Part shown: positions 1-64,000 of the stretch, piece by piece
How positions within the stretch are numbered: position 1 is the first letter of the stretch
Layout of the letters: each line of letters starts with the position of its first letter
DNA from: Melioribacteraceae bacterium
GTDB lineage: Bacteria; Bacteroidota; Ignavibacteria; Ignavibacteriales; Melioribacteraceae
NCBI GenBank assembly: GCA_021740785.1
Contig: JAIOZI010000007.1
Span: 1 to 64,000, forward strand
Length of the DNA stretch: 64,000 nt
Direction: 5' to 3'
Notes under the pieces: model-generated
What the model was told of the DNA's origin: nothing
The model's database searches: none
The model's input: the letters and a program-made list of their open reading frames with translations, nothing else
Program-made: the position numbers and the translations under genes

Positions 1-81
1 ATAATTCCAACAATCGTCTTCGGTCTTGAATTGATGAAGAAACTCCTGAAAATCTTTTGGATATCTTTCTTGAGCAATCAT
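1..81 (-). CDS. IS1595-family (ISXO2-like) transposase, N-terminal fragment at window edge
   Basis: Read on the minus strand from an ATG at 81-79, the frame stays open for 27 codons to the window edge. It begins MIAQERYPKDF and ends FKTEDDCWNY. The pattern aromatic-P-x-x-hydrophobic-x-x-F...F-x-T-E-x-x-C-x-x-Y is the usual start of IS1595/ISXO2-like transposases, just before their zinc ribbon and DDE catalytic domain, which would lie outside the window. Only the start is visible, so I cannot say whether the element is intact. The element's end should lie between 82 and about 180, but I could not identify its terminal inverted repeat. Identification rests on motif memory over a short stretch. 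Confidence 0.55.
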   Translation of the reverse strand, partial: MIAQERYPKDFQEFLHQFKTEDDCWNY

Positions 82-181
82 ATACAAACATAACGAATAT
101 TAGCAACTTGGCCTAAGCAGACTAGCAGTTTATTTTATTTGGAAACATAGCAGTCAGTCAATATGGTCTAATCCTTTAGTA

Positions 182-1198
182 TTGGGCGATTGTCTTCAGA
201 TTTGGAAGTCATTGGAATATATTCAGCCTAACACAGAAGATTTTCCCGATTCCTATTTCGAAAACAGTCTCGCATTATATAATGGAATTGAGCAAAATCT
301 TCAGTATCCCACAATATTTTGGGGTAAAGAGAAAGAAGCGGAGAATGTGGATGAATATAGACTTTACCGGGCATTTAATGAATCGGAAACACCACCGGAT
401 GATAATGATTTTTATTTAATTAATTCTGATAAAACAAATAAATTCTATTTCAAAGATATAGCTCTAACACGTCCAGGAGAACAGCTAGCAATTACCCACT
501 ACAAAGTAAAATCATTTTCTAACGGCAATTACGTAGATGAAACAAACAGCATGTTTTTTTTCGATGCAGGAATAGATTGGATTAATGCTTTATACCTTAC
601 TGAAATAGATAATCATCCCCATTTAGCTTGGGGACCACATCCCACATTTTCTCCAATCACAGGTTATAAGATTTACAGAGCAATGTCTGCCAATCCGGTT
701 AATCCGCTATCTCTAAACTATACTATCATCGGTACAACCACTGATGATGAATTTGAATATACTGATGTAGAAGTATTTGTTGACGGGCAAAATCCGGTTT
801 ATGTTTATTATTATGTTAAAGCCTATTATACAAACGGAAAGTCATTCAATTATTCATCACGTACAAACTTTGTGGATATTGAAGGAGCCTGGTGGCCTTG
901 GAAACAAGGAATAAAACAAGAGATGAAGGAAGTACATGAGTTTAAACTTGCTCAAAATTTTCCTAACCAATTTAATCCGTCAACTGAGATAACTTATATA
1001 ATACCCAAAGAAAACCATGTTCAGTTAAAAGTGTACGATACATTCGGAAGGGAAGTTGCAGTACTTGTAAAAGAAAGACAAAACGTAGGAACGCACACGG
1101 TAAATTTCAACGGAGAAAAACTAGCAAGCGGAGTTTACATTTATGAAATGGTAACCGGTGAATTTAGATATATCAGAAAAATGCTGCTTGTAAAATGA
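182..1198 (+). CDS. T9SS-sorted surface protein with fibronectin-like domains, N-terminus missing
   Basis: The C-terminal ~85 residues are a T9SS type A sorting domain (FKLAQNFPNQFNPST core, then LKVYDTFGREV and ASGVYIYEM...RKMLLVK), so the product should be exported and anchored or released at the cell surface. The part before it has two fibronectin/Ig-like beta-sandwich units (around residues 45-130 and 140-235; YRLYRA and YKIYRA strands). There is no signal peptide. The TTG at 182 is only a formal start; the frame stays open upstream to about 104, where it meets a stop near the putative transposase end. A cargo protein without export signal is unlikely to work, so this is probably the 3' part of a gene cut by the neighbouring insertion element. 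The core reads NQFNP instead of NPFNP, a small sign of drift. Confidence 0.7.
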   Translation: MGDCLQIWKSLEYIQPNTEDFPDSYFENSLALYNGIEQNLQYPTIFWGKEKEAENVDEYRLYRAFNESETPPDDNDFYLINSDKTNKFYFKDIALTRPGEQLAITHYKVKSFSNGNYVDETNSMFFFDAGIDWINALYLTEIDNHPHLAWGPHPTFSPITGYKIYRAMSANPVNPLSLNYTIIGTTTDDEFEYTDVEVFVDGQNPVYVYYYVKAYYTNGKSFNYSSRTNFVDIEGAWWPWKQGIKQEMKEVHEFKLAQNFPNQFNPSTEITYIIPKENHVQLKVYDTFGREVAVLVKERQNVGTHTVNFNGEKLASGVYIYEMVTGEFRYIRKMLLVK

Positions 1199-1211
1199 AA
1201 ATGGAAAACTG

Positions 1212-1856
1212 ATGGATAAAATACTGTATCAAATTCAAAAAGATTATTTGGAACGGTTCAGGAAACCCGTTGATGAGTTGATTACTGAAATGGAAGAGTA
1301 CGCTAAAGCAAATCGTATACCGATTCTTGGATGGTTATCTGCCGAGTTTTTGGAACACCTGGTAATGATACAACAGCCGAAAAGAGTGCTTGAAATTGGA
1401 ACCGCAATCGGATATTCAACAATTCGAATTGCCAGGCATTTAAAGAAAAAAAGTAGAGTTGATACAATTGAAAAAAGCGCGGATGATATTGAAATTGCGA
1501 AAGGATTTATTGAAAAGTCAGGAGTATCAAAGAAGATAAAATTAATTGAAGGCGATGCGATGGATATTATGCCGGATCTCGACAAGAAATATAATTTCAT
1601 CTTTATTGATGCCGATAAAGAAGATTATAAAAAATTATTTTATTATTCATTAATGCTGTTAAAAAAGGGCGGAGTAATTTTCATCGATAATCTTCTTTGG
1701 CATGGGTTTGCTGCGGCGAAAAAAGTCCCCGATTCTTATAAAGCTTCGGCTAAGTACATAAACAATTTTAATAATTTATTTACATCACAGGTTACTTTGA
1801 AGACTTCAATACTGCCAATAGGTGACGGGATTGGGTTAGGAGTGAAAATTGGCTAA
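1212..1856 (+). CDS. SAM-dependent O-methyltransferase (YrrM/TrmR-like, Methyltransf_3 family)
   Basis: A 214-residue class I methyltransferase. SAM motif I is VLEIGTAIGYST (about residues 60-71); an acidic residue after the second strand (VDTIEKS) should bind the SAM ribose, and FIFIDADKEDY (about 130-140) matches the metal/substrate-binding motif of catechol-type O-methyltransferases. Bacterial homologues include YrrM/TrmR, which methylates a tRNA wobble uridine derivative, and small-molecule O-methyltransferases; the sequence does not decide between them. It starts 13 bp after the preceding gene and overlaps the next by 8 bp, so it is probably translated with the small protein that follows. 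Confidence 0.85.
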   Translation: MDKILYQIQKDYLERFRKPVDELITEMEEYAKANRIPILGWLSAEFLEHLVMIQQPKRVLEIGTAIGYSTIRIARHLKKKSRVDTIEKSADDIEIAKGFIEKSGVSKKIKLIEGDAMDIMPDLDKKYNFIFIDADKEDYKKLFYYSLMLLKKGGVIFIDNLLWHGFAAAKKVPDSYKASAKYINNFNNLFTSQVTLKTSILPIGDGIGLGVKIG

Positions 1857-2286
1857 GTTAAAAAACGATGAAGTTAAACAGAGAGTTGAAAGTTTTATTG
1901 AGGAAGTAAATAATTTTTCGAATCATAAAATTTCCAACACAGAAGATATCGAAAGAATTCTCGGCATTATTTTTACGAATGATTTGGAAAGAAAACTGAA
2001 TGATGCTGTATTTACCGCAAAATATTTTCAGGGCTTAACAAAAATACTTAAAGACCCGGGTAACAATTTAGACCAAGATTATCAAGATGAGATGAAGACT
2101 GAATATATCGAAGTGGTGAATAGTTTGAAGTCTTTACTGAAAGAGATACTTAGTTACGGAACAAGTTTCATATCTAATGTATACGATGAGAAGTATTTTC
2201 AACTTACACAACAGTCATTACTGAATCTTACTTCATTAAGTGATGATCTTGCATTGATAAAAACATATCTGAATTCTAAAAAATAA
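1849..2286 (+). CDS. conserved hypothetical helical protein
   Basis: I do not recognise the family. The 145-residue product is highly charged, predicted mostly alpha-helical, with no signal peptide, membrane segment or cysteine. The start is a TTG (MAKLKNDEVKQRVESF) inside the end of the methyltransferase gene, with AGGAG a few bases upstream (around 1839-1843); the 8-bp overlap suggests translational coupling. A good stem-loop follows the stop. A role tied to the methyltransferase is possible only by position. Confidence 0.6.
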   Translation: MAKLKNDEVKQRVESFIEEVNNFSNHKISNTEDIERILGIIFTNDLERKLNDAVFTAKYFQGLTKILKDPGNNLDQDYQDEMKTEYIEVVNSLKSLLKEILSYGTSFISNVYDEKYFQLTQQSLLNLTSLSDDLALIKTYLNSKK

Positions 2287-2290
2287 AAAA

Positions 2291-2315
2291 ACCCGCTGAA
2301 TAAAGTGCAGCGGGT
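2291..2315. terminator. bidirectional terminator hairpin
   Basis: A perfect 8-bp stem (ACCCGCTG / CAGCGGGT) with a 9-nt loop lies between two convergent genes. An A-run precedes it on the plus strand, giving a strong U-run for the minus-strand Rrf2 gene; the plus-strand side has only a weak T-run. Confidence 0.75.
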
Positions 2316-2341
2316 CTTTCAAACAGCTTTATATTTGCTGC

Positions 2342-2770
2342 TTAATTTTTTCGTTTCAAAGTTTCAGAATATTTTTCAGCAACTTCCTGAACAGACTTGC
2401 TGGAAATCAAATTATATATTCTATTTCTAAGTTCCGCCCATTCTTCGTGAAGTGGACAAGGATTTTCGTCAGAGCACTCTTTTAACCCGGTAACACATTT
2501 AAGATTAATAACCGGACCTTCAACACGCTCAACAATTTCTAAAATGGAACTTCTTTTTGCAAGTTCAGTAATTTTAAATCCTCCGCCTCTTCCTTTAAAT
2601 GAATCGACGTAGCCGTATTTTGCCATCCGCTGCAAAATCTTTGCAAGGTAATGTGCAGGAATTTCTTCACTTTTTGCAATCTCTGAAGACATGATTAATG
2701 ATTCTTTCGATTGTCTTGCCAGAAATAGAATTGCCCGGATTGCATATTCTCCAGTTTTAGTATAAATCAT
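2342..2770 (-). CDS. Rrf2-family transcriptional regulator (IscR/NsrR-like)
   Basis: The N-terminal winged helix begins MIYTKTGEYAIRAILFLARQ, the family signature, with the recognition region around residues 28-60 (EIPAHYLAKILQRMAKYG) and a GRGGGF wing. Three cysteines in the C-terminal half (C-V-T-G-L-K-E-C-x5-CP, about residues 92-106) match the cluster ligands of Fe-S Rrf2 regulators such as IscR and NsrR. The length (142 aa) is normal. No isc, suf or NO-detoxification genes are adjacent, so the target regulon is not shown. The start has a GGAAAAAGGG Shine-Dalgarno region just upstream. The 170 bp upstream is AT-rich and presumably holds its promoter. Confidence 0.85.
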   Translation of the reverse strand: MIYTKTGEYAIRAILFLARQSKESLIMSSEIAKSEEIPAHYLAKILQRMAKYGYVDSFKGRGGGFKITELAKRSSILEIVERVEGPVINLKCVTGLKECSDENPCPLHEEWAELRNRIYNLISSKSVQEVAEKYSETLKRKN

Positions 2771-2940
2771 CCCTTTTTCCCCGTTAATTATTATTTGATA
2801 GCTTTAAACATATCTTTGGGAGCTTTTTATCTTTTATAATAATAAGTAAATAAGAACTTTTTGTCAACAATTATAAATATAAAAATAGTCTTATTAGTCT
2901 AATTTAGCAATAAAAAAAATGACCCGAATATCTTGATTCC

Positions 2941-3546
2941 TCAAATGTAGTGAATTGAGCCCATATCATCAATCTCAATTTTACCTTTGGAAGAATCTAT
3001 CAGTTCGGATTTTAGCTTGTCTAATTCTCCCGGCACAATTAAAAATTCAATTCCGGGCTTTTCCTCAAAAATATTTTCTGTTATTTGTGTGTCATAATTT
3101 GAGAGAAAATGATGTACGGTTGAGATAAATTCATAATCAAATTTAATTCTGAACTTCAAATATTTTTTCTTTACTACTATTTTAGCCGTGTTTAAGGTTT
3201 CAAAAGCGGATTTATAATAAGCTTTTCCCAATGGACCCACTCCGAGCTTTGTACCACCAAAATACCTCACAACAACAACTAAAACATTAGTCAGATCGAA
3301 ATGCTGGATTGCATTCATAATCCTGATACCGGCAGTACCGTTCGGTTCACCATCATCGGAATACTTTTCTGAACCATCAATCAATTTATAAGCATAACAA
3401 TGATGAGTTGCATTATAATGTTCTTTTTTTATGGCTTCTAATATTTCAGTGCTCTCCTCAATAGATAAAATAGGAAATGCTTTCCCTATGAAACTTGAAC
3501 CTTTTTCTTTGAATTTTGATTCAGTATACAGTGCGATTGTCTTCAT
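2941..3546 (-). CDS. YigZ/IMPACT family protein
   Basis: A 201-residue UPF0029/IMPACT protein. The motif SDDGEPNGTAGIRI (about residues 62-75) and VVVVRYFGGTKLGVGPLGKAY (about 88-108, written across the region) are the family hallmarks, followed by the C-terminal ferredoxin-like DUF1949-type domain (about 135-198). Members are linked to translation and stress control by similarity to eukaryotic IMPACT, but the bacterial function is not established. It stands alone, divergent from uvrA, with 80-90 bp between. Confidence 0.85.
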   Translation of the reverse strand: MKTIALYTESKFKEKGSSFIGKAFPILSIEESTEILEAIKKEHYNATHHCYAYKLIDGSEKYSDDGEPNGTAGIRIMNAIQHFDLTNVLVVVVRYFGGTKLGVGPLGKAYYKSAFETLNTAKIVVKKKYLKFRIKFDYEFISTVHHFLSNYDTQITENIFEEKPGIEFLIVPGELDKLKSELIDSSKGKIEIDDMGSIHYI

Positions 3547-3638
3547 AGTAAAATCTGTTAGAATTTATGTGCAAAATAAAATTGATTTTCAACGAGTCAA
3601 TACCTAATATACAAAGTTAATCTTTTTTGAAGTTTGGA

Positions 3639-6470
3639 ATGAATTATACAAATAAAATTATAATAAAAGGGGCACGCGAGCATAATCTCAAAAATATTGA
3701 TGTTGAGATTCCTCGTGATACGTTAACTGTGATCACCGGGCTTTCAGGTTCGGGTAAGTCTTCGCTGGCATTTGATACGATATATGCGGAGGGACAAAGA
3801 AGGTATATAGAATCTCTCTCTGCTTATGCCCGTCAATTTTTGAATGTGCTTGAAAAACCGGAAGTAGATCTGATTGAAGGACTCAGTCCGGCAATTTCCA
3901 TTGAACAGAAATCAACATCGCATAACCCTCGATCAACTGTGGGAACGGTGACAGAGATTTACGATTATTTACGCCTGCTGTTTGCTAGACTCGGTACACC
4001 GCATTGTTACAATTGCGGTAGAAAGGTTAGTAAACAGTCGGCAGCCCAAATAATTGAGTTCCTCCAGAAAGAATATGACGGTAAAAAAATTCAAATTTTT
4101 GCGCCTGTTGTAAGGGGACGTAAAGGGCATTACCGTGAATTGTTTGAAGAAATTTTAAAAGATGGATTTGTAAGAGTACGCGTTGATAATGAAATTCATG
4201 AACTGAATGACGGATTTAAAATAGACCGTTACAAAATTCATGATATCGAAATTGTGATTGACAGGTTAAAAGTTAGTGATAGTTCATCGTTCAGGCTCAG
4301 TGAGTCAATCGATGTAGCATTAAATTACGGTCAAGGTAACCTAATTGTAAATGATGGTAAAGATGATAAAGTTTTCAGCCGTAATCTTGCATGTTCCCAT
4401 TGCGGGATTAGTTTTCAAGAATTAGCGCCGAACTCGTTCTCGTTTAACTCACCTTATGGCTCATGTCCCGATTGTGAAGGCTTGGGTGAAAAAAGTGAAC
4501 TGGATATTGATCTAATAATTCCCGACCGAAGTAAATCTATAAATGAAGAAGGAATTGCTGCCCTTGGTAAACCAAGAAAAATTTGGTTTTTCAATCAATT
4601 GGAAGCAGTAGCCGAAAAATATGATTTTACATTCGATACGAAGCTGAAAGATTTGAATGACGAACAATTGGATGTTGTTCTCAATGGAAGTGATGAGAAA
4701 ATTCCCTTCGTTTATACTTTCGGGGGCGGCAAATCTGTTACTTACAAGCATAAGTTCAACGGTGTTATCAATTATATCAAAAATTATTATGATAATACAT
4801 CCTCCAGCAAAATACGTGATTGGGCAGATTCATTTATGAACACAAAGGTATGCTCAACATGTAATGGCGGAAGATTGAAAAAGGAATCATTATCTGTAAC
4901 AATTGATAATAAAAACATCAGCGAAATCACAAATCTTTCGATTGAAAAATCCATACTTTTTTTCAACGATCTCAAATTTTCCGACCGCGAGGAAATTATC
5001 GGGAAGCAGATTTTGAAAGAGATCCGTGAACGTTTGAATTTTCTTTTGAATGTTGGTCTCGATTATCTGACATTGGATAGATCTGCACGAACGCTTTCCG
5101 GTGGTGAATCACAACGTATCAGATTAGCAACTCAAATCGGTTCACAACTCGCAGGAGTATTATATGTTTTGGATGAACCGAGTATCGGTCTGCACCAAAG
5201 TGATAACATTAAATTGATCAATTCGCTTAAGAAATTAAGAGATTTGGGAAATACAATTATCGTAGTTGAGCATGATCGTGAAACAATCGAAAGCTCCGAT
5301 TTTATGATTGATCTGGGTCCGCTGGCGGGAGAACACGGCGGCGAATTATGTCTTGCCGGGTTAACCCCTGATATTATCAAACACAAAAACGGTTCCGATT
5401 CACTCACGGTAAAATATCTTCACAATGAAAGAAGTATTTCCATCCCGGAATTCAGAAGAGACGGAAGCATGAAATTTATTGAGTTGAAAGGCGCATCGGG
5501 AAATAATTTAAAAAACCTCAATGTTAAGATTCCACTCGGAAAATTAGTAGTGATAACAGGAGTAAGCGGTTCGGGAAAATCGACCTTAGTTAATGAAACT
5601 CTGGTTAAAATACTGATGCGAAAAATTTACAATTCAAAAGTTGTTCCTCTTCCTTATAAAGATGTAAAAGGTTTGGAAAACATCGATAAAATTATTGAGA
5701 TCGATCAGTCACCGATCGGCAGAACGCCAAGATCAAACCCGGCTACCTATACCGGTTTGTTTACATTTATCCGGGATTTATTCGCACAGTTGCCGGAATC
5801 CAAAATTAGGGGATACAAACCGGGCAGATTTAGTTTTAACGTGAAAGGCGGAAGATGTGAAGAATGTGAGGGTGACGGAGTAAAAAAAATCGAGATGAAT
5901 TTTCTTCCTGACGTTTATGTGCATTGTGAAGTTTGCAACGGTAAAAGATATAACCGGGAAACATTGGAAATTCTGTATAAAACCAAATCGATTGCTGATG
6001 TTTTGAATATGACTGTTGAAGAAGCGCTATCTTTTTTTGAAGATCTTCCGCGAATAAAAAGGAAGTTGAAAGCAATAAACGATGTCGGGTTAGGTTATAT
6101 AAAAATTGGTCAGCAGGCAACAACACTTTCAGGCGGTGAGGCGCAGCGAGTTAAATTGGCAACAGAATTAAGCAAGGTTGGAACCGGGAAAACTCTTTAT
6201 GTTATGGATGAACCGACAACAGGCTTGCATTTTGAAGATGTAAATGTTTTGTTGAACGTATTAAATAAATTGGTTGATAAAGGCAACACGGTGATTATTG
6301 TTGAACATAATTTGGATGTGATCAAGGTTGCTGATTGGATTATTGATTTAGGTCCTGGCGGGGGAGAACACGGCGGTGAAATTGTTGCAGAAGGTACGCC
6401 GGAAATAATTTCAATAGTTAAGAAAAGTATAACAGGTAATTTTTTGGAAAGAGAACTTACAAGAAAATAG
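3639..6470 (+). CDS. uvrA: excinuclease ABC subunit A
   Basis: UvrA, the DNA damage sensor of nucleotide excision repair. It contains two ABC ATPase modules: Walker [10 protein letters not shown] near the N-terminus with signature LSGGESQR about residue 490, and Walker [10 protein letters not shown] about residue 640 with signature LSGGEAQR about 830. Zinc-binding pairs are visible (C-x-x-CG ... C-x-x-CEGLG about 255-285; CEECEGDG ... CEVCNGKRY about 735-770). [20 protein letters not shown] is diagnostic. A TTG at 3627 would add four residues, but the ATG at 3639 ([19 protein letters not shown]) fits the family start. It is followed after 9 bp by the amidohydrolase gene. Confidence 0.97.
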
Positions 6471-6479
6471 AAAGGTGCA

Positions 6480-7832
6480 ATGAGTAAAAAAATAATAATA
6501 CCGAAAAGAATAGTAACTGCAAATAATCAAAGGGAAATTTTAATAAATCATGCAGTAGAAATTACGGATAAGAGAATCACGGCAATATTGGATCTAAAAG
6601 AATTTGATCTCTCCAAATATGATGGTGATATTCAAGAATTTCCAGCGCTTACTCTTATTCCGGGTTTCGTTCAAACGCATATTCATTTGTGTCAAACTCT
6701 TTTCCGAGGTTTAGCAGATGAATTGGAATTGCTCGACTGGCTGCAGCAAAGAATCTTCCCGTATGAAAATTCGCATAACCAAAGTTCACTTAAAGCATCT
6801 GCCAGGTTGGGAATTCATGAACTCCTCACCTCCGGAACCACAACTTTTATGGATATGGGAACCATCAATTATGAGGAAGTAATTTTTGAGGAACTTCTCA
6901 ATTCCGGTATAAAAGCAATAGCCGGTAAGACAATGATGGATATCAATGATTTGTACCCGGAATTTGTTGAAACTACTAAAGATAGTCTTAAAAGAAGTTA
7001 CGAACTCGCTGAGGAATTTCACAATTCTGACAACGGACGAATTAAGTACGGGTTCGCACCAAGATTTGTACTTTCCTGCACTGAAGAGCTTTTGAAAGAG
7101 ACAAAATCAATGATGCAAGATTTTGACGGTTCAATTTTCCATACTCATTCTTCGGAAAATAAAAAAGAGATTGAAGCCGTAAAGCGAATGCATAATAAGG
7201 AAAATATCGAATATTTCGAATCGATTGATGTTCTTAGTGACCAAACTGTGCTGGCTCATTGCATTCATGTGAGCGACAGCGAGATGGCTCTGTTGAAATC
7301 AAGCGGAACCCGTGTTTCCCATTGTCCATCCTCCAATCTTAAATTAGGTTCGGGTATTGCAGATATTCCGAGATATATGCGGGAAGGTATTTCGGTTTCT
7401 TTAGGTGCCGACGGAGCGCCGTGTAATAATAATCTCGATGTTTTCACCGAAATGAGATTAGCTTCATTGATTCAGAAACCGGTATACGGTCCTACGGTAA
7501 TGAAAGCCGAAGAAGTTTTTCGATTGGCAACTATTGAGGGCGCAAAAGCGTTACACTTGGAGAATGAAGTTGGTTCGGTTGAAATTGGAAAATATGCCGA
7601 CTTGGTGATGTTAAATCTCGATATACCAACTAGCAATCTGTTAACCGAAGATGAACAAGTTTACTCATCGATTGTTTATTCTGTTGGAAAGTCCAGCGTA
7701 AAGGAAGTTATGGTTAACGGTAAATGGCTGGTCCGTGATGGTGAATCAATTGATTACGATAAAGATGAATTATACAGCACGGGCAAAAGTGAATTAGAAA
7801 AATTAATCGAAAGAGCAAAGGTCAATTCATGA
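6480..7832 (+). CDS. amidohydrolase, MtaD-like (5-methylthioadenosine/S-adenosylhomocysteine deaminase family)
   Basis: A 450-residue metal-dependent hydrolase of the AtzA/TrzN/MtaD group. Metal ligands are visible: the H-x-H pair in VQTHIHLCQ (residues 67 and 69), the histidine of THSSENKKE (about 220), the histidine of LAHCIHVSD (about 260) and the aspartate of SLGADGAPCNNN (about 311). The HSSE and GADGAPCNN motifs match deaminases acting on adenosyl compounds rather than triazine hydrolases. It probably salvages S-adenosylhomocysteine, methylthioadenosine or deoxyadenosine by deamination. An AAAGGTG ribosome site sits just before the ATG, and the gene overlaps rdgB by 4 bp, forming a uvrA-amidohydrolase-rdgB-lipoprotein cluster. 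Confidence 0.8.
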   Translation: MSKKIIIPKRIVTANNQREILINHAVEITDKRITAILDLKEFDLSKYDGDIQEFPALTLIPGFVQTHIHLCQTLFRGLADELELLDWLQQRIFPYENSHNQSSLKASARLGIHELLTSGTTTFMDMGTINYEEVIFEELLNSGIKAIAGKTMMDINDLYPEFVETTKDSLKRSYELAEEFHNSDNGRIKYGFAPRFVLSCTEELLKETKSMMQDFDGSIFHTHSSENKKEIEAVKRMHNKENIEYFESIDVLSDQTVLAHCIHVSDSEMALLKSSGTRVSHCPSSNLKLGSGIADIPRYMREGISVSLGADGAPCNNNLDVFTEMRLASLIQKPVYGPTVMKAEEVFRLATIEGAKALHLENEVGSVEIGKYADLVMLNLDIPTSNLLTEDEQVYSSIVYSVGKSSVKEVMVNGKWLVRDGESIDYDKDELYSTGKSELEKLIERAKVNS

Positions 7833-8419
7833 AGCAAATTCTTTTTGCAACGGGGAATAAAGGAAAACTTAAAGAAGTCAGAAATATTTTTTTGGGTTCC
7901 GGGATTGAGATATTATCTCCCGATGATTTTGGCGGTATAGATGAAATTGAAGAAAACGGTAACTCTTTTGAAGAAAATTCTATTTTAAAAGCCAGGATTG
8001 TTAACGAAAAATTTTCAATTCCTACAATTGCAGATGATTCCGGTTTAAGTGTTGAGCAATTAGAAGGCAGACCCGGAATTTATTCAGCGCGTTATGCCGG
8101 TGAAAATTGCACCTTCGATGATAATAATCATAAGTTGATAAACGAGTTGAAAGAATTTTCTCTTCCGCATCATGCAAAGTTTGTTTGTTTCGCAGTTTAC
8201 TTCGACGGGAAAAAATTATTAAAATCAGAAGGATTTCTCCACGGAAAAATAATAGATGAATTCCGCGGCGAACATGGATTCGGGTATGACCCAATATTTA
8301 TTCCTGATGGTTTTCATTCAACTTTGGCAGAGATTGAATTGGGAGCGAAGAATAAAATTAGTCACCGTTCTGCTGCATTTACTAAACTAAAAGAAATGAT
8401 TCTTAATGAAACGAGTTGA
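7829..8419 (+). CDS. rdgB: XTP/dITP diphosphatase (non-canonical purine NTP pyrophosphatase)
   Basis: A Ham1/RdgB family enzyme that hydrolyses XTP, ITP and dITP to monophosphates and so keeps deaminated purines out of DNA and RNA. Motifs: FATGNKGKLKEV at the N-terminus (residues 5-16), ADDSGLSVEQLEGRPGIYSA (about 68-87) with the catalytic/metal aspartates, and GFGYDPIF (about 150). The length of 196 aa is standard. ATGA overlap with the upstream deaminase gene couples two purine-related functions. Its end overlaps the next gene by 14 bp. Confidence 0.95.
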   Translation: MKQILFATGNKGKLKEVRNIFLGSGIEILSPDDFGGIDEIEENGNSFEENSILKARIVNEKFSIPTIADDSGLSVEQLEGRPGIYSARYAGENCTFDDNNHKLINELKEFSLPHHAKFVCFAVYFDGKKLLKSEGFLHGKIIDEFRGEHGFGYDPIFIPDGFHSTLAEIELGAKNKISHRSAAFTKLKEMILNETS

Positions 8420-9263
8420 TTATTTAATACTTGTTATAGTGTTGTTTTTATATGCTTGTGAAGAGGATACAAATGTTCAGCCGGAAGTCTATTCAGGTCC
8501 TTCCGCTTCTGATTACTTTCCCGGTGAAATCGGAACCGAATTTAATTATTCATTTAAAATTTATGATTCTGAGATGTCGTCTCAAATTGATGAAGGTACT
8601 AGAATTTCAGTTATTGAAGATAGTGAAACTGTCAACGGCACACCTTATATGAAAATGAAGAACAGTATTAATTTAAATTCACTCTCGTCACCATTACAAT
8701 ACGAAACTCTTTACAGAACAACGAAAGGTGGAAATTCCGGTATATATTTTTTTATTGATACATCGAACATTTCATTTTCTTTCCCCGATTCCTTGATTCA
8801 AGAATTCGAGTTAACATTCAATTCAGATAAAGAATTGATTTTATTTTCCAATCCACTGTATGATGGTAAAGAGTGGACTGCATTTCAATTTGTAATGAGC
8901 AGCGAAATGTTTAACGGCATAAGTTTATCGGTATTCGAAGTTAAAGCTGATTACGACGGTCAACTTGAAATTACTCCAGGATATTTAAGTGAAGAAATCA
9001 GCAGCAAGAAAATTACATATCACATAATTATCTCTATGCCGAATTTTGAAAACCCGGTTGATTTTACTGATCCTGAAAACCCTAAATTGAATGTCATCAA
9101 CACGGAGTATTCAATCAGTCTATGGTTTGTAGAAGGAGAGGGAATAGTAAAATCTGAGGGAAATCTTTTTGCCTATTCCCTGCTGAATGGTTTCCAAACA
9201 GAATTACAAGATACGTCAAAATTTATTAGTGAGGATTTGGTAACCCGCAGTATTATTGAATAA
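8406..9263 (+). CDS. putative lipoprotein of unknown function
   Basis: The N-terminus MKRVDYLILVIVLFLYAC has a short basic start, hydrophobic core and an LYAC lipobox, so it should be a lipoprotein with the mature cysteine at residue 18, followed by acidic EED. The remaining ~265 residues look like beta-rich extracytoplasmic sequence (many alternating hydrophobic/polar stretches, GTEFNYSFKIYD early on). No catalytic motif is recognisable. It overlaps the end of rdgB by 14 bp and its stop abuts the stop of the convergent methyltransferase gene without a spacer. Confidence 0.65.
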   Translation: MKRVDYLILVIVLFLYACEEDTNVQPEVYSGPSASDYFPGEIGTEFNYSFKIYDSEMSSQIDEGTRISVIEDSETVNGTPYMKMKNSINLNSLSSPLQYETLYRTTKGGNSGIYFFIDTSNISFSFPDSLIQEFELTFNSDKELILFSNPLYDGKEWTAFQFVMSSEMFNGISLSVFEVKADYDGQLEITPGYLSEEISSKKITYHIIISMPNFENPVDFTDPENPKLNVINTEYSISLWFVEGEGIVKSEGNLFAYSLLNGFQTELQDTSKFISEDLVTRSIIE

Positions 9264-9947
9264 TCATTTTTGTCCTATCACCAATTGCACAATTCCAAAG
9301 GTCATAGACTTTCGTTGAACATTTGTAAATCCTGCTTCTTTTAAAAGTTTCGGTATATCAATTTTAGAATCAAATTCATTAACTGATTCGGGAAGATAAG
9401 TGTAAGCCTCTTTATCTTTCGATATAAATTTCCCAACTTTCGGAAGAACTTTATTGAAATAGAATAAATATAATTCCTTTACTAATTTATTTTGCGGTAG
9501 TCGAAATTCGAGTATAGTTACTTTCCCGTTTTCACATAAAACCCGGTGGAATGATTCAAATCCTTCCTTAATATCATAAAAATTACGTACGCCGAAAGCT
9601 ACCGTAATATTTGTAAAAACACCGGATTTAAAAGGTAATTCCTCCGCAACAGACTGAACAATTTTTCCCTTGCTCCAATCTCTTTTTTGATTAAAATATT
9701 TCAGCATATTTATTGATAGATCGGCGCCTATAATTTTTTCGACATTGAATTGTCTCGCCGCGATTGCAAAGTCACCGGTTCCGCATGCGACATCAAGTAA
9801 AACCGTTTGCCTATTCATACCGGTAAGCTTAAGCGCTTTTTTTCGCCAATAAAAATCAATTCCTGCACTTAACAAATGATTTAGTAAATCATACCTGTGT
9901 GAAATTGAATCAAATATTCTATTAACTTGTTTTCTTTTTTCTTTCAT
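9264..9947 (-). CDS. menG: demethylmenaquinone methyltransferase (MenG/UbiE)
   Basis: A 227-residue UbiE/COQ5 family methyltransferase. FDSISHRYDLLNHLLSAGID (about residues 12-31) and the SAM motif LLDVACGTGDFAIAA (about 51-65) are diagnostic, with FGVRNFYD (about 123) and TILEF (about 151) also in place. It performs the last methylation of menaquinone biosynthesis; with no ubiquinone expected in this lineage, MenG is the likely role. Convergent with the lipoprotein gene, stop codons abutting. The promoter should lie in the short region before 9965, divergent from the Cys-rich protein gene. Confidence 0.92.
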   Translation of the reverse strand: MKEKRKQVNRIFDSISHRYDLLNHLLSAGIDFYWRKKALKLTGMNRQTVLLDVACGTGDFAIAARQFNVEKIIGADLSINMLKYFNQKRDWSKGKIVQSVAEELPFKSGVFTNITVAFGVRNFYDIKEGFESFHRVLCENGKVTILEFRLPQNKLVKELYLFYFNKVLPKVGKFISKDKEAYTYLPESVNEFDSKIDIPKLLKEAGFTNVQRKSMTFGIVQLVIGQK

Positions 9948-10018
9948 AGCTCATATTATATAACTTGATAAATCTAAACGCAATTGGTAACTTTTTCATT
10001 CCAAATCAGGAGATAAAT

Positions 10019-10342
10019 GTGGAAAAATATATAAAAGCAATAAGAGATAATATATGTGCAATCTGTGTCGATTCCGAAGAAGAGACAGGCTGTACACTAA
10101 ATGAAAAAGAAACATGTGCAGTTGAATTATATCTGCCGGAAATTTTGGAAATAGTTCATAATACCGACAGTGAATATATGGATGATTATTATAAGAAACT
10201 GAAAAACACGATTTGTGTAAACTGCAGAGGTAAAGATAACGGAGAAAATTGTTATCTGCGCGAGGATGCAAACTGTTCGCTGGACAGATATTTCTCACTA
10301 ATAGTTGAAACGATAAAGAAAGTAGACGCAGGTAAAATTTAA
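10019..10342 (+). CDS. small protein with an exactly duplicated Cys4 motif
   Basis: I do not recognise the family by name. From the GTG at 10019, which has CAGGAG at a good distance upstream, the product is 107 residues. An upstream TTG at 9965 would add 18 residues but has no ribosome site. It holds two copies of a module: C-x2-C-x8-C-x7-C followed by a helix with ELYLPEI or DRYFSLI. The spacing is identical in both copies (NICAICVDS... and TICVNCRGK...). Eight cysteines in two regular sets suggest two metal sites (zinc or Fe-S) in a soluble cytoplasmic protein. Its stop overlaps the convergent PAP2 gene by 4 bp. Confidence 0.65.
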   Translation: MEKYIKAIRDNICAICVDSEEETGCTLNEKETCAVELYLPEILEIVHNTDSEYMDDYYKKLKNTICVNCRGKDNGENCYLREDANCSLDRYFSLIVETIKKVDAGKI

Positions 10343-11289
10343 TTTTCGGGGTATTCAAACTTTTTCATCCCGGTTAATTTCATCCACCAATTAAATATCT
10401 TTTTACCGCTCCACATAGTAAAGATCATAAATATAAATCCGCCTGCCAGATCGATTACATAATGATATCTTAAATAAACTGTTGAAAAAATCAGAAGCGT
10501 TCCATTGGGTATTAAAAAATATCTCGATCTAGTTTTAAATTTATAAGCGAGATACATGACAATAAGCGTCATTTGTGTATGCCCGCTTGGGAAGGCATCT
10601 CTCTGAACAACTTCCGCCGGGTTAGGTGTACCGGCTGGAATTGATTCTCCCGAGTTTACAATTTCTCTAAGATAATCTGCAAGGAATATGCCCGGCATTT
10701 CAAAATTATTCATTGCAAAATCATGCAGTGTAAATCGTGGTCCGATTGCAGGTAAAATCATATACCCGAGATAAGAAAGAAAAAAACCGTATAAAACAGC
10801 GAAGGCTTCGAAGTCGAAAAGATCACCACGGTTTTTCAGCAGCAGATCAATACCTAGTATCACCGGGAGGAAGAAAAATGTAGCATATACAATTTGGAGC
10901 AATTCAGTAAGGTATGGATTTTCGATTGAATATAACGCAGCAGTCGGATCAAAACCTAATAACCACCTGTCGATTTCTATCAATAAATCATCATAAATTG
11001 TACTGTGAATCGGATCGATCATGAAATACAATTCTTTGAATGACAACATAACTACAGGAATGAGATACCAATAATGAAGATGCGTCCAAAAAATATTTTT
11101 ATAATGATTGTCGAGATATGCGATGACATATACAATAAAAATAACAGAGGTATTCGAAATAACATGTATTAACCAATTGTCAATTCTCTGATGAAAAATA
11201 ATATTCACAATGCTGAGAATAAGTGCGAATATAATTACAATCAGGTCGGTTGCTTTTAAGATTTTTAATAATTGCTTCAGATTCATCAT
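10339..11289 (-). CDS. PAP2-superfamily membrane phosphatase/phosphotransferase
   Basis: A 316-residue protein with about eight hydrophobic segments. The PAP2 core is visible near the C-terminus: PSGHTQMTLIV (about residues 232-242) and YLRYHYVIDLAGG (about 271-283), with the catalytic histidines in PSGH and RYHYVID. The arrangement resembles the inositolphosphotransferase-like (AUR1-type, PAP2_3) branch, which acts on lipid phosphates or moves phospho-alcohol head groups in the membrane. The substrate cannot be read from sequence. It directly follows mgtE on the minus strand (touching at 11289), suggesting co-transcription with rsmA-mgtE. Confidence 0.8.
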   Translation of the reverse strand: MMNLKQLLKILKATDLIVIIFALILSIVNIIFHQRIDNWLIHVISNTSVIFIVYVIAYLDNHYKNIFWTHLHYWYLIPVVMLSFKELYFMIDPIHSTIYDDLLIEIDRWLLGFDPTAALYSIENPYLTELLQIVYATFFFLPVILGIDLLLKNRGDLFDFEAFAVLYGFFLSYLGYMILPAIGPRFTLHDFAMNNFEMPGIFLADYLREIVNSGESIPAGTPNPAEVVQRDAFPSGHTQMTLIVMYLAYKFKTRSRYFLIPNGTLLIFSTVYLRYHYVIDLAGGFIFMIFTMWSGKKIFNWWMKLTGMKKFEYPEN

Positions 11290-12680
11290 CAGGAAATGAA
11301 GAAAAATGTTATAAATGAGAGATATATAATAAGTCCCAATACATCATTCATAGTTGTGACGAAAGGACCGGTAGCAACAGCAGGATCGGCGCCAAACTTT
11401 CTTAGTACAAGTGGAATGGTTGCTCCAACCATAGTAGCGGTTATTATAATAGCCAACAATGCAAATGAAAGCACAAGAGCAAACTTGATGCTGGTTATAT
11501 CATTAAAAAACAAAATTGATGCACCGAGTAAAATAACGGCACATACAATACCGTTTAAAATTGCCACGAAAAATTCTTTTGATAATTTTTGCAGACTTTC
11601 GTTAAGCCATATTTCTTTTGTTGTTAAACCGCGGACCATTACAATCGCTGCCTGTGTTCCGGAACTGCCGCCCATCGCCATTACAACAGGAATAAAAAAC
11701 GTTGCAACAATAAATTGTGTGATGAATTCTTCATAAGAGCGGAGTACAACAGCGCCAATTAATTCAACTCCCAAAGCAATTATAAGCCACGGAAGTCTAA
11801 TACGAGAAATACGGAATATGGAATCAGTATGTTCCTGCTCTTCTGATAAACCGGCAATCTTCTGAATATCTTCTGTCGCTTCTTCATTAATAACGTCAAC
11901 GATATCATCAAAAGTTATACGTCCAAGCATACGTTTTTTATCATCAACAACCGGAATAGAAACTACGTCATATTTCTCCATCAGTGAAGCAACAACTTCC
12001 TGGTCAACTTCAGGCGTAACGTAGATTAAATCTTCTTCAAGTATTTCTGATAATTTTGTATTAAGAGTATTTTTTAGGAGTGATTTAAGAAGAACGATTC
12101 CTTTTAATTCTTCATTTTTATCAATAACATATATGTGGTATATGTGTTCAATTTCGTCTGCAAATTTTCTTACTTCTGCAATTGCATCCTCAACCGTGGC
12201 ATCAATTTGAACAGAAACGAAATCGCTGTTCATCAATCCGCCGGCAGAATCTTCAGGATATTTTAGTAGTTCTTTTACCTCGTCGGAATAGTCCTTATCA
12301 ATTCCGTCGAGTACTTCCTGGAAAACCGGCTGAGACAATTCACTAAGAATATCGGTTGCATCATCGGATTCTAATTCATCAACTATTTTAGTAATCTTTT
12401 CTGTTGTGATGTTCGCAAGTATGCGTTCACGCAAATTCTCATCCAACTCGGTGATTACCTCGCCAGCAGTTTCAGTATCAAGAAGACTGAAAGTGTAGGT
12501 GGCTTCATCAACATCCAAATGATTTATGATTTCCGCAATGTCGGCTTCATGTAAATCAGTAAGTATGTTCAGCAGGCTTTCATTCGATTTATTTTCAACA
12601 AGCTTTTCAATATTTTCGATCAGCTCGCTGTCAATTTGAATGACATCTCTTACGTTTATATTTTCATTCTTATTTTTCAT
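11289..12680 (-). CDS. mgtE: magnesium transporter MgtE
   Basis: The domain order is typical: an N-terminal MgtE_N superhelical domain (about residues 20-130), two CBS domains (about 135-265; FVSVQIDATVEDAIAEV and YVTPEVDQEVVASLM), then five membrane segments (about 300-463). The pore-region motifs GGSSGTQAAIVMVRGL (about 358-373) and GPFVTTMNDVLGL (about 440) are present. Mg2+ binding in the CBS/N region gates the channel in characterised homologues. The length of 463 aa is normal. It overlaps the end of rsmA by 11 bp. Confidence 0.95.
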   Translation of the reverse strand: MKNKNENINVRDVIQIDSELIENIEKLVENKSNESLLNILTDLHEADIAEIINHLDVDEATYTFSLLDTETAGEVITELDENLRERILANITTEKITKIVDELESDDATDILSELSQPVFQEVLDGIDKDYSDEVKELLKYPEDSAGGLMNSDFVSVQIDATVEDAIAEVRKFADEIEHIYHIYVIDKNEELKGIVLLKSLLKNTLNTKLSEILEEDLIYVTPEVDQEVVASLMEKYDVVSIPVVDDKKRMLGRITFDDIVDVINEEATEDIQKIAGLSEEQEHTDSIFRISRIRLPWLIIALGVELIGAVVLRSYEEFITQFIVATFFIPVVMAMGGSSGTQAAIVMVRGLTTKEIWLNESLQKLSKEFFVAILNGIVCAVILLGASILFFNDITSIKFALVLSFALLAIIITATMVGATIPLVLRKFGADPAVATGPFVTTMNDVLGLIIYLSFITFFFIS

Positions 12681-13452
12681 TAATCCCGGGTTGAATTAAT
12701 TTAGTTAGATGAATGAATTCACTGACGCTTAATTCTTCAGCTCTTCTGGTTAAATCAACATTTATCTTCGAAAAATCATAATCTATAAATATACTATTCT
12801 TTAAAGAATTTTTTAAGGTTTTTCTTCTATTACCAAACGAGGCTTTTACTAATTTAATAAATAATTTCTCATTCAGAATTGGATCTAAATTTTCATTTTT
12901 GAATATATGAATTACTGCAGAATCTACATTCGGCACAGGCTTAAAAACATTGGGTGAAACCTTAAAACAAAACTTAGGATTGAAAAAATAATTAAGAAGA
13001 ACGCTTAAAATACCGTAATCTTTTGTCCTTGGCTCCGCAGTTATTCTTTTAGCAACTTCATATTGAATCATAAAGACGGCATCCTTGATTATTGCTTTAT
13101 TTTCAATAAGTCTAAACAAAATCGATGATGTAATATTGTAAGGGAGGTTACCGACAATTCGTAATTCTTTTGATTTATAAATTGAGGGAAAATCCACTTT
13201 CAAAATGTCTTTGTTAATGATATTAATCCCGGGAAATTTTTCAGTTAGAAATTCAATAACTCTTCTATCAATTTCAACCACGGTAAAAGACTTTGATTTA
13301 TTATACAGCTTTGAAGTTAACGCACCCAATCCAGGTCCGATTTCAATTATTTTATCATCGGTTAGCGGAGTTATCTCATCCACAATTTTGTTAGTTATGT
13401 TCTGATCGATTAGATAATTCTGTCCAAATTTTTTTATCGGTTTTATATTCAT
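12670..13452 (-). CDS. rsmA: 16S rRNA (adenine1518-N6/adenine1519-N6)-dimethyltransferase
   Basis: RsmA/KsgA, which dimethylates two adjacent adenines in the 3' hairpin of 16S rRNA during small-subunit assembly. Evidence: KKFGQNYLIDQNI (residues 7-19), SAM motif EIGPGLGALT (about 37-46), the catalytic NLPYNITS (about 104-111) and the C-terminal FGNRRKTLKNSL (about 208-219). The length of 260 aa is standard. It heads the minus-strand run rsmA-mgtE-PAP2 and is divergent from the ROK kinase gene with a ~114-bp shared promoter region. Confidence 0.96.
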   Translation of the reverse strand: MNIKPIKKFGQNYLIDQNITNKIVDEITPLTDDKIIEIGPGLGALTSKLYNKSKSFTVVEIDRRVIEFLTEKFPGINIINKDILKVDFPSIYKSKELRIVGNLPYNITSSILFRLIENKAIIKDAVFMIQYEVAKRITAEPRTKDYGILSVLLNYFFNPKFCFKVSPNVFKPVPNVDSAVIHIFKNENLDPILNEKLFIKLVKASFGNRRKTLKNSLKNSIFIDYDFSKINVDLTRRAEELSVSEFIHLTKLIQPGINEK

Positions 13453-13566
13453 ATATTTCCGGATGAATGTTAGTCATCCAAGATAATTCATTTTTTTTAT
13501 AAAAACCTTTTTGCAGTTTATTTAAAAGAGTATTTTTGTTTAATCCATTCAAAAAATAGGTGAGTT

Positions 13567-14535
13567 TTGAAAAAAGAATACGTTATTACCGTTGATCTCG
13601 GGGGGACAAAAATTCTATCTGCATTGATGAATTTCAACAATGAAATTATCGATCGCGTGAAACTTCCAACAAAAATTTCAAAAGGTGTTGATGCTTTGGT
13701 TGCAGATATTTCAACTACTGTAAACAAGTTATTGACGAACAATGAAATTAATCAATCTGATGTTGCCGTAGTAGCAATGGGTGTTCCCGGAACAGTTGAC
13801 CCATATACTGGTTTGATCGGAAATGCTCCGAATCTCGGGCTTAAAGATTTCAATATAAAAGAAGCATTGCAGAGTAATTTTGATATTCCCGTACTAATTG
13901 AAAATGATGTAAACATTGCCGGCATGGGAATAAAGAAGTTTGAATTGAATGATGAAGTAAAGAATATGCTTGTGGTTTTTATCGGTACGGGAATTGGAGG
14001 CGCACTATTTTTTAATGGTAAACTATACCGCGGATCAAATTTCTTTGCCGGTGAAATTGGACATATGCAAGTAAACGGGAAAGGAAGTTTAGCAAAGAAT
14101 GCAGTAAATACAACTTTTGAAACTTTGGCGGCACGGCCTGCAATTGTTGATTCTATAACTAAAGATATATTAAGCGGTAAAAAAAGTCTTCTTTCCGATA
14201 ATGTAAAAAGAAAGAAGCGAATAAAAAGTAAAGCATTAGCAAATGCCGTAAAGAAGAAAGATAAGGTTGTAATTAAACATTTATCAAAGGCGTGTGAAAT
14301 AACGGGTACCGTATTAGGAAGTTTGACGACTTTATTGAATGTGGATACAATAATTATCGGGGGCGGTGTAGTTGAAGCTATGGATGAATTTATGATTCCA
14401 AAAATTCAAAAAGCATTTGATAAAGCTGTTCTGCCTGAACCTGGTAAGCACGTGAAAATTAAGGCAACGAAACTTGGTGATGACGCACCTTTATTCGGCG
14501 GTATTGCCCTGGCGGAGGAATTCTTAACTGATTGA
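13567..14535 (+). CDS. ROK-family sugar kinase (glucokinase-like) lacking the usual zinc motif
   Basis: The N-terminal phosphate-binding motif VDLGGTKILSALM (residues 9-21) and the ASKHA core (GVPGTVDPYTG; ENDVNIAGMG; GTGIGGALFFNGKLYRG; AGEIGHM) identify a ROK protein, most likely a glucokinase feeding glycolysis. Start is TTG with AGGTGAG upstream. Oddity: after GEIGHMQV the family's C-x-C-G-x2-G-C-x-E zinc-binding motif is absent; the segment reads NGKGSLAKNAVNTTFETLAA with no cysteine, followed by a lysine-rich stretch (about 205-235). The catalytic aspartate of END is kept. It may still be a kinase without zinc, as in some divergent ROK proteins, or have another substrate. It overlaps the convergent ABC-F gene by 12 bp. 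Confidence 0.8.
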   Translation: MKKEYVITVDLGGTKILSALMNFNNEIIDRVKLPTKISKGVDALVADISTTVNKLLTNNEINQSDVAVVAMGVPGTVDPYTGLIGNAPNLGLKDFNIKEALQSNFDIPVLIENDVNIAGMGIKKFELNDEVKNMLVVFIGTGIGGALFFNGKLYRGSNFFAGEIGHMQVNGKGSLAKNAVNTTFETLAARPAIVDSITKDILSGKKSLLSDNVKRKKRIKSKALANAVKKKDKVVIKHLSKACEITGTVLGSLTTLLNVDTIIIGGGVVEAMDEFMIPKIQKAFDKAVLPEPGKHVKIKATKLGDDAPLFGGIALAEEFLTD

Positions 14536-16476
14536 TTGATCAAATGATTTTTCTATTTCTTCTAATTCGTGACTGATATTTGTCCATTCATCATAGGTAG
14601 AATTTAACATAGATTTTATTTCGTCGTAATTCTTATTTTTTTCTTTGGCGAGATTAGGATTACTAAATACATCCGGTGAGCCGAGTTCAGTTTCAAGATT
14701 TAGTTTCTCACTCTCCAGTCTCTCGATTTCCGATTCGAGTTCTGTAATTCTTTCTTTAAGTTTTTTTGTAGCGTTAAATTTTTTATTTCGTAACTCCGCC
14801 TCTTGCCGTTTTAAGTTTTTCCTTTTAAGTTTTTGCTGCGAATCTGATTCTTCATTTGAATCAGGTTCCTGCTCTTCGCTTATTTTGCTCAAGTAGTAAT
14901 TTATATCACCGGGATATTCATGGATTTTCTTATTCTTAAACTCAATCGTTTTATTTGCTATAGGCGCGATGAAATCAATATCGTGTGAAATCATGATTAT
15001 GGTTCCGCTGAAATTAATTAAAGCACGCTGAAGTATTTGCTTTGAATTGAAGTCGAGATGGTTTGTCGGCTCATCTAATATTAATAGATTTGATTTAGTA
15101 AACAGAATTTTTGCCAATGCAACCCTGCTCTTTTCACCCCCGGAAAGAATTTTTACTTTTTTGAAAACATCATCGCTAGTAAAAAGGAATGAACCCAAAA
15201 GTGATCTGATTTGAACCGGCGTTAAATCTTCAGCAACCTGTGCAACGGAATCATAAACATCATTTTCTAGATTCAGTTCCTCAGTTACTTCCTGCGAGTA
15301 GTAGGCGATCTCAACATTCTGCCCGTAATTTATTTTCCCGCTCGTCGGCTCAAGTCTCTTTGCAATTATTTTTGCAAGCGTTGTTTTCCCTTCGCCATTT
15401 CTTCCGACGAATGCAACCTTATCCCCGCGTTCTATTCTAAGTTGAATATTTTCAAGTACGCTCTTACTGCCGTAACTCTTTGAAAGATTGTTCAACTCAA
15501 CCGGTATTACACCGCTTCTTCCCGGTTCGGGAAATTTAAAATCAATACTGGAATCATCTTCGTCAATTTCAATAATCTCTTCTTTATCCAGAAGTTTAAT
15601 TCTACTTTGAACTTGTTTTGCTTTTGTATTCTTATACCGGAACCGTTCAATAAACCTTTCAATTTCTTTTCTTCGTTTCAACTGATTTTTTAATTGTGCA
15701 CGTAACTGCAGATCACGTTCTTCTTTATATTTTATGAATGATTCATAATTACCTTTGAAATAATTTATTCCCTTGTTGAATATTTCAAATGTTTTATCGG
15801 TTACTAAATTTAAAAATCTTCTATCATGAGATACGATTAGGAGAGCATTGTTGGATTGTTTGAGATAATTTATTAACCACTCAAGAGAAGGGATATCCAG
15901 GTGGTTTGTCGGTTCATCCAATAAAATCAAATCATGATCATTCAAAAGAATTTTTGCTAATTCAATTCTCATCTGCCATCCGCCTGAAAACTGTTTCATA
16001 GAATTAGAAAATTCTTCTTCTTTAAATCCCAAACCCTCCAAAACTTTTGCAATTTTTGCATCGATACTATAAAATTCTATATGCTCTTTTTTATGGTGAA
16101 TTTTTCCAATCGTATCCAGAAGCTTTAGTTTCTCGGGATCATTATCGTCTAATAACTGCAGTTTTTCATTTATTCTTAATTCATGATCTTCCAATTCAGT
16201 GTAAGATTTGAGTGATGATTTCACTTCATCAAAAAGGTTTCTATTTGAATTGGAAATAAACTCCTGAGGTAGAAAACCAACGGACAAATTTTTCTTTTTA
16301 TTTATAGAGCCGTCTTCCGGGTGTTCAATATCGGTAAGCAGTCTTAAAAGAGTAGTTTTCCCTGAACCGTTAGGTCCTACTAAAGCGATCCTATCGTTTT
16401 CATTTATCCGAAGATTTACATCTTCAAATAAATACTTCCCGGAGTATTGAATTGATAGGTTTTGTATATCGATCAT
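14524..16476 (-). CDS. ABC-F family ATP-binding protein
   Basis: A 650-residue soluble protein with two ABC domains and no membrane segments: Walker A VGPNGSGKTTLLRL (about 34) with signature FSGGWQMR (about 165), and Walker A VGRNGEGKTTLAK (about 360) with signature LSGGEKSR (about 455). The two halves are joined by the basic helical linker typical of ABC-F (about 240-310, rich in K/R/E), and the C-terminus is a coiled coil (about 545-640), as in Uup/YdiF-type members. ABC-F proteins act on the ribosome to resolve stalled states, some giving antibiotic protection; which subtype this is cannot be settled here. Confidence 0.9.
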   Translation of the reverse strand: MIDIQNLSIQYSGKYLFEDVNLRINENDRIALVGPNGSGKTTLLRLLTDIEHPEDGSINKKKNLSVGFLPQEFISNSNRNLFDEVKSSLKSYTELEDHELRINEKLQLLDDNDPEKLKLLDTIGKIHHKKEHIEFYSIDAKIAKVLEGLGFKEEEFSNSMKQFSGGWQMRIELAKILLNDHDLILLDEPTNHLDIPSLEWLINYLKQSNNALLIVSHDRRFLNLVTDKTFEIFNKGINYFKGNYESFIKYKEERDLQLRAQLKNQLKRRKEIERFIERFRYKNTKAKQVQSRIKLLDKEEIIEIDEDDSSIDFKFPEPGRSGVIPVELNNLSKSYGSKSVLENIQLRIERGDKVAFVGRNGEGKTTLAKIIAKRLEPTSGKINYGQNVEIAYYSQEVTEELNLENDVYDSVAQVAEDLTPVQIRSLLGSFLFTSDDVFKKVKILSGGEKSRVALAKILFTKSNLLILDEPTNHLDFNSKQILQRALINFSGTIIMISHDIDFIAPIANKTIEFKNKKIHEYPGDINYYLSKISEEQEPDSNEESDSQQKLKRKNLKRQEAELRNKKFNATKKLKERITELESEIERLESEKLNLETELGSPDVFSNPNLAKEKNKNYDEIKSMLNSTYDEWTNISHELEEIEKSFDQSIS

Positions 16477-16494
16477 ATTAGAATTATCAGCTTA

Positions 16495-18729
16495 TCATTT
16501 ACGGAGAACCGCTACTTTTGCAGCGGTAACATTGTTTGCTTCCTCATCGTATGCAACAATTAAATAAATTCCGCTTGGAACAATTTCACCTTTCAAATTG
16601 CGACCGTTCCAAAAAGCAATTTTTCCCCCGGGTGAACTGACCTGATTAGTTTCTGTTGATGCAATTAATTCACCTCCGATTGATAAAATTTTAATTTCGG
16701 AATTTGCTATCAATCCTTCGATCGTAAGATTTTTTTGATTTCCGGTCTCCACATAAAATGGATTAGGATATACAAACAGTTCATCAAATGAATCAACAGC
16801 TTTAATTGCAGAAGTTTTGAGCGAAACCATTCCATAATCAGTCCCGATGTAAACCGTCCCTGTTTTCTCATCAATATTAATTGCTTTGATTTGGTTTGAG
16901 GGGAGCGGGCTGTTTGTTTTATCATACTGTTCAAGCACGGTTCTGCCGTCTGAGGATAGTACGATTAATCCTTCGCTTGAACCGACCCATTTTTGATTTA
17001 ACGGATCAACAGCAATCGCAGAGATGAACTGCTGTCTTAGTGCATTTACAGATTGAATTGAACTTGTCGGTTTTGAAGGATTAGGTATAAAATCCAGCCC
17101 GGCATTTGTCCCGACCCATAATTCCCCAAGCCGGTCAACAGTAAGACAAGTAATAGAATTACTAGATAATCCGTCATCATCCGAAACGAGACCCCAATCA
17201 TCATCGGTTCTGTCATCAAGTGTTTGATTCTCATTAAAATAGTATAGTCCGGGACTTTTATTAGTTTCGGCGAACCATTTTGTATCATACTGATCAATTA
17301 CAAAATGTTCATAGTTAGCCAGATCCGAAATAGTAAATAACCCGAATTCATAATGATACCATGTACTGTCGGATGTTAAAACACTTAACGGTTCCCTTGT
17401 ATTCGGCCAATAGTTTAAGATCCAGGCGTTGTTATGTGAATCATATTTCACATCAGAAATAACTAAAAAGCCGGGAAATCCTGTAATAGGTGCGAGGTCT
17501 GTATTGTTTACATAAAATGTATTGAATTCATCACCTTTAAGTCTTGTGAACCCGCGTCCCCAATTTAAAAAGTACTTTACATTATCAGGGGCAGCAAATA
17601 CTTTATGAAACGAATTTGTTAAAAACTCAGGTGTGTTTGTTTTATTGTAGTTTTTCCATTCCAAACCGTTCCAACTGAATACTCCCGCACCAAATATTTC
17701 ACGACCGGTTCCGACCCACACAACGCCGTCATTATCAACAGAAATACTTTCAAAGAAATTGGTGACCGGACCATTCGGGAAAAGATATTTGGATGAACTT
17801 CCGTCATTAACAAAAATTCCGTTATTAGTTGCGATATAATTTGTATTATCAGTAATAATTACTTTATGAAATATTTGTGAGGAAGTAGAATAAATTAATT
17901 CATTACCGGCAGGCAAATAGAGATAGAGTTTGTTGGTAGTCAGTACAAAAAGTGAATCTTCCTTGTTAAATATGTCCTGAATATCCAACCCGGCGAATGA
18001 TACCACATTCCAAATTGTATCATTTTTTTTAAGTAACCCTTTGTCAGAAGATGCGAAAATTTCAGAGCCAATTTTAACAATTTCATATACAGTTTCAGCT
18101 TTCACATTTTCATCGATTTCATACGAAATCCATGATGTTGGCGCCGATAAATTTATTACACCCGGCTTGCTGACTGCAATTCCACCGGCAGTTGCAACGT
18201 AAATATATTCATCGACTAATACGCTATTAACGGCTGCGTTGGTAGGAATGTTATTGAATTTTAAAACTGTTTCGTAAAATTTTTGTGTTTTCGTATTGAT
18301 TAGAGAAAGCCCAAAGTTTGTCGATACAAAGGCAGTATCTCCGCTAATGTTGATGCTGTTGATAGTTTTGTTTTCAAAGTCCGATTTGAATATTTCCAGA
18401 ATTTTAGTTACGGAATTATCTGCCGGGTTCAATACATCAATAAATCCATCCATATCGGCGATCCAAATCTTGCCGGAATTATCAACAGCGATAGATGTAA
18501 TTGCATGGCTGCTTAATCCTTCCGATTTCATAAATCTTTGATAAGAACTATCCGCATTATTGAAATAAAAAATTCCGCCATCTGATGTTGCCCAAAAACC
18601 CTCCTCCGTCATTACAATATTATTAGTGTTTCGCATCGATGTGTAGTTCTTCCACTCTCCGATATTTTGTGCAGTCGCAGCAGATAAAAGAATAAACGAT
18701 AATATAATCATCATCAAAAACATTCTCAT
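16495..18729 (-). CDS. PorZ-like beta-propeller protein with T9SS sorting domain
   Basis: A 744-residue secreted protein: signal peptide (residues 1-20, ending ATAQ), then two propeller regions (about 22-330 and 330-640; repeats such as ITSIAVDNSGKIWIAD and ITCLTVDRLGELWVGTNAG), then a sorting domain starting FVYPNPF (about 655). The N-terminal run (IGEWKNYTS..., EGFWATSDGGIFYF, KSEGLSSHAITSI, IWIADMDGFIDVL, SINISGDTAFVSTNFGLSLI) follows the order of PorZ, the T9SS surface component that delivers anionic LPS for cargo attachment. The sorting domain is more divergent than those of the cargo proteins here, as expected for a machine component. A generic two-component-propeller surface protein is the alternative. 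Confidence 0.65.
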   Translation of the reverse strand: MRMFLMMIILSFILLSAATAQNIGEWKNYTSMRNTNNIVMTEEGFWATSDGGIFYFNNADSSYQRFMKSEGLSSHAITSIAVDNSGKIWIADMDGFIDVLNPADNSVTKILEIFKSDFENKTINSINISGDTAFVSTNFGLSLINTKTQKFYETVLKFNNIPTNAAVNSVLVDEYIYVATAGGIAVSKPGVINLSAPTSWISYEIDENVKAETVYEIVKIGSEIFASSDKGLLKKNDTIWNVVSFAGLDIQDIFNKEDSLFVLTTNKLYLYLPAGNELIYSTSSQIFHKVIITDNTNYIATNNGIFVNDGSSSKYLFPNGPVTNFFESISVDNDGVVWVGTGREIFGAGVFSWNGLEWKNYNKTNTPEFLTNSFHKVFAAPDNVKYFLNWGRGFTRLKGDEFNTFYVNNTDLAPITGFPGFLVISDVKYDSHNNAWILNYWPNTREPLSVLTSDSTWYHYEFGLFTISDLANYEHFVIDQYDTKWFAETNKSPGLYYFNENQTLDDRTDDDWGLVSDDDGLSSNSITCLTVDRLGELWVGTNAGLDFIPNPSKPTSSIQSVNALRQQFISAIAVDPLNQKWVGSSEGLIVLSSDGRTVLEQYDKTNSPLPSNQIKAINIDEKTGTVYIGTDYGMVSLKTSAIKAVDSFDELFVYPNPFYVETGNQKNLTIEGLIANSEIKILSIGGELIASTETNQVSSPGGKIAFWNGRNLKGEIVPSGIYLIVAYDEEANNVTAAKVAVLRK

Positions 18730-18881
18730 TTTATACCTTACTATTTTGTTTAGATTGGATATTGTGGTAGAACTTGGTTATAAATACCTCGTGCCAATGA
18801 ATAACTTAATCAACGAACTCCCCAAAATTAATATTTTTTTCGATTCATCAAAGTGTAAAATAAAGTACACGGTTTGCGGAA

Positions 18882-19712
18882 TCAATATCCATTGGTTACT
18901 AACATCTTTTTTATATTCTCAACCTTTGCAACCGGCACTTTAAATTTTCCGAAATTATCATCATCCTCTCTTCTTCCGCCGTGAAAATCGGAGCCCCCGG
19001 AATCGAGCAGGCAATATTGGTTAACGATCCCGCTGTAGTACCTGATATGATGTTTATTGTGAGATGGGTGAATTGCTTCAATACCGTCAATGCCACATTT
19101 AATCAGGTTCATTAAAAGTGTATCCTGCATGTTGCATGGATGGGCAACAAATGATAATCCGCCCGCATCATTAATTAATTTTATTGCACTCTGAATTGAG
19201 ATATGAATTTTTCTTTCGTAAGCAGGTTTGAAATCACCGATATACTTATAAAAAGCTTCGAAATAATTTTTAATAAACCCGCGATTCAGTAAAGCTTCTG
19301 CGATGTGCGGTCTTCCGATTGCCGAATTTTTTGCACCTTCAAGCACATCATCAATGGAAATATTAAAACCAATTTTATTCAATTTTTTTACAATACGCTT
19401 AGCTCTCTGGAATCTTTCATCACGGAAAAATTGAAGGTATTTCGTAAGTTCTTCATTTTTATAATCAAAGAAATAACCAAGTAAGTGAATTTCCTGATCT
19501 TCGATATCAGAACTGATCTCTAGTCCGGGAATTACTTCAATACCAAGTTTTTTCCCGGCTTCAATGGCTTCGTCTAAACCATTAACATTATCATGATCAG
19601 TAAGGCTAATAATTTCCAAGCCCGCGTCATATGCTTTATATAATAATTCAGTGGGAGTTAAAGCTCCATCCGAATGATTCGAGTGCATGTGTAAATCAGC
19701 ATAACCGGGCAT
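18882..19712 (-). CDS. PHP-domain phosphoesterase (TrpH/YciV-like)
   Basis: The PHP metal-binding motifs are all present: ADLHMHSNHSDG (residues 5-16), SLTDHDNV (about 36-43), an ELEIS-type EISS (about 64), VAHPC (about 180) and SDFHGG (about 240). The compact 276-aa form with an inserted helical region matches the TrpH/YciV (RNase AM) group, which removes 5' nucleotides from RNA or hydrolyses 3',5'-bisphosphonucleosides. The start ATG overlaps the stop of the Crp-type regulator by one base (TGATG), indicating coupling. Confidence 0.85.
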   Translation of the reverse strand: MPGYADLHMHSNHSDGALTPTELLYKAYDAGLEIISLTDHDNVNGLDEAIEAGKKLGIEVIPGLEISSDIEDQEIHLLGYFFDYKNEELTKYLQFFRDERFQRAKRIVKKLNKIGFNISIDDVLEGAKNSAIGRPHIAEALLNRGFIKNYFEAFYKYIGDFKPAYERKIHISIQSAIKLINDAGGLSFVAHPCNMQDTLLMNLIKCGIDGIEAIHPSHNKHHIRYYSGIVNQYCLLDSGGSDFHGGRREDDDNFGKFKVPVAKVENIKKMLVTNGY

Positions 19713-20395
19713 CAGACATATGCTTCTTTAAATTTCTCGTAGTTTAGAATTCTCAATTTCGAACCTTCTAATTCCACTAAACCTTTTTTTGCGAATGAAT
19801 GAAGAGTTCTCGAAATCGTTTCACGAGATGTTCCAGCCATATTGGCTAAATCTTGTTGAAGCGGGAGTTTATCAATTTCAACAATCCCTTGCTTAATTTT
19901 TCCAACATCATCAGCGAGCTGCAGAATTACTGTAGCTACTTTACCTTCCGCATCTTTAAGAGATAATGATTTGATTTTCATATCAGCGGATCTTAGGCGT
20001 CTTGTTAATTCCTGAAGAAGTGCAATAGAAATTTCAGGATGATCTCTTAATAATTCCAAGAATTGATTCCGCTGGATAATAAAAAGGTCGGAATCTTCCA
20101 AAGCAATAACGGTTGCGGATCTTGTGAAACCATCAAGCAGAGCCATTTCACCAAAAAAATCAGATTCCGCAAGTATGCTTAATATAACCTCTCTGCCGTC
20201 ATTACTAGTCCGGGCAACTTTTACCTTGCCAGAAATAATTACGAATAGTGCAGAGCCTGCTTCTTCCTCCATAAGAATAACACTTTCTTTACTATAGACT
20301 TTTCTTGTACCAACTTGAGCAATTTTTTCGATTGTATCTTGTGGTAGGTCCGCAAAAATCGGAACGTACAATAGAAAATCTGATAGTTCAGCCAT
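19712..20395 (-). CDS. Crp/Fnr-family transcriptional regulator
   Basis: A cyclic-nucleotide-binding-like sensor domain (about residues 10-120; the phosphate-binding-cassette region reads FFGEMALLDGFTRSATVIA) is joined by the dimer helix to a winged HTH (about 150-220), recognition helix in AGTSRETISRTLHSF. The SRETISRTL sequence matches the CRP class that reads TGTGA half-sites. There are no N-terminal cysteines for an Fe-S cluster, so this is not an Fnr-type oxygen sensor. A perfect TGTGA-N6-TCACA palindrome lies 24 bp before its start, suggesting autoregulation. Co-transcribed with the PHP gene. Confidence 0.9.
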   Translation of the reverse strand: MAELSDFLLYVPIFADLPQDTIEKIAQVGTRKVYSKESVILMEEEAGSALFVIISGKVKVARTSNDGREVILSILAESDFFGEMALLDGFTRSATVIALEDSDLFIIQRNQFLELLRDHPEISIALLQELTRRLRSADMKIKSLSLKDAEGKVATVILQLADDVGKIKQGIVEIDKLPLQQDLANMAGTSRETISRTLHSFAKKGLVELEGSKLRILNYEKFKEAYV

Positions 20396-20418
20396 ATTAA
20401 ACTCCTGCTACTAATAAT

Positions 20419-20434
20419 TGTGATTTGATTCACA
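20419..20434. promoter_or_regulatory. CRP-type operator TGTGA-N6-TCACA
   Basis: A perfect 5+6+5 palindrome matching the classical CRP consensus, in the intergenic region between the Crp-family gene (start 20395, minus) and gapA (start 20600, plus). It sits 24 bp before the regulator start, a position suited to self-repression, and about 90 bp upstream of the gapA promoter -35 box, a position where activation is possible. Recognition by this regulator is inferred from its HTH. Confidence 0.7.
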
Positions 20435-20526
20435 TTAAATACTAAAAAATATCACTTTTATCAAGCCTTAATTTACTTAATTGGTTTTAAAATTATCCTA
20501 AATGAAAACACAATATCTGATTTTGA

Positions 20527-20555
20527 TTGAATTTCGTCCTAAGATTTTATATAAT
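20527..20555 (+). promoter_or_regulatory. sigma70-type promoter of gapA
   Basis: TTGAAT (20527-20532), a 17-bp spacer and TATAAT (20550-20555) lie 45 bp before the gapA start. The match to the standard -35/-10 pattern is close. It differs from the TAnnTTTG box typical of classical Bacteroidetes. Confidence 0.55.
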
Positions 20556-20599
20556 ATACGTTAATCTTTTTTAAATAAATTGATTTCGGAGGAAAATAA

Positions 20600-21595
<996 letters not shown>

Positions 21596-21620
21596 TTTTA
21601 GTAGTAAAAGTTCTTTGAAA

Positions 21621-21661
21621 GGCGCAGTATTTCCTTATTTGAGGAACTGCGTCTTTTTTTT
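21621..21661 (+). terminator. intrinsic terminator after gapA
   Basis: A stem of 8 pairs (GGCGCAGT with ACTGCGTC, one G-T) extended by an inner TTCC/GGAA stem, followed by a run of nine T. It lies between gapA and pgk and would limit read-through. Confidence 0.85.
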
Positions 21662-21702
21662 AATATTCACCCTATGCTGATTTTGTTCACAAGGAGGAAA
21701 AA

Positions 21703-22899
21703 ATGAATAAATTATCGATTGATAATATTGATCTGAAAGGGAAAAGGGTTTTAGTTAGAGTTGATTTTAATGTTCCGCTTGATGAGAATCAGAAGATAAC
21801 CGATGATAGAAGAATTGCCGCAGCCCTTCCGACAATTAATAAAATTGTAAAAGATGGAGGGAAAGCAATACTGATGAGTCATTTGGGTCGCCCCAAAGGT
21901 GAACCGAAACCTGAATACAGTTTAAAACCTGTCGCGCTAAGATTAGGTGAATTGTTGAATATGGAAGTCAGGTTTGCAGCAGACTGTATTGGCGAGCAAG
22001 TTTCGGCAATTGTTAAATCACTACAAGACGGCGATGTTTTACTCCTTGAAAATGTAAGGTATCATTCGGCAGAGACAAAGAATGACCCCGAATTTGCAAA
22101 ACTACTGGCAGAAAATGGTGATGTTTACGTAAACGATGCATTCGGCAGCGCCCACCGTGCTCATGCATCAACCGAAGGCGTTACAAAATATATTGATATC
22201 TGCGCTTCGGGTTACCTTATGCAAAAGGAGTTGGATTATTTGGGTAAAGCCGTAAGCGAACCTCAGCGACCGTTTACCGCAATTTTGGGTGGAGCAAAAA
22301 TTTCCGGTAAAATTGATGTTATTGAAAACCTTCTCCCGAAAGTTGATACATTGATTATTGGCGGGGGAATGGCTTATACTTTTTTCAAAGCTCAAGGTTA
22401 TGAAATTGGTACATCTTTGCTGGAAGAAGACAGAATTGAAATGGCTAAAGAATTGATTAAAAAAGCAGAAGCCGTAAATAAAAAGTTGATGCTTCCAATC
22501 GACATCAAAACAGCCGCTGAATTTAATAATGATTCACCCTCTGAAGTTGTTGATATAACAAATATTAGTCCGGATAAAATGGGATTGGATATCGGACCTA
22601 AATCAATTGAGTTATTCAGCAGCATAATTAAAGAAAGTAAAACAGTCGTATGGAACGGTCCGATGGGTGTATTTGAATTCCCGAATTTTGCAGCAGGTAC
22701 AAATGCAATAGCAGAAGCCTTAGCCGATGCAACTGCAAACGGAGCCGTAACAGTTATTGGCGGCGGTGATTCAGCATCAGCAATAAAGAAAGCCGGTCTG
22801 GATGAAAAAGTATCCCATGTTTCAACCGGCGGCGGTGCATCATTAGAATTTCTTGAAGGTAAGGTTTTACCGGGTGTTGCAGCATTAACCGATGCATAA
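21703..22899 (+). CDS. pgk: phosphoglycerate kinase
   Basis: Complete 398-residue PGK that makes ATP from 1,3-bisphosphoglycerate. Visible motifs: [13 protein letters not shown] (residues 14-26), MSHLGRPKG (about 58-66), LLLENVRYH (about 113-121), [11 protein letters not shown] (about 193-203), [11 protein letters not shown] (about 321-331) and the C-terminal GGGDSASA and [20 protein letters not shown] ribosome site just before the ATG. It sits downstream of gapA in the same orientation, with terminators on both sides. Confidence 0.97.
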
Positions 22900-22927
22900 A
22901 TTTATTTTTATTAGAACAATTTCGATA

Positions 22928-22966
22928 AAGAAGCGGTCTAATGGAATAGATTGCTTCTTTTTTTTG
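22928..22966 (+). terminator. intrinsic terminator after pgk
   Basis: A 12-pair stem (22928-22939 with 22948-22959, two G-T pairs) with an 8-nt loop, followed by a T-run. It closes the gapA-pgk unit. Confidence 0.85.
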
Positions 22967-23020
22967 TTTTAAAAATAAGTTAATTTTCACAGCTATTAAG
23001 ATTTGTTTACAGGTTACTAA

Positions 23021-23971
23021 ATGGGATTAGACGGAAGAGATTATTATCGACCAACAGGTTTTGGCGGATTCAGCGTTTTTCCGCCTGTGATAAAAACTCT
23101 ATTGATTATAAACGTGGCGGTTTTCTTTGTTCAAATAATTTTTGAGAATTTGAGCTTCGGTGGCGTACCAGGTTGGTATGTGCTGAATAGGTATTTCGCG
23201 CTTAATCCGATTGCGGGAATGGATCAAGCCGGTCAGCCTTTCAATTTTCAGATTTGGCAGTTGATTTCATATCAATTTATGCATTCAACAGGTGGATTTG
23301 GGCACATATTTTTTAATATGCTGATGCTCTGGATGTTCGGCATGGAATTGGAAAATATGTGGGGTTCCAAAAAATTCCTTTTATTTTATTTAATTAGTGG
23401 AATTGGCGCCGGAATTGCACATGTTTTTATTTCACCTCTTTTTGCAAGTGGGGGAGCGCCTACAATTGGTGCATCCGGTGCGGTTTACGGAATTATGCTC
23501 GCTTTCGCTATGTTTTTCCCTAACCGCTACATTTACATTTGGTTCCTACTGCCGGTTAAAGCTAAGTACTTGATAGCATTTCTAATTTTGATTGAATTTA
23601 TGTCGGTTGGCGGTCCGAGTATCGTAGCTCATCTCGCACATCTAGGAGGAGCTTTAACAGCTTTCATTATGATTATGGCAGATAAAAAATATCGCATCGA
23701 TGTTGATAGAATGTATTACAATTTAAAAAATAAGTTTCAGTCTTATTCCTCGGGTGAAACAGAATATAAATTTAGAAAGCCTAAAGATATATCCGGAGAT
23801 AAGGAAGTAATTGATGCCGAATTTTATGAAATCAATGAACGAAAAAATAAAAGTGAAGAAGTAACCCAGGAAGAAATTGATAGAATTTTGGATAAGATTA
23901 GTCAAAGCGGTTATCAAAATTTAACGGAGAAAGAAAAGAAAGTTTTATTTGAAGCGAGTAAGAAAAGTTGA
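23021..23971 (+). CDS. rhomboid intramembrane serine protease with C-terminal cytoplasmic domain
   Basis: Six membrane segments fill residues ~20-225. The rhomboid catalytic features are intact: HIFFNMLMLWMFG (oxyanion asparagine/histidine, about 95-107), serine in TIGASGAVYGI (about 150-160) and histidine in AHLAHLGGAL (about 206). It should cleave membrane-anchored substrates inside the bilayer. The ~90-residue charged tail ends with EEIDRILDKISQSG...LTEKEKKVLFEASKK, the DUF6576-type tail seen on Bacteroidota rhomboids. The next gene, a lipoprotein, starts within the stop region, so the two are coupled. Confidence 0.9.
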   Translation: MGLDGRDYYRPTGFGGFSVFPPVIKTLLIINVAVFFVQIIFENLSFGGVPGWYVLNRYFALNPIAGMDQAGQPFNFQIWQLISYQFMHSTGGFGHIFFNMLMLWMFGMELENMWGSKKFLLFYLISGIGAGIAHVFISPLFASGGAPTIGASGAVYGIMLAFAMFFPNRYIYIWFLLPVKAKYLIAFLILIEFMSVGGPSIVAHLAHLGGALTAFIMIMADKKYRIDVDRMYYNLKNKFQSYSSGETEYKFRKPKDISGDKEVIDAEFYEINERKNKSEEVTQEEIDRILDKISQSGYQNLTEKEKKVLFEASKKS

Positions 23972-24282
23972 TGAAAAAAATTCAACTCTTTGTGATTTTA
24001 TTTTTTATTCTGATTATAGGTTGTGAAAATAAAAAGGTTGTGGATCAGGATGTGATGGCAAAAGTTTATGTCGATATCCTGATCTCCAAACAAATCCACC
24101 AAGATAATCTTGATTCAATAAAAATTGCCCGTTATAATATTTTCGAAAAACATCAGGTTACGGAAAACTCTTATACAACTACATTGGATAGTTACGGTGA
24201 GAATATTGAACTTTGGGATTCATTATTTATAAAAGCTGAAACATATTTGGATTCACTGCGAAAAGAAAACCTCAAGAATTAG
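23971..24282 (+). CDS. DUF4296-like lipoprotein
   Basis: A 103-residue protein. Start is the ATG at 23971, overlapping the stop of the rhomboid gene by one base (TGATG); a TTG three bases earlier is less likely. MKKIQLFVILFFILIIGC is a signal with lipobox cysteine at residue 18. The mature part (MAKVYVDILISKQIHQ..., YNIFEKHQVTENSYTTTLDSY, LWDSLFIKAETYLDSL) follows the pattern of DUF4296, small helical lipoproteins widespread in Bacteroidota with unknown function. Coupling with a rhomboid suggests envelope work. Its 3' end overlaps recQ by 11 bp on the opposite strand. Confidence 0.7.
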   Translation: MKKIQLFVILFFILIIGCENKKVVDQDVMAKVYVDILISKQIHQDNLDSIKIARYNIFEKHQVTENSYTTTLDSYGENIELWDSLFIKAETYLDSLRKENLKN

Positions 24283-26848
24283 CTTTTACCTTCGCCAGCA
24301 CAATTCTTATCTCTGCGTACGTTATTTTATTCGGTAATACTGATTTAATTTCTTTTAATTCCCTGAGACCCTCGCTTATTTTTTCCTTAATCATTCGATG
24401 ATGTTCGGTTTGGATTAATTTATCAATATTAATTTCCGGAAAATATCCGATAATAGTTTCAATCTGCATAGAGATAATTGCGTCGGGTAATTTAGTCAGC
24501 CTGGCGATGTCAGTGATTGAATAATTTTTGATTATCAATTCATAAGTCTGCTGAATATTTTCAGGCAGTTCATTCTTCTTCGTTTTCTCCTCTTTCTTCA
24601 AAGAATGTTCTCTAATTACAAATAAAAAATCATCACCTACTTTATTGAACATCCTCTGAGTAAATCCTTGAACGGACATTAACTCACTTGGTGTTTTGGG
24701 CTTCAACTCACCGATTTTTCTTAAAATTTCATCCGGGCAAATTAAATCAACTGATTGCGAAAATTTTTTCGAAGCATCAGTTCTTGCCTGTCTTAGTTCA
24801 TTAAACAGCGAAAGTTCCTCTTGAAAGTTTGTCTGGGTTTTATCTTCTTCAATAAACAATGTGAAATGATCTTTGGATTTATCGGTTAACGAAAGCATGC
24901 CATCATAAATACTCAGTAATTCCTGCATTATTAATGAATCAATTGCGTCATCCAACTCTTCGGATTTGTAATTAGAACAGCTCCCGTAATTATTCATACT
25001 GCGGGCATGAATTGAATTAGATGTTCCTCTCAGAGCTGAGATCAAGTGCTTGCGTCTGATGGTTCGCTTCTCATGATGAAGAGTTTCGAGAATTAATTCT
25101 TCCAAATAATTATTAAAATTTTCATCCTCTACTTTCACGTCGATACAATTATCACATCGTTTGCATCTGTAATCATTAACATCTTCTCCGAAATATTCTA
25201 ATATATATTTGAACCGGCAATTTGTGCTAAACACAAAGTCCTGCATTTTTTGCAGTTTCTCTTCCTGCAGAAGTTTTCTTCTAGCGAGTTTTTTGAAATC
25301 TAGCTTTAGATCAGTCGTTCTTTGGCGTTCGACCAGCAGAGAAACTGTGGGACTGTCAGCCGGCTTCTGGTAATCAATCAAACCGTAACCTGAAAGAACA
25401 ACTAACGCTTCTTTCACTGCCGTAAGCGAACCGCCGAAAGTTTCTTTGAATTTCTCTAGATTAACAGGGCAGAGACTCGAAAACAAACTGCTTCCATAGT
25501 CACTTAACAATTCAACCGAAAGTTCTTTCAGATTATTATTCGATAATTGTTTTACAAACTCTTTGGTCTGTTTTGGGGTCAATAAAAATTTCACAGAGTG
25601 CTTCGAATTAAATTCCGAGTTTTGCTTTAAATATCCTGCCTCTTCCAGGGCATTTAACGATGCGTTAAACAGCGACCGGTTTATTTCCTTTGCTGCAAGG
25701 TTTTTAACAAGCTCTCTATCAAGGGGAATTTGGAAATCCGGTTTAGATCCAACTGCAATATTTCCGTAATTACAAATGTTTGAATATACGCTTATGATCT
25801 GATCTTTATTGGGATTCCCGGATTCAATAAAATATTCTTGAATTTTCAGATCGCGTCCGCTGTATAATAAATATATATTGGAATCTTTTCCATCGCGCCC
25901 GGCACGTCCGATTTCCTGGTAATAACTTTCGATTGAACCCGGCAGATTGTAATGAATGACTGTGCGAATATCTTTTTTGTCAATTCCCATTCCGAATGCG
26001 TTTGTTGCAACAATAATGTTAACCCGGTCTGACTGAAAATCATCCTGAATCACGCGTCTCATTTCGGCAGAAACGCCGGCATGGTAATAACTATTATTAA
26101 TTCCCTTCGTTCTGAGAAAAATTGATAAGTCTTCAGTTGCCTTCCTTGTTGAGGTATAAATGATTGCGGGTCCGCCGAATTTATTCATCAACTCATATAC
26201 TTTCTCTTTCTTATGATTTGTTTTGATCACATTAATAAATAAGTTTTCTCGCTCAAACCCGCGGATGAAAAGTTCCGGCTCATGTAAATCGAGCTGCCTA
26301 ACTATATCATCTCTAACTTCCGGGGTTGCAGTTGCGGTAAACCCAGAGATGTTTTTTACCTCAATGTAATCAGCGAACTGTTTTATTTTTCTGTAACTAG
26401 GTCTGAAACTATGACCCCATTCACTGATGCAGTGTGCTTCGTCAATAAAAAGATATTTTATTTCGAACTGTTTCAATCTCTCAGCAAACTGTTGTGATTC
26501 CAATTTTTCCGGGGAGACATAGAGGAGTTTTACTTTTTTATCTAAAATATCTCTAAATACTTTTTCGGTTTCTTTATAATCTAAGGTACTGTTGATAAAT
26601 GCCGCTGCCTGCTCAATTGAATTTAATGCATCAACCTGATCTTTCATAAGTGCAATGAGCGGAGAAATTACGATGGAGAGTTCGTTTGAAATTAAAGCCG
26701 GGATTTGGTAACAGATAGATTTTCCGGCTCCGGTTGGTAAAATTGCCAGAACATTATTCCCGTCGATAATGCTATCAATAATTTCAATCTGCCCTTTACG
26801 GAATTTATCATAACCGAAATATTTTTTTAATGCTTCAACAGTATTCAT
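24272..26848 (-). CDS. recQ: ATP-dependent DNA helicase RecQ (long form)
   Basis: A 3'-5' helicase of 858 residues. Motif I LPTGAGKSICYQIPAL (about 36-51), DEAH box FIDEAHCISEWGHSFRP (about 132-148), motif VI in YQEIGRAGRDGK (about 310), zinc-binding cysteines in the RQC region (CRFKYIL ... CKRCDNC, about 540-565), an HRDC domain (about 690-765) and a C-terminal helicase-associated HTH-type domain (about 770-855, IARLTKLPDAIISMQIETIIG). The C-terminal addition makes it longer than E. coli RecQ and matches the long forms of Bacteroidota. Divergent from the ABC operon. Confidence 0.95.
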   Translation of the reverse strand: MNTVEALKKYFGYDKFRKGQIEIIDSIIDGNNVLAILPTGAGKSICYQIPALISNELSIVISPLIALMKDQVDALNSIEQAAAFINSTLDYKETEKVFRDILDKKVKLLYVSPEKLESQQFAERLKQFEIKYLFIDEAHCISEWGHSFRPSYRKIKQFADYIEVKNISGFTATATPEVRDDIVRQLDLHEPELFIRGFERENLFINVIKTNHKKEKVYELMNKFGGPAIIYTSTRKATEDLSIFLRTKGINNSYYHAGVSAEMRRVIQDDFQSDRVNIIVATNAFGMGIDKKDIRTVIHYNLPGSIESYYQEIGRAGRDGKDSNIYLLYSGRDLKIQEYFIESGNPNKDQIISVYSNICNYGNIAVGSKPDFQIPLDRELVKNLAAKEINRSLFNASLNALEEAGYLKQNSEFNSKHSVKFLLTPKQTKEFVKQLSNNNLKELSVELLSDYGSSLFSSLCPVNLEKFKETFGGSLTAVKEALVVLSGYGLIDYQKPADSPTVSLLVERQRTTDLKLDFKKLARRKLLQEEKLQKMQDFVFSTNCRFKYILEYFGEDVNDYRCKRCDNCIDVKVEDENFNNYLEELILETLHHEKRTIRRKHLISALRGTSNSIHARSMNNYGSCSNYKSEELDDAIDSLIMQELLSIYDGMLSLTDKSKDHFTLFIEEDKTQTNFQEELSLFNELRQARTDASKKFSQSVDLICPDEILRKIGELKPKTPSELMSVQGFTQRMFNKVGDDFLFVIREHSLKKEEKTKKNELPENIQQTYELIIKNYSITDIARLTKLPDAIISMQIETIIGYFPEINIDKLIQTEHHRMIKEKISEGLRELKEIKSVLPNKITYAEIRIVLAKVKANS

Positions 26849-26962
26849 TAAACGATCACACTTTTGCGAAATTCAAACGTCAAAATAGGTGTATTTTCTT
26901 TTTAATGACAGTGCAAAACATTATCTTTTACCCTTTAATGTAAACGAAGAAATAATAATTTA

Positions 26963-27883
26963 ATGCTGAAAATAGAACATATATCAAAATCATTTAATAG
27001 TCTCGAAGCGCTCAGTGATGTTGGGCTTGATATCAATAGAGGGGAGTTTTTCGGTCTGCTGGGACCAAACGGTGCAGGTAAAACCACTCTTATGAATATT
27101 ATAATTGGGTATCTGAAAGCAGATAAAGGACAAATTTCAATCGGTGATGAAATTGTAATCACTGAGGATATAAACTTTAGAAAGAGATTTGGTTATGTTC
27201 CACAGGAAATTTCACTCTATCAGGAATTGACCGCTTATCAGAATTTAAAAATTTTCGGAAGTTTTTTCGGTTTACCGAAAATTACACTTGAGCAAAAAAT
27301 TGACGAAATGTTGGAACTTGTTCAGCTCACTCCCCGCAAAAAAGATGTGGTGAAAGAATTCAGCGGCGGTATGAAAAGACGACTGAATCTTGCGGCGAGC
27401 ATTCTTCATGATCCCGAAATTATTTTATGCGATGAACCGACTGTCGGTGTTGATCCGCAATCTCGAAATGCAATTTTTGAAATGCTGCAAGAGTTGAATA
27501 AAACGGGGAAGACGATTATCTATACAACTCATTATATGGAAGAAGCGGAAAGATTATGCGATAGGATTGCAATTATTGATAACGGGAAAATTATTGCCAT
27601 CGGCACTATATCTGAGCTTATCAATATTCTTGAGCGTAAAGACACTTTAAAAATTCAGAAGAATTACGATACGACTAAGAAATTTGAACAGCTTAAACTG
27701 CTTGGTGAAATTAATGAGTTTGATTATTTCTATGAATTGATACCGGGTGAAAAATTCATCAAAACATCGGCGTTGTTTCTTGAGTTGGAAAAGCTGGAAA
27801 TTGAGGATGAATATGTTGAAGTGAGCCGGGCTTCACTTGAAGATGTGTTTTTGAATTTGACGGGCAGGAGTCTTAGAGATTAA
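26963..27883 (+). CDS. ABC-2 exporter ATP-binding protein (first)
   Basis: A 306-residue ATPase: Walker A GPNGAGKTTLMN (about 36-47), signature EFSGGMKRRLNLAASI (about 132-147), Walker B IILCDEPTVGVDP (about 152-164), switch histidine in YTTHYMEEAERL. The ~70-residue C-terminal extension is typical of ABC-2 (DrrA/CcmA-like) exporters. It forms a tight four-gene unit with the permease that starts one base into its stop codon (TAATG). The exported substrate is not indicated by the sequence. Confidence 0.9.
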   Translation: MLKIEHISKSFNSLEALSDVGLDINRGEFFGLLGPNGAGKTTLMNIIIGYLKADKGQISIGDEIVITEDINFRKRFGYVPQEISLYQELTAYQNLKIFGSFFGLPKITLEQKIDEMLELVQLTPRKKDVVKEFSGGMKRRLNLAASILHDPEIILCDEPTVGVDPQSRNAIFEMLQELNKTGKTIIYTTHYMEEAERLCDRIAIIDNGKIIAIGTISELINILERKDTLKIQKNYDTTKKFEQLKLLGEINEFDYFYELIPGEKFIKTSALFLELEKLEIEDEYVEVSRASLEDVFLNLTGRSLRD

Positions 27884-29202
27884 TGAATATTTACTACCTT
27901 ATCATAAAAGACTTAATAAGATTTTTTAAGGATAAAACGGCGGTAATACTAACGTTTGTTGTTCCGTTGGTTTTAATTATTATTTTCGGAAGTATTTTCG
28001 GCGGTAACGGCGGACCGCGGGGCAAAATATCAATAATATTTGTTAACGAAAGTAATTCAATGGTTGCCGATTTTATCGAGACTAAATTAGATTCGTCAAA
28101 ATCACTTCGTTTGGTTAAATATTATTCGGATGATAATGAAGAGAAATTGTTTACGGAAGAATTAGCTAAAAATTATGTAAAAGAAGGAAAGATTTCCGCC
28201 GCTATAATTTTACCAAAAGATTTTTTCGCAGATACTTCAACAGCGCTGAAATTTAAGTTTTATTATGATCCTAAGAATCAAATTGAATCCGCACTTATTC
28301 AAGGTTCGATTCAGCAGAATATAATGACGGAAGTTCCGAGGTTAATACCAATTCTTATGACTCGTAAATCAAACGATTTCCTCGGTGAAATGAAATCAAA
28401 TGAGTTTACTAAATCTCTTTCCGGATTAATCGGAGAGTATTTTGAGGTTTCTCCCGATACGATTTTCAAATCGATAACAACCGTTGACACTGCGGAATTA
28501 CTCAGCACTTCTTCCGATACAGGAAGTGCGGCTGCAGCTAATCCAATTGCCGGTATGGTGAAATTTGAGAGTGAACAGTTGGTTGGAGAAGAAATTACCA
28601 ACCCGGGATTGACGAGAACAATCGGTGGCTGGGCGGTGATGTTTTTACTTTTTTCACTTACCGGCGCCGCTAACTCACTTTTCGAAGAGAAACAGGAAGG
28701 TTCTCTAAAACGGCTTCTCTGTATGCCGATTAGAAAATCCGATATTTTATGGAGTAAATATATTTATACGATGCTTCTCGGAATTGTTCAACTTTTTGTG
28801 CTTTTCTTTGCAGGCTCAATCATTTGGGATGTTGATATTTACTCAAACTTCATGAATTTATTAATTGTTATTATTGTTTCCTCGGCGGCTGCAGTCTCTT
28901 TTGGAATGTTTATAACCTCAGTAGCCTCAACATTAAATCAAGCCAGCGGAATTGCGACTTTATTGATTTTAGTGATGTCGGCTGTCGGCGGTTCATGGTT
29001 TCCAATCTCACTGATGCCCGAATGGATGCAGTATATTTCAAAGTTCACAATTACTTATTGGTCTGTTGAAGCATTTTTGGATGTACTGTGGCGGCAGGCT
29101 TCATTGACTGATATCGGTGCGCATCTTTTGATTTTAATATCGATTGCAATCGTTGTAAATTTTTATTCACTACTACGTTTTAGAAAAGGAGATATGTTTT
29201 AA
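27883..29202 (+). CDS. ABC-2 type permease with large extracytoplasmic domain
   Basis: A 439-residue permease of the ABC2_membrane_3 type. One N-terminal membrane segment (about 20-40, ILTFVVPLVLIIIFG), a ~190-residue extracytoplasmic domain beginning PRGKISIIFVNESNSMV, then five membrane segments (about 245-430). Partner of the ATPase just upstream. A glycine-rich FGSIFGGNGGPRGK follows the first membrane segment. Homologues export drugs, lipids or peptides in Gram-negative bacteria. Confidence 0.85.
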   Translation: MNIYYLIIKDLIRFFKDKTAVILTFVVPLVLIIIFGSIFGGNGGPRGKISIIFVNESNSMVADFIETKLDSSKSLRLVKYYSDDNEEKLFTEELAKNYVKEGKISAAIILPKDFFADTSTALKFKFYYDPKNQIESALIQGSIQQNIMTEVPRLIPILMTRKSNDFLGEMKSNEFTKSLSGLIGEYFEVSPDTIFKSITTVDTAELLSTSSDTGSAAAANPIAGMVKFESEQLVGEEITNPGLTRTIGGWAVMFLLFSLTGAANSLFEEKQEGSLKRLLCMPIRKSDILWSKYIYTMLLGIVQLFVLFFAGSIIWDVDIYSNFMNLLIVIIVSSAAAVSFGMFITSVASTLNQASGIATLLILVMSAVGGSWFPISLMPEWMQYISKFTITYWSVEAFLDVLWRQASLTDIGAHLLILISIAIVVNFYSLLRFRKGDMF

Positions 29203-29208
29203 TATACC

Positions 29209-30153
29209 ATGAGCATAGTTGAAATTAATAACCTGACAAAAATTTATTCCGGCGGCTTTAAGAGAAATTCTGTAACAGCGCTTCAGGATTTTAGTCTAAC
29301 CGTGGAACCCGGAACAATCTATGGATTACTTGGACCAAACGGAGCCGGTAAAACTACTTTAGTAAAAGTTCTACTAGGAATCACCTTCCCAACCAGTGGT
29401 GAAGCTAAAATATTCGGGAAAGATATTTCTGATTATACAGTACGGCAAAGGATTGGGTACCTTCCTGAAAATCACAAGTTTCCCTCATACCTTAATGGTG
29501 GAGAAGTTCTAAAATTCTTTGCTGAAATGAGTGGTTATAAAGATAAAAATCTCAATAATCGTATAGATGAACTTCTCGACATTGTGAAAATGCGGAAATG
29601 GAAGCGGACTAAAATAAAAAATTATTCAAAAGGAATGATGCAGAGATTGGGATTAGCTCAAGCGATGATTAACGATCCGGATTTAATTTTTTTAGATGAA
29701 CCTACAGACGGCGTCGATCCCATTGGTAGAAAAGAGATCCGTGATTTACTGCAGGAATTAAAATCCGGCGGGAAAACAATTTTCCTGAATAGTCATCTTT
29801 TATCCGAGGTGGAACTTGTGACTGACCGTGCAACAATTTTGCATAAAGGAAAACTTGTGCGCCAAGGAACCATGGAAGAATTAACAACACAAAAAGAAGA
29901 GTTTAGAATTAGACTGAACGACCCGTTGGATGAAAATCTGATTAATACCGATTTGAAGGATTATAACTTGAAAATGATCGGTGAAAGTTTTTATTCATTC
30001 CACGCAAGGAATGTAGAACAGTTGAACGGATTAATTGATATTCTAAGGAAATACGAAATCAATATTCATTCAATAGTTCCGCAGAAAAATACTTTGGAAG
30101 AAATGTTTATTTCGGTAATTGAAGAAACGGAGAATTTGAATAATGCTAAGTAA
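29209..30153 (+). CDS. ABC transporter ATP-binding protein (second)
   Basis: A 314-residue ATPase with Walker A GPNGAGKTTLVKV (about 43-55), signature YSKGMMQRLGLAQAM (about 142-156) and Walker B LIFLDEPTDGVDP (about 162-174). The signature reads SKGM instead of SGGM, as in the NosF/ABC-2 group that works with a NosY-like permease. It starts 6 bp after the first permease and overlaps the second permease by 11 bp, so the two pairs form one operon. Confidence 0.9.
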   Translation: MSIVEINNLTKIYSGGFKRNSVTALQDFSLTVEPGTIYGLLGPNGAGKTTLVKVLLGITFPTSGEAKIFGKDISDYTVRQRIGYLPENHKFPSYLNGGEVLKFFAEMSGYKDKNLNNRIDELLDIVKMRKWKRTKIKNYSKGMMQRLGLAQAMINDPDLIFLDEPTDGVDPIGRKEIRDLLQELKSGGKTIFLNSHLLSEVELVTDRATILHKGKLVRQGTMEELTTQKEEFRIRLNDPLDENLINTDLKDYNLKMIGESFYSFHARNVEQLNGLIDILRKYEINIHSIVPQKNTLEEMFISVIEETENLNNAK

Positions 30154-30970
30154 TATTTGGACTATCACAAAAGGAACCTTTAGAGAAGCACTCGCAAAAA
30201 AAATCTTCCTCGTATTTTTTGGTGTCTCAACATTTGTTCTCCTAATTTTCATACTGTTATTTTCCTTTTTAAAGATTGAAGAATTCCTGCCTGTTATTAA
30301 CGGTCAAAAAGAAGGCGAGACTCTTAACCTGATAAAACAGATTTCACTCTTTTTCAAAATGATTGTTGTTGTTCCTCTTTTCGGGGGCGGTATCTTTTTA
30401 TCAATTTTTGCGGTATCTAACTTTATTCCAAATTTGCTCGAAAAAGGGAATGTCGATTTATTTTTATCAAAGCCAATCGCAAGGTACCAGATTTTACTCG
30501 GAAAATATTTGGGCGGATTAATTGTTGTTTTCCTAAATATTGCATACATAGTTTTAGGAGTTTGGCTTTTAATCGGGTTCAAATTCGGTAACTGGGAGTT
30601 TGGATTTTTATCTTCAATTTTGACAATTACATATACATTTGCTCTTCTTTATGCGTTCATCATCTTTATCGGAGTCGTAACACGAAGCTCCATTCTTGCA
30701 ATGATGATATCATATCTAATTTTCTTCATATTTTCTCCATTACTTCTCGCGCGTGATAAAATCTCAATCCTAATAGACAGCAAACCTGTTGAATATATTT
30801 TGGATGGATTGTATTATTTACTTCCCCGCACCTCTGAATTGGGTGCAATAACCGGCAGTTTAGCTGAAAGCGGTTCAATTCCCAACTGGGAACCGGTTTT
30901 TACATCGTTTGGGTTTATGATTCTTAGTTTGCTGGGAGCGATTACTATTTTTAGTAAAAAAGATTATTAA
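30143..30970 (+). CDS. ABC-2 type permease, NosY-like
   Basis: A 275-residue integral membrane protein with six predicted segments and no large soluble domain (FLVFFGVSTFVLLIFILLF at about 23-41 onwards). TKGTFREALAKKIFLVFF at the N-terminus is the usual amphipathic entry of ABC-2 permeases. It pairs with the second ATPase. The unit ends here; no clear terminator hairpin was seen in the 114 bp that follow. Confidence 0.85.
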   Translation: MLSNIWTITKGTFREALAKKIFLVFFGVSTFVLLIFILLFSFLKIEEFLPVINGQKEGETLNLIKQISLFFKMIVVVPLFGGGIFLSIFAVSNFIPNLLEKGNVDLFLSKPIARYQILLGKYLGGLIVVFLNIAYIVLGVWLLIGFKFGNWEFGFLSSILTITYTFALLYAFIIFIGVVTRSSILAMMISYLIFFIFSPLLLARDKISILIDSKPVEYILDGLYYLLPRTSELGAITGSLAESGSIPNWEPVFTSFGFMILSLLGAITIFSKKDY

Positions 30971-31084
30971 ATCAGCGATAATTGACTAAAATCGATCATT
31001 TATGTTGGTATAGATTTTGATTTAAAATTAGGATTAGATTTACCTTTTTATTACGAAACTAGAAAATCGTTAGGATGATAAACA

Positions 31085-32035
31085 ATGGCTGATGAAAATA
31101 ATTCCAAAATTGAAAAATTAGAGGATTTGCTTAACGGGGTAACTAAACCTCAGAATGATGGCGAAAGAATTGAGTTGGTGGCGATTGTCGGAGCCGGTGT
31201 GATGGGTCAAGGAATAGCTCAGTCTATTTCAAGCGCCGGTATTGATGTTGTTATAATGGAAAAGAATGATGATCATATTGAAGCGGCTAAAAAGAGTTTA
31301 GAGCAATCAATGGAGAAAGAAATTTCACGATGGGCGATGACCAAGAGTGAGATGAAATCGATATTGAGTAGAATTAAATGGACCCTGGAATTCAGCGATT
31401 TTAAAAACGCCGATTTAATTATTGAAGCAGTTGATGAAAATTTTCAATTGAAGAGACTCCTATTCAAAAAGTTCGATGAAATTTCCAAACCGGAAACTAT
31501 TCTAATTTCCAATACATCCACATTGAGTTTAACAAAAATAGCAGAAGTAACCGAACGGAAAGATAAAGTTATCGGTATGCATTTTCTGAACCCTGTTCCA
31601 AAAGTTCCGCTGGTTGAATTAATTCGCGGATTAGAGACTTCGGATAAAACTGTTGAAGTAATTAAATCATTTGCATCAACACTGGGAAAAACTGCGATTG
31701 AAGTTTATGAATATCCCGGGTATGTAACAACACGCGCCATTGTTCCGCTGCTAAATGAAGCAATGTATATCTTACTTGAAGGCGTGGCTTCTGCAAAAGA
31801 CATTGATACCGCTATGAAGATGGGATACAATTTCCCGGTTGGACCTTTGGAAATGGCTGATTCTATGGGCTTGGATGAAGTGCTCACCTGGATGGAACAG
31901 TTGTGGAACACATTGGGCGAACCGAGATACCGACCCTGTCCGATTTTAAGAAAACTTGTTAGAGAAAGAAAATTAGGTAAAAAGACCGGGGAAGGATTTT
32001 TCAAATATACACCCGATGGAAAGATTAAAGAATAA
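31085..32035 (+). CDS. 3-hydroxyacyl-CoA (3-hydroxybutyryl-CoA) dehydrogenase
   Basis: NAD-binding GxGxxG in VAIVGAGVMGQGIAQS (about 37-52), catalytic histidine in GMHFLNPVPKVPLVE (about 165-179), and the C-terminal 3HCDH domain (GYVTTRAIVPLLNEAM..., MGYNFPVGPLEMADSMGLDEVL). 316 residues including a ~30-residue polar N-terminal extension before the Rossmann fold. Probably interconverts acetoacetyl-CoA and 3-hydroxybutyryl-CoA, or works in beta-oxidation. Acetate kinase follows after 14 bp, suggesting acyl-CoA breakdown coupled to ATP formation. Confidence 0.9.
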   Translation: MADENNSKIEKLEDLLNGVTKPQNDGERIELVAIVGAGVMGQGIAQSISSAGIDVVIMEKNDDHIEAAKKSLEQSMEKEISRWAMTKSEMKSILSRIKWTLEFSDFKNADLIIEAVDENFQLKRLLFKKFDEISKPETILISNTSTLSLTKIAEVTERKDKVIGMHFLNPVPKVPLVELIRGLETSDKTVEVIKSFASTLGKTAIEVYEYPGYVTTRAIVPLLNEAMYILLEGVASAKDIDTAMKMGYNFPVGPLEMADSMGLDEVLTWMEQLWNTLGEPRYRPCPILRKLVRERKLGKKTGEGFFKYTPDGKIKE

Positions 32036-32049
32036 GTGCCGAGGAAAAA

Positions 32050-33261
32050 ATGAAAGTTTTAGTTCTAAATTGCGGTAGTTCATCTGTCAAGTATCAGTTT
32101 ATTGATACAGAGAAAGCAGCAGCATTAGCGAAGGGGATGGTTGAAAGAATTGGAATGAGCAGTGCTGTACTGACTCATATGCCTGAAGGTCGAGAAAAAA
32201 TAAAAATTGTTGGCGAAATCTTAGATCATACAATAGCAATTGAATATGTAATTGCAGTGTTGCTTAGTCCAAATCATGGTGTGATAAAAAACATAAAAGA
32301 AATTGATGCAGTCGGTCATCGAGTTGTACACGGCGGTGAAACATTTTCGGGGTCAGTATTAATCACCGACCGGGTTATAACAGCATTGAAAGATAATATT
32401 GAATTAGCGCCGCTTCATAATCCACCGAATATTAAGGGTATTGAAGCAAGTAAGAAACATCTTCCCGAAACTCCTCAATGCGGAGTTTTTGATACTGCAT
32501 TTCATTCAAAGATGCCGCCGAAAGCTTATTTGTATGCGATTCCGTATGAACTTTACAAAAAATATAAAATCAGAAGGTATGGATTTCATGGTACTTCCCA
32601 CCGCTTTGTTTCATTAAGAGCAGCAGAACTTTTAGGAAGACCTTTTGAGGAATTAAAAATCATTACGGCTCATCTCGGCAATGGAGCGAGTATGGCTGCA
32701 GTTGACAGGGGAGTATCCGTCGATACATCGATGGGTTTTACGCCTTTGGAAGGATTGATGATGGGAACGAGATGCGGTGATATGGATCCATCAGTTATAG
32801 TTTATATTATGGGCAAGGAAGGTTTAACCCTTTCGGAAGCAAATACGTTAATGAACAAACACAGCGGATTAGTCGGTTTGAGCGGTGACAGCAGTGATAT
32901 GCGGGAAATCGAAGAGTCCGTAATGGAAAACGATAAGAAAGCTAAAAATGCTTTCGATGTCTTTACATATCGAATCAAAAAATATGTTGGAGCTTACACG
33001 GCTGCAATGGGTGGTTTGGATGCATTAGTATTTACCGGGGGAATTGGTGAAAACTCCGTTATGGTACGAAATGCTGTTTGTGAAAATATGGAATATCTTG
33101 GAATAAAACTCGACGATAAATTGAATAATGAAGCGAAGGGAGAAGCAGAAATTTCTTCTGCTGATTCTAAAGCCAAAGTATTCGAAATACCGACAAATGA
33201 AGAGTTGGTGATTGCAATGGATACCGCTGAAATTGTTAATGAACAGTTGAGTAATTCATAA
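32050..33261 (+). CDS. ackA: acetate kinase
   Basis: 403 residues, normal length. VLVLNCGSSSVKYQF (residues 3-17), GHRVVHGGE (about 92-100), FDTAFHSKMP (about 150-159), RRYGFHGTSHRFVS (about 178-191), AHLGNGASMAAV (about 210-221) and FTGGIGENSV (about 327) are all in place. It converts acetyl phosphate and ADP to acetate and ATP. No phosphotransacetylase gene lies in the window. GAGGAAAA ribosome site; strong terminator after the gene. Confidence 0.97.
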   Translation: MKVLVLNCGSSSVKYQFIDTEKAAALAKGMVERIGMSSAVLTHMPEGREKIKIVGEILDHTIAIEYVIAVLLSPNHGVIKNIKEIDAVGHRVVHGGETFSGSVLITDRVITALKDNIELAPLHNPPNIKGIEASKKHLPETPQCGVFDTAFHSKMPPKAYLYAIPYELYKKYKIRRYGFHGTSHRFVSLRAAELLGRPFEELKIITAHLGNGASMAAVDRGVSVDTSMGFTPLEGLMMGTRCGDMDPSVIVYIMGKEGLTLSEANTLMNKHSGLVGLSGDSSDMREIEESVMENDKKAKNAFDVFTYRIKKYVGAYTAAMGGLDALVFTGGIGENSVMVRNAVCENMEYLGIKLDDKLNNEAKGEAEISSADSKAKVFEIPTNEELVIAMDTAEIVNEQLSNS

Positions 33262-33317
33262 ATGGATATTGACTGAAATATATCCAAACGTTTTGATTCA
33301 AATATAACTACTCTAAT

Positions 33318-33349
33318 ATCCCCGGCTAAATTGCAGTCGGGGATTTTTT
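33318..33349 (+). terminator. intrinsic terminator after ackA
   Basis: A 10-pair stem (33318-33327 with 33335-33344, one G-T pair) with a 7-nt loop, followed by six T. It lies about 57 bp after the ackA stop. Confidence 0.85.
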
Positions 33350-33423
33350 ATACTTCTCCCTTGTTTCAATTTAGAATTATAATCATTATGTTCGATTACT
33401 GATTTAACGAGTTAGGGATTAAA

Positions 33424-34215
33424 ATGGAATTAAACCTTAATGGAAAAACAGTTCTTGTTACCGCTGCAAGCATGGGAATAGGCAAGGCTGCAGTAGAGAC
33501 TTTTATTAAAGAGGGATGTAAAGTAGTTGTCTGTTCAAGCAAACAAGAAAATTTGCTGAAAGCTGTTAATGAAATTAAAAATCAATTCGGTGTTGAACCG
33601 ATTTGGACTGTCTGCGATTTAAATAAACCCGGTGATATTGATAATACTGTAAAAGTAGCGGAAGATAATTACGGGGGAATTGACATTCTTGTGAATAATT
33701 GCGGCGGTCCTAAGCCAGGCTATTTTGATGAGCTTAATGAAAACGATTGGACCGATGCATATAATCAAGTACTGATGAGTGCGCAGCGTTTCATCCGGTT
33801 GGTTTTACCTGCAATGAAAAGAAATAACTGGGGCAGAATTATTAATGTAACCTCGCTTTCCGTTAAGCAGCCGGTTGATAATTTAGTTTTATCAAATACG
33901 TTTCGAAGCGGATTGACTGCTCTTGCAAAAACTCTAAGTCTTGAAGTAGGGAAACATAACATAACGATTAATAATGTTGCTCCGGGATATACACTAACGG
34001 CAAGACTTTATGACCTAGCAGTCAACAAGGCAAAAGTATTGAACGAATCACATGAACATATCTTATCGGAAATGGCTAATCAAGTTCCACTAAAGAGATT
34101 GGGCAGACCAGATGAAGTTGCCTCGATGATTGTCTACCTTGCTTCTGAACAAGCCGGTTATATAACAGGACAAACTATTGCAGTGGACGGCGGTATAATT
34201 AAATCAACTTATTAA
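33424..34215 (+). CDS. short-chain dehydrogenase/reductase with atypical active site
   Basis: Rossmann-fold SDR of 263 residues: a TGxxxGIG-like VTAASMGIGKAAVE (about 10-23), DILVNNCGGPKPG (about 86-98), serine in INVTSLSVKQP (about 138-148), and the C-terminal INNVAPGYTLT and GQTIAVDGGI. Where classical SDRs have Y-x3-K, this protein reads LVLSNTFRSGL: the tyrosine is missing and arginine stands near the lysine position. This fits the FabG-like subgroup with an SN-x-x-R signature whose substrate is unclear. It stands alone, with a clear GGGATT ribosome site. Confidence 0.85.
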   Translation: MELNLNGKTVLVTAASMGIGKAAVETFIKEGCKVVVCSSKQENLLKAVNEIKNQFGVEPIWTVCDLNKPGDIDNTVKVAEDNYGGIDILVNNCGGPKPGYFDELNENDWTDAYNQVLMSAQRFIRLVLPAMKRNNWGRIINVTSLSVKQPVDNLVLSNTFRSGLTALAKTLSLEVGKHNITINNVAPGYTLTARLYDLAVNKAKVLNESHEHILSEMANQVPLKRLGRPDEVASMIVYLASEQAGYITGQTIAVDGGIIKSTY

Positions 34216-34395
34216 TTCACTCTGAATTTATTAAAAAATCTTTATCATTTTTCTTAATCTTACCCGCAATACTTTCCCAAATTAAGATGATAAAAGAATT
34301 AGTTAATAAGTCAAAATGTATGTAAAATGTATGTGTTGTTCTATATACTTTTGGTATGAAAAATATCCTTATTTTCCTCATAAGAAGGGGACTTG

Positions 34396-35946
34396 ATGAA
34401 AAAAGAAACTGAAATTGTTGTAAGACCAAATTTTATTTATGATCAAACTTATCTGCAGAAACTCATCATAAAGAAACTTCATATTTCCGAAGGGGAACTT
34501 ACGGCGTTCACTGTTCTGCGCCGTTCAATCGATGCGCGTAAATCACCGGTATTCAGATTAAAAATTGCAGCCTTCATAAATGAAAAACCCAAAGAGGTTT
34601 CCGAATCAATAAATTTATTACCCGTTACTTCGGATAAGAAAGTAATCATTGTCGGAAGCGGACCTGCCGGATTATTTGCCGCTATTCGACTAATTGAATT
34701 GGGAATTAAACCGATTATTTTTGAAAGAGGCAAGGATGTTCAAACAAGGCGAAAGGATTTAAAAGCAATTCAACAGCTAGGAGAGGTAAATCCAAACTCC
34801 AATTATTGTTTCGGTGAAGGCGGTGCAGGTACATACAGCGACGGTAAACTTTACACGCGGTCGGTAAAACGCGGGAATGTGAAACGGGTGCTGACGTTGC
34901 TTCATCAGCATGGAGCCGGAAGTGATATTTTAATTGATGCACATCCGCATATTGGTTCAAACAGGCTGCCGAAAGTCGTAAAAGCTATGAGAGACACAAT
35001 CATTAATAATAATGGGGAAATATACTTTGATTCTAAGGTTACTGATTTATTAACCGGCGAAGGAAAAGTTAAAGGTGTAGTTGTTAATGATACAGAGGAA
35101 GTTTCAGCAGATGCGGTAATTTTAGCAACCGGACATTCAGCACGAGATATTTATTATTTGTTAGATAAGAAAGGCGTTCAACTTGAACCCAAACAATTTG
35201 CAATGGGAGTAAGAGTTGAACACCCGCAGCAATTGATTGACCAAATTCAATATCATTCACACATCAGGAATGCGAATCTTCCCGCAGCAAGTTACAATCT
35301 TACATGTCAAGTTGATGATCGCGGCGTTTACTCGTTCTGCATGTGTCCGGGCGGAATAATTATTCCCGCATCAACCGAACCCGGTGAACTTGTATTAAAT
35401 GGAATGTCGGTTTCCCGCAGAGATTCTCCTTTCGCAAATTCCGGACTGGTAGTTTCTATTACAGAAAAAGATTACGATAAATATAAAGAACATGGTGTAT
35501 TTGCAGGATTGATGTATCAAAAGGAATATGAAAGAATTGCGTTTGAAGCAGGCGGTAAAACTCAAAGAGCCGCAGCTCAAAGGCTTACCGATTTTATACA
35601 AAAGAAATCCTCTGATTCTCTGCCGGAAACATCTTACATACCGGGTGTTGTTAGTCAGCCTCTAAACGACATAATACCGAAAGAAATTTCTGATCGTTTA
35701 ACGAAAAGCATCAAAATATTTGGAAAGAGGATGAAGGGATTCTACACAGAAGAGGCACAGATATTAGTCGCTGAGAGTAGAACGAGTTCACCGGTTAGAA
35801 TTCCAAGGGACAGAGATACACTCATGAATCACGATCTGAAAGGACTGTTTCCTTCAGGCGAAGGAGCCGGTTATGCGGGTGGAATTGTATCGGCTGCTAT
35901 TGACGGTGAGAATTGCGCGGATGCAGCTGTTAGGTATGTTGGTTAG
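34396..35946 (+). CDS. FAD-dependent dehydrogenase, COG2509 type
   Basis: A 516-residue flavoprotein. The FAD-binding GxGxxG motif is VIIVGSGPAGLFAAIRLIE (about 81-99), preceded by a ~75-residue N-terminal domain (KLHISEGELTAFTVLRRSID). YCFGEGGAGTYSDGKLYTR (about 135-153), ILATGHSARDIYYLL (about 247) and the C-terminal GLFPSGEGAGYAGGI (about 488) are family markers. Members are uncharacterised oxidoreductases; the substrate is unknown. The start is the ATG at 34396; a TTG three bases earlier is in frame. AGAAGGGG ribosome site is near 34383-34390. Confidence 0.85.
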   Translation: MKKETEIVVRPNFIYDQTYLQKLIIKKLHISEGELTAFTVLRRSIDARKSPVFRLKIAAFINEKPKEVSESINLLPVTSDKKVIIVGSGPAGLFAAIRLIELGIKPIIFERGKDVQTRRKDLKAIQQLGEVNPNSNYCFGEGGAGTYSDGKLYTRSVKRGNVKRVLTLLHQHGAGSDILIDAHPHIGSNRLPKVVKAMRDTIINNNGEIYFDSKVTDLLTGEGKVKGVVVNDTEEVSADAVILATGHSARDIYYLLDKKGVQLEPKQFAMGVRVEHPQQLIDQIQYHSHIRNANLPAASYNLTCQVDDRGVYSFCMCPGGIIIPASTEPGELVLNGMSVSRRDSPFANSGLVVSITEKDYDKYKEHGVFAGLMYQKEYERIAFEAGGKTQRAAAQRLTDFIQKKSSDSLPETSYIPGVVSQPLNDIIPKEISDRLTKSIKIFGKRMKGFYTEEAQILVAESRTSSPVRIPRDRDTLMNHDLKGLFPSGEGAGYAGGIVSAAIDGENCADAAVRYVG

Positions 35947-36026
35947 TTATTGGGTTATTGAGTTATTAAGTCATTGGGTCATTAAGTCATTGGGTCATTA
36001 AGTCATTGGGTTATTGAGTTACTTAG
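35947..36026. repeat. 16-bp tandem repeat array
   Basis: About four and a half copies of a 16-bp unit of the form TYATTRRGTCATTGGG follow the FAD dehydrogenase stop directly. Each unit is itself two 8-bp half-units, and neighbours differ by one or two bases. There are no spacers, so it is not CRISPR. Confidence 0.8.
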
Positions 36027-36097
36027 GATGGGCGAATTTATTATTGACTATTGATTATTGCAAAATCTTGGTGCTAGAAATATAAAACGAAAGTAAA

Positions 36098-36146
36098 TCA
36101 TCCAACCAATCCATCCCTTCATCCATCCATCCCTCCATCCACTCAA
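36098..36146. repeat. CATC-type short tandem repeat
   Basis: A low-complexity stretch built on CATC/CCATC units (plus strand). On the minus strand it can be read as a tryptophan/methionine-rich peptide, but no real gene is supported. Confidence 0.55.
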
Positions 36147-36206
36147 ACCAACTTTCTCGCAACGGTGCAGCGAACGCAACGAAATGGCAAGCAAATAAAC
36201 AATCTT

Positions 36207-36376
36207 GTCTTTGTAGAGCGGACTTTAGTTCGCTTTTGCTTGAGAGAATAAGCGAGATAAATCTTGCCTGCCCAGACAAAGTCGGGTAAACTCGGCAGTC
36301 AACAGAATTCATTCTACGTAATCCGTTCGACAGACTTCCTCGCAATCTGATGAGTAGACGGCCTCTACAATTATTT
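36207..36376. repeat. dispersed repeat G, copy 1 (GTAGAGCGGAC family)
   Basis: About 170 bp, starting GTCTTTGTAGAGCGGAC and ending near CTCTACAAT, with many internal inverted repeats. A second copy lies at 37880-38065 with the same order of segments. The outer ends (GTAGAG ... CTCTAC) are inverted to each other, giving the element the shape of a large imperfect palindrome. A minimal form lies after pntB (59099-59144). Confidence 0.65.
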
Positions 36377-36436
36377 CATAAACACAAACTTCTTACTGGC
36401 CGAAAACTTGCCGGATGAATACCTCATTTTAAATGC
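36365..36436 (-). pseudogene. remnant of a T9SS sorting-domain tail
   Basis: On the minus strand the sequence reads FSASKKFVFMK and a stop at 36376-36374, the last residues of a T9SS type A sorting domain. Only this tail is recognisable; no open gene leads into it. It adjoins repeat G. Confidence 0.5.
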
Positions 36437-36471
36437 TGGTTTTAATGAACGGGCATTGTATCTTTAGCTAT

Positions 36472-36946
36472 TTGGTTTTCAGATTTAGTCCTTATGAACT
36501 CACCTTAATCCTCTCTTCACTAAGAGAGGACAGAATTGTATAAATCTGAAAACCTTCGTTTCTTTTCGAGAACTCGTTCCCCTCTCGGAAAAGAGAGGGG
36601 AAAAGTTGGGGTGAGTTAAGAATTGCATTTTAGCAATCTCTATTCCATCTTTGCGATTGATTTTAATCGGCTGTTCCGGAATCTCAATAAAAGCCATGAA
36701 TGCGCGAGTGGTTGTTTAGTTATGTAGAGCCGATCGCCTGATCGGCTTTAAAAATTCTTTCATTCAAATTAAATTTAGCGATTCAGCGAATCGCTCTACA
36801 ATCATTTCATAAGCACAAACTTCTTATTGGCTGAAAACTCGCCCGCTGTAATCCTGTAAATATAAACATCGCTGGAAAGTTTGCTGCCGTCAAATGTGAA
36901 CTGGTATCTATTTTATGTCACGGTGCGACCGTAACATCCGTGAAAT
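36472..36946. repeat. long direct repeat P, copy 1, including a sorting-domain tail
   Basis: A ~475-bp unit repeated at 37264-37825 with high identity. From left to right it holds: an outer-stem element (AACTCACC at 36497-36504 pairing with GGTGAGTT at 36610-36617) with two inner hairpins; a GAGCCGATC/GATCGGCT hairpin near 36728; a GCGATTC/GAATCGC hairpin near 36779; and, on the minus strand, ~39 codons of a T9SS tail (YQFTFDGSKLSS ... KKFVLMK, stop at about 36808). The coding tail is cut at its 5' side by a TGTCACGGT palindrome. Confidence 0.75.
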
Positions 36947-37263
36947 TGATTCTCGAACATCGTAGATGTTCAAATTTTTGTAGAGAACCATTTTCATTAA
37001 CAATCAGATCATTGGAGATGATCAATAAAATCATATCCACAAATTATTTTCAATTATAAATCCTCTACAAGGATTAAATCATATGGTTATTTCATCAGTC
37101 TACAGTAATTTCAACCTCTACGAGGTTGGGAATTCTTACAGTGACGGGAACTGCTACACAAATCATTTATGATTTATGGATTATACTCGAAGTGTCGCAA
37201 ACCTTTATCCCTCGTAACTAATAAGTGTATGAGGATCTTCCCGACACTGGTTTCTGCTTCATT
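36947..37263. repeat. cluster of short palindromes between the two P copies
   Basis: No gene. Four short inverted repeats with small loops occur in ~220 bp: GAACATC-gta-GATGTTC (36955-36971), AATCCT-ctaca-AGGATT (37059-37075), CAACCTC-tac-GAGGTTG (37112-37128) and AAATCAT-tt-ATGATTT (37160-37175). Three of the loops contain GTA, TAC or CTAC. Confidence 0.65.
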
Positions 37264-37825
37264 AGGTTTTCAGATTTAGTCCTTATGAACTCACCTTAAT
37301 CTCGCCAGAGTCCGGCGGAGTTCGTAGAATCCGTTAGATTCTACGGAATCTAACGATCTGCCGACCTCCCAACCTTCATTTTATTATAGTTGGTAAATCT
37401 TCATAAGAGAGGACAGATTTGTATAAATCTGAAAACCTTAGTTTCTTTCGAGAACTCGTTCCCCTCTCGGAAAAGAGAGGGGAAAAGTTGGGGTGAGTTA
37501 AGAATTGCATTTTAGCAATCTATCATTCCACCCTTGCGATTGATTTTAATTGGCTGTACCGGAATCTCAATAAAAGCCATGAATGAGCGAATGATTGTTT
37601 AGTTATGTAGAGCCGATCGCCTGATCGGCTCTAAAAATTCTTTCATTCAAATTAATTTTAGCGATTCAGCGAATCGCTCTACAATCATTTCATCAGCACA
37701 AACTTCTTACTGGCTGAAAACTCGCCCGCTGTAATCCTGTAAATATAAATACCGCTGGAAAGTTTGCTGCCGTCAAATGTGAACTGGTATCTATTTTATG
37801 TCACGGTGCGACCGTGACATCCGTG
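37264..37825. repeat. long direct repeat P, copy 2, with an extra inserted palindrome block
   Basis: The second copy of the unit at 36472-36946. It differs by about 95 extra bases near 37301-37396 inside its first hairpin. The inserted block contains two overlapping hairpins (37323-37345 and 37332-37355). The minus-strand T9SS tail is repeated here (SSGIYIYRITAGEFSASKK..., ending near 37688), as is the flanking perfect palindrome TGTCACGGT-gcg-ACCGTGACA (37799-37819). Confidence 0.75.
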
Positions 37826-37879
37826 TACAGAACATACATCCACTAATCCATTTTTCCAATATTCCAAAATGACAATCTG

Positions 37880-38065
37880 GTCTTTGTAGAACGGACTTTT
37901 GTTCGCTTTTCTTTGAGCGAGTGAGCGAGATAAATCTCGCCTGCCCCAACAAAGTCGGGTAAACCCGACAAAGTCGGGTAAACCCGGCGGTCAACGAACT
38001 TCGTTCGACAGAATTCGTCGCAATCTGACGATCGGACTCTGACGAGCAGACGGGCTCTACAATTT
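37880..38065. repeat. dispersed repeat G, copy 2
   Basis: Second copy of the 36207-36376 unit, with a local duplication of a GTCGGGTAAACCCG palindrome inside it. The rest of the gap up to 38224 has one more hairpin (CCCCG ... CGGGG, 38156-38178) and no gene that I can support. Confidence 0.65.
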
Positions 38066-38224
38066 TAACACAGACACTAAACGCTAGTATTTCAAGAATG
38101 GTGCGAATACGCAAATGAAAAAAATGATGAGTAATTCTGAGATCAGCAATAATTACCCCGCGCAGGGCGTGCACGGGGTTTAAGTCAACAACAATTCATC
38201 TCACCAACAAAAAAGAATTTTATT

Positions 38225-38662
38225 TTAGTTCGCTGCAATTCTAAATTCCTGGTTACCAGGTGAATCCGATTTTTCGAATTGATATGCTTTATAGAATTGT
38301 TCGCACATTCTAGCTAATCTTTGGTCATCATCAAGTTCACCTGTTCTCTTCACCAAGTAAACACCACGTTCATCACCGATTTTAATCAGCGCTAATGCAG
38401 CAACTAATCTTGCACATACATTATCGTTTGTACGCAGCATTTTCATTAAAGGAATTACTGCTTTTTCGGATTTCATTTCTCCCAAAAAGTAAGCGCAGCT
38501 ATTACGAAGTCCACAGTTATCTGATGAAAGTCCGGCAAGATAATTTGCCTCTATAATTTCCTTGGTCAATGTTGAACTTTTTTTGGCGGCTTCTCCACCT
38601 GATGCTAAAAGCGGTAAGGAGAGTAATAAGATAAGTACGGATAGCAATTGATACTTTTTCAT
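38225..38662 (-). CDS. secreted HEAT-repeat protein
   Basis: The ATG at 38662, preceded by a G-rich ribosome site, gives a 145-residue protein with a signal peptide (MKKYQLLSVLILLLSLPLLASG, residues 1-22). A longer frame upstream lacks a start signal and would bury the signal peptide. The mature part holds two to three HEAT-type helical repeats (NSCAYFLGEMKSEKAVIPLMKML, CARLVAALALIKIGDERGVYLV). Such small repeat proteins bind partners in the periplasm. No function is apparent; it stands alone next to the repeat region. Confidence 0.7.
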   Translation of the reverse strand: MKKYQLLSVLILLLSLPLLASGGEAAKKSSTLTKEIIEANYLAGLSSDNCGLRNSCAYFLGEMKSEKAVIPLMKMLRTNDNVCARLVAALALIKIGDERGVYLVKRTGELDDDQRLARMCEQFYKAYQFEKSDSPGNQEFRIAAN

Positions 38663-38827
38663 TTTGTCCCCCCAGACATTTATGAATTTTATTTGCTCTA
38701 CTGTTATAGACGAGGGAAGTGATAAAAAAGTTGTATAAAAAGTCAAGAGAAATGAAAAATATTTTAAAAAAATAAAGGCATCAATAGAATATAATAGATA
38801 TACTAATGATGCCCTATGAATCCAATT

Positions 38828-40345
38828 CTAAATTACTGCTTTTTCTTCTTTTAATTCTTTTTCTAACATTTCATTAATTGCATGTGCGGCACGCCTGCCT
38901 TCACCCATCGCTAAGATAACAGTTGCGGCGCCAAGTACAATATCTCCGCCGGCAAATATTCTATCGACTGAAGATTTTTGATCACCGTTAACCACAATAT
39001 TTCCCCATTTATTGACTTCGAGTTCAGGGGTGGTTTGACTAATCAAAGGATTACTTCCGTTACCGATTGCAACTATAACGGTATCGACATCGATGATAAA
39101 CTCACTACCCGGTATTACTACCGGTCGTCTTCTTCCCGAACTATCAGGTTCACCTAATTCATATTTCAAACATTCCATTGCTTTTACACGACCTTTATCA
39201 TCCCCGATTATTCGCTTAGCATTCTGAAGAAATTTAAATTCTATTCCTTCTTCTTTTGCGTGAGCAACCTCTTCTTTTCTTGCGGGCATTTCAACTTCGG
39301 TTCTTCTATAAACCACATATACTTTTTCAGCTCCGAGTCTAACTGCCATACGTGCGGAATCCATTGCAACGTTTCCGCCGCCCAATACTGCGACTCGTTG
39401 TGATTTGTAAATCGGTGTATCGGCATGGCTGCGGTCGAATGCACGCATTAAATTTGCTCGTGTTAAATATTCATTTGCTGAGAATACTCCAACGAGATTT
39501 TCACCCTCAATATTCATAAACATCGGGAGTCCGGCGCCGGTACCTACAAATACTGCATCAAAGCCGTCTTTTTCGATTAAGTCCATTAGTTTTCTTGTTC
39601 TGCCAACAACAAAGTTTGTTTGAAATTTCACACCCATTTTTTCAAGAGTGTTTATTTCTTCATCCACAATTTCATTTGGAAGCCTGAACTCCGGGATACC
39701 GTAACGCATCACGCCACCAAGTTTGTGAAAGGCTTCGAAGATTGTTACATCGTGACCTTCGCGACGTACATCTGCAGCTACTACCAAACCAGCCGGTCCG
39801 CTTCCTACAACCGCAACTTTTTTACCGGTTTCAGGTTTTACTTCCGGAGGTTTAACATTACCCTGAGCACGTTCCCAATCGGCAATGAATCTTTCGAGTC
39901 TTCCGATTGCAACCGCTTTATCTACATCTTTCAGTGATTTACCAATGGTACAGTTCATTTGACATTGCGTCTCTTGCGGACAAACTCTTCCGCAAATTGA
40001 CGGGAGCAAACTTACTTTTTTAATTTCATCGGCGGCTGCCTGGAATTCACCTTCCGCAACATGCTTTACAAATGTCGGTATATCAATTCCAACGGGACAA
40101 TCATTCACACACTGTTTCTTCGGGCATTGGAGGCATCTTATCGCTTCTAATCTAGCTTGTTCCGCCGCATATCCTAATGCAACCTCTTCTAAATTTTTTG
40201 ATCTGACAATTGGATCTTGAGCCGGCATTTCTTGAGCTGGAATTTTTAATCTATCTTTTGGTTTAAGCGGACCTTCAAAATTAATTACATCTTTTAATAA
40301 GGCTCTAGCTTCATCAATCAATTCTTCCGGGGTTAGATGATTCAT
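38828..40345 (-). CDS. nfnB: NfnB/GltA-type flavoprotein subunit (NADPH-linked)
   Basis: A 505-residue protein. The N-terminal cysteine-rich segments (CLQCPKKQCVNDCPVG at about 70-85 and CGRVCPQETQCQMNC at about 117-131) bind Fe-S clusters; FAD-binding VAVVGSGPAGLVVAADV (about 178-194) and NADP-binding VAVLGGGNVAMDSAR (about 315) follow, with FAGGDIVLGAATVILAMGEGR near the end. This is the large subunit of NfnAB (ferredoxin:NADP+ oxidoreductase) or the homotetrameric GltA-like glutamate synthase subunit. The partner gene immediately upstream (overlap 4 bp) favours NfnAB, which splits electrons between NADPH, NADH and ferredoxin. No large glutamate synthase gene is nearby. Confidence 0.85.
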   Translation of the reverse strand: MNHLTPEELIDEARALLKDVINFEGPLKPKDRLKIPAQEMPAQDPIVRSKNLEEVALGYAAEQARLEAIRCLQCPKKQCVNDCPVGIDIPTFVKHVAEGEFQAAADEIKKVSLLPSICGRVCPQETQCQMNCTIGKSLKDVDKAVAIGRLERFIADWERAQGNVKPPEVKPETGKKVAVVGSGPAGLVVAADVRREGHDVTIFEAFHKLGGVMRYGIPEFRLPNEIVDEEINTLEKMGVKFQTNFVVGRTRKLMDLIEKDGFDAVFVGTGAGLPMFMNIEGENLVGVFSANEYLTRANLMRAFDRSHADTPIYKSQRVAVLGGGNVAMDSARMAVRLGAEKVYVVYRRTEVEMPARKEEVAHAKEEGIEFKFLQNAKRIIGDDKGRVKAMECLKYELGEPDSSGRRRPVVIPGSEFIIDVDTVIVAIGNGSNPLISQTTPELEVNKWGNIVVNGDQKSSVDRIFAGGDIVLGAATVILAMGEGRRAAHAINEMLEKELKEEKAVI

Positions 40346-41196
40346 AATACAGCCTCCTTTGCTTTAATTTCTTTTTCAAGATTACATTCATGTGCCTTTA
40401 TTTCAATATCACGATAGGAGTTCAAACGTGAAATCATATTATCAAAGTCTACCTTGTGACCATCGAATTCAGGTCCGTCTACACAAACAAATTTTGCTTC
40501 ATTCCCGACTGATACACGGCATCCTCCGCACATTCCGGTTCCGTCAACCATAATAGTATTTAGTGAAACGAGTGTCGGAACCTCGAAAGGTCTGGTAGTT
40601 TCCGCACAGAATTTCATCATCACGGGCGGACCGATTGCAATTGCCATTTCAGGTTTAGGATTTTTCTCGCATAATTCTTTCAACGGTTCGGTTACAAGCG
40701 CTTTTCGTCCGTAACTTCCGTCATCGGTTACAACAATAAGTTCATCGGCGATTGCTTTCATTTCATCTTCCAGAATTAATAAATCCTTAGTACGCGCACC
40801 GATAATAGTTATTACCTTGTTGCCTGCTTCTTTCATTGCCTGCGCAATCGGATGAAGAGGCGCAACGCCAATACCGCCTCCGACACAGACCACCGTTCCG
40901 TAATTCTCAACATGAGTAGGTTTGCCTAAAGGTCCAACTAACGTTGGGATTTCATCTCCTTCGTTTAATTTTGATAATTCTGTTGTCGATTTACCAACGA
41001 CTTGAAAAATAATTGTTATTGTTCCTTCTTTTGTATCTGCATCAGCAATAGTTAGAGGAATTCTTTCGCCGTAATCATCATCAATTTGCAGAATAATAAA
41101 TTGACCGGCTTTTCTCTCTTCGGCAATTAAAGGAGCTTCTAATTTCATTAGAAACACGTTTTCCGATAGTTGTTTTTTCTGTACTATTTTACTCAT
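40342..41196 (-). CDS. nfnA: NfnA/SudB-type FAD/NAD-binding subunit
   Basis: A 284-residue ferredoxin-NADP reductase-like protein: FAD-binding region (IPLTIADADTKEGT, about 60), NAD-binding VCVGGGIGVAPLHPIAQAM (about 111-129), and a C-terminal [2Fe-2S] site DGTGMCGGCRVSVGNEAKFVCVDGPEFDGH (motif begins about residue 222). This C-terminal block is typical of NfnA and sulfide dehydrogenase beta subunits. I chose the ATG at 41196 (MSKIVQKKQLSENVFLMKLEAP), the family start; a longer frame adds 13 residues without support. Confidence 0.88.
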   Translation of the reverse strand: MSKIVQKKQLSENVFLMKLEAPLIAEERKAGQFIILQIDDDYGERIPLTIADADTKEGTITIIFQVVGKSTTELSKLNEGDEIPTLVGPLGKPTHVENYGTVVCVGGGIGVAPLHPIAQAMKEAGNKVITIIGARTKDLLILEDEMKAIADELIVVTDDGSYGRKALVTEPLKELCEKNPKPEMAIAIGPPVMMKFCAETTRPFEVPTLVSLNTIMVDGTGMCGGCRVSVGNEAKFVCVDGPEFDGHKVDFDNMISRLNSYRDIEIKAHECNLEKEIKAKEAVL

Positions 41197-41711
41197 TTTA
41201 ATTAACCTTGGGATTTTAATTAGACTAGTTTTCACTCTCCAAGAAAAAAGATATTAAGGAGATTAACATCTGAAAATTATCAAATTTTTTTAACCAAACA
41301 AACCCAAAATACCGGTTTATCTTATTTTTATTCATCTAGAATTATATGATACCTTTCGAATTCTATTATTCACTTTAAAATATCCTATTAATCAAAATCA
41401 GTTTTCATTGGACACAGAATTAAGCGAAATAAAATAGTATCAGAAAAAGAAATCAACTAATTGAGACGGTGTAATCTAATTATTGAGATTTATTTGCAAG
41501 CGCAAACCGTTAAGAGGCAATTGATAGATACCACTATCTTTCTCCTCACCGGATTTGTTTTTTAATTCTAACACTAAATCAAATACTGGAGAATTTGTTC
41601 TTGCGAATAGTAGTTTAATTAGACAATTTATAACAAGAAACTCGGTTGATTTTTTCTTGTTTCCAAAATCTGATTCTTCTGTGCATATTAATTATCAGTT
41701 GGTATATAAAC
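41197..41711. other. long gene-free intergenic region between nfnA and the sensor kinase
   Basis: About 515 bp, AT-rich, between divergent units. It should carry both promoters. I found no convincing hairpin, repeat or -35/-10 pair, and the short frames in it look random. Confidence 0.5.
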
Positions 41712-44700
41712 ATGCTAAGATTTTGTATACTCGCTCTAATAACATCAATTGTTATTTCTGTTTCTTCAAACGGGCAGGTCTCACCAGAAGGATCCCCGCT
41801 AACTGTAAACGACGGTCTCTCTCAAAATTCTGCAAATAAAATTTTTCAGGACAGCAAAGGGTTCATCTGGATATGCACTAATGATGGTCTCAACAAATAC
41901 AACGGTTATGATTTTGAAATATTCAAAAATGATATAAGTAGTAAGAATACACTAAGTGGAAATTTAGTCAACTGCATATTGGAAGATTCAAATGACAATC
42001 TTTGGATCGGGACAGGGCGGGGGATATCAAGATTCAATCTTATTGAGAACAAGTTTACGCATAATTTAATGCCGTCTGCTATTACTTCCATGTTAATCAA
42101 TAAACAAATTATTTCAATGCTGTTGGATAATTCCGGAATTTTGTGGCTTGGAACAGGGGATGGAATTTTTAGAATAGATATTACAAACAATACACTCGTT
42201 CAAGATAATTTCAACGGGGTACAATTATCGCTATTAAAAGACAATACTATTACGGAAATTATTCAGGATTCGGATGGAGATATATGGATCGGAACTATAA
42301 CCTCCGGTTTGTTTAAATACTATCCTTCATCTCAACAGTTATCGCAAATTGACCTGCACCAGCTTAAACCGGTTCACATTACTTCGCTGGTCGAGCTTTC
42401 GCAGGGCATAATTGTAATTGCAACTTACGGTGAAGGCATATTTGTATATGATAACAATACTAACAAATCCAAGTGGGTAAAATCAATAATTGATAATTAT
42501 AATGGCTACATATTACAATTGCTGAAATACAATGATAATGAAGTTTTGGCAGCATGCCGTGTCGGTGTTTTTCTTTTTGATGCCGGTAATAACAGACTTT
42601 CAAATGTTTGGGGAAAAGCAGAAGAGAGTGTTACGCTATCTATTTTAATCGACTGGTCGAATGTTTTATGGATTTCAACAGACGGTTACGGTATTTATAG
42701 ACAAAATATAAGTTCAAAAGAATTCTTCACTATTAGCAAACGAACCTTAAAAGAAAAAGGGATCTCATTTCCAAGTGTAAGAACATTTCTTGTTGATGAC
42801 AGCAACCGGCTTTGGGTCGGCGGTCATAAAGGACTTAATGTAATAGATTATCCCTCTTTATATCAAGGGGATTTTACTGTGATTAAAGATTTTAATGATT
42901 TTAACGTTTATTCAATTATCCAAGACCCATACGATAAAAATATTTTTTGGATAGGCACGGAAAGAAACGGGTTGATTGAATTTAATTACCGTAACGGGAA
43001 ATATAGCTTTGCAATTATTAAAAATAAAAAAAATATTAAATCACCTACCGAATTTTACAAAAGTATCGTTACCTCGAAAGGTCTAATATATTTCGGTACG
43101 GAATTAGGAGTTATTGTTTACAATCCTTATTCAAGAACACATTCTCAGTTTATTCATGATATAAATAATCCCGGTGAAACTTTAATTGACGGTAAAATTA
43201 AAGCGCTTTACGAAGATACCGACCGAAATATTTGGGCAGGAAGTGACAGAGATGGTTTTTCAATTATAGATCAAACTACCGGGAAAATCACATCGTTCAA
43301 AAGTGGTAATTCACCTTTTTCATTAAGTGCAAACAGAATAAATTGTTTTTACGAGGATAAGAACGGAATGATGTGGATTGGTGCCGAAAACGGGTTGAAT
43401 AAATTTATTCAGGGTGAAAATATTTTTGAAGTTTTCAATATAAAAAACGGGTTTGCCAATGATTATATTTACGGAATTCTTGAAGATGATAACGGTAATT
43501 TTTGGTTAAGCACAAACGGAGGAATAATAAAATTTAATCCCGTAACTAAAGTAGTTATAAACTTCGATTATACTCACGGATTACAATCCAATGAATTTAA
43601 TACATGTGCCTATTATAAAAGTAAAACAGGAGAAATATTTTTTGGCGGCGTTTCCGGATTTACCTCGTTTTTCCCGGGTGAAATAAAGTTAAGCAATTAT
43701 CAACCGGAAGTTATCTATACCGAATTTAGAAAGAATAACAAAGATGTGGATCTGAATAAAAGTATATCATATTCCGATAATGTTGATATTTACTATGATG
43801 ATCGATTTTTCTCTTTCGGATTTATATCAACCGATTACAACAATCCCCATAAAGTAAAATTCAAATATTTACTGGATGGTTTCGATGACACGTGGATTTA
43901 CACTCAGCCGAATGAGAGGAGAGCCTATTTCACCAATATTGATCCGGGCGAATATACCCTGAGAGTTGAAGCAAGCAACAGCGACGGCATCTGGTCGGGG
44001 AAAGAAACAGTTATGAAAATAATTGTTCATCCGGCATTTTGGCAGACCTGGTGGTTCAAACTTCTAATTGTTTCTTCCCTTTTTACAGTTGTCTTTTTAC
44101 TTTATAATTCCAGAATAAGCAGATTGAAAAGGGAAAAAGATATCCAGAGAGATTTAACCAATAAATTGATCAACTCACAAGAAGAGGAGAGAAAAAATAT
44201 TTCGTATGAGCTTCATGACGAACTTGGTCAAAACCTTCTAGTAGTAAAGAATAAATTACTTATGTCAAGACGCGAGAATAATTACGAGAATAATATCAAT
44301 TTAATTTTGGATATTCTGGATGAATCTGTAAACGATGTCAGCAACATTTCTCATTTACTTCATCCTTCCGAGCTTGATGCTGTCGGTCTTTCGCAAACAA
44401 TAGAATTAATGATTTACAGAATTGAATCGGCATCAAAATTCAAAATAATAAATGATCTAAATCCCCTTGATCAATTCTTTTTAAAGGATGAAAAAATAAA
44501 TGTATTCAGAATTATTCAGGAAGCTCTAAACAATATTGTCAAACACTCCGGGGCAACGGAGGTAATTGTATCGTCCGTATTTCAAAGGGGAAAACTAACT
44601 TTATCAATTAAAGATAATGGCAAAGGATTTGATAAACAGATACTTACGGAAGATAAAAAGCGTCCGCATCTCGGAATAAGAGGGATGAATGAAAGGGTGG

Positions 44701-44789
44701 CAATGCTCAATGGGAAATTAAAAATCAATTCATCCAAAGAAAAAGGAACAGAAATTTATATTGAATTTCCAAACAGAAAAGAAAATTAA
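41712..44789 (+). CDS. propeller-type sensor histidine kinase (Reg_prop, Y_Y_Y, HisKA_3, HATPase)
   Basis: A 1025-residue membrane sensor. The start at 41712 (MLRFCILALITSIVISVSS) gives a signal peptide. Residues ~25-700 are two-component-regulator propeller repeats (IFQDSKGFIWICTNDGLNKYNG, IIQDSDGDIWIGTITSGL, and others) forming a periplasmic sensor. A Y_Y_Y domain follows (about 705-775), then one membrane segment (about 780-800), a HisKA_3 domain with phospho-acceptor H835 in ISYELHDELGQN, and an ATPase domain (about 925-1020; QEALNNIVKHS, DNGKGF, GIRGMNERV). It pairs with the LuxR-type regulator 3 bp downstream. There is no receiver or AraC domain, so it is not a classical hybrid HTCS. 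Confidence 0.92.
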   Translation: MLRFCILALITSIVISVSSNGQVSPEGSPLTVNDGLSQNSANKIFQDSKGFIWICTNDGLNKYNGYDFEIFKNDISSKNTLSGNLVNCILEDSNDNLWIGTGRGISRFNLIENKFTHNLMPSAITSMLINKQIISMLLDNSGILWLGTGDGIFRIDITNNTLVQDNFNGVQLSLLKDNTITEIIQDSDGDIWIGTITSGLFKYYPSSQQLSQIDLHQLKPVHITSLVELSQGIIVIATYGEGIFVYDNNTNKSKWVKSIIDNYNGYILQLLKYNDNEVLAACRVGVFLFDAGNNRLSNVWGKAEESVTLSILIDWSNVLWISTDGYGIYRQNISSKEFFTISKRTLKEKGISFPSVRTFLVDDSNRLWVGGHKGLNVIDYPSLYQGDFTVIKDFNDFNVYSIIQDPYDKNIFWIGTERNGLIEFNYRNGKYSFAIIKNKKNIKSPTEFYKSIVTSKGLIYFGTELGVIVYNPYSRTHSQFIHDINNPGETLIDGKIKALYEDTDRNIWAGSDRDGFSIIDQTTGKITSFKSGNSPFSLSANRINCFYEDKNGMMWIGAENGLNKFIQGENIFEVFNIKNGFANDYIYGILEDDNGNFWLSTNGGIIKFNPVTKVVINFDYTHGLQSNEFNTCAYYKSKTGEIFFGGVSGFTSFFPGEIKLSNYQPEVIYTEFRKNNKDVDLNKSISYSDNVDIYYDDRFFSFGFISTDYNNPHKVKFKYLLDGFDDTWIYTQPNERRAYFTNIDPGEYTLRVEASNSDGIWSGKETVMKIIVHPAFWQTWWFKLLIVSSLFTVVFLLYNSRISRLKREKDIQRDLTNKLINSQEEERKNISYELHDELGQNLLVVKNKLLMSRRENNYENNINLILDILDESVNDVSNISHLLHPSELDAVGLSQTIELMIYRIESASKFKIINDLNPLDQFFLKDEKINVFRIIQEALNNIVKHSGATEVIVSSVFQRGKLTLSIKDNGKGFDKQILTEDKKRPHLGIRGMNERVAMLNGKLKINSSKEKGTEIYIEFPNRKEN

Positions 44790-44792
44790 AAA

Positions 44793-45443
44793 ATGTATAA
44801 CAATATAAAAATTTTGGTTGCCGATGATCATCCCCTGTTTAGAGAGGGTGTGGTTCAAACCATAAATAAATATTGTAATTCTGAAGTTGCTCTTGCGGAA
44901 GATGGAGAAACGGCTTTAAAAAAAATTATAAAAGAGGAACCCGACATAGCCATCTTGGATTTAAGAATGCCGGGTAAAACCGGATTGGAAATTTTAACGG
45001 AGTTATCGAATTCAGATAATACAACAAAAATAATCCTACTTACAATGTATAAAAACATAAATTATTTCTATCAAGCAGTAGCAGCCGGCGTAAAAGGTTA
45101 TTTACTAAAAGAGACAGCCGTTGACGAGTTGATTGAAGCTGTTGAAAAAGTCGGGAGCGGCGGAACATTTATCAGCGAAAGATTAAAAAAGATTATTGCA
45201 GAAGAGAAGAAAGATGATTTCGAAAGGAAACTTTTAGTAGATTCAATTAATTCGCTGACAAAAGCGGAACGAGAAGTATTGAAACTCCTCTCGGATTGGA
45301 AAACCAACAATGAAATTGCCGGCATTTTGTGCAACAGTATAAGAACAATTGAGAATCACCGCGCTAGGATAAGCGAAAAACTGAACCTTCACGGTATACA
45401 TAGTTTAATTAAATTTTCCATTGAGAATAAAGAACTCTTTTGA
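44793..45443 (+). CDS. NarL/LuxR-family response regulator
   Basis: A 216-residue two-domain regulator. The receiver (about 5-125) has the acidic pair in VADDHP, phospho-acceptor D56 in AILDLRMPG, threonine in LLTMYKN and lysine in YLLKETA. The LuxR HTH (about 150-212) reads LTKAEREVLKLLSDWKTNNEIA...RTIENHRARISEKL. It is the cognate partner of the sensor kinase just upstream (3-bp gap) and would act as a DNA-binding dimer. Its targets may be the receiver and the secreted-protein genes downstream; this is inference from order only. Confidence 0.93.
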   Translation: MYNNIKILVADDHPLFREGVVQTINKYCNSEVALAEDGETALKKIIKEEPDIAILDLRMPGKTGLEILTELSNSDNTTKIILLTMYKNINYFYQAVAAGVKGYLLKETAVDELIEAVEKVGSGGTFISERLKKIIAEEKKDDFERKLLVDSINSLTKAEREVLKLLSDWKTNNEIAGILCNSIRTIENHRARISEKLNLHGIHSLIKFSIENKELF

Positions 45444-45598
45444 GTTACTTTTACAATTGATTGGCTTTTTACAGACCTAATAGCAACATCCAACCATAAC
45501 GATTCCCGAAATAATCAAAATTACAAGATTGAGTAGTTCTACTCATTCATTCCGAAAGTTCAGTTCTTATAATTGAATAAAAATTCGGTGAATATTAA

Positions 45599-45985
45599 AT
45601 GAGAATAATGATTGTTGATGATAATGCTTTGATGAGGAAAGAAATCATTAGCGCAGTATCTAACAATGAAGATGTAATTATGGAATGCGCCGATGGTGAA
45701 AGTGCAATATCCAACTTCAAAGAATTCAATCCTGATTGGATACTTTTAGATATTAGAATGAATAAAATAAACGGAATTGATGCAGCCAGGGTTATAAGAG
45801 AACAAGCCCCCGGAATAAAATTGGCAATTGTCACAAGCTATGATAATCCAATCTATAGAAAATTGGCAAAACTACATGGTGTAGAATACTATTTCTTAAA
45901 ATCGAACATGCTTTCTATTAGAGAGATTATTGAAGTAGATAAAAAAAATAAAACGCATAATAAATCAAAAGAGATTAATAAATAA
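45599..45985 (+). CDS. stand-alone response regulator receiver (CheY-like)
   Basis: A 128-residue single receiver domain with all key residues: DD in MIVDDNALMR (7-8), phospho-acceptor D51 in WILLDIRMN, the switch threonine in AIVTSYDN and lysine in YYFLKSNM. There is no output domain; the tail (about 113-128) is lysine-rich. It could be a phosphate sink or a protein-binding switch for the neighbouring sensor kinase. It lies 155 bp after the LuxR-type regulator and 14 bp before the first LamG protein gene, so it is probably cotranscribed with the latter. Confidence 0.9.
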   Translation: MRIMIVDDNALMRKEIISAVSNNEDVIMECADGESAISNFKEFNPDWILLDIRMNKINGIDAARVIREQAPGIKLAIVTSYDNPIYRKLAKLHGVEYYFLKSNMLSIREIIEVDKKNKTHNKSKEINK

Positions 45986-45999
45986 AAGGAGAGAATAAC

Positions 46000-48900
46000 A
46001 TGCTGACTTTATCACAAAATATAAACTTAAAAACAACCCTACTCTTCTTTATGTTGATGCTATTTACAACGCACACTTCTTTTGCTCAATATTCCGGGGA
46101 AGCACTTGCTTTTTCAGTTACAGGTGATCCGGAATATGCAACAGGTACGGGTATTTCAACTTCAATTTCCAATTTAACACTTGAGGCTTGGGTATTCTTA
46201 TTGGGAACAACTGCTGATCCTCAGAGATTTGTTACTATAGGAGGAGAGGCTGCAGTTTTAAGAGTTATTAATAACGATTACCTGGAATTTTTTATTACAA
46301 CCGGTGGAACACCCAAAAACTTAATATTTGCGAATGTTTTAAACAGCCGCCAATGGTATCATGTTGCCGGCACCTGGGATGGAACTACAATGAAACTTTT
46401 TCTGGATGGAGAAGAAGTTGCAAGCAGTACACCGGGAGGAATTTTAGATTCTCCTGATGGAAATGTAATGTTAAGTCATGACGGGGATGGCGGGAATGAA
46501 TCATTGTATGGACTTATTGAGGAAGTTCGGTTTTGGGATGCAGCGAGAACTGAAGAACAAATCAAAAATAATATGTTTACCGAACTTGTAGGTTCTGAAA
46601 CAGGATTAAGTAACTATTGGAAATTGAACGGCAACGGGAATGATGAAAAAGGTTCGGCAGATTTGACCTTATATAATGGTCCCGTTTGGCAATTTTCGGG
46701 CGCTTTTTACGGACCCAAGCGTGCATTACAGTTCGATGGGACGGATGATCACGTGAATTGTGGAAATGATAACAGTCTCGATCTAACCTCAGCGCTCAGT
46801 ATTGAGGCATGGGTTAAACCTGTATCCGGTTCAAGTATAAAAACTATTGTCTCCAAGAAAGCAAGCGGTGCCGGAAATCCCGGTTACTCTTTCTATATAA
46901 ACAGTTTTGAAACTACCGATCAGAAACTTGTTTTCGAAACCCAAAATGCAATTCTTAAAACAGATAATGCAGTAATAACCTGGGGAGAATGGCACCATGT
47001 AGCCGTAACCACGGACGGAACAACTACAAAGATTTATGTGAATGGAAAAGAGGAGCCTTCTACCGGTAGTGTTAATTTAAGCAGCACTTCAGAAAATTGT
47101 ACAATCGGAAGTTTTCCCGATGGAAACACATACAACTTAAGCGGCGCTATAGATGAAGTAAGAATTTGGAGCGACGTAAGAACAGGCGACGAAATAAGAA
47201 ATAATTTCTGTAATGTACTTAGAGGAAATGAAACCGATCTTGCAGGTTATTGGAGATTTGACCAGGCGGCTGATACTCACGCTCCCGACCAAACAGGAAC
47301 TAACCACGGTACCTTGAATAATATGACAAATGAAGATTGGATTTCAGCCGATGAATTTAATACATGGACCGGACAAAATAGCGGTAATACTTGGCAATCT
47401 AATGATTTAAACTGGAGTTTAAATCGTATGCCCACTTCTTCGGATAACGTCTGTATTCCTAATTTGGAGAATATTTTTGTTAACTCTGCAAATGCTGTCT
47501 GTAATAATCTAGCAGTACATTCAGGCAGAACTTTATATATTTTTAGTGGATACACTCTATCTGTTGCTGGAAATTTATGGGTTGTTGGCAGTCTCTCAAC
47601 ATCCGGCAGCAATCCATATCTTAAATTTACCGGCGGTTCCAAAACTCACTCCATATATGTGTCTTCTCTAGACTACGTAGAGTTAGATGATGTCAATGGC
47701 GCTGAGTTAGTTAGCAATTTAACAGTTAATAATGATTTGAAAATAACTTCCGGCGATCTTGATCTTAACGGAAATATATTAACTCTTGGCGGCAGTGCAA
47801 CCTTTAGTGAAACAGCAGGCAACACTGTTACCGGTTCATCCGGATATATTCAAACAACAAGAAATTTGAATGCACCGTCGAGTGAAAATGTTGCCGGTCT
47901 CGGTGCAATAATAACAAGTTCGGCTGATTTAGGTTCAACCAATATAAAACGAGGACACGCTGCTCAAAGTGGTAACAGTAATTCCAGCATAAACCGTTAC
48001 TATGATATTTCACCATCAAATAATTCCGAGTTGAATGCAACACTTATTTTTTGCTATGATGACAGCGAAACTTCCGGGTTTACCGAGGATAATTTATGTT
48101 TATTCAGATCCGATGACGGATCAACATGGACACAAGAAGGAGGTAGTTGCAATTCGACCACTAACCAAATTGAGTTAAGCGGAATAGATGCTTTTTCAAT
48201 GTGGACAGCAAGCGACGATTCTTCGCCATTACCTGTTGAGCTAACATATTTTGAAGGTAATGCAACCGAAGATGGAGTCTTACTTGAATGGAAAACTGCG
48301 ACGGAAGTGAATAATTACGGATTTGAAGTGGAAAGGACATTAAACCCACGCCTGTCCTTCGGACATCCCCTCCCGGGAGGGAAAAAAAAGGGGTGGGTAA
48401 AGATTGGGTTTGTTGAAGGATACGGTAACTCCAACTCGCCGAAAGATTATAGTTTCACAAATCCTCTTAATCCTAATCCTAATCTTACTCTTACTCATGC
48501 TTCTTCTCTAATGTACCGCCTTAAACAGATTGACACAGACGGCTCATTCGAATATTCCGATATTGTTGAAGTAACTCTCAACAATGAATTGCCTGCAAAA
48601 TTTGAGTTGTTCCAAAATTATCCTAATCCTTTTAATCCAACAACAACAATAAAGTATACAATCCCAGCCCTCACCCGTCCTTCGGACACTCTCTCCCCGA
48701 GGGAGAGGGAAGGGGTGAGGGTTTCTCTAACAATCTATAATACCCTCGGGCAGCAAGTTGCAACACTTATAAAGCGAGAATTAGCACCCGGCGAACATAA
48801 GGTAACATTCAACGCACAAAATTTAAGCAGCGGAGTTTATTTCTACCGGCTTACTGTTGGAGATTTTACCGACATAAAGAAATTATCTGTTATCAAGTAA
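46000..48900 (+). CDS. LamG-domain T9SS cargo protein with two in-frame palindromic inserts
   Basis: A 966-residue secreted protein. Signal peptide (about 1-29, ending TSFAQ); two LamG/concanavalin-like domains (about 32-215 and 240-420; SIEAWVKPVSGSS, WHHVAVTTDGTTTKIYVNGKE); a beta-rich middle (450-740); a module beginning LPVELTYFEGNATEDGVLLEWKT (about 746); and the T9SS type A sorting domain from FELFQNYPNPFNPTT to LSVIK. LamG domains bind glycans or proteins outside the cell. Two GC-rich palindromic segments interrupt the C-terminal region in frame, encoding LNPRLSFGHPLPGGKK (about 782-800) and ALTRPSDTLSPREREGVR (about 890-907). GGAGAG ribosome site. It follows the receiver gene closely. 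Confidence 0.85.
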   Translation: MLTLSQNINLKTTLLFFMLMLFTTHTSFAQYSGEALAFSVTGDPEYATGTGISTSISNLTLEAWVFLLGTTADPQRFVTIGGEAAVLRVINNDYLEFFITTGGTPKNLIFANVLNSRQWYHVAGTWDGTTMKLFLDGEEVASSTPGGILDSPDGNVMLSHDGDGGNESLYGLIEEVRFWDAARTEEQIKNNMFTELVGSETGLSNYWKLNGNGNDEKGSADLTLYNGPVWQFSGAFYGPKRALQFDGTDDHVNCGNDNSLDLTSALSIEAWVKPVSGSSIKTIVSKKASGAGNPGYSFYINSFETTDQKLVFETQNAILKTDNAVITWGEWHHVAVTTDGTTTKIYVNGKEEPSTGSVNLSSTSENCTIGSFPDGNTYNLSGAIDEVRIWSDVRTGDEIRNNFCNVLRGNETDLAGYWRFDQAADTHAPDQTGTNHGTLNNMTNEDWISADEFNTWTGQNSGNTWQSNDLNWSLNRMPTSSDNVCIPNLENIFVNSANAVCNNLAVHSGRTLYIFSGYTLSVAGNLWVVGSLSTSGSNPYLKFTGGSKTHSIYVSSLDYVELDDVNGAELVSNLTVNNDLKITSGDLDLNGNILTLGGSATFSETAGNTVTGSSGYIQTTRNLNAPSSENVAGLGAIITSSADLGSTNIKRGHAAQSGNSNSSINRYYDISPSNNSELNATLIFCYDDSETSGFTEDNLCLFRSDDGSTWTQEGGSCNSTTNQIELSGIDAFSMWTASDDSSPLPVELTYFEGNATEDGVLLEWKTATEVNNYGFEVERTLNPRLSFGHPLPGGKKKGWVKIGFVEGYGNSNSPKDYSFTNPLNPNPNLTLTHASSLMYRLKQIDTDGSFEYSDIVEVTLNNELPAKFELFQNYPNPFNPTTTIKYTIPALTRPSDTLSPREREGVRVSLTIYNTLGQQVATLIKRELAPGEHKVTFNAQNLSSGVYFYRLTVGDFTDIKKLSVIK
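48344..48398. repeat. in-frame palindromic element, type A, copy 1
   Basis: 55 bp inside the LamG cargo gene. Outer arms ACCCACGCC and GGGGTGGGT enclose a GTCC-TTC-GGAC hairpin and a CCCTCCCGGGAGGG palindrome. It is much more GC-rich than its surroundings and keeps the reading frame. Confidence 0.8.
48668..48721. repeat. in-frame palindromic element, type B, copy 1
   Basis: 54 bp, exactly 18 codons, inside the sorting domain of the LamG cargo gene. Outer arms CCCTCACCC and GGGTGAGGG enclose GTCC-TTC-GGAC and a CTCTCC...GGGAGAG hairpin. The host domain would read ...KYTIP followed by VSLTIYNTLG without it. Confidence 0.85.
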
Positions 48901-48944
48901 AGTAAGTCAGCTTGACATAATGATTTTCAATAATTGGAAAATTT

Positions 48945-51900
48945 ATGAATATCAATAAGTTTTTTTCCAGCGCAATATTAATTACTGTATTTTCTTTTGG
49001 AAATTTATTCGGACAGGTATATACAATTGAGCAAACTGAAGGAACCAGCGGCAGTCAAACTTATGTACAAGGTCAAACGTTTACAACGGAAAATTCAGGA
49101 GGAATTTTAAGCATTTCCGTCGATCCATACAAATTAACAAACAATGTTACCTTTGAAATATTCGAAGGTCAATGTCAAACTTTGCTTTACTCTGATACTG
49201 TTGATATAGCTTCTTATAATTGGGCTAAGTTTGTTCTCTCGGAGCCGGTCTATGTAAAAGATAGTTCCATTTACACTTTTAGATTTTACAATCTTGAGGA
49301 AGATCTTTTTTTCGAGATCGCCGAAGGAAATCCATATGAGGGAGGCGGCAAAATAAGTAGAACCTGCACTGTTTCATCAGAATATGATCTTATGTTCAAA
49401 GTGGAGATTGATGAAAGCCAACCTCCGCCGGAAATGGATATTCTAGAGAGCGGGAACAATTTAGCTGATGGAAGCACTTATCAATTTGGTGGTATCGAAA
49501 TTGGGACGGTGCGTGAAAGAACTTTTGTTATTAATAATCCGGGCAAGGGTAAATTAAAACTTACAACTCCGGTTGAGTTTGAACCGGGTGCTGATCCTGA
49601 ATTTTCAATTTTATCTCAACCCGATTCAGAAATTGAACCGGGACAATCCTCATCATTTACTCTTAGATTTACTCCGACTACAACTGATTTAAAGTCCGCT
49701 TCAATTGTAATTCCAAATAACGATGATGACGAAAATCCATATAATCTTACATTTACCGGTTCCAGCGGTGTTCCGGAAATTAACTTAAAGGAAGGACAAA
49801 CGGATATAGCAGACGGAGGCTCTTATGATTATGGATATGTGGACTTAAATTGGTTTACGGATGTTTGGTTTACAATTGAAAACACAGGTACGGCTTTGCT
49901 TATACTTACTACACCGCTTACCCTTAATGGACCCGATACAGATCATTTTATTCTTGTTAATCAACCGGCTGGAGATATAGCCGCAGGAGAAAGTACAATC
50001 TTTAGAGTGCGAAGTACTCCTTCAACAATGGGCAGCAAAACGGTAAGTATTGAAATCCCCAGTAACGATGCTGATGAAGATCCTTATAATCTCACGCTTA
50101 ATGCAACCCCGGCGGATGTTGAAATTAATGTAAAACAATCGACTACGGATATTGAAAACGGTGTAGCTTTTAATTTCGATGATACTGATGTGGGAGATAC
50201 TACTGAGGTTGTGTTTACTATTGAAAATATAGGTCATGCATCCCGGGATTTGACTATTACGACACCATTATCCCTAAGTGGTACAAATGCAGACCAATTT
50301 GAAATTATATCTCAACCGAATTCAACAATTTCCTCAGGCACAAATTCAGCATTTACAATAAGATTTTCACCTACATCTTACGGTTATAAACATGCTGAAA
50401 TATCAATCGAAAATAATGACGCTGATGAAGATCCCTACGAAATAAGTTTTATCGGAAATGGTATCGGAACTCCCGAAATGGAAATTTATGGAAACAGTGT
50501 GCTTATTTCCGATAATGACGATACTCCTTCGAGCACCGATAATACTGATTTCGGAACAACCGCCGTCAGCGGCGGGTCGGCAGCTCATACCTTCATAATC
50601 AAAAATACCGGCGATGGGTTACTTGAATTAGACGGAGATCCGAGAGTATCGATCTCAGGTGAAAATCCTTCCGATTTCACAGTTACCCGGATTCCCTATT
50701 CCTCTGTTAATCCTTATGGTGGGGAAATTATGTTCGAAATTACTTTTGATCCGGCTTCGAACGGAATAAAGAATGCCGAAGTATCAATTTCAAATAACGA
50801 TGCCGATGAAAATCCTTACAATTTTTCAATTACAGGGATAGGTGATAATGAAACTGCTCCAAATGTGGCTACATATCTCCCGGAAGATAACGGTGAAGTA
50901 TATGTCAGACGTGATTTAGTTCTTCAATTTAATGAAGAAGTATTTCCTGTTTCCAGTAAAAATATTGCCATTTATAATCAAACTAATCTTGTTGAACAAA
51001 TCCCAGTTGACGATGCGAGAGTTACAGTAAATGTTAACGAGGTAACAATTCATCACGATGTATCCTTTATTAAAGAAACAGAATATTACGTTGAGATTGA
51101 TGCCGGGGCGTTTACCGATATTGTTGATGAAACTTATGCGGGAATTCAAATTAGTTCAACTTGGAACTTTACTGCTGTTAAATCCGAACCGCCGGGCAGA
51201 GTTTATCACTTTGACGGTACTGATGATTATGCGAGCGCTTCAATCAACCTTCCGGATGCTGGAACAATTGAATTTTGGTTCAACTTAGATATCCTTTCAC
51301 AGTCTCAGTACTTTTTCAACTGCCATACTTTTTACTGGTATATGGGATACACTGCAAATGATAAAATCTATTGTCGTGTAAGTCAAAATAATTATCTATT
51401 ATCGGATGCTCTGCAACAAGATAAATGGTATCACGCTGCTGTGGTATGGCAGAAGTTTGGGTCATTTGTAAACTCTTACTTATACATAAACGGCTCACTG
51501 GTTGCTTACTTTTTGAATGATGTTTGGGTTTCGCCGGAAGAAAATTTTTACATCGGATCTTCGAGTACTTCTGCAAAATATTTGAACGGTTATATTGATG
51601 AGTTCCGCATTTGGAGCGAAGCAAGAACGATGCTGGAAATACAAAACAATATGTTCAAAGCACTTACCGGGGACGAAACAAATCTTCTGGCATATTTTGA
51701 CTTTGACGACTACTATGGAGCCGGCTTATATGATGCAAGCGGCAATGCAAATAACGGAACGTTAAATAATACATCCGAAGATTGGGAAACTTCCACCGCA
51801 CCATTCGGAGAATACGGGAAACCGGTTCGGTCGGGAAGTGCCGTGAGTGTGGGCGTTGATGGAAAATCTTTAAGTACGGAAATTACATCGAGTACGGACA

Positions 51901-52889
51901 ATGATAATCATCTCGGTATTTACAGTTGCGGAAAAGGAGATACAAAAATTACGACAGATGATTTCGGATCGAGCGGTACAACCGGAAGAAGTAATATTAT
52001 TTGGGGAATTGAGGAGTTTGGTAGTTGTACGGCTGACTTGATATTTAATTATTCCAACATTGCCGGTTTTTCAACGGAGGAAGAAGCATTAAAACTATTA
52101 AAACGTGATGATGCTAATTCACCTTGGGTAGATGTAACTGCCGAAGCGTTGCAAAATACGAGCGATCATACTTTTACTATAACGGGTTGTTCCGATTACA
52201 GTGAGTTTTCAATCGGTGACGGCGGTGAAAATCCCTTACCTGTTGAACTAACCGCATTCAGTGCTGAACTTCTCGATGATAAAGTTCTTCTTCAATGGCA
52301 GACAGCAACGGAAGTAGATAATTATGGATTTGAAGTGGAAAGGACATTAAACCCACCCCTGTCCTTCGGACATCCCCTCCCGGGAGGGGAAACAAAGGGG
52401 TGGGTAAAGATTGGGTTTGTTGAAGGGCACGGTAACTCCAACTCACCGAAAAAATATAGTTTCACAAATCCTCTTAATCTTGATCTTACTCTTCCTCATG
52501 CTTCTTCTCTACTGTACCGCCTTAAACAGATTGATACAGACGGCTCATTCGAATATTCCGATATTGTAAAAGTAACTCTCAACAATGAATTACCTATTAA
52601 ATTTGAGTTGTTCCAAAATTACCCGAATCCATTCAACCCAACAACGATAATAGAATATTCAATTCCATCTCAAAATGCTTCTCTGGTTATGGTTGGAGAT
52701 AAAATTAATATTTCCTTAAAAGTTTATGATATACTTGGACGCGAAGTAGCAACACTTGTGAATGCAAAACAACCGGCGGGAATGTATAAAGTCGAATTTG
52801 ATGCTTCACAGCTAGCGAGCGGAATTTATGTATATAGATTAACCGCGGGCAGTTTTTTAAAATCAATGAAGGCGGTCTATATTAGATAG
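48945..52889 (+). CDS. large HYDIN/ASH-like, Ig-like and LamG T9SS cargo protein
   Basis: A 1314-residue secreted protein. Signal peptide (about 1-23, ending LFGQ); an N-terminal beta-sandwich (25-150); four repeats of a HYDIN/ASPM-like choice-of-anchor type D domain (about 165-280, 282-385, 387-505 and 508-630; each with a F-x-I-x-N-x-G strand and ...NNDADENPYNLTF ending); an SbsA-type Ig-like domain (635-745; YVRRDLVLQFNEEVFPV); a LamG domain (750-930); the LPVELTAFSAE module (about 1103); and the T9SS sorting domain from FELFQNYPNPFNPTT to AVYIR. A type A palindromic insert encodes LNPPLSFGHPLPGGETKG (about 1136-1154). It starts 44 bp after the preceding cargo gene, so the two may share transcripts. 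Confidence 0.85.
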   Translation: MNINKFFSSAILITVFSFGNLFGQVYTIEQTEGTSGSQTYVQGQTFTTENSGGILSISVDPYKLTNNVTFEIFEGQCQTLLYSDTVDIASYNWAKFVLSEPVYVKDSSIYTFRFYNLEEDLFFEIAEGNPYEGGGKISRTCTVSSEYDLMFKVEIDESQPPPEMDILESGNNLADGSTYQFGGIEIGTVRERTFVINNPGKGKLKLTTPVEFEPGADPEFSILSQPDSEIEPGQSSSFTLRFTPTTTDLKSASIVIPNNDDDENPYNLTFTGSSGVPEINLKEGQTDIADGGSYDYGYVDLNWFTDVWFTIENTGTALLILTTPLTLNGPDTDHFILVNQPAGDIAAGESTIFRVRSTPSTMGSKTVSIEIPSNDADEDPYNLTLNATPADVEINVKQSTTDIENGVAFNFDDTDVGDTTEVVFTIENIGHASRDLTITTPLSLSGTNADQFEIISQPNSTISSGTNSAFTIRFSPTSYGYKHAEISIENNDADEDPYEISFIGNGIGTPEMEIYGNSVLISDNDDTPSSTDNTDFGTTAVSGGSAAHTFIIKNTGDGLLELDGDPRVSISGENPSDFTVTRIPYSSVNPYGGEIMFEITFDPASNGIKNAEVSISNNDADENPYNFSITGIGDNETAPNVATYLPEDNGEVYVRRDLVLQFNEEVFPVSSKNIAIYNQTNLVEQIPVDDARVTVNVNEVTIHHDVSFIKETEYYVEIDAGAFTDIVDETYAGIQISSTWNFTAVKSEPPGRVYHFDGTDDYASASINLPDAGTIEFWFNLDILSQSQYFFNCHTFYWYMGYTANDKIYCRVSQNNYLLSDALQQDKWYHAAVVWQKFGSFVNSYLYINGSLVAYFLNDVWVSPEENFYIGSSSTSAKYLNGYIDEFRIWSEARTMLEIQNNMFKALTGDETNLLAYFDFDDYYGAGLYDASGNANNGTLNNTSEDWETSTAPFGEYGKPVRSGSAVSVGVDGKSLSTEITSSTDNDNHLGIYSCGKGDTKITTDDFGSSGTTGRSNIIWGIEEFGSCTADLIFNYSNIAGFSTEEEALKLLKRDDANSPWVDVTAEALQNTSDHTFTITGCSDYSEFSIGDGGENPLPVELTAFSAELLDDKVLLQWQTATEVDNYGFEVERTLNPPLSFGHPLPGGETKGWVKIGFVEGHGNSNSPKKYSFTNPLNLDLTLPHASSLLYRLKQIDTDGSFEYSDIVKVTLNNELPIKFELFQNYPNPFNPTTIIEYSIPSQNASLVMVGDKINISLKVYDILGREVATLVNAKQPAGMYKVEFDASQLASGIYVYRLTAGSFLKSMKAVYIR
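52351..52405. repeat. in-frame palindromic element, type A, copy 2
   Basis: 55 bp with perfect outer arms ACCCACCCC and GGGGTGGGT around GTCC-TTC-GGAC and the 16-bp perfect palindrome CCCCTCCCGGGAGGGG. It is nearly identical to copy 1 at 48344-48398, lies in the same codon phase and at the same protein position, just after FEVER. Confidence 0.85.
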
Positions 52890-52937
52890 ATTATCACATA
52901 GAATAATCTTTTGTGAATTTTTTCAAAGGTGAGTAAA

Positions 52938-54614
52938 ATGATTCGACTTGTAATTATTATAATATTCACATCCCAGATGTTTGCACAGCGTTATCTTGAT
53001 TCTACCTTTATTCCTGTTCAAACACATACAAACCAAGCTTATGCGACAGCCCCCAAATTAAATGCACCTTGGACGGATGAGAATAATACCACCGAAGTTG
53101 ATTTAACGATGCATATATTTCAACCGGAAGGTGACACAGAAGATTCAAGACCGGCTGTACTGATGTTTCACTCGGGTGCTTTCGTTAGCGGAAGCAAAGA
53201 AAACGAAGATATGATAAAGTTCTGCAAAAATTTAACAGGTAAGGGCTATGTAACCGCTTCAGTTCAGTACCGGTTGGGAATGAATTCAGTAAGTCAGGTA
53301 AGTGGAGAAAGAGCTGTTTATAGAGGGATCCAGGATGGGCGGGCTGCCGTTAGATATATAAAAAGTAATGCGGCTGCACTAAAAATTGATACAGCAAACA
53401 TATTTATGTTGGGAAGCAGCGCAGGATCGTTTATCGCGTTACATAATTTGTTCATGAACGAAGAGAGCGAAAGACCGGCTGGAACTTTCGCAACTAATTA
53501 TGATATATATCCTTTCTCAGCAATACCTGATTTGGGAACATTAGATGCCATTGAACCAAGTCTTAATTCCGGTAAAGGCTCACATCCCAAAGCAATTGCA
53601 GTTATGTGGGGCGCTCTGCAGAATACTACATTAATTCTACCGGAAGATCTAAATTACCCTGTATTATTAATACACGGCAAGGCGGATGGAACGGTGCCAT
53701 TTGGCGTTGGTGCACCCTTCGGCTGGTCGGGTTTCCCGGATACTTATGGTAGCAGCCCGATAAGTATGCATTTCGACGATCTTGGATTTGCATATAATTC
53801 ATATTTTGTTGATGATGAAGATCATGAGTTTTATGGCTGCTATAATGGTAATTGGGACGATGCTCATCCTATCAATAGTTATTGGAATATTATTTTAACT
53901 AAAGTAACAAACTTTTTTTATAACAATCTTGATGAATCACTTTTACCTGTTGAGTTAACTAATTTTACTGCCAACATAAGTGAAAGAAATGTAGAATTAG
54001 AATGGAAAACTGCAACCGAAGTGAATAATTACGGATTTGAAGTTGAGAGGCAGTATCAAGTATCAAGCCCGCCTCGGCTTGCCGGAGGCGAGACGGGTAT
54101 CGAGTATCAAGATTCAAGCAATTGGGAAACAATTGGTTTTGTACAAGGGCACGGTACAACAAACTCACCAAAGAATTACGAATTTACGGATTCCGAATTG
54201 CCGAATGTGGAATCAGTCGATTACCGCTTAAAACAAATTGATTTGGACGGCAATTTTGAATACTCGGATATTGTTACTGTTGGGACAAAAAACCTTCTAT
54301 CCCAACCAACAGAATTTGTACTGCATCAAAATTACCCGAATCCGTTTAACCCAACAACAACAATAAAGTATAAAATACCAGCCCTCACCCGTCCTTCGGA
54401 CACCCTCTCCCCGAGGGAGAGGGACGGGGTGAGGGTTTCTATATCAATCTATAACACCCTCGGGCAACAGGTTGCAGCCCTTGTAAATGAACAAAAAGAG
54501 CCGGGTAATTACGAAACAGAATTTGATGCTTCAAAATTAGCCAGCGGAATTTATTTCTATCGGCTGCAAGCAGGAAATTTTACCTCGGTGAAAAAACTTA
54601 TGCTGATGAAATAG
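52938..54614 (+). CDS. T9SS-sorted alpha/beta-hydrolase (esterase/lipase-like)
   Basis: A 558-residue secreted enzyme. Start at the ATG 52938 (MIRLVIIIIFTSQMFAQ, signal peptide 1-17); a GTG 9 bp upstream is less likely, and an AAAGGTGAG ribosome site precedes it. The hydrolase domain (about 20-330) has the oxyanion motif LMFHSGAFVSGS (about 72-83), the nucleophile serine in MLGSSAGSFIAL (about 157-168), an aspartate in LLIHGKADGTVPFG (about 240) and the histidine in DDEDHEFYG (about 297), so a full triad. The LPVELTNFTANISE module and T9SS sorting domain (QNYPNPFNPTT to KKLMLMK) complete it. Two palindromic inserts occur in frame (about 375-388 and 482-499). Confidence 0.85.
   Translation: MIRLVIIIIFTSQMFAQRYLDSTFIPVQTHTNQAYATAPKLNAPWTDENNTTEVDLTMHIFQPEGDTEDSRPAVLMFHSGAFVSGSKENEDMIKFCKNLTGKGYVTASVQYRLGMNSVSQVSGERAVYRGIQDGRAAVRYIKSNAAALKIDTANIFMLGSSAGSFIALHNLFMNEESERPAGTFATNYDIYPFSAIPDLGTLDAIEPSLNSGKGSHPKAIAVMWGALQNTTLILPEDLNYPVLLIHGKADGTVPFGVGAPFGWSGFPDTYGSSPISMHFDDLGFAYNSYFVDDEDHEFYGCYNGNWDDAHPINSYWNIILTKVTNFFYNNLDESLLPVELTNFTANISERNVELEWKTATEVNNYGFEVERQYQVSSPPRLAGGETGIEYQDSSNWETIGFVQGHGTTNSPKNYEFTDSELPNVESVDYRLKQIDLDGNFEYSDIVTVGTKNLLSQPTEFVLHQNYPNPFNPTTTIKYKIPALTRPSDTLSPRERDGVRVSISIYNTLGQQVAALVNEQKEPGNYETEFDASKLASGIYFYRLQAGNFTSVKKLMLMK
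54062..54101. repeat. in-frame palindromic element, type C
   Basis: About 40 bp forming an imperfect palindrome (ATCAAGCCCGCCTC ... GAGGC ... CGGGTAT) inside the hydrolase gene, encoding PPRLAGGETGIE in frame. It sits just after FEVER, the site used by type A elements in the two preceding genes, but has a different sequence. Confidence 0.7.
54382..54435. repeat. in-frame palindromic element, type B, copy 2
   Basis: 54 bp, nearly identical to the copy at 48668-48721, in the same codon phase and at the same position of the sorting domain. Outer arms CCCTCACCC and GGGTGAGGG; inner hairpins GTCC-TTC-GGAC and CCCTCTCC...GGGAGAGGG. Confidence 0.85.
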
Positions 54615-54700
54615 TATCAAATGGATATATGAATTAGAGATTTCGCACATCGCCGGAAGTAATAATTCCTCTCAAAGAATTAGTAATTTAGAAAGAAAAC

Positions 54701-54725
54701 TGCGGGGAGAAGTCTCCGTTTTTTT
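54701..54725 (+). terminator. intrinsic terminator after the hydrolase gene
   Basis: A CGGGGA-GAAG-TCTCCG stem-loop (54703-54718 plus flanks) followed by seven T. It ends the run of cargo genes. The rest of the ~310-bp gap up to 54923 is AT-rich and presumably holds the promoter of the next gene; nothing else was identified. Confidence 0.75.
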
Positions 54726-54923
54726 ATCAAGAAAATCGAATACTAATTTTCACGAAGATTTTTAATATTTTAATGAATTAAAAAATTGTTGATATTTTGT
54801 ACTTGTTGAATTAACTTAATAAGTAACAGATCACATTTATTGTGCGCTTTACAAATAGAAAACCGGAGGTTTATAGAATATTTCTACACGTACTAATTCA
54901 CACACATAAATTGGAGGTTAAAA

Positions 54924-55955
54924 ATGAATTGGCAAAGTGTAAAGCGTGTTAGAAATATTTTCTTTGTTATTCTATCCTTATTTTCTATTAGCTGCAATGT
55001 TTCCAATCCCACTGAAGAAGTGACAAACCAGCAAAATTTCCTTGAGGATAAATACTTAGCTTCATCAAACTGGTATCAGTCAAGTGTTCCTTTTGAATTA
55101 ATGGATGAATGGAATGTAGATATGCCGGAATTAATGAATTCAAAGGCAAATGCATATTGGTTTAACATTACGCCGTCGGCAGTTTCTATTCGCGAAATAA
55201 TTGATTCACTGGATGTAAATATGCTTGTCCCCGTATTATATGTTGTATACGATCCTAATTTAAGAGGGTGCTATAATCCTGATGTAAATTATACAGCTTC
55301 GGATACATCGTGGGGTAGTGTTATAACAAATGTAAATTCCGATGACCTGAACAGTTTTACGGAAAATCTCGGTGACAATTATTTATCCCTATGGCTGTGG
55401 AATAGAGCGGTTACCAAAAATCAATCAATATTTATTGACCTTGGATTAATTTCAGAGGATGTAATTCCAGATAATAAACTAAGTAATGAAGATCTCAATG
55501 ATAATGATGTTCTTGATATTCGTGATGACTGGAATGAAGACAGGGGAATTGATGGATATTTTGATATAGATGAATATGACTATGATGTTGAGAATAATCT
55601 GGATCCTAGTAATGATAATTATAGCGATCCCTCTACAACAATGAATTATGAAAGAGCAAATTTTCCTGAAGGTAATAAAAGAATGGATTCGGAAGACATT
55701 AATAATAATTTTTCTATTGATAGAGAAAATGATTTCTACACATATAAGGTCCCATTGGATACTTCGGGAAATATGTACTTAATTGATGTTAGCTCTGAAG
55801 AAAGATGGATGAAACTCCACATTCCATTGGATAGTTTTATAAATAAAATCGGCGAACCGAAAATTTCCAACCTTAAAAATCTTAGAATATGGTTCAAAGA
55901 GGGTGAAGATAAAATCAGTATTCAGATTGCTGAGATAAAATTTCTTACTCAATGA
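54924..55955 (+). CDS. lipoprotein with a SprA-like domain
   Basis: A 343-residue protein. The signal with lipobox (IFFVILSLFSISC, cysteine at about 24) predicts a lipoprotein. The body follows motifs of SprA, the giant outer-membrane translocon of T9SS: NYLSLWLWNRAVTKNQSIFIDLGLISEDVIPD, then NKRMDSEDINNNFSIDRENDFYTYKVPLD, then EERWMKLHIPLDSF...KISNLKNLRIWFKEG...ISIQIAEIKFL (each motif spread over the region 145-340). In SprA these lie in repeated extracellular/periplasmic domains, not the barrel. Here the domain stands alone as a short lipoprotein. Aspartate/asparagine-rich runs may bind calcium. GGAGG ribosome site present. Assignment is from motif memory; a plain unknown lipoprotein is the alternative. 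Confidence 0.6.
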   Translation: MNWQSVKRVRNIFFVILSLFSISCNVSNPTEEVTNQQNFLEDKYLASSNWYQSSVPFELMDEWNVDMPELMNSKANAYWFNITPSAVSIREIIDSLDVNMLVPVLYVVYDPNLRGCYNPDVNYTASDTSWGSVITNVNSDDLNSFTENLGDNYLSLWLWNRAVTKNQSIFIDLGLISEDVIPDNKLSNEDLNDNDVLDIRDDWNEDRGIDGYFDIDEYDYDVENNLDPSNDNYSDPSTTMNYERANFPEGNKRMDSEDINNNFSIDRENDFYTYKVPLDTSGNMYLIDVSSEERWMKLHIPLDSFINKIGEPKISNLKNLRIWFKEGEDKISIQIAEIKFLTQ

Positions 55956-56022
55956 TTGGGAAGGTAAAATAAACATGAGATGAATAACATTGGCGAATTA
56001 TCTTAATTTTAATTATGTAAAA

Positions 56023-56083
56023 AAATGGACTGCTTTATTTATCGAAGATTATTAACCTGCAAAATATTTAAAGCAGTCCATTT
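56023..56083. terminator. perfect 15-bp inverted repeat, probable terminator
   Basis: AAATGGACTGCTTTA (56023-56037) and its exact complement (56069-56083) flank a 31-nt loop. An A-run precedes it and a broken T-run follows, so it could end transcription from either side. It lies between the SprA-like gene and the transhydrogenase operon. Confidence 0.6.
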
Positions 56084-56194
56084 CTGTATTTCTAATCCCA
56101 AACACTTAGGTTTACTTTTTCCCTAAAAGTTCTTAGTATTACAAAACGATTTAAAAAAAAATCTCATCAAAAAATCAATAACAGGAGATAGATC

Positions 56195-57340
56195 TTGATA
56201 ATAGCAGTTCCGAAAGAAGTAATGCAGGGCGAAAACCGTGTAGCATTAACGCCCGACACTGCTTCGAAATTGATCAAAAAGGGATTCGAAGTTAATGTAG
56301 AAAAAGGTGCGGGAATGAATGCCGGATTTACAGATGACCAATATTCCGGTGCAGGCGCCAAACTTTTCGATAATGTTGAAGAATTATATCAATCTGCCGA
56401 AATCGTATTGAAAGTTCAGCGCCCAATTGAACATCCCGGTCTTGGAAAAAACGAAGCAGATATGATTAAAGAAGGCACGCTTCTTATTTGTTTTACATAT
56501 TCACTTCATTATCCCGAAGCAGCTAAACAAGCTGCTGATAAAGGAATAAACATGATAGGAATGGAAGCCATTCCGAGAACAACGCTTGCACAAAAAATGG
56601 ATGCCTTAAGTTCGCAAGCGAATATTGCCGGCTATAAAAGTGTTATACTTGCCGCAAATTATTTGGGTAAAATTTTCCCGCTGATGATGACCGCAGCAGG
56701 TACAATTCAACCTGCAAGAGTTGTGATTATGGGTGCGGGTGTTGCGGGACTTCAAGCATTAGGAACAGCTCGAAGGCTCGGCGCTATTGTTGAGGTATCC
56801 GATATCCGTCCTACAGTAAAAGAGGAAGTTCAAAGTCTGGGCGGAAGATTTATTGAAGTACCTACAGAAGAAAATATGCAGGACGAAGGCGGTTACGCAA
56901 AAGAAGCTTCGGAAGAATTTCTGCAGAAACAGAAACAACTTATTTTTAAACATGTTTCCGAAGCGGATATAGTGATTACAACTGCATTGGTTCCCGGAAG
57001 AAAAGCTCCGATATTAGTTACCGAAGAAATGGTTAAAAAAATGCGTCCCGGCTCAGTTGTTTTAGATATGGCGGTTGAATTCGGTGGTAACTGTGAAATA
57101 AGTGAAAAAGGGGAGACGGTTGTTAAACACGGGGTTACGATAATCGGTGAACCGAACCTGCCGAGTTTGGTTGCAACAAATTCGAGTGATGTTTACTCAA
57201 AGAATTTAATGAGTCTATTAGATCATATCAGCAAAGAAGGTAAAATTGAATTGAATCTGGAAGACGAAATTGTGAAAGGTTCATTGATTTGTTATAACAA
57301 AGAAGTAGTTAATGAAAGAACAAAAGCTCTTCTAAGCTGA
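56195..57340 (+). CDS. pntAA: NAD(P) transhydrogenase subunit alpha part 1
   Basis: The 381-residue NAD(H)-binding dI component of proton-translocating transhydrogenase. MIIAVPKEVMQGENRVALTPD at the start, RTTLAQKMDALSSQANIAGY (about 129-148), NAD-binding VVIMGAGVAGLQALGTARRLGA (about 176-197) followed by EVSDIRP are all characteristic. The start is TTG with AGGAGAT upstream. The alpha chain is split into PntAA and PntAB as in Rhodospirillum rubrum rather than fused as in E. coli. First gene of a three-gene operon. Confidence 0.95.
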   Translation: MIIAVPKEVMQGENRVALTPDTASKLIKKGFEVNVEKGAGMNAGFTDDQYSGAGAKLFDNVEELYQSAEIVLKVQRPIEHPGLGKNEADMIKEGTLLICFTYSLHYPEAAKQAADKGINMIGMEAIPRTTLAQKMDALSSQANIAGYKSVILAANYLGKIFPLMMTAAGTIQPARVVIMGAGVAGLQALGTARRLGAIVEVSDIRPTVKEEVQSLGGRFIEVPTEENMQDEGGYAKEASEEFLQKQKQLIFKHVSEADIVITTALVPGRKAPILVTEEMVKKMRPGSVVLDMAVEFGGNCEISEKGETVVKHGVTIIGEPNLPSLVATNSSDVYSKNLMSLLDHISKEGKIELNLEDEIVKGSLICYNKEVVNERTKALLS

Positions 57341-57401
57341 TAACTGTCAACAAATTATTTATCACTCGAAAATTTAGAAAACAAACGATGGGAAATATAA
57401 A

Positions 57402-57686
57402 ATGGAAATAACAGATTTAATAATGCAGGTATATGTCTTTGCGTTGGCAATTTTTGTCGGATTTGAACTAATTACCAAAGTCCCTCCAACATTGCATACA
57501 CCGCTGATGTCCGGTTCAAACGCAATATCCGGTATAACAATTGTCGGCGCTTTACTAAGCGCGGGTGCCGGAGAGATGCAGATCAGCACAATATTGGGAG
57601 TTGTTGCACTAATATTCGCAACAATAAATGTTGTCGGTGGATATTTGGTTACCGACAGAATGCTAAAAATGTTTAAAAAGAAATGA
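57402..57686 (+). CDS. pntAB: NAD(P) transhydrogenase subunit alpha part 2 (membrane)
   Basis: A 94-residue membrane subunit with three hydrophobic segments (about 8-25, 42-60, 62-82). SKVPPTLHTPLMSGSNAISGI-type sequence (here TKVPPTLHTPLMSGSNAISG, about 24-43) is the conserved dII motif, lining the proton path together with PntB. It lies 61 bp after pntAA and 10 bp before pntB. Confidence 0.95.
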   Translation: MEITDLIMQVYVFALAIFVGFELITKVPPTLHTPLMSGSNAISGITIVGALLSAGAGEMQISTILGVVALIFATINVVGGYLVTDRMLKMFKKK

Positions 57687-57696
57687 GAGATAAACC

Positions 57697-59091
57697 ATGC
57701 AAATAGTATCATATTTAATTTACCTGTTGGCATCGGGTCTTTTTATCTTCGGAATAAAAAGATTAGCTTCGCCTAAAACAGCACGGCAGGGCAATGCGTT
57801 ATCTGTGACGGGTATGTTTTTAGCGGTCGTGATTACACTTTTCGATCAAAGAGTATTAACGTTTGAATTCATAATAGTCGGACTTGTAGTCGGTGCATTA
57901 ATCGGTTCAGTAATGGCGTTAAAAGTTCCTATGACGGGAATGCCTCAGATGGTCGGATTATTGAACGGTTTCGGCGGCGGCGCTTCTGCGTTAGTTGCTT
58001 TTGCCGAATATTATTACATTGTTGAACATCACGCGGTGTTCCAAGAATCGACATCAATTACAATGGTACTTTCGGTACTAATTGGCGCAGTTACATTTAC
58101 CGGTTCATTAATTGCTTTCGGTAAACTTCAGGGGATTGTAACCGGGAAGGTAGTAAAGTATCCGCTGCAGAATCCGGTTAATGTCCTTCTAATGCTGGCA
58201 GTTGTTGTTGCCGGAGTATTTGTTGTCATTGACCCGGTCGGTAACTTCGATTTACTGGTTGGAATTGTTGCAGTTTCATTAGTGCTCGGTGTGCTGTTGG
58301 TTCTTCCGATTGGCGGAGCTGATATGCCGGTTGCAATTTCGCTGCTTAATTCATATTCAGGAATTGCCGCTTCCATGACCGGATTTGTCCTATCAAATAA
58401 TATGTTGATTATTGCCGGCGCTCTTGTAGGCGCTTCGGGAATTATCCTTACGATCATTATGTGTAAGGGAATGAACAGATCATTAATGAATGTTGTGCTC
58501 GGCGGATGGGAATCTGCCGGCGGTGGCGGACCTGCGGCTTCGGTTGACGGTCAGCAGAAAACTGCTAAATCGGTTGATGCAGAAGAAGCAGCGATGTTGT
58601 TTGAATCGGCACAGAACGTAGTTATTGTTCCGGGTTACGGAATGGCTGTTGCTCAGGCTCAGCATGCCGTTCGTGATCTCGCAAACATTCTTGAAGAAAA
58701 GGGAATCAATGTTAGGTTTGCTATTCACCCGGTTGCCGGTAGAATGCCGGGACATATGAACGTACTTCTAGCCGAAGCACAAGTTTCATACGATAAACTT
58801 TTCGCGCTCGAAGATATTAATGACGATTTCAATAATGTTGATATTGCATTTATTGTTGGCGCAAATGATGTTGTGAATCCCGCTGCAAGGCATGATAAGA
58901 ATTCACCGATTTTCGGAATGCCGATACTTAATGTGGATTACGCAAAAACTGTAATAATCAATAAGAGATCGTTGAATGTTGGTTATGCGGGAATAGGTAA
59001 TGATCTATTCTACCAGGATAATTCATTGATGTATTTTGGTGATGCAAAGAGTGCGATTTCCAAACTCGTAAATGAAATAAAAGAGTTATAA
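57697..59091 (+). CDS. pntB: NAD(P) transhydrogenase subunit beta
   Basis: A 464-residue subunit. Eight to nine membrane segments (about 1-265; PMTGMPQMVGLLNGFGGGASALVA-type motif around 90) form the rest of the proton channel. The soluble C-terminal dIII domain (about 285-464) binds NADP(H): VVIVPGYGMAVAQAQH (about 308-323), IHPVAGRMPGHMNVLLAEA (about 345-363), VVNPAARHDKNSPIFGMPIL (about 395-414). With PntAA-AB it drives NADPH formation from NADH using the proton gradient. Confidence 0.96.
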   Translation: MQIVSYLIYLLASGLFIFGIKRLASPKTARQGNALSVTGMFLAVVITLFDQRVLTFEFIIVGLVVGALIGSVMALKVPMTGMPQMVGLLNGFGGGASALVAFAEYYYIVEHHAVFQESTSITMVLSVLIGAVTFTGSLIAFGKLQGIVTGKVVKYPLQNPVNVLLMLAVVVAGVFVVIDPVGNFDLLVGIVAVSLVLGVLLVLPIGGADMPVAISLLNSYSGIAASMTGFVLSNNMLIIAGALVGASGIILTIIMCKGMNRSLMNVVLGGWESAGGGGPAASVDGQQKTAKSVDAEEAAMLFESAQNVVIVPGYGMAVAQAQHAVRDLANILEEKGINVRFAIHPVAGRMPGHMNVLLAEAQVSYDKLFALEDINDDFNNVDIAFIVGANDVVNPAARHDKNSPIFGMPILNVDYAKTVIINKRSLNVGYAGIGNDLFYQDNSLMYFGDAKSAISKLVNEIKEL

Positions 59092-59098
59092 TTTTAAT

Positions 59099-59144
59099 GT
59101 AGAGCGGACTGATTTATCCCGTGCAACGGAATTGTTCGCTCTAC
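59099..59144. terminator. terminator-like hairpin after pntB, short member of repeat G
   Basis: GTAGAGCG (59099-59106) pairs with CGCTCTAC (59137-59144), enclosing a CCGT/ACGG hairpin; a short T-rich stretch follows. The left end GTAGAGCGGACT matches the start of repeat G (36216, 37886). Confidence 0.6.
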
Positions 59145-59156
59145 TTTTATTAACAT

Positions 59157-60953
59157 TTATTTTATAAGCAGCATTTTCTTCACAGAGGTATATTTACCTG
59201 TGTTGATTCTATAGAAATACACACCACTGGCTAAATTTAATGAATTGAAATTCACTGTATAGTATCCCGCCTCCTGGAATCTATTAACTAATGTTATAAC
59301 TGTTTTGCCAAGTATGTTTACAACACTCAAAACAACATGACCCGATTTTGGGATTGCATAATCAATTGTTGTTGACGGATTAAAAGGATTGGGATAATTT
59401 TGGTACAAATAAAATGAAAGAGGTTGAGGTTGAGGTTGTGTTTTGCTTATACCAGTTATAACATTCTCATTGTAAGTGACTGTTGTTACATTACCTGTGT
59501 GAATGATATCCAGGTCTCCATCACCATCAACATCAGCCGTAATAGGAGATACTGAATTACCAACCTCATTTCTCAAACCCAAATTAAAACTATTTACAGA
59601 TGAATCAGCCCAAAAATCTGTAGGATTAAAATTAAGATAGGTGCTCATTCTCACATTGCCCGTATCTCCGCACTCAGGACATACTTGTAGATTTGAAACA
59701 ATCATATCAAAACGATTGTCCCCATTTAAATCACCGGATGTGAAAAAGGCAAAGTTTTCGGCACCGGAAAAAGCCGTTTCAACATAGCCGCAGAAGGTTG
59801 AATCGGGATTTTGTAAGATTAATTGCCCTCCGCCTAATGATCCAAATGAAGCCAGATCATTCAAGCCGTCTAGATTGTAATCGGCAACAAATAATTGTCT
59901 TAAATCTTCTAACCAATAATCAAATGGACATATATAAAAACGTGTTCTAAATGAGTTGGTGAAATCTCCGAGTCCGTTGTTTAAATAAATATATGCACCT
60001 TCGAACTGAGTGCCGGGCTCGGAAGGCCATGTATTAAGCAAGACCAGATCCAGGTCCCCATCATTGTCCATATCGACCAAGTCAGCTTCAGATATATAAT
60101 TATCTAGATAAACTGAGTTAGTATCTTTGATAAATCTACCTGTGCCATCATTCATTAATTTAATCCATGAATAATCTACATACTCACTCCATTGTTCTTT
60201 AGCAATTAAATCAATAAATCCATCTCCGTTAATATCACCCTTCGCGATAATAAGAGCGCCAAAAAAAATTACATTCTGATATAAATAAAAACTGCCTGTG
60301 CTATCTCCTAAAAACACATCAAATCCAAAGGTGGAATACGAAATGACGTCTTTGAATTTATCATTATTAACATCAACCAGATATTTTACATTACTTATTC
60401 CGGGAATTTGTTCACTAAATGTAAAGCCGCCTGCTCCATCATTAAATATAACTTTTCCGCTGCTTGAAATTAAGTCAATGTCCCCATCATCGTCATAGTC
60501 ATTGGCTATAGCATTTTTACTCTGGTAGTTAAATCTGGCAAGACTATCAAAATTAGCATTTGTTGTATTTGTAATACCAATCGTAAAACTCCATTGGAAA
60601 GAAAGCTTTGAACTATCAGTGCAAGAAATCAATGGTCCAAAAAAAACGTCGATAATTTCTCCACAAAAGAGTGATTTTTGTGGAGAAAAAATAAATGTAT
60701 TTTCTACGGTATCAATTTCGATAGTGCCTAGAACCAATCCGCTGTTAGTACCATAAACTTGAAAAATATTATTTGGTTGAAAAGAAAATAAATATATAGG
60801 AGTATCCAACTGTGCAACAATCTGGGAGGTTGATGATACTCCGACTTCATTTTGTTCCGGCGTTACTGATATAACATTTGTAGTCTGCGCTGATGATAAT
60901 ATCGTTATAAAAAATATGGAGAAATAAGTTTTTAAAAATTTCATACTACTCAT
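59157..60953 (-). CDS. FG-GAP/VCBS-repeat T9SS cargo protein
   Basis: A 598-residue secreted protein. Signal peptide (about 1-23, ending LSSAQ; an alternative start at 60944 begins MKFLKTYF); an Ig-like Big_5/SbsA-type domain (about 28-130; VISVTPEQNEVGVSSTSQIV); a run of about seven VCBS/FG-GAP repeats (150-500) with calcium-binding D-x-D-x-D-G loops (DYDDDGDIDLIS, DINGDGFIDLIA, DMDNDGDLDLVL, DVDGDGDLDIIH) forming an integrin-like propeller; and the T9SS sorting domain (YLYQNYPNPFNPSTT to KKMLLIK). Probably an adhesin or scaffold. The sequence between propeller and sorting domain has the low-complexity run PQPQP. Confidence 0.87.
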   Translation of the reverse strand: MSSMKFLKTYFSIFFITILSSAQTTNVISVTPEQNEVGVSSTSQIVAQLDTPIYLFSFQPNNIFQVYGTNSGLVLGTIEIDTVENTFIFSPQKSLFCGEIIDVFFGPLISCTDSSKLSFQWSFTIGITNTTNANFDSLARFNYQSKNAIANDYDDDGDIDLISSSGKVIFNDGAGGFTFSEQIPGISNVKYLVDVNNDKFKDVISYSTFGFDVFLGDSTGSFYLYQNVIFFGALIIAKGDINGDGFIDLIAKEQWSEYVDYSWIKLMNDGTGRFIKDTNSVYLDNYISEADLVDMDNDGDLDLVLLNTWPSEPGTQFEGAYIYLNNGLGDFTNSFRTRFYICPFDYWLEDLRQLFVADYNLDGLNDLASFGSLGGGQLILQNPDSTFCGYVETAFSGAENFAFFTSGDLNGDNRFDMIVSNLQVCPECGDTGNVRMSTYLNFNPTDFWADSSVNSFNLGLRNEVGNSVSPITADVDGDGDLDIIHTGNVTTVTYNENVITGISKTQPQPQPLSFYLYQNYPNPFNPSTTIDYAIPKSGHVVLSVVNILGKTVITLVNRFQEAGYYTVNFNSLNLASGVYFYRINTGKYTSVKKMLLIK

Positions 60954-61157
60954 AAATTAGATGTTTCTTTCATTTGCAAAACTATATCTTTAATTAATTG
61001 TTTTCAGTAATCAAAAGCCCATTACATTAAAATATTCAGTTCGGTATTTATATAAAAGTAAGGGTAATATTAAAAAATATCAACAGACAAATTGATAACA
61101 CCTTAATCTCAGTGCGGGCATGATATCTGTGGAATGAAATCAAAGAGTTATGAATCA

Positions 61158-61361
61158 TTATTGTTCGGTTATCTCAAAAATTCTATTCAATTCTCTCCAG
61201 GGAATTACAGTCCCTTCTTTTCTCTCCTGATATTGGTCACCTCCGTAAACAACAAATTTTTTACATGATTTCTCTTCAACCAATTTACTGAAACATGTTA
61301 ATCCCCTAAAAAAGGAACTGCTAATAGTGCGTGCTGATTTAATGTTGACAATTTTGTTCAA
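61158..61361 (-). pseudogene. 3' remnant of a DUF4143-type AAA ATPase
   Basis: On the minus strand a short frame reads ...FFRGLTCFSKLVEEK, then KFVVYGGDQYQERKEG, then VIPWRELNRI before a stop. VYGGD followed by V-x-PW-x-L is the usual end of DUF4143 domains found at the C-terminus of toxin-antitoxin-like AAA ATPases. The rest of the gene, normally ~380 residues, is missing; the sequence upstream on that strand dissolves into a CGAAGT-gag-ACTTCG palindrome and repeats. Confidence 0.55.
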
Positions 61362-61377
61362 ATCCGAAGTGAGACTT

Positions 61378-61467
61378 CGAATCTGTACAGAATTATAATA
61401 TTATACACTCGGGTGTTAAGGTTCACACTTTGACACTAAGACTTCGTGTTTCTGTCGGGAAGTAGGT
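61378..61467. repeat. direct repeat T, copy 1
   Basis: Contains TTCGAATCTGTACAG (61376-61390 region) and a ~58-bp block from CACTCGGGTGT (61406) to CTGTCGGGAAGT. The block recurs at 61723-61781 with few changes, and the TTCGAATCTGTACAG motif recurs after the second copy. Confidence 0.65.
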
Positions 61468-61479
61468 TATTTAATTGGG

Positions 61480-61535
61480 CTAAAGCCCGGCAGCTTTTTA
61501 TTTTCAATTATCTCCGCCATAAATGACGGAGCTAT
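61480..61535. repeat. short palindromes GGGCTAAAGCCC and CTCCG...CGGAG
   Basis: Two small inverted repeats lie in the gap: GGGCT-AA-AGCCC near 61478-61490 and CTCCGCC...GACGGAG near 61508-61531. No gene is associated. Similar short palindromes are common in intergenic DNA of this lineage, as far as I recall. Confidence 0.5.
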
Positions 61536-61722
61536 TTGCTTGAATGAATTTCTTTCTGCATTAGTTCATTTAGAGAATAATTCCATCCCTTCGAATTTTT
61601 TTGACTTTCAATATTGCTGCAAATCAATTACTGCTGATTTAATTAAGATGTGAGCCTTAATGAATTTACATTCGTGAATCTGCGGCTAAAAAAAGAACTC
61701 TGTTTATTACACTGCATTTATG

Positions 61723-61850
61723 CACTCGGGTGTCAATGTCCACACTTTGACACTAAGACTTCGTGTTTCTGTCGGGAAGTGGTTCCCGACATCCAGGATT
61801 GCAAATAAATCGTACCGATTCGAAGCAGCAATTCGAATCTGTACAGATTG
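61723..61850. repeat. direct repeat T, copy 2
   Basis: Second copy of the CACTCGGGTGT...CTGTCGGGAAGT block, ending here in a palindrome GTCGGGAA-GTGG-TTCCCGAC (about 61771-61790), and followed by a second TTCGAATCTGTACAG near 61834. The remaining gap to 62033 has no supported gene. Confidence 0.65.
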
Positions 61851-62033
61851 TATCAAAGGTCATTTAAGAAGAGCTGAAACCATTTGTAATAATAAGGGCA
61901 ATCGCACACTGATAAGTAAGGATTATTGTTCATTCGTCTCGGATTAGTATATCACAGGAAATTCTAATTCATCCTAATGAATAAGAAAAGGGGGTTGAAT
62001 TAGTTAATACAAGGAAGTGTACAAGAGGTTGAA

Positions 62034-62072
62034 GAGCGAACAGATCATCGGGCTGAAGGAGACTGTTCGCTC
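62034..62072. repeat. perfect 10-bp inverted repeat
   Basis: GAGCGAACAG (62034-62043) and CTGTTCGCTC (62063-62072) flank a 19-nt loop, 17 bp beyond the stop of the minus-strand beta-helix gene. No T-run follows on either strand, so termination is doubtful. The GAGCGAAC/GTTCGCTC core resembles repeat G. Confidence 0.6.
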
Positions 62073-62088
62073 AATGGATTATTAACGT

Positions 62089-64000
62089 TTATTTCAGGAG
62101 TATCATCTTTTTTACTTCATGAAAATCATTTGCAGTGATTATGTATATATATACACCGCTGGCTAATCCGGATGCATCAAACTCTATTTCATAACGACCG
62201 GTTGTTTTGAACTCATTAATCAATTCCGCAACCTGCTCACCGATAATATTATATACTTCTAAACTCACTTTTGCATTTTCCGGTATTGCAAATCTGATAT
62301 TCGTCATAGGATTAAATGGATTAGGATAATTCTGCTCTAAATCAAAGGTTAATGGAACAGCATTTTTGATTTCTTTAGTAGCGCTAATTATAGAATCACT
62401 GACTATTTTTCCACCGTATGCTCCCATGTCGTTTCTTAATGTGCCTTTTGCGGGATATAAAGCAAAACCAATGTTATCTGGATCTTCGATATCATTGAAT
62501 ATCGTTTGAGGATCACCGGCATCAATACACGGTGAGTCATCGCCTAATATAAAAGAATCAATAAAAATAGGATCTCCTATTATATTACCATCGCCTTCCG
62601 CTAATTCTCTAAGCAGCGAATAACTTATTTGAATCTCTCCTTTTATATCATAATTTGAGTTTGCATCATTACCGAAGATTATACAATTCTTTATGTTATT
62701 ATTTTGGTGATTATTAAGAATGAAAATACCTCCACCGCTTGAACAGTCGTTGCAATCTGCGACGTTATAAGAAATAGTATTATTTATTAAGTTAACATCA
62801 TCTGAATAAATATATACTCCACCGCCTTCTTCGTAGACTGTATTGTTATGGATAATATTCTTCTGTACGTTAACAACAGATTCTTCAATATATAAACCGC
62901 CACCGTCATATGCAGTATTGTGAGAAATTTCATTGTAATTAATATTTCCAGAAGAAGAACTAATAAATATACCACCGCCAATATCAGCACTGTTATCTTT
63001 GATATTATTATTCTCAACAAAAAAATATTCACAATTTGTAATTGTGATACCACCGCCGGGATTCAGATAACCATGATTGTAATTAGAAGAAATCAAATTA
63101 TTCACAATTTGTACTTGACCACCCTCAACATAAACTCCAGCCCCGGCACTATTACCGTATATTGCAAATTCCTCATGGTGGTTATTATAAATAGTAGAAT
63201 TTCTTATAAAAAGATCTGAATTGATCGAGTAAATACCTCCACCACTATGGCTCATGAGATTATTAGATATCTCACAAGAATCGATCATTATGTAAGAATC
63301 ATTTGAGTAAATGCCGCCGCCAAAACCATCTCCAAAACTCCATATTGGAGCTGCTCTGTTATTCGTGATTTTTGAATTAATAATTGCCAAATTAGAATTG
63401 ATGCAGTAGATTCCACCCCCGCTTTCTTCTGGATTGTTATTGCCGGCAATATTATCATCAGAATTTGCTCCCTCAATAACACAATACTTTAAAGAAGATC
63501 CATTTGGGGAATTTATGAATTGCATTCCCCACCAATTATCGGTCGGTTCAAAATTTGTGAAATAGATCGAATCCTCAACATTTCCTTTCGCGAGGAGCAA
63601 TCCGTTAATTGTGATTTTTTTACCTTTCATTACTTTGACAATCACACCATGTTCAATAACCAGGGTATCATTAGATGGAACAATAATGTCATCAATAACT
63701 ATGATGGGATTATAGGATTTTTCCCATATACCGCTGACTGTCCCGCTGTATTCGACTATCCCATTACCTTTTAGCAATACATTACCCAAATTATAGTTTG
63801 AATTAATAACCAATGAATCATTGTATTCTTGTACTCCCATAGGAGTAAAGGTTACATCAATGTTGATTGATTCCTCAACAGGGATGGAAAAAGGAGTAAT
63901 ATTTCCAGTGAAGAATACTTCGCTGTTTAACTCAAAATTGGAAATTGTAAGGGTTGAGTCATAGATATTTGATATGGTGAAAACTTTTACCTCGCTTGAA
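62089..64000 (-). CDS. right-handed beta-helix T9SS cargo protein, 5' end outside the window
   Basis: The minus-strand frame is open from the right edge of the window to the stop at 62089, at least 636 codons; an internal ATG at 63840 is not a real start because the frame continues upstream (...NIDVTFTPMGVQEYNDSLVINSN). The upstream part looks like a HYDIN-type choice-of-anchor domain. The middle (~560 to 120 codons from the end) is a parallel beta-helix of the PbH1/pectate-lyase type with repeated GGGIY(C/S)I...NNxI units (e.g. ISNNLMSHSGGGIYSINSD). The T9SS sorting domain (FDLEQNYPNPFNPMTN to KKMILLK) ends it. Such proteins bind or cleave polysaccharides; no catalytic residues can be named. 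Confidence 0.87.
   Translation of the reverse strand, partial: SSEVKVFTISNIYDSTLTISNFELNSEVFFTGNITPFSIPVEESINIDVTFTPMGVQEYNDSLVINSNYNLGNVLLKGNGIVEYSGTVSGIWEKSYNPIIVIDDIIVPSNDTLVIEHGVIVKVMKGKKITINGLLLAKGNVEDSIYFTNFEPTDNWWGMQFINSPNGSSLKYCVIEGANSDDNIAGNNNPEESGGGIYCINSNLAIINSKITNNRAAPIWSFGDGFGGGIYSNDSYIMIDSCEISNNLMSHSGGGIYSINSDLFIRNSTIYNNHHEEFAIYGNSAGAGVYVEGGQVQIVNNLISSNYNHGYLNPGGGITITNCEYFFVENNNIKDNSADIGGGIFISSSSGNINYNEISHNTAYDGGGLYIEESVVNVQKNIIHNNTVYEEGGGVYIYSDDVNLINNTISYNVADCNDCSSGGGIFILNNHQNNNIKNCIIFGNDANSNYDIKGEIQISYSLLRELAEGDGNIIGDPIFIDSFILGDDSPCIDAGDPQTIFNDIEDPDNIGFALYPAKGTLRNDMGAYGGKIVSDSIISATKEIKNAVPLTFDLEQNYPNPFNPMTNIRFAIPENAKVSLEVYNIIGEQVAELINEFKTTGRYEIEFDASGLASGVYIYIITANDFHEVKKMILLK

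Follow-up and report, generated by a model that had tools for sequence, protein, structure and literature searches.

A palindrome-bearing direct repeat with sorting-tail remnants in a Melioribacteraceae genome, and the movement of type IX sorting tails between cargo genes

The stretch of DNA analysed here, referred to as the window, comprises 64,000 nt of a Melioribacteraceae bacterium (assembly GCA_021740785.1, contig JAIOZI010000007.1, positions 1 to 64,000). It contains a long direct repeat with copies at 36470-36942 and 37261-37826, as an earlier note made from the sequence alone had described. The copies are 95.3% identical over 430 nt, and a further block of 41 nt shows 98% identity. Both have the same orientation, and on the minus strand each reads hairpin C, remnant of a type IX sorting tail, module S and palindrome P. 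S is an element with the ends TTGTAGAGC/GCTCTACA, followed by a spacer, and P combines the arms AACTCACC/GGTGAGTT with a CCCCTCTC/GAGAGGGG hairpin. The outer arms are present in both copies (36497/36610 and 37288/37492), as are the hairpins CCCCTCTC..GAGAGGGG (36579-36600 and 37461-37482).

In copy 1, hairpin C (TGTCACGGTGCGACCGTAACA) lies at 36915-36937, the tail remnant at 36803-36909 (minus strand), S at 36632-36802 (minus strand, with the palindrome TTGTAGAGC..GCTCTACA at its gene-proximal end) and P, in a plain form with arms 111 nt apart from start to start, at 36470-36631 (minus strand). The corresponding parts of copy 2 are hairpin C at 37798-37820, found by a genome search with up to two mismatches, the tail remnant at 37686-37792 (minus strand), identified by translation and DNA match, S at 37514-37685 (minus strand), delimited by the repeat alignment, and P at 37261-37513 (minus strand). 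This second P is a nested form with arms 202 nt apart; it holds a palindromic element at about 37302-37398 that is missing from copy 1. In translation the two tail remnants read YQFTFDGSKLSS[D/G][V/I]YIYRITAGEFSA[N/S]KKFVLMK up to the terminal stop, with another stop just upstream. A minus-strand sorting-tail remnant is present in each copy, as had been noted before, with a length of 34-36 codons instead of the 39 given then.

Two further elements separate the copies. M3, a cluster of small palindromes (36945-37143), has copies of 94-98% identity at C99 (two), C14, C21 and C103, and others at C56 and C77. M4 (37180-37253), a palindrome of the GTGTCGGGAA..TTCCCGACAC type, recurs at C56, C21, C65, C55, C103, C99 and C77 with 77-91% identity. 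The whole is flanked by a third, short tail remnant and by two R repeats of the TTGTAGAGC... type. The short remnant (36363-36412, minus strand) reads SGKFSASKKFVFMK followed by a stop and shares 90% identity with the tail of either copy. The R repeats (36192-36353 and 37872-38031) are 79% identical to each other; the first is 88% identical to a sequence at C21 and resembles DNA near a Y1 transposase gene. Hairpin C was found at seven places in the genome with up to two mismatches, both window copies included, and at none with the reversed control; at C76 it is directly joined to P.

P resembles the coding palindromes of the window in layout, and the earlier note had proposed that they are related. 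This kinship was dropped, since the match of the gene-proximal half of P to the "type B" coding palindromes (53 columns, 70% identity) is not significant (E 0.09). The in-frame palindromes lie within the sorting domain (IPALTRPSDTLSPRERxGVRVS) at 48619-48897 and 54333-54611 of the window. Further tails carry inserts of other sequence at the same place, and 49 of 150 tails in the genome measure at least 252 nt, partly for reasons other than inserts. Rfam gave no family match for 35000-39000 up to an E value of 1, and integron attC sites were rejected, as the arms do not fit in a by-eye comparison with the attC consensus. The neighbouring FAD protein has its best relatives in Melioribacter and other Ignavibacteriales (65-67% identity), which places the lineage within Ignavibacteriales and close to Melioribacter. 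The stretch looks like intergenic debris in which dispersed palindromic repeats are mixed with 3′ ends copied from type IX cargo genes.

The window piece has at least 67 matches in its own genome, itself included (40 of 98 candidates scored), which excludes chance for the repeat. Short matches, mostly over the tail or M3, were obtained in at least 20 of 37 relatives, with 10 candidates scored per genome. For P, a covariance model gave at least 15 copies in the genome (best 150 of 3320 candidates scored). Nine of the 15 lie behind a tail or a tail remnant (C17 twice, C56, C65, C55, C114 twice, C11, and C77 with 34 nt of tail), and no tail was seen beside P at the remaining six (C8, C17:74.7k, C59, C49, C33, C14), of which those at C8, C59 and C33 are less than 500 bp from a contig end. 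C21 adds one more P, which is divided by an insert and follows an intact tail gene. The nested form of copy 2, including the same inner element, is shared with C56, C17:74.7k and C8:111.2k, and the plain form of copy 1 with C114, C65 and C55. Moreover, an intact gene for 674 aa at C21 has a 3′ end that is 94% identical over 316 nt to the tail of copy 1 together with S and part of P, compared to 95% over 430 nt between the two copies. Pieces spread over the genome, copies with different P forms and the likeness of copy 1 to C21 cannot be the product of a single recent tandem duplication. The outcome that would have refuted the earlier note, a unit confined to this place and explained by one local duplication, is not what was observed.

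Insertion of one palindromic element into another was also seen outside the window. At C21 an element of about 150 bp with the inverted ends TGCTGTCAA/TTGACAGCA lies inside the hairpin of P (L032, about 2938-3088). Of the two M3 copies that lie close together at C99, a palindromic insert interrupts one (L037 1723-1909), and the other is whole. The region is a pile of inserted palindromes. DNA like the L037 insert occurs about 30 nt 3′ of the stop codon of the tail gene at C33. Tail-free S modules, two at C99 (L037) and one at C17:74.5k, end within 3 nt of the border between S and tail. A gene for a group II intron reverse transcriptase (RVT_1, GIIM; L034 3545-4861) is located shortly before the S and P unit at C17:74.5k.

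Intact cargo genes that end in the same tail and repeat, which the earlier note had proposed to look for, do exist on other contigs: tail, S and P follow each other at C56, C21 and C11, and tail and P at C55 and C65. The intact genes at these five places and at C114 match PF18962 at the C terminus with 42.6-49.8 bits (cut-off 27). The gene at C55 encodes a Peptidase_C13 protein and that at C65 a zinc carboxypeptidase (Peptidase_M14); C56 has FG-GAP and C11 a weak PQQ_2 match, and C21 shows no family apart from its tail region. At C114 (L040 3754-4329), tandem units of tail and P lie at the end of an intact 507-aa export gene, and the second of these tails lacks its 5′ part.

The genome encodes at least 150 PF18962 tails (150 of 221 candidates scored), five of them in the window. 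All 150 were taken with their flanks, and DNA and cargo were compared pairwise (11175 pairs). Cargo was regarded as unrelated at a blastp E value above 1e-3, using at most 333 residues before the tail, and a pair was counted as spanning if the common DNA included the tail, crossed the stop codon and continued for 60 nt or more. Eleven of the 11175 pairs, involving 13 of the 150 genes, have unrelated cargo and common DNA that extends from the tail past the stop codon over 75-500 bp of 3′ flank. Another 10 spanning pairs have related cargo, and 1173 unrelated pairs have a common tail below the 60-nt mark. As a control we used 284 genes from 20 stretches picked by position, none with a tail motif, and none of their 40186 pairs shares DNA across the stop codon. 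As these genes share no tail, this control tests just for repeats that cross a stop codon, and 11 versus 1173 is the fairer comparison. The 11 pairs overlap in genes and stand for about four events, represented by the clusters C11/C21/C56 (S and P behind the tail), C55/C65 (P behind the tail), C37/C49/C85, and C8_26546 with C108, C24, C32 and C8_74448. C37/C49/C85, with three of the 11 pairs, is the weakest cluster: its common flank is partly a tandem repeat of the GTTATTGA type, and the remainder might be repeats that each gene gained on its own. The assembly is a draft in 115 contigs, and several of the sharing genes lie at contig ends.

For 3781 pairs with unrelated cargo, counted on 80-codon tails only (89 of 150 kept), tail DNA identity had a median of 0.549, a 99th percentile of 0.776 and a maximum of 0.949. 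All 11 spanning pairs are among the top 60 of these values, and C55/C65, with a common P behind the tail, ranks first with 0.949. The tail at C39 is common with both C55 and C65, and a stem-loop just past its stop codon is common with C55, which in turn shares P with C65. The tail region of C39/C55/C65 is a mosaic. The window itself contributes an intact gene (59157-60953) whose tail (59157-59396, minus strand) has a DNA identity of 0.878 to the tail of a gene at C62, without similarity of the cargo.

Paralogous genes with different tails point in the same direction. C49 and C56 carry one duplicated block of two genes. In one pair, C49_76898 and C56_13818, cargo DNA identity is at least 0.85 in eight of ten windows before the tail (0.70 and 0.78 in the other two), the tails are 0.827 identical and the flanks are unrelated. 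C56_13818 instead matches C21, with 0.873 in the tail and 0.95-0.97 in the first 80 nt of the flank. The neighbouring pair of the same block, C49_75192/C56_15520, has kept both tail (0.970) and flank. The drop in tail identity between C49 and C56 is modest, two cargo windows being equally low, so that the contrast between the flanks carries the case. An AU test on the tails, run with a long-branch warning from the tree program, rejected the C49/C56 pair as a clade only at p 0.047. For the four-gene family C8_74448/C24/C32/C108 the clade was not rejected (p 0.216).

In order to locate the switch, we compared third-base identities along the tails. In 47 unrelated pairs with a tail identity above 0.77, which come from 17 genes and are not independent of each other, the value for codons 1-7 (YPNPFNP) was 0.39, compared to 0.43 in the 3734 other pairs. 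For codons 8-14 it was 0.60 versus 0.40. Since the YPNPFNP codons are at background and identity jumps just behind them, crossovers were placed there. In C55/C65/C39 and C17/C62 the third-base identity rises from 0.0-0.57 in the motif codons to 1.00 behind them; for the window gene 59157-60953 and its C62 counterpart it is 0.43 in the YPNPFNP codons and 1.00 in the next seven. In these genes the motif has stayed with the cargo and the rest has been exchanged. The large clade shows a less sharp step than the small clusters do.

Thirty tails were compared in each of three relatives, out of 85, at least 150 and 68 matches in G008, G037 and G016, respectively. Loci lacking a recognised motif were dropped (one, two and one of 30), and for identity 80-codon tails were kept (27 of 29, 24 of 28 and 21 of 29). 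G008 belongs to the same family and consists of one contig. Its loci L191 and L192 have unrelated cargo, tails with an identity of 0.93-1.00, and a likeness that ends at the stop codon. L189/L191 and L188/L192, in turn, have near-identical cargo up to the motif, followed by tails with identities of 0.60 and 0.59. These are clean tail swaps between paralogues, with the switch within the motif codons. At both loci the common tail belongs to the last gene in a row of tail genes, and L191 has an ordinary terminator-like hairpin after the stop. Among the 29 tails of G008 no pair with unrelated cargo had common DNA spanning the stop codon. The samples from G037 and G016 contained one unrelated pair above 0.75 each, with tail identities of 0.950 and 0.792. 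The G037 pair (L306/L309), located about 1 kb apart and 0.77 identical in the first 60 nt of the flank, shows no step behind YPNPFNP, identity being already 0.86 in codons 1-7. In G016 the switch of L333/L338 lies inside the tail, near codon 28, and a paralogue pair that is identical over 120 nt before the tail has a tail identity of 0.779.

Tail and flank are common to unrelated cargo genes, paralogues are discordant, and tails were swapped in relatives, one of them a single-contig genome; the position of the 5′ boundary shows in the third-base identities. It is thus well supported that sorting tails do move between cargo genes, and the proposal of the earlier note that export tails can be moved or replaced holds. 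We consider it likely that the tail is an exchangeable module moved by ectopic homologous recombination among many tails, with the window stretch as its debris and the palindromes as passengers. Because at least 150 tails share homologous DNA, recombination between them, by gene conversion or crossing over and presumably of the RecA type, could give one cargo gene the tail of a different one. On the 5′ side the crossover tends to fall at the YPNPFNP codons, and the copied tract would reach as far as the stop codon or break off somewhere in the repeats that follow. S and P behind the tail would travel along and lengthen the homology. Incomplete or unequal events would leave orphan tail remnants, and we infer that the three in the window arose by such copying of tails. 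Most swaps would be tolerated, since type IX sorting tails are taken to be interchangeable for export.

Alternatively, the palindromic repeats could be the driving force: P, S and their kin, prone to form cruciforms or recognised by a transposase, would cause breakage or transposition, and the tail would ride in a mobile 3′ unit. The position of P behind a tail or remnant in nine of 15 copies is in line with this, and so are other palindromes after the stop codon in further genes with shared tails (C108, C24, C33, C17_59169). Window modules (P, S, M3, M4, R or C) were found within 400 nt behind nine of 150 tail genes compared to one of 284 others (Fisher p 0.0004), but this test is biased, as the modules were drawn from a tail region, their copies spread with tails and are not independent, and the control flanks are more often coding. 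A simple gapless-stem score, applied after a single too-short flank had been set aside from each of the sets of 133 and 284, gave longer hairpins behind the 132 tail genes that do not share tails than behind control genes (p 2e-9). However, the longest hairpin behind the 17 shared-tail genes is no stronger than that behind the 132 other tail genes (p 0.20), and no hairpins peculiar to shared tails were seen. P or S occurs within 170 nt after the stop in five of these 17 genes, and 12 of 17 have neither. The swapped tails of G008 have no common 3′ flank, tail remnants start at varying bases and not at a fixed one, and the 5′ crossover at the YPNPFNP codons lies inside the gene. Palindromes do belong to the copied tract in some genes (C56/C21/C11, C55/C65), as the earlier note had implied, but its idea that recombination between palindromes moves the tail was not borne out. 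A driving role of the palindromes is, in our view, unlikely, and to judge by the sequences they are most likely passengers that lengthen the homology.

In line with a driving role of the repeats, three Y1_Tnp (RAYT-like) matches were found in the genome. One of these genes has R-type repeats close by, together with a 26-nt match to a copy of M3; P, S and M4 gave no match in the 1.9-3.3 kb around the three, and an association of P with the Y1 transposases was rejected. The gene at L009 1426-1860 encodes a Y1 transposase of the IS200 type and lies among repeats, some of them R-type. REP/REPIN elements with their RAYT (Y1) transposases and the Rickettsia palindromic elements are likewise short dispersed palindromes, some of them within coding sequence. 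P differs from REP/REPIN-RAYT systems in being a composite with nested inserts, and neither P nor S stands beside the three Y1 genes.

The tail and the palindromes downstream of it might also form a mobile export cassette, with the YPNPFNP codons as landing site, the repeats as the other end and orphan units as a reservoir. This we think slightly less probable than a driving role of the palindromes; if true, such a cassette would let the genome put new enzymes into the type IX pathway or re-tail existing cargo. That the orphan tails serve as a silent store of donors for varying the tail, as tpsC or pilS do, is quite improbable. Remnants without cargo do occur in the window and in tandem with an intact tail at C114, and they resemble live tails, but only a few orphans were encountered in passing (three in the window, one at C114 and the 34 nt at C77), those in the window and at C114 have no 5′ half of the tail including YPNPFNP, and in this one genome there was no sign that any orphan is used as donor. 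Least credible is a local duplication of a single dead cargo gene end that then decayed, all else being coincidence: the copies are 0.9 kb apart in the same orientation, and local duplication can be one step in the history of the window, but as whole explanation it is refuted by the differing P forms, the genome-wide matches and the C21 likeness, and no cargo remnant was seen in the translations of the window remnants.

Parts of this picture are known from other systems. In Porphyromonas gingivalis W83, BrickBuilt and other MITEs lie next to 29% of the sorting-domain genes (PMC4596501). S (TTGTAGAGC/GCTCTACA) and P (AACTCACC/GGTGAGTT) are short and noncoding with terminal inverted repeats, as MITEs are, and here as there miniature inverted-repeat elements adjoin type IX cargo genes, with one element nested in another. 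The P. gingivalis elements are intergenic, and the accessible part of that paper describes no sharing of tail and flank between unrelated genes (PMC4596501). In tpsA/tpsC of Neisseria meningitidis the 3′ end of an exported protein's gene is also replaced by recombination; the donors are truncated downstream cassettes, and the event is rare (PMC3848433). According to the same source, as far as it was available, the end that is swapped there matters for growth inhibition, is accompanied by an immunity gene and stays within one gene family, whereas here an export tail is exchanged across unrelated cargo (PMC3848433). The gingipains and HagA of P. gingivalis resemble our case as type IX cargo with modular common C-terminal parts and a conserved sorting domain, but in the accessible part of that work the exchange affects adhesin modules, and alleles of proteins that are related to each other, and not the tails of unrelated cargo (PMC5266723). 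In the open-licence literature searched, in so far as its texts were accessible, we found no report of a DNA-level exchange of tails between unrelated type IX cargo.

That unrelated enzymes share one export tail is commonly accepted without asking how this came about. Here the exchange happened so recently that the DNA still records it, with the crossover at or near YPNPFNP, and recruitment of type IX cargo thereby becomes testable by comparing the histories of tails and cargo across genomes. Trees built from sorting tails may also depart from the history of the proteins that carry them.
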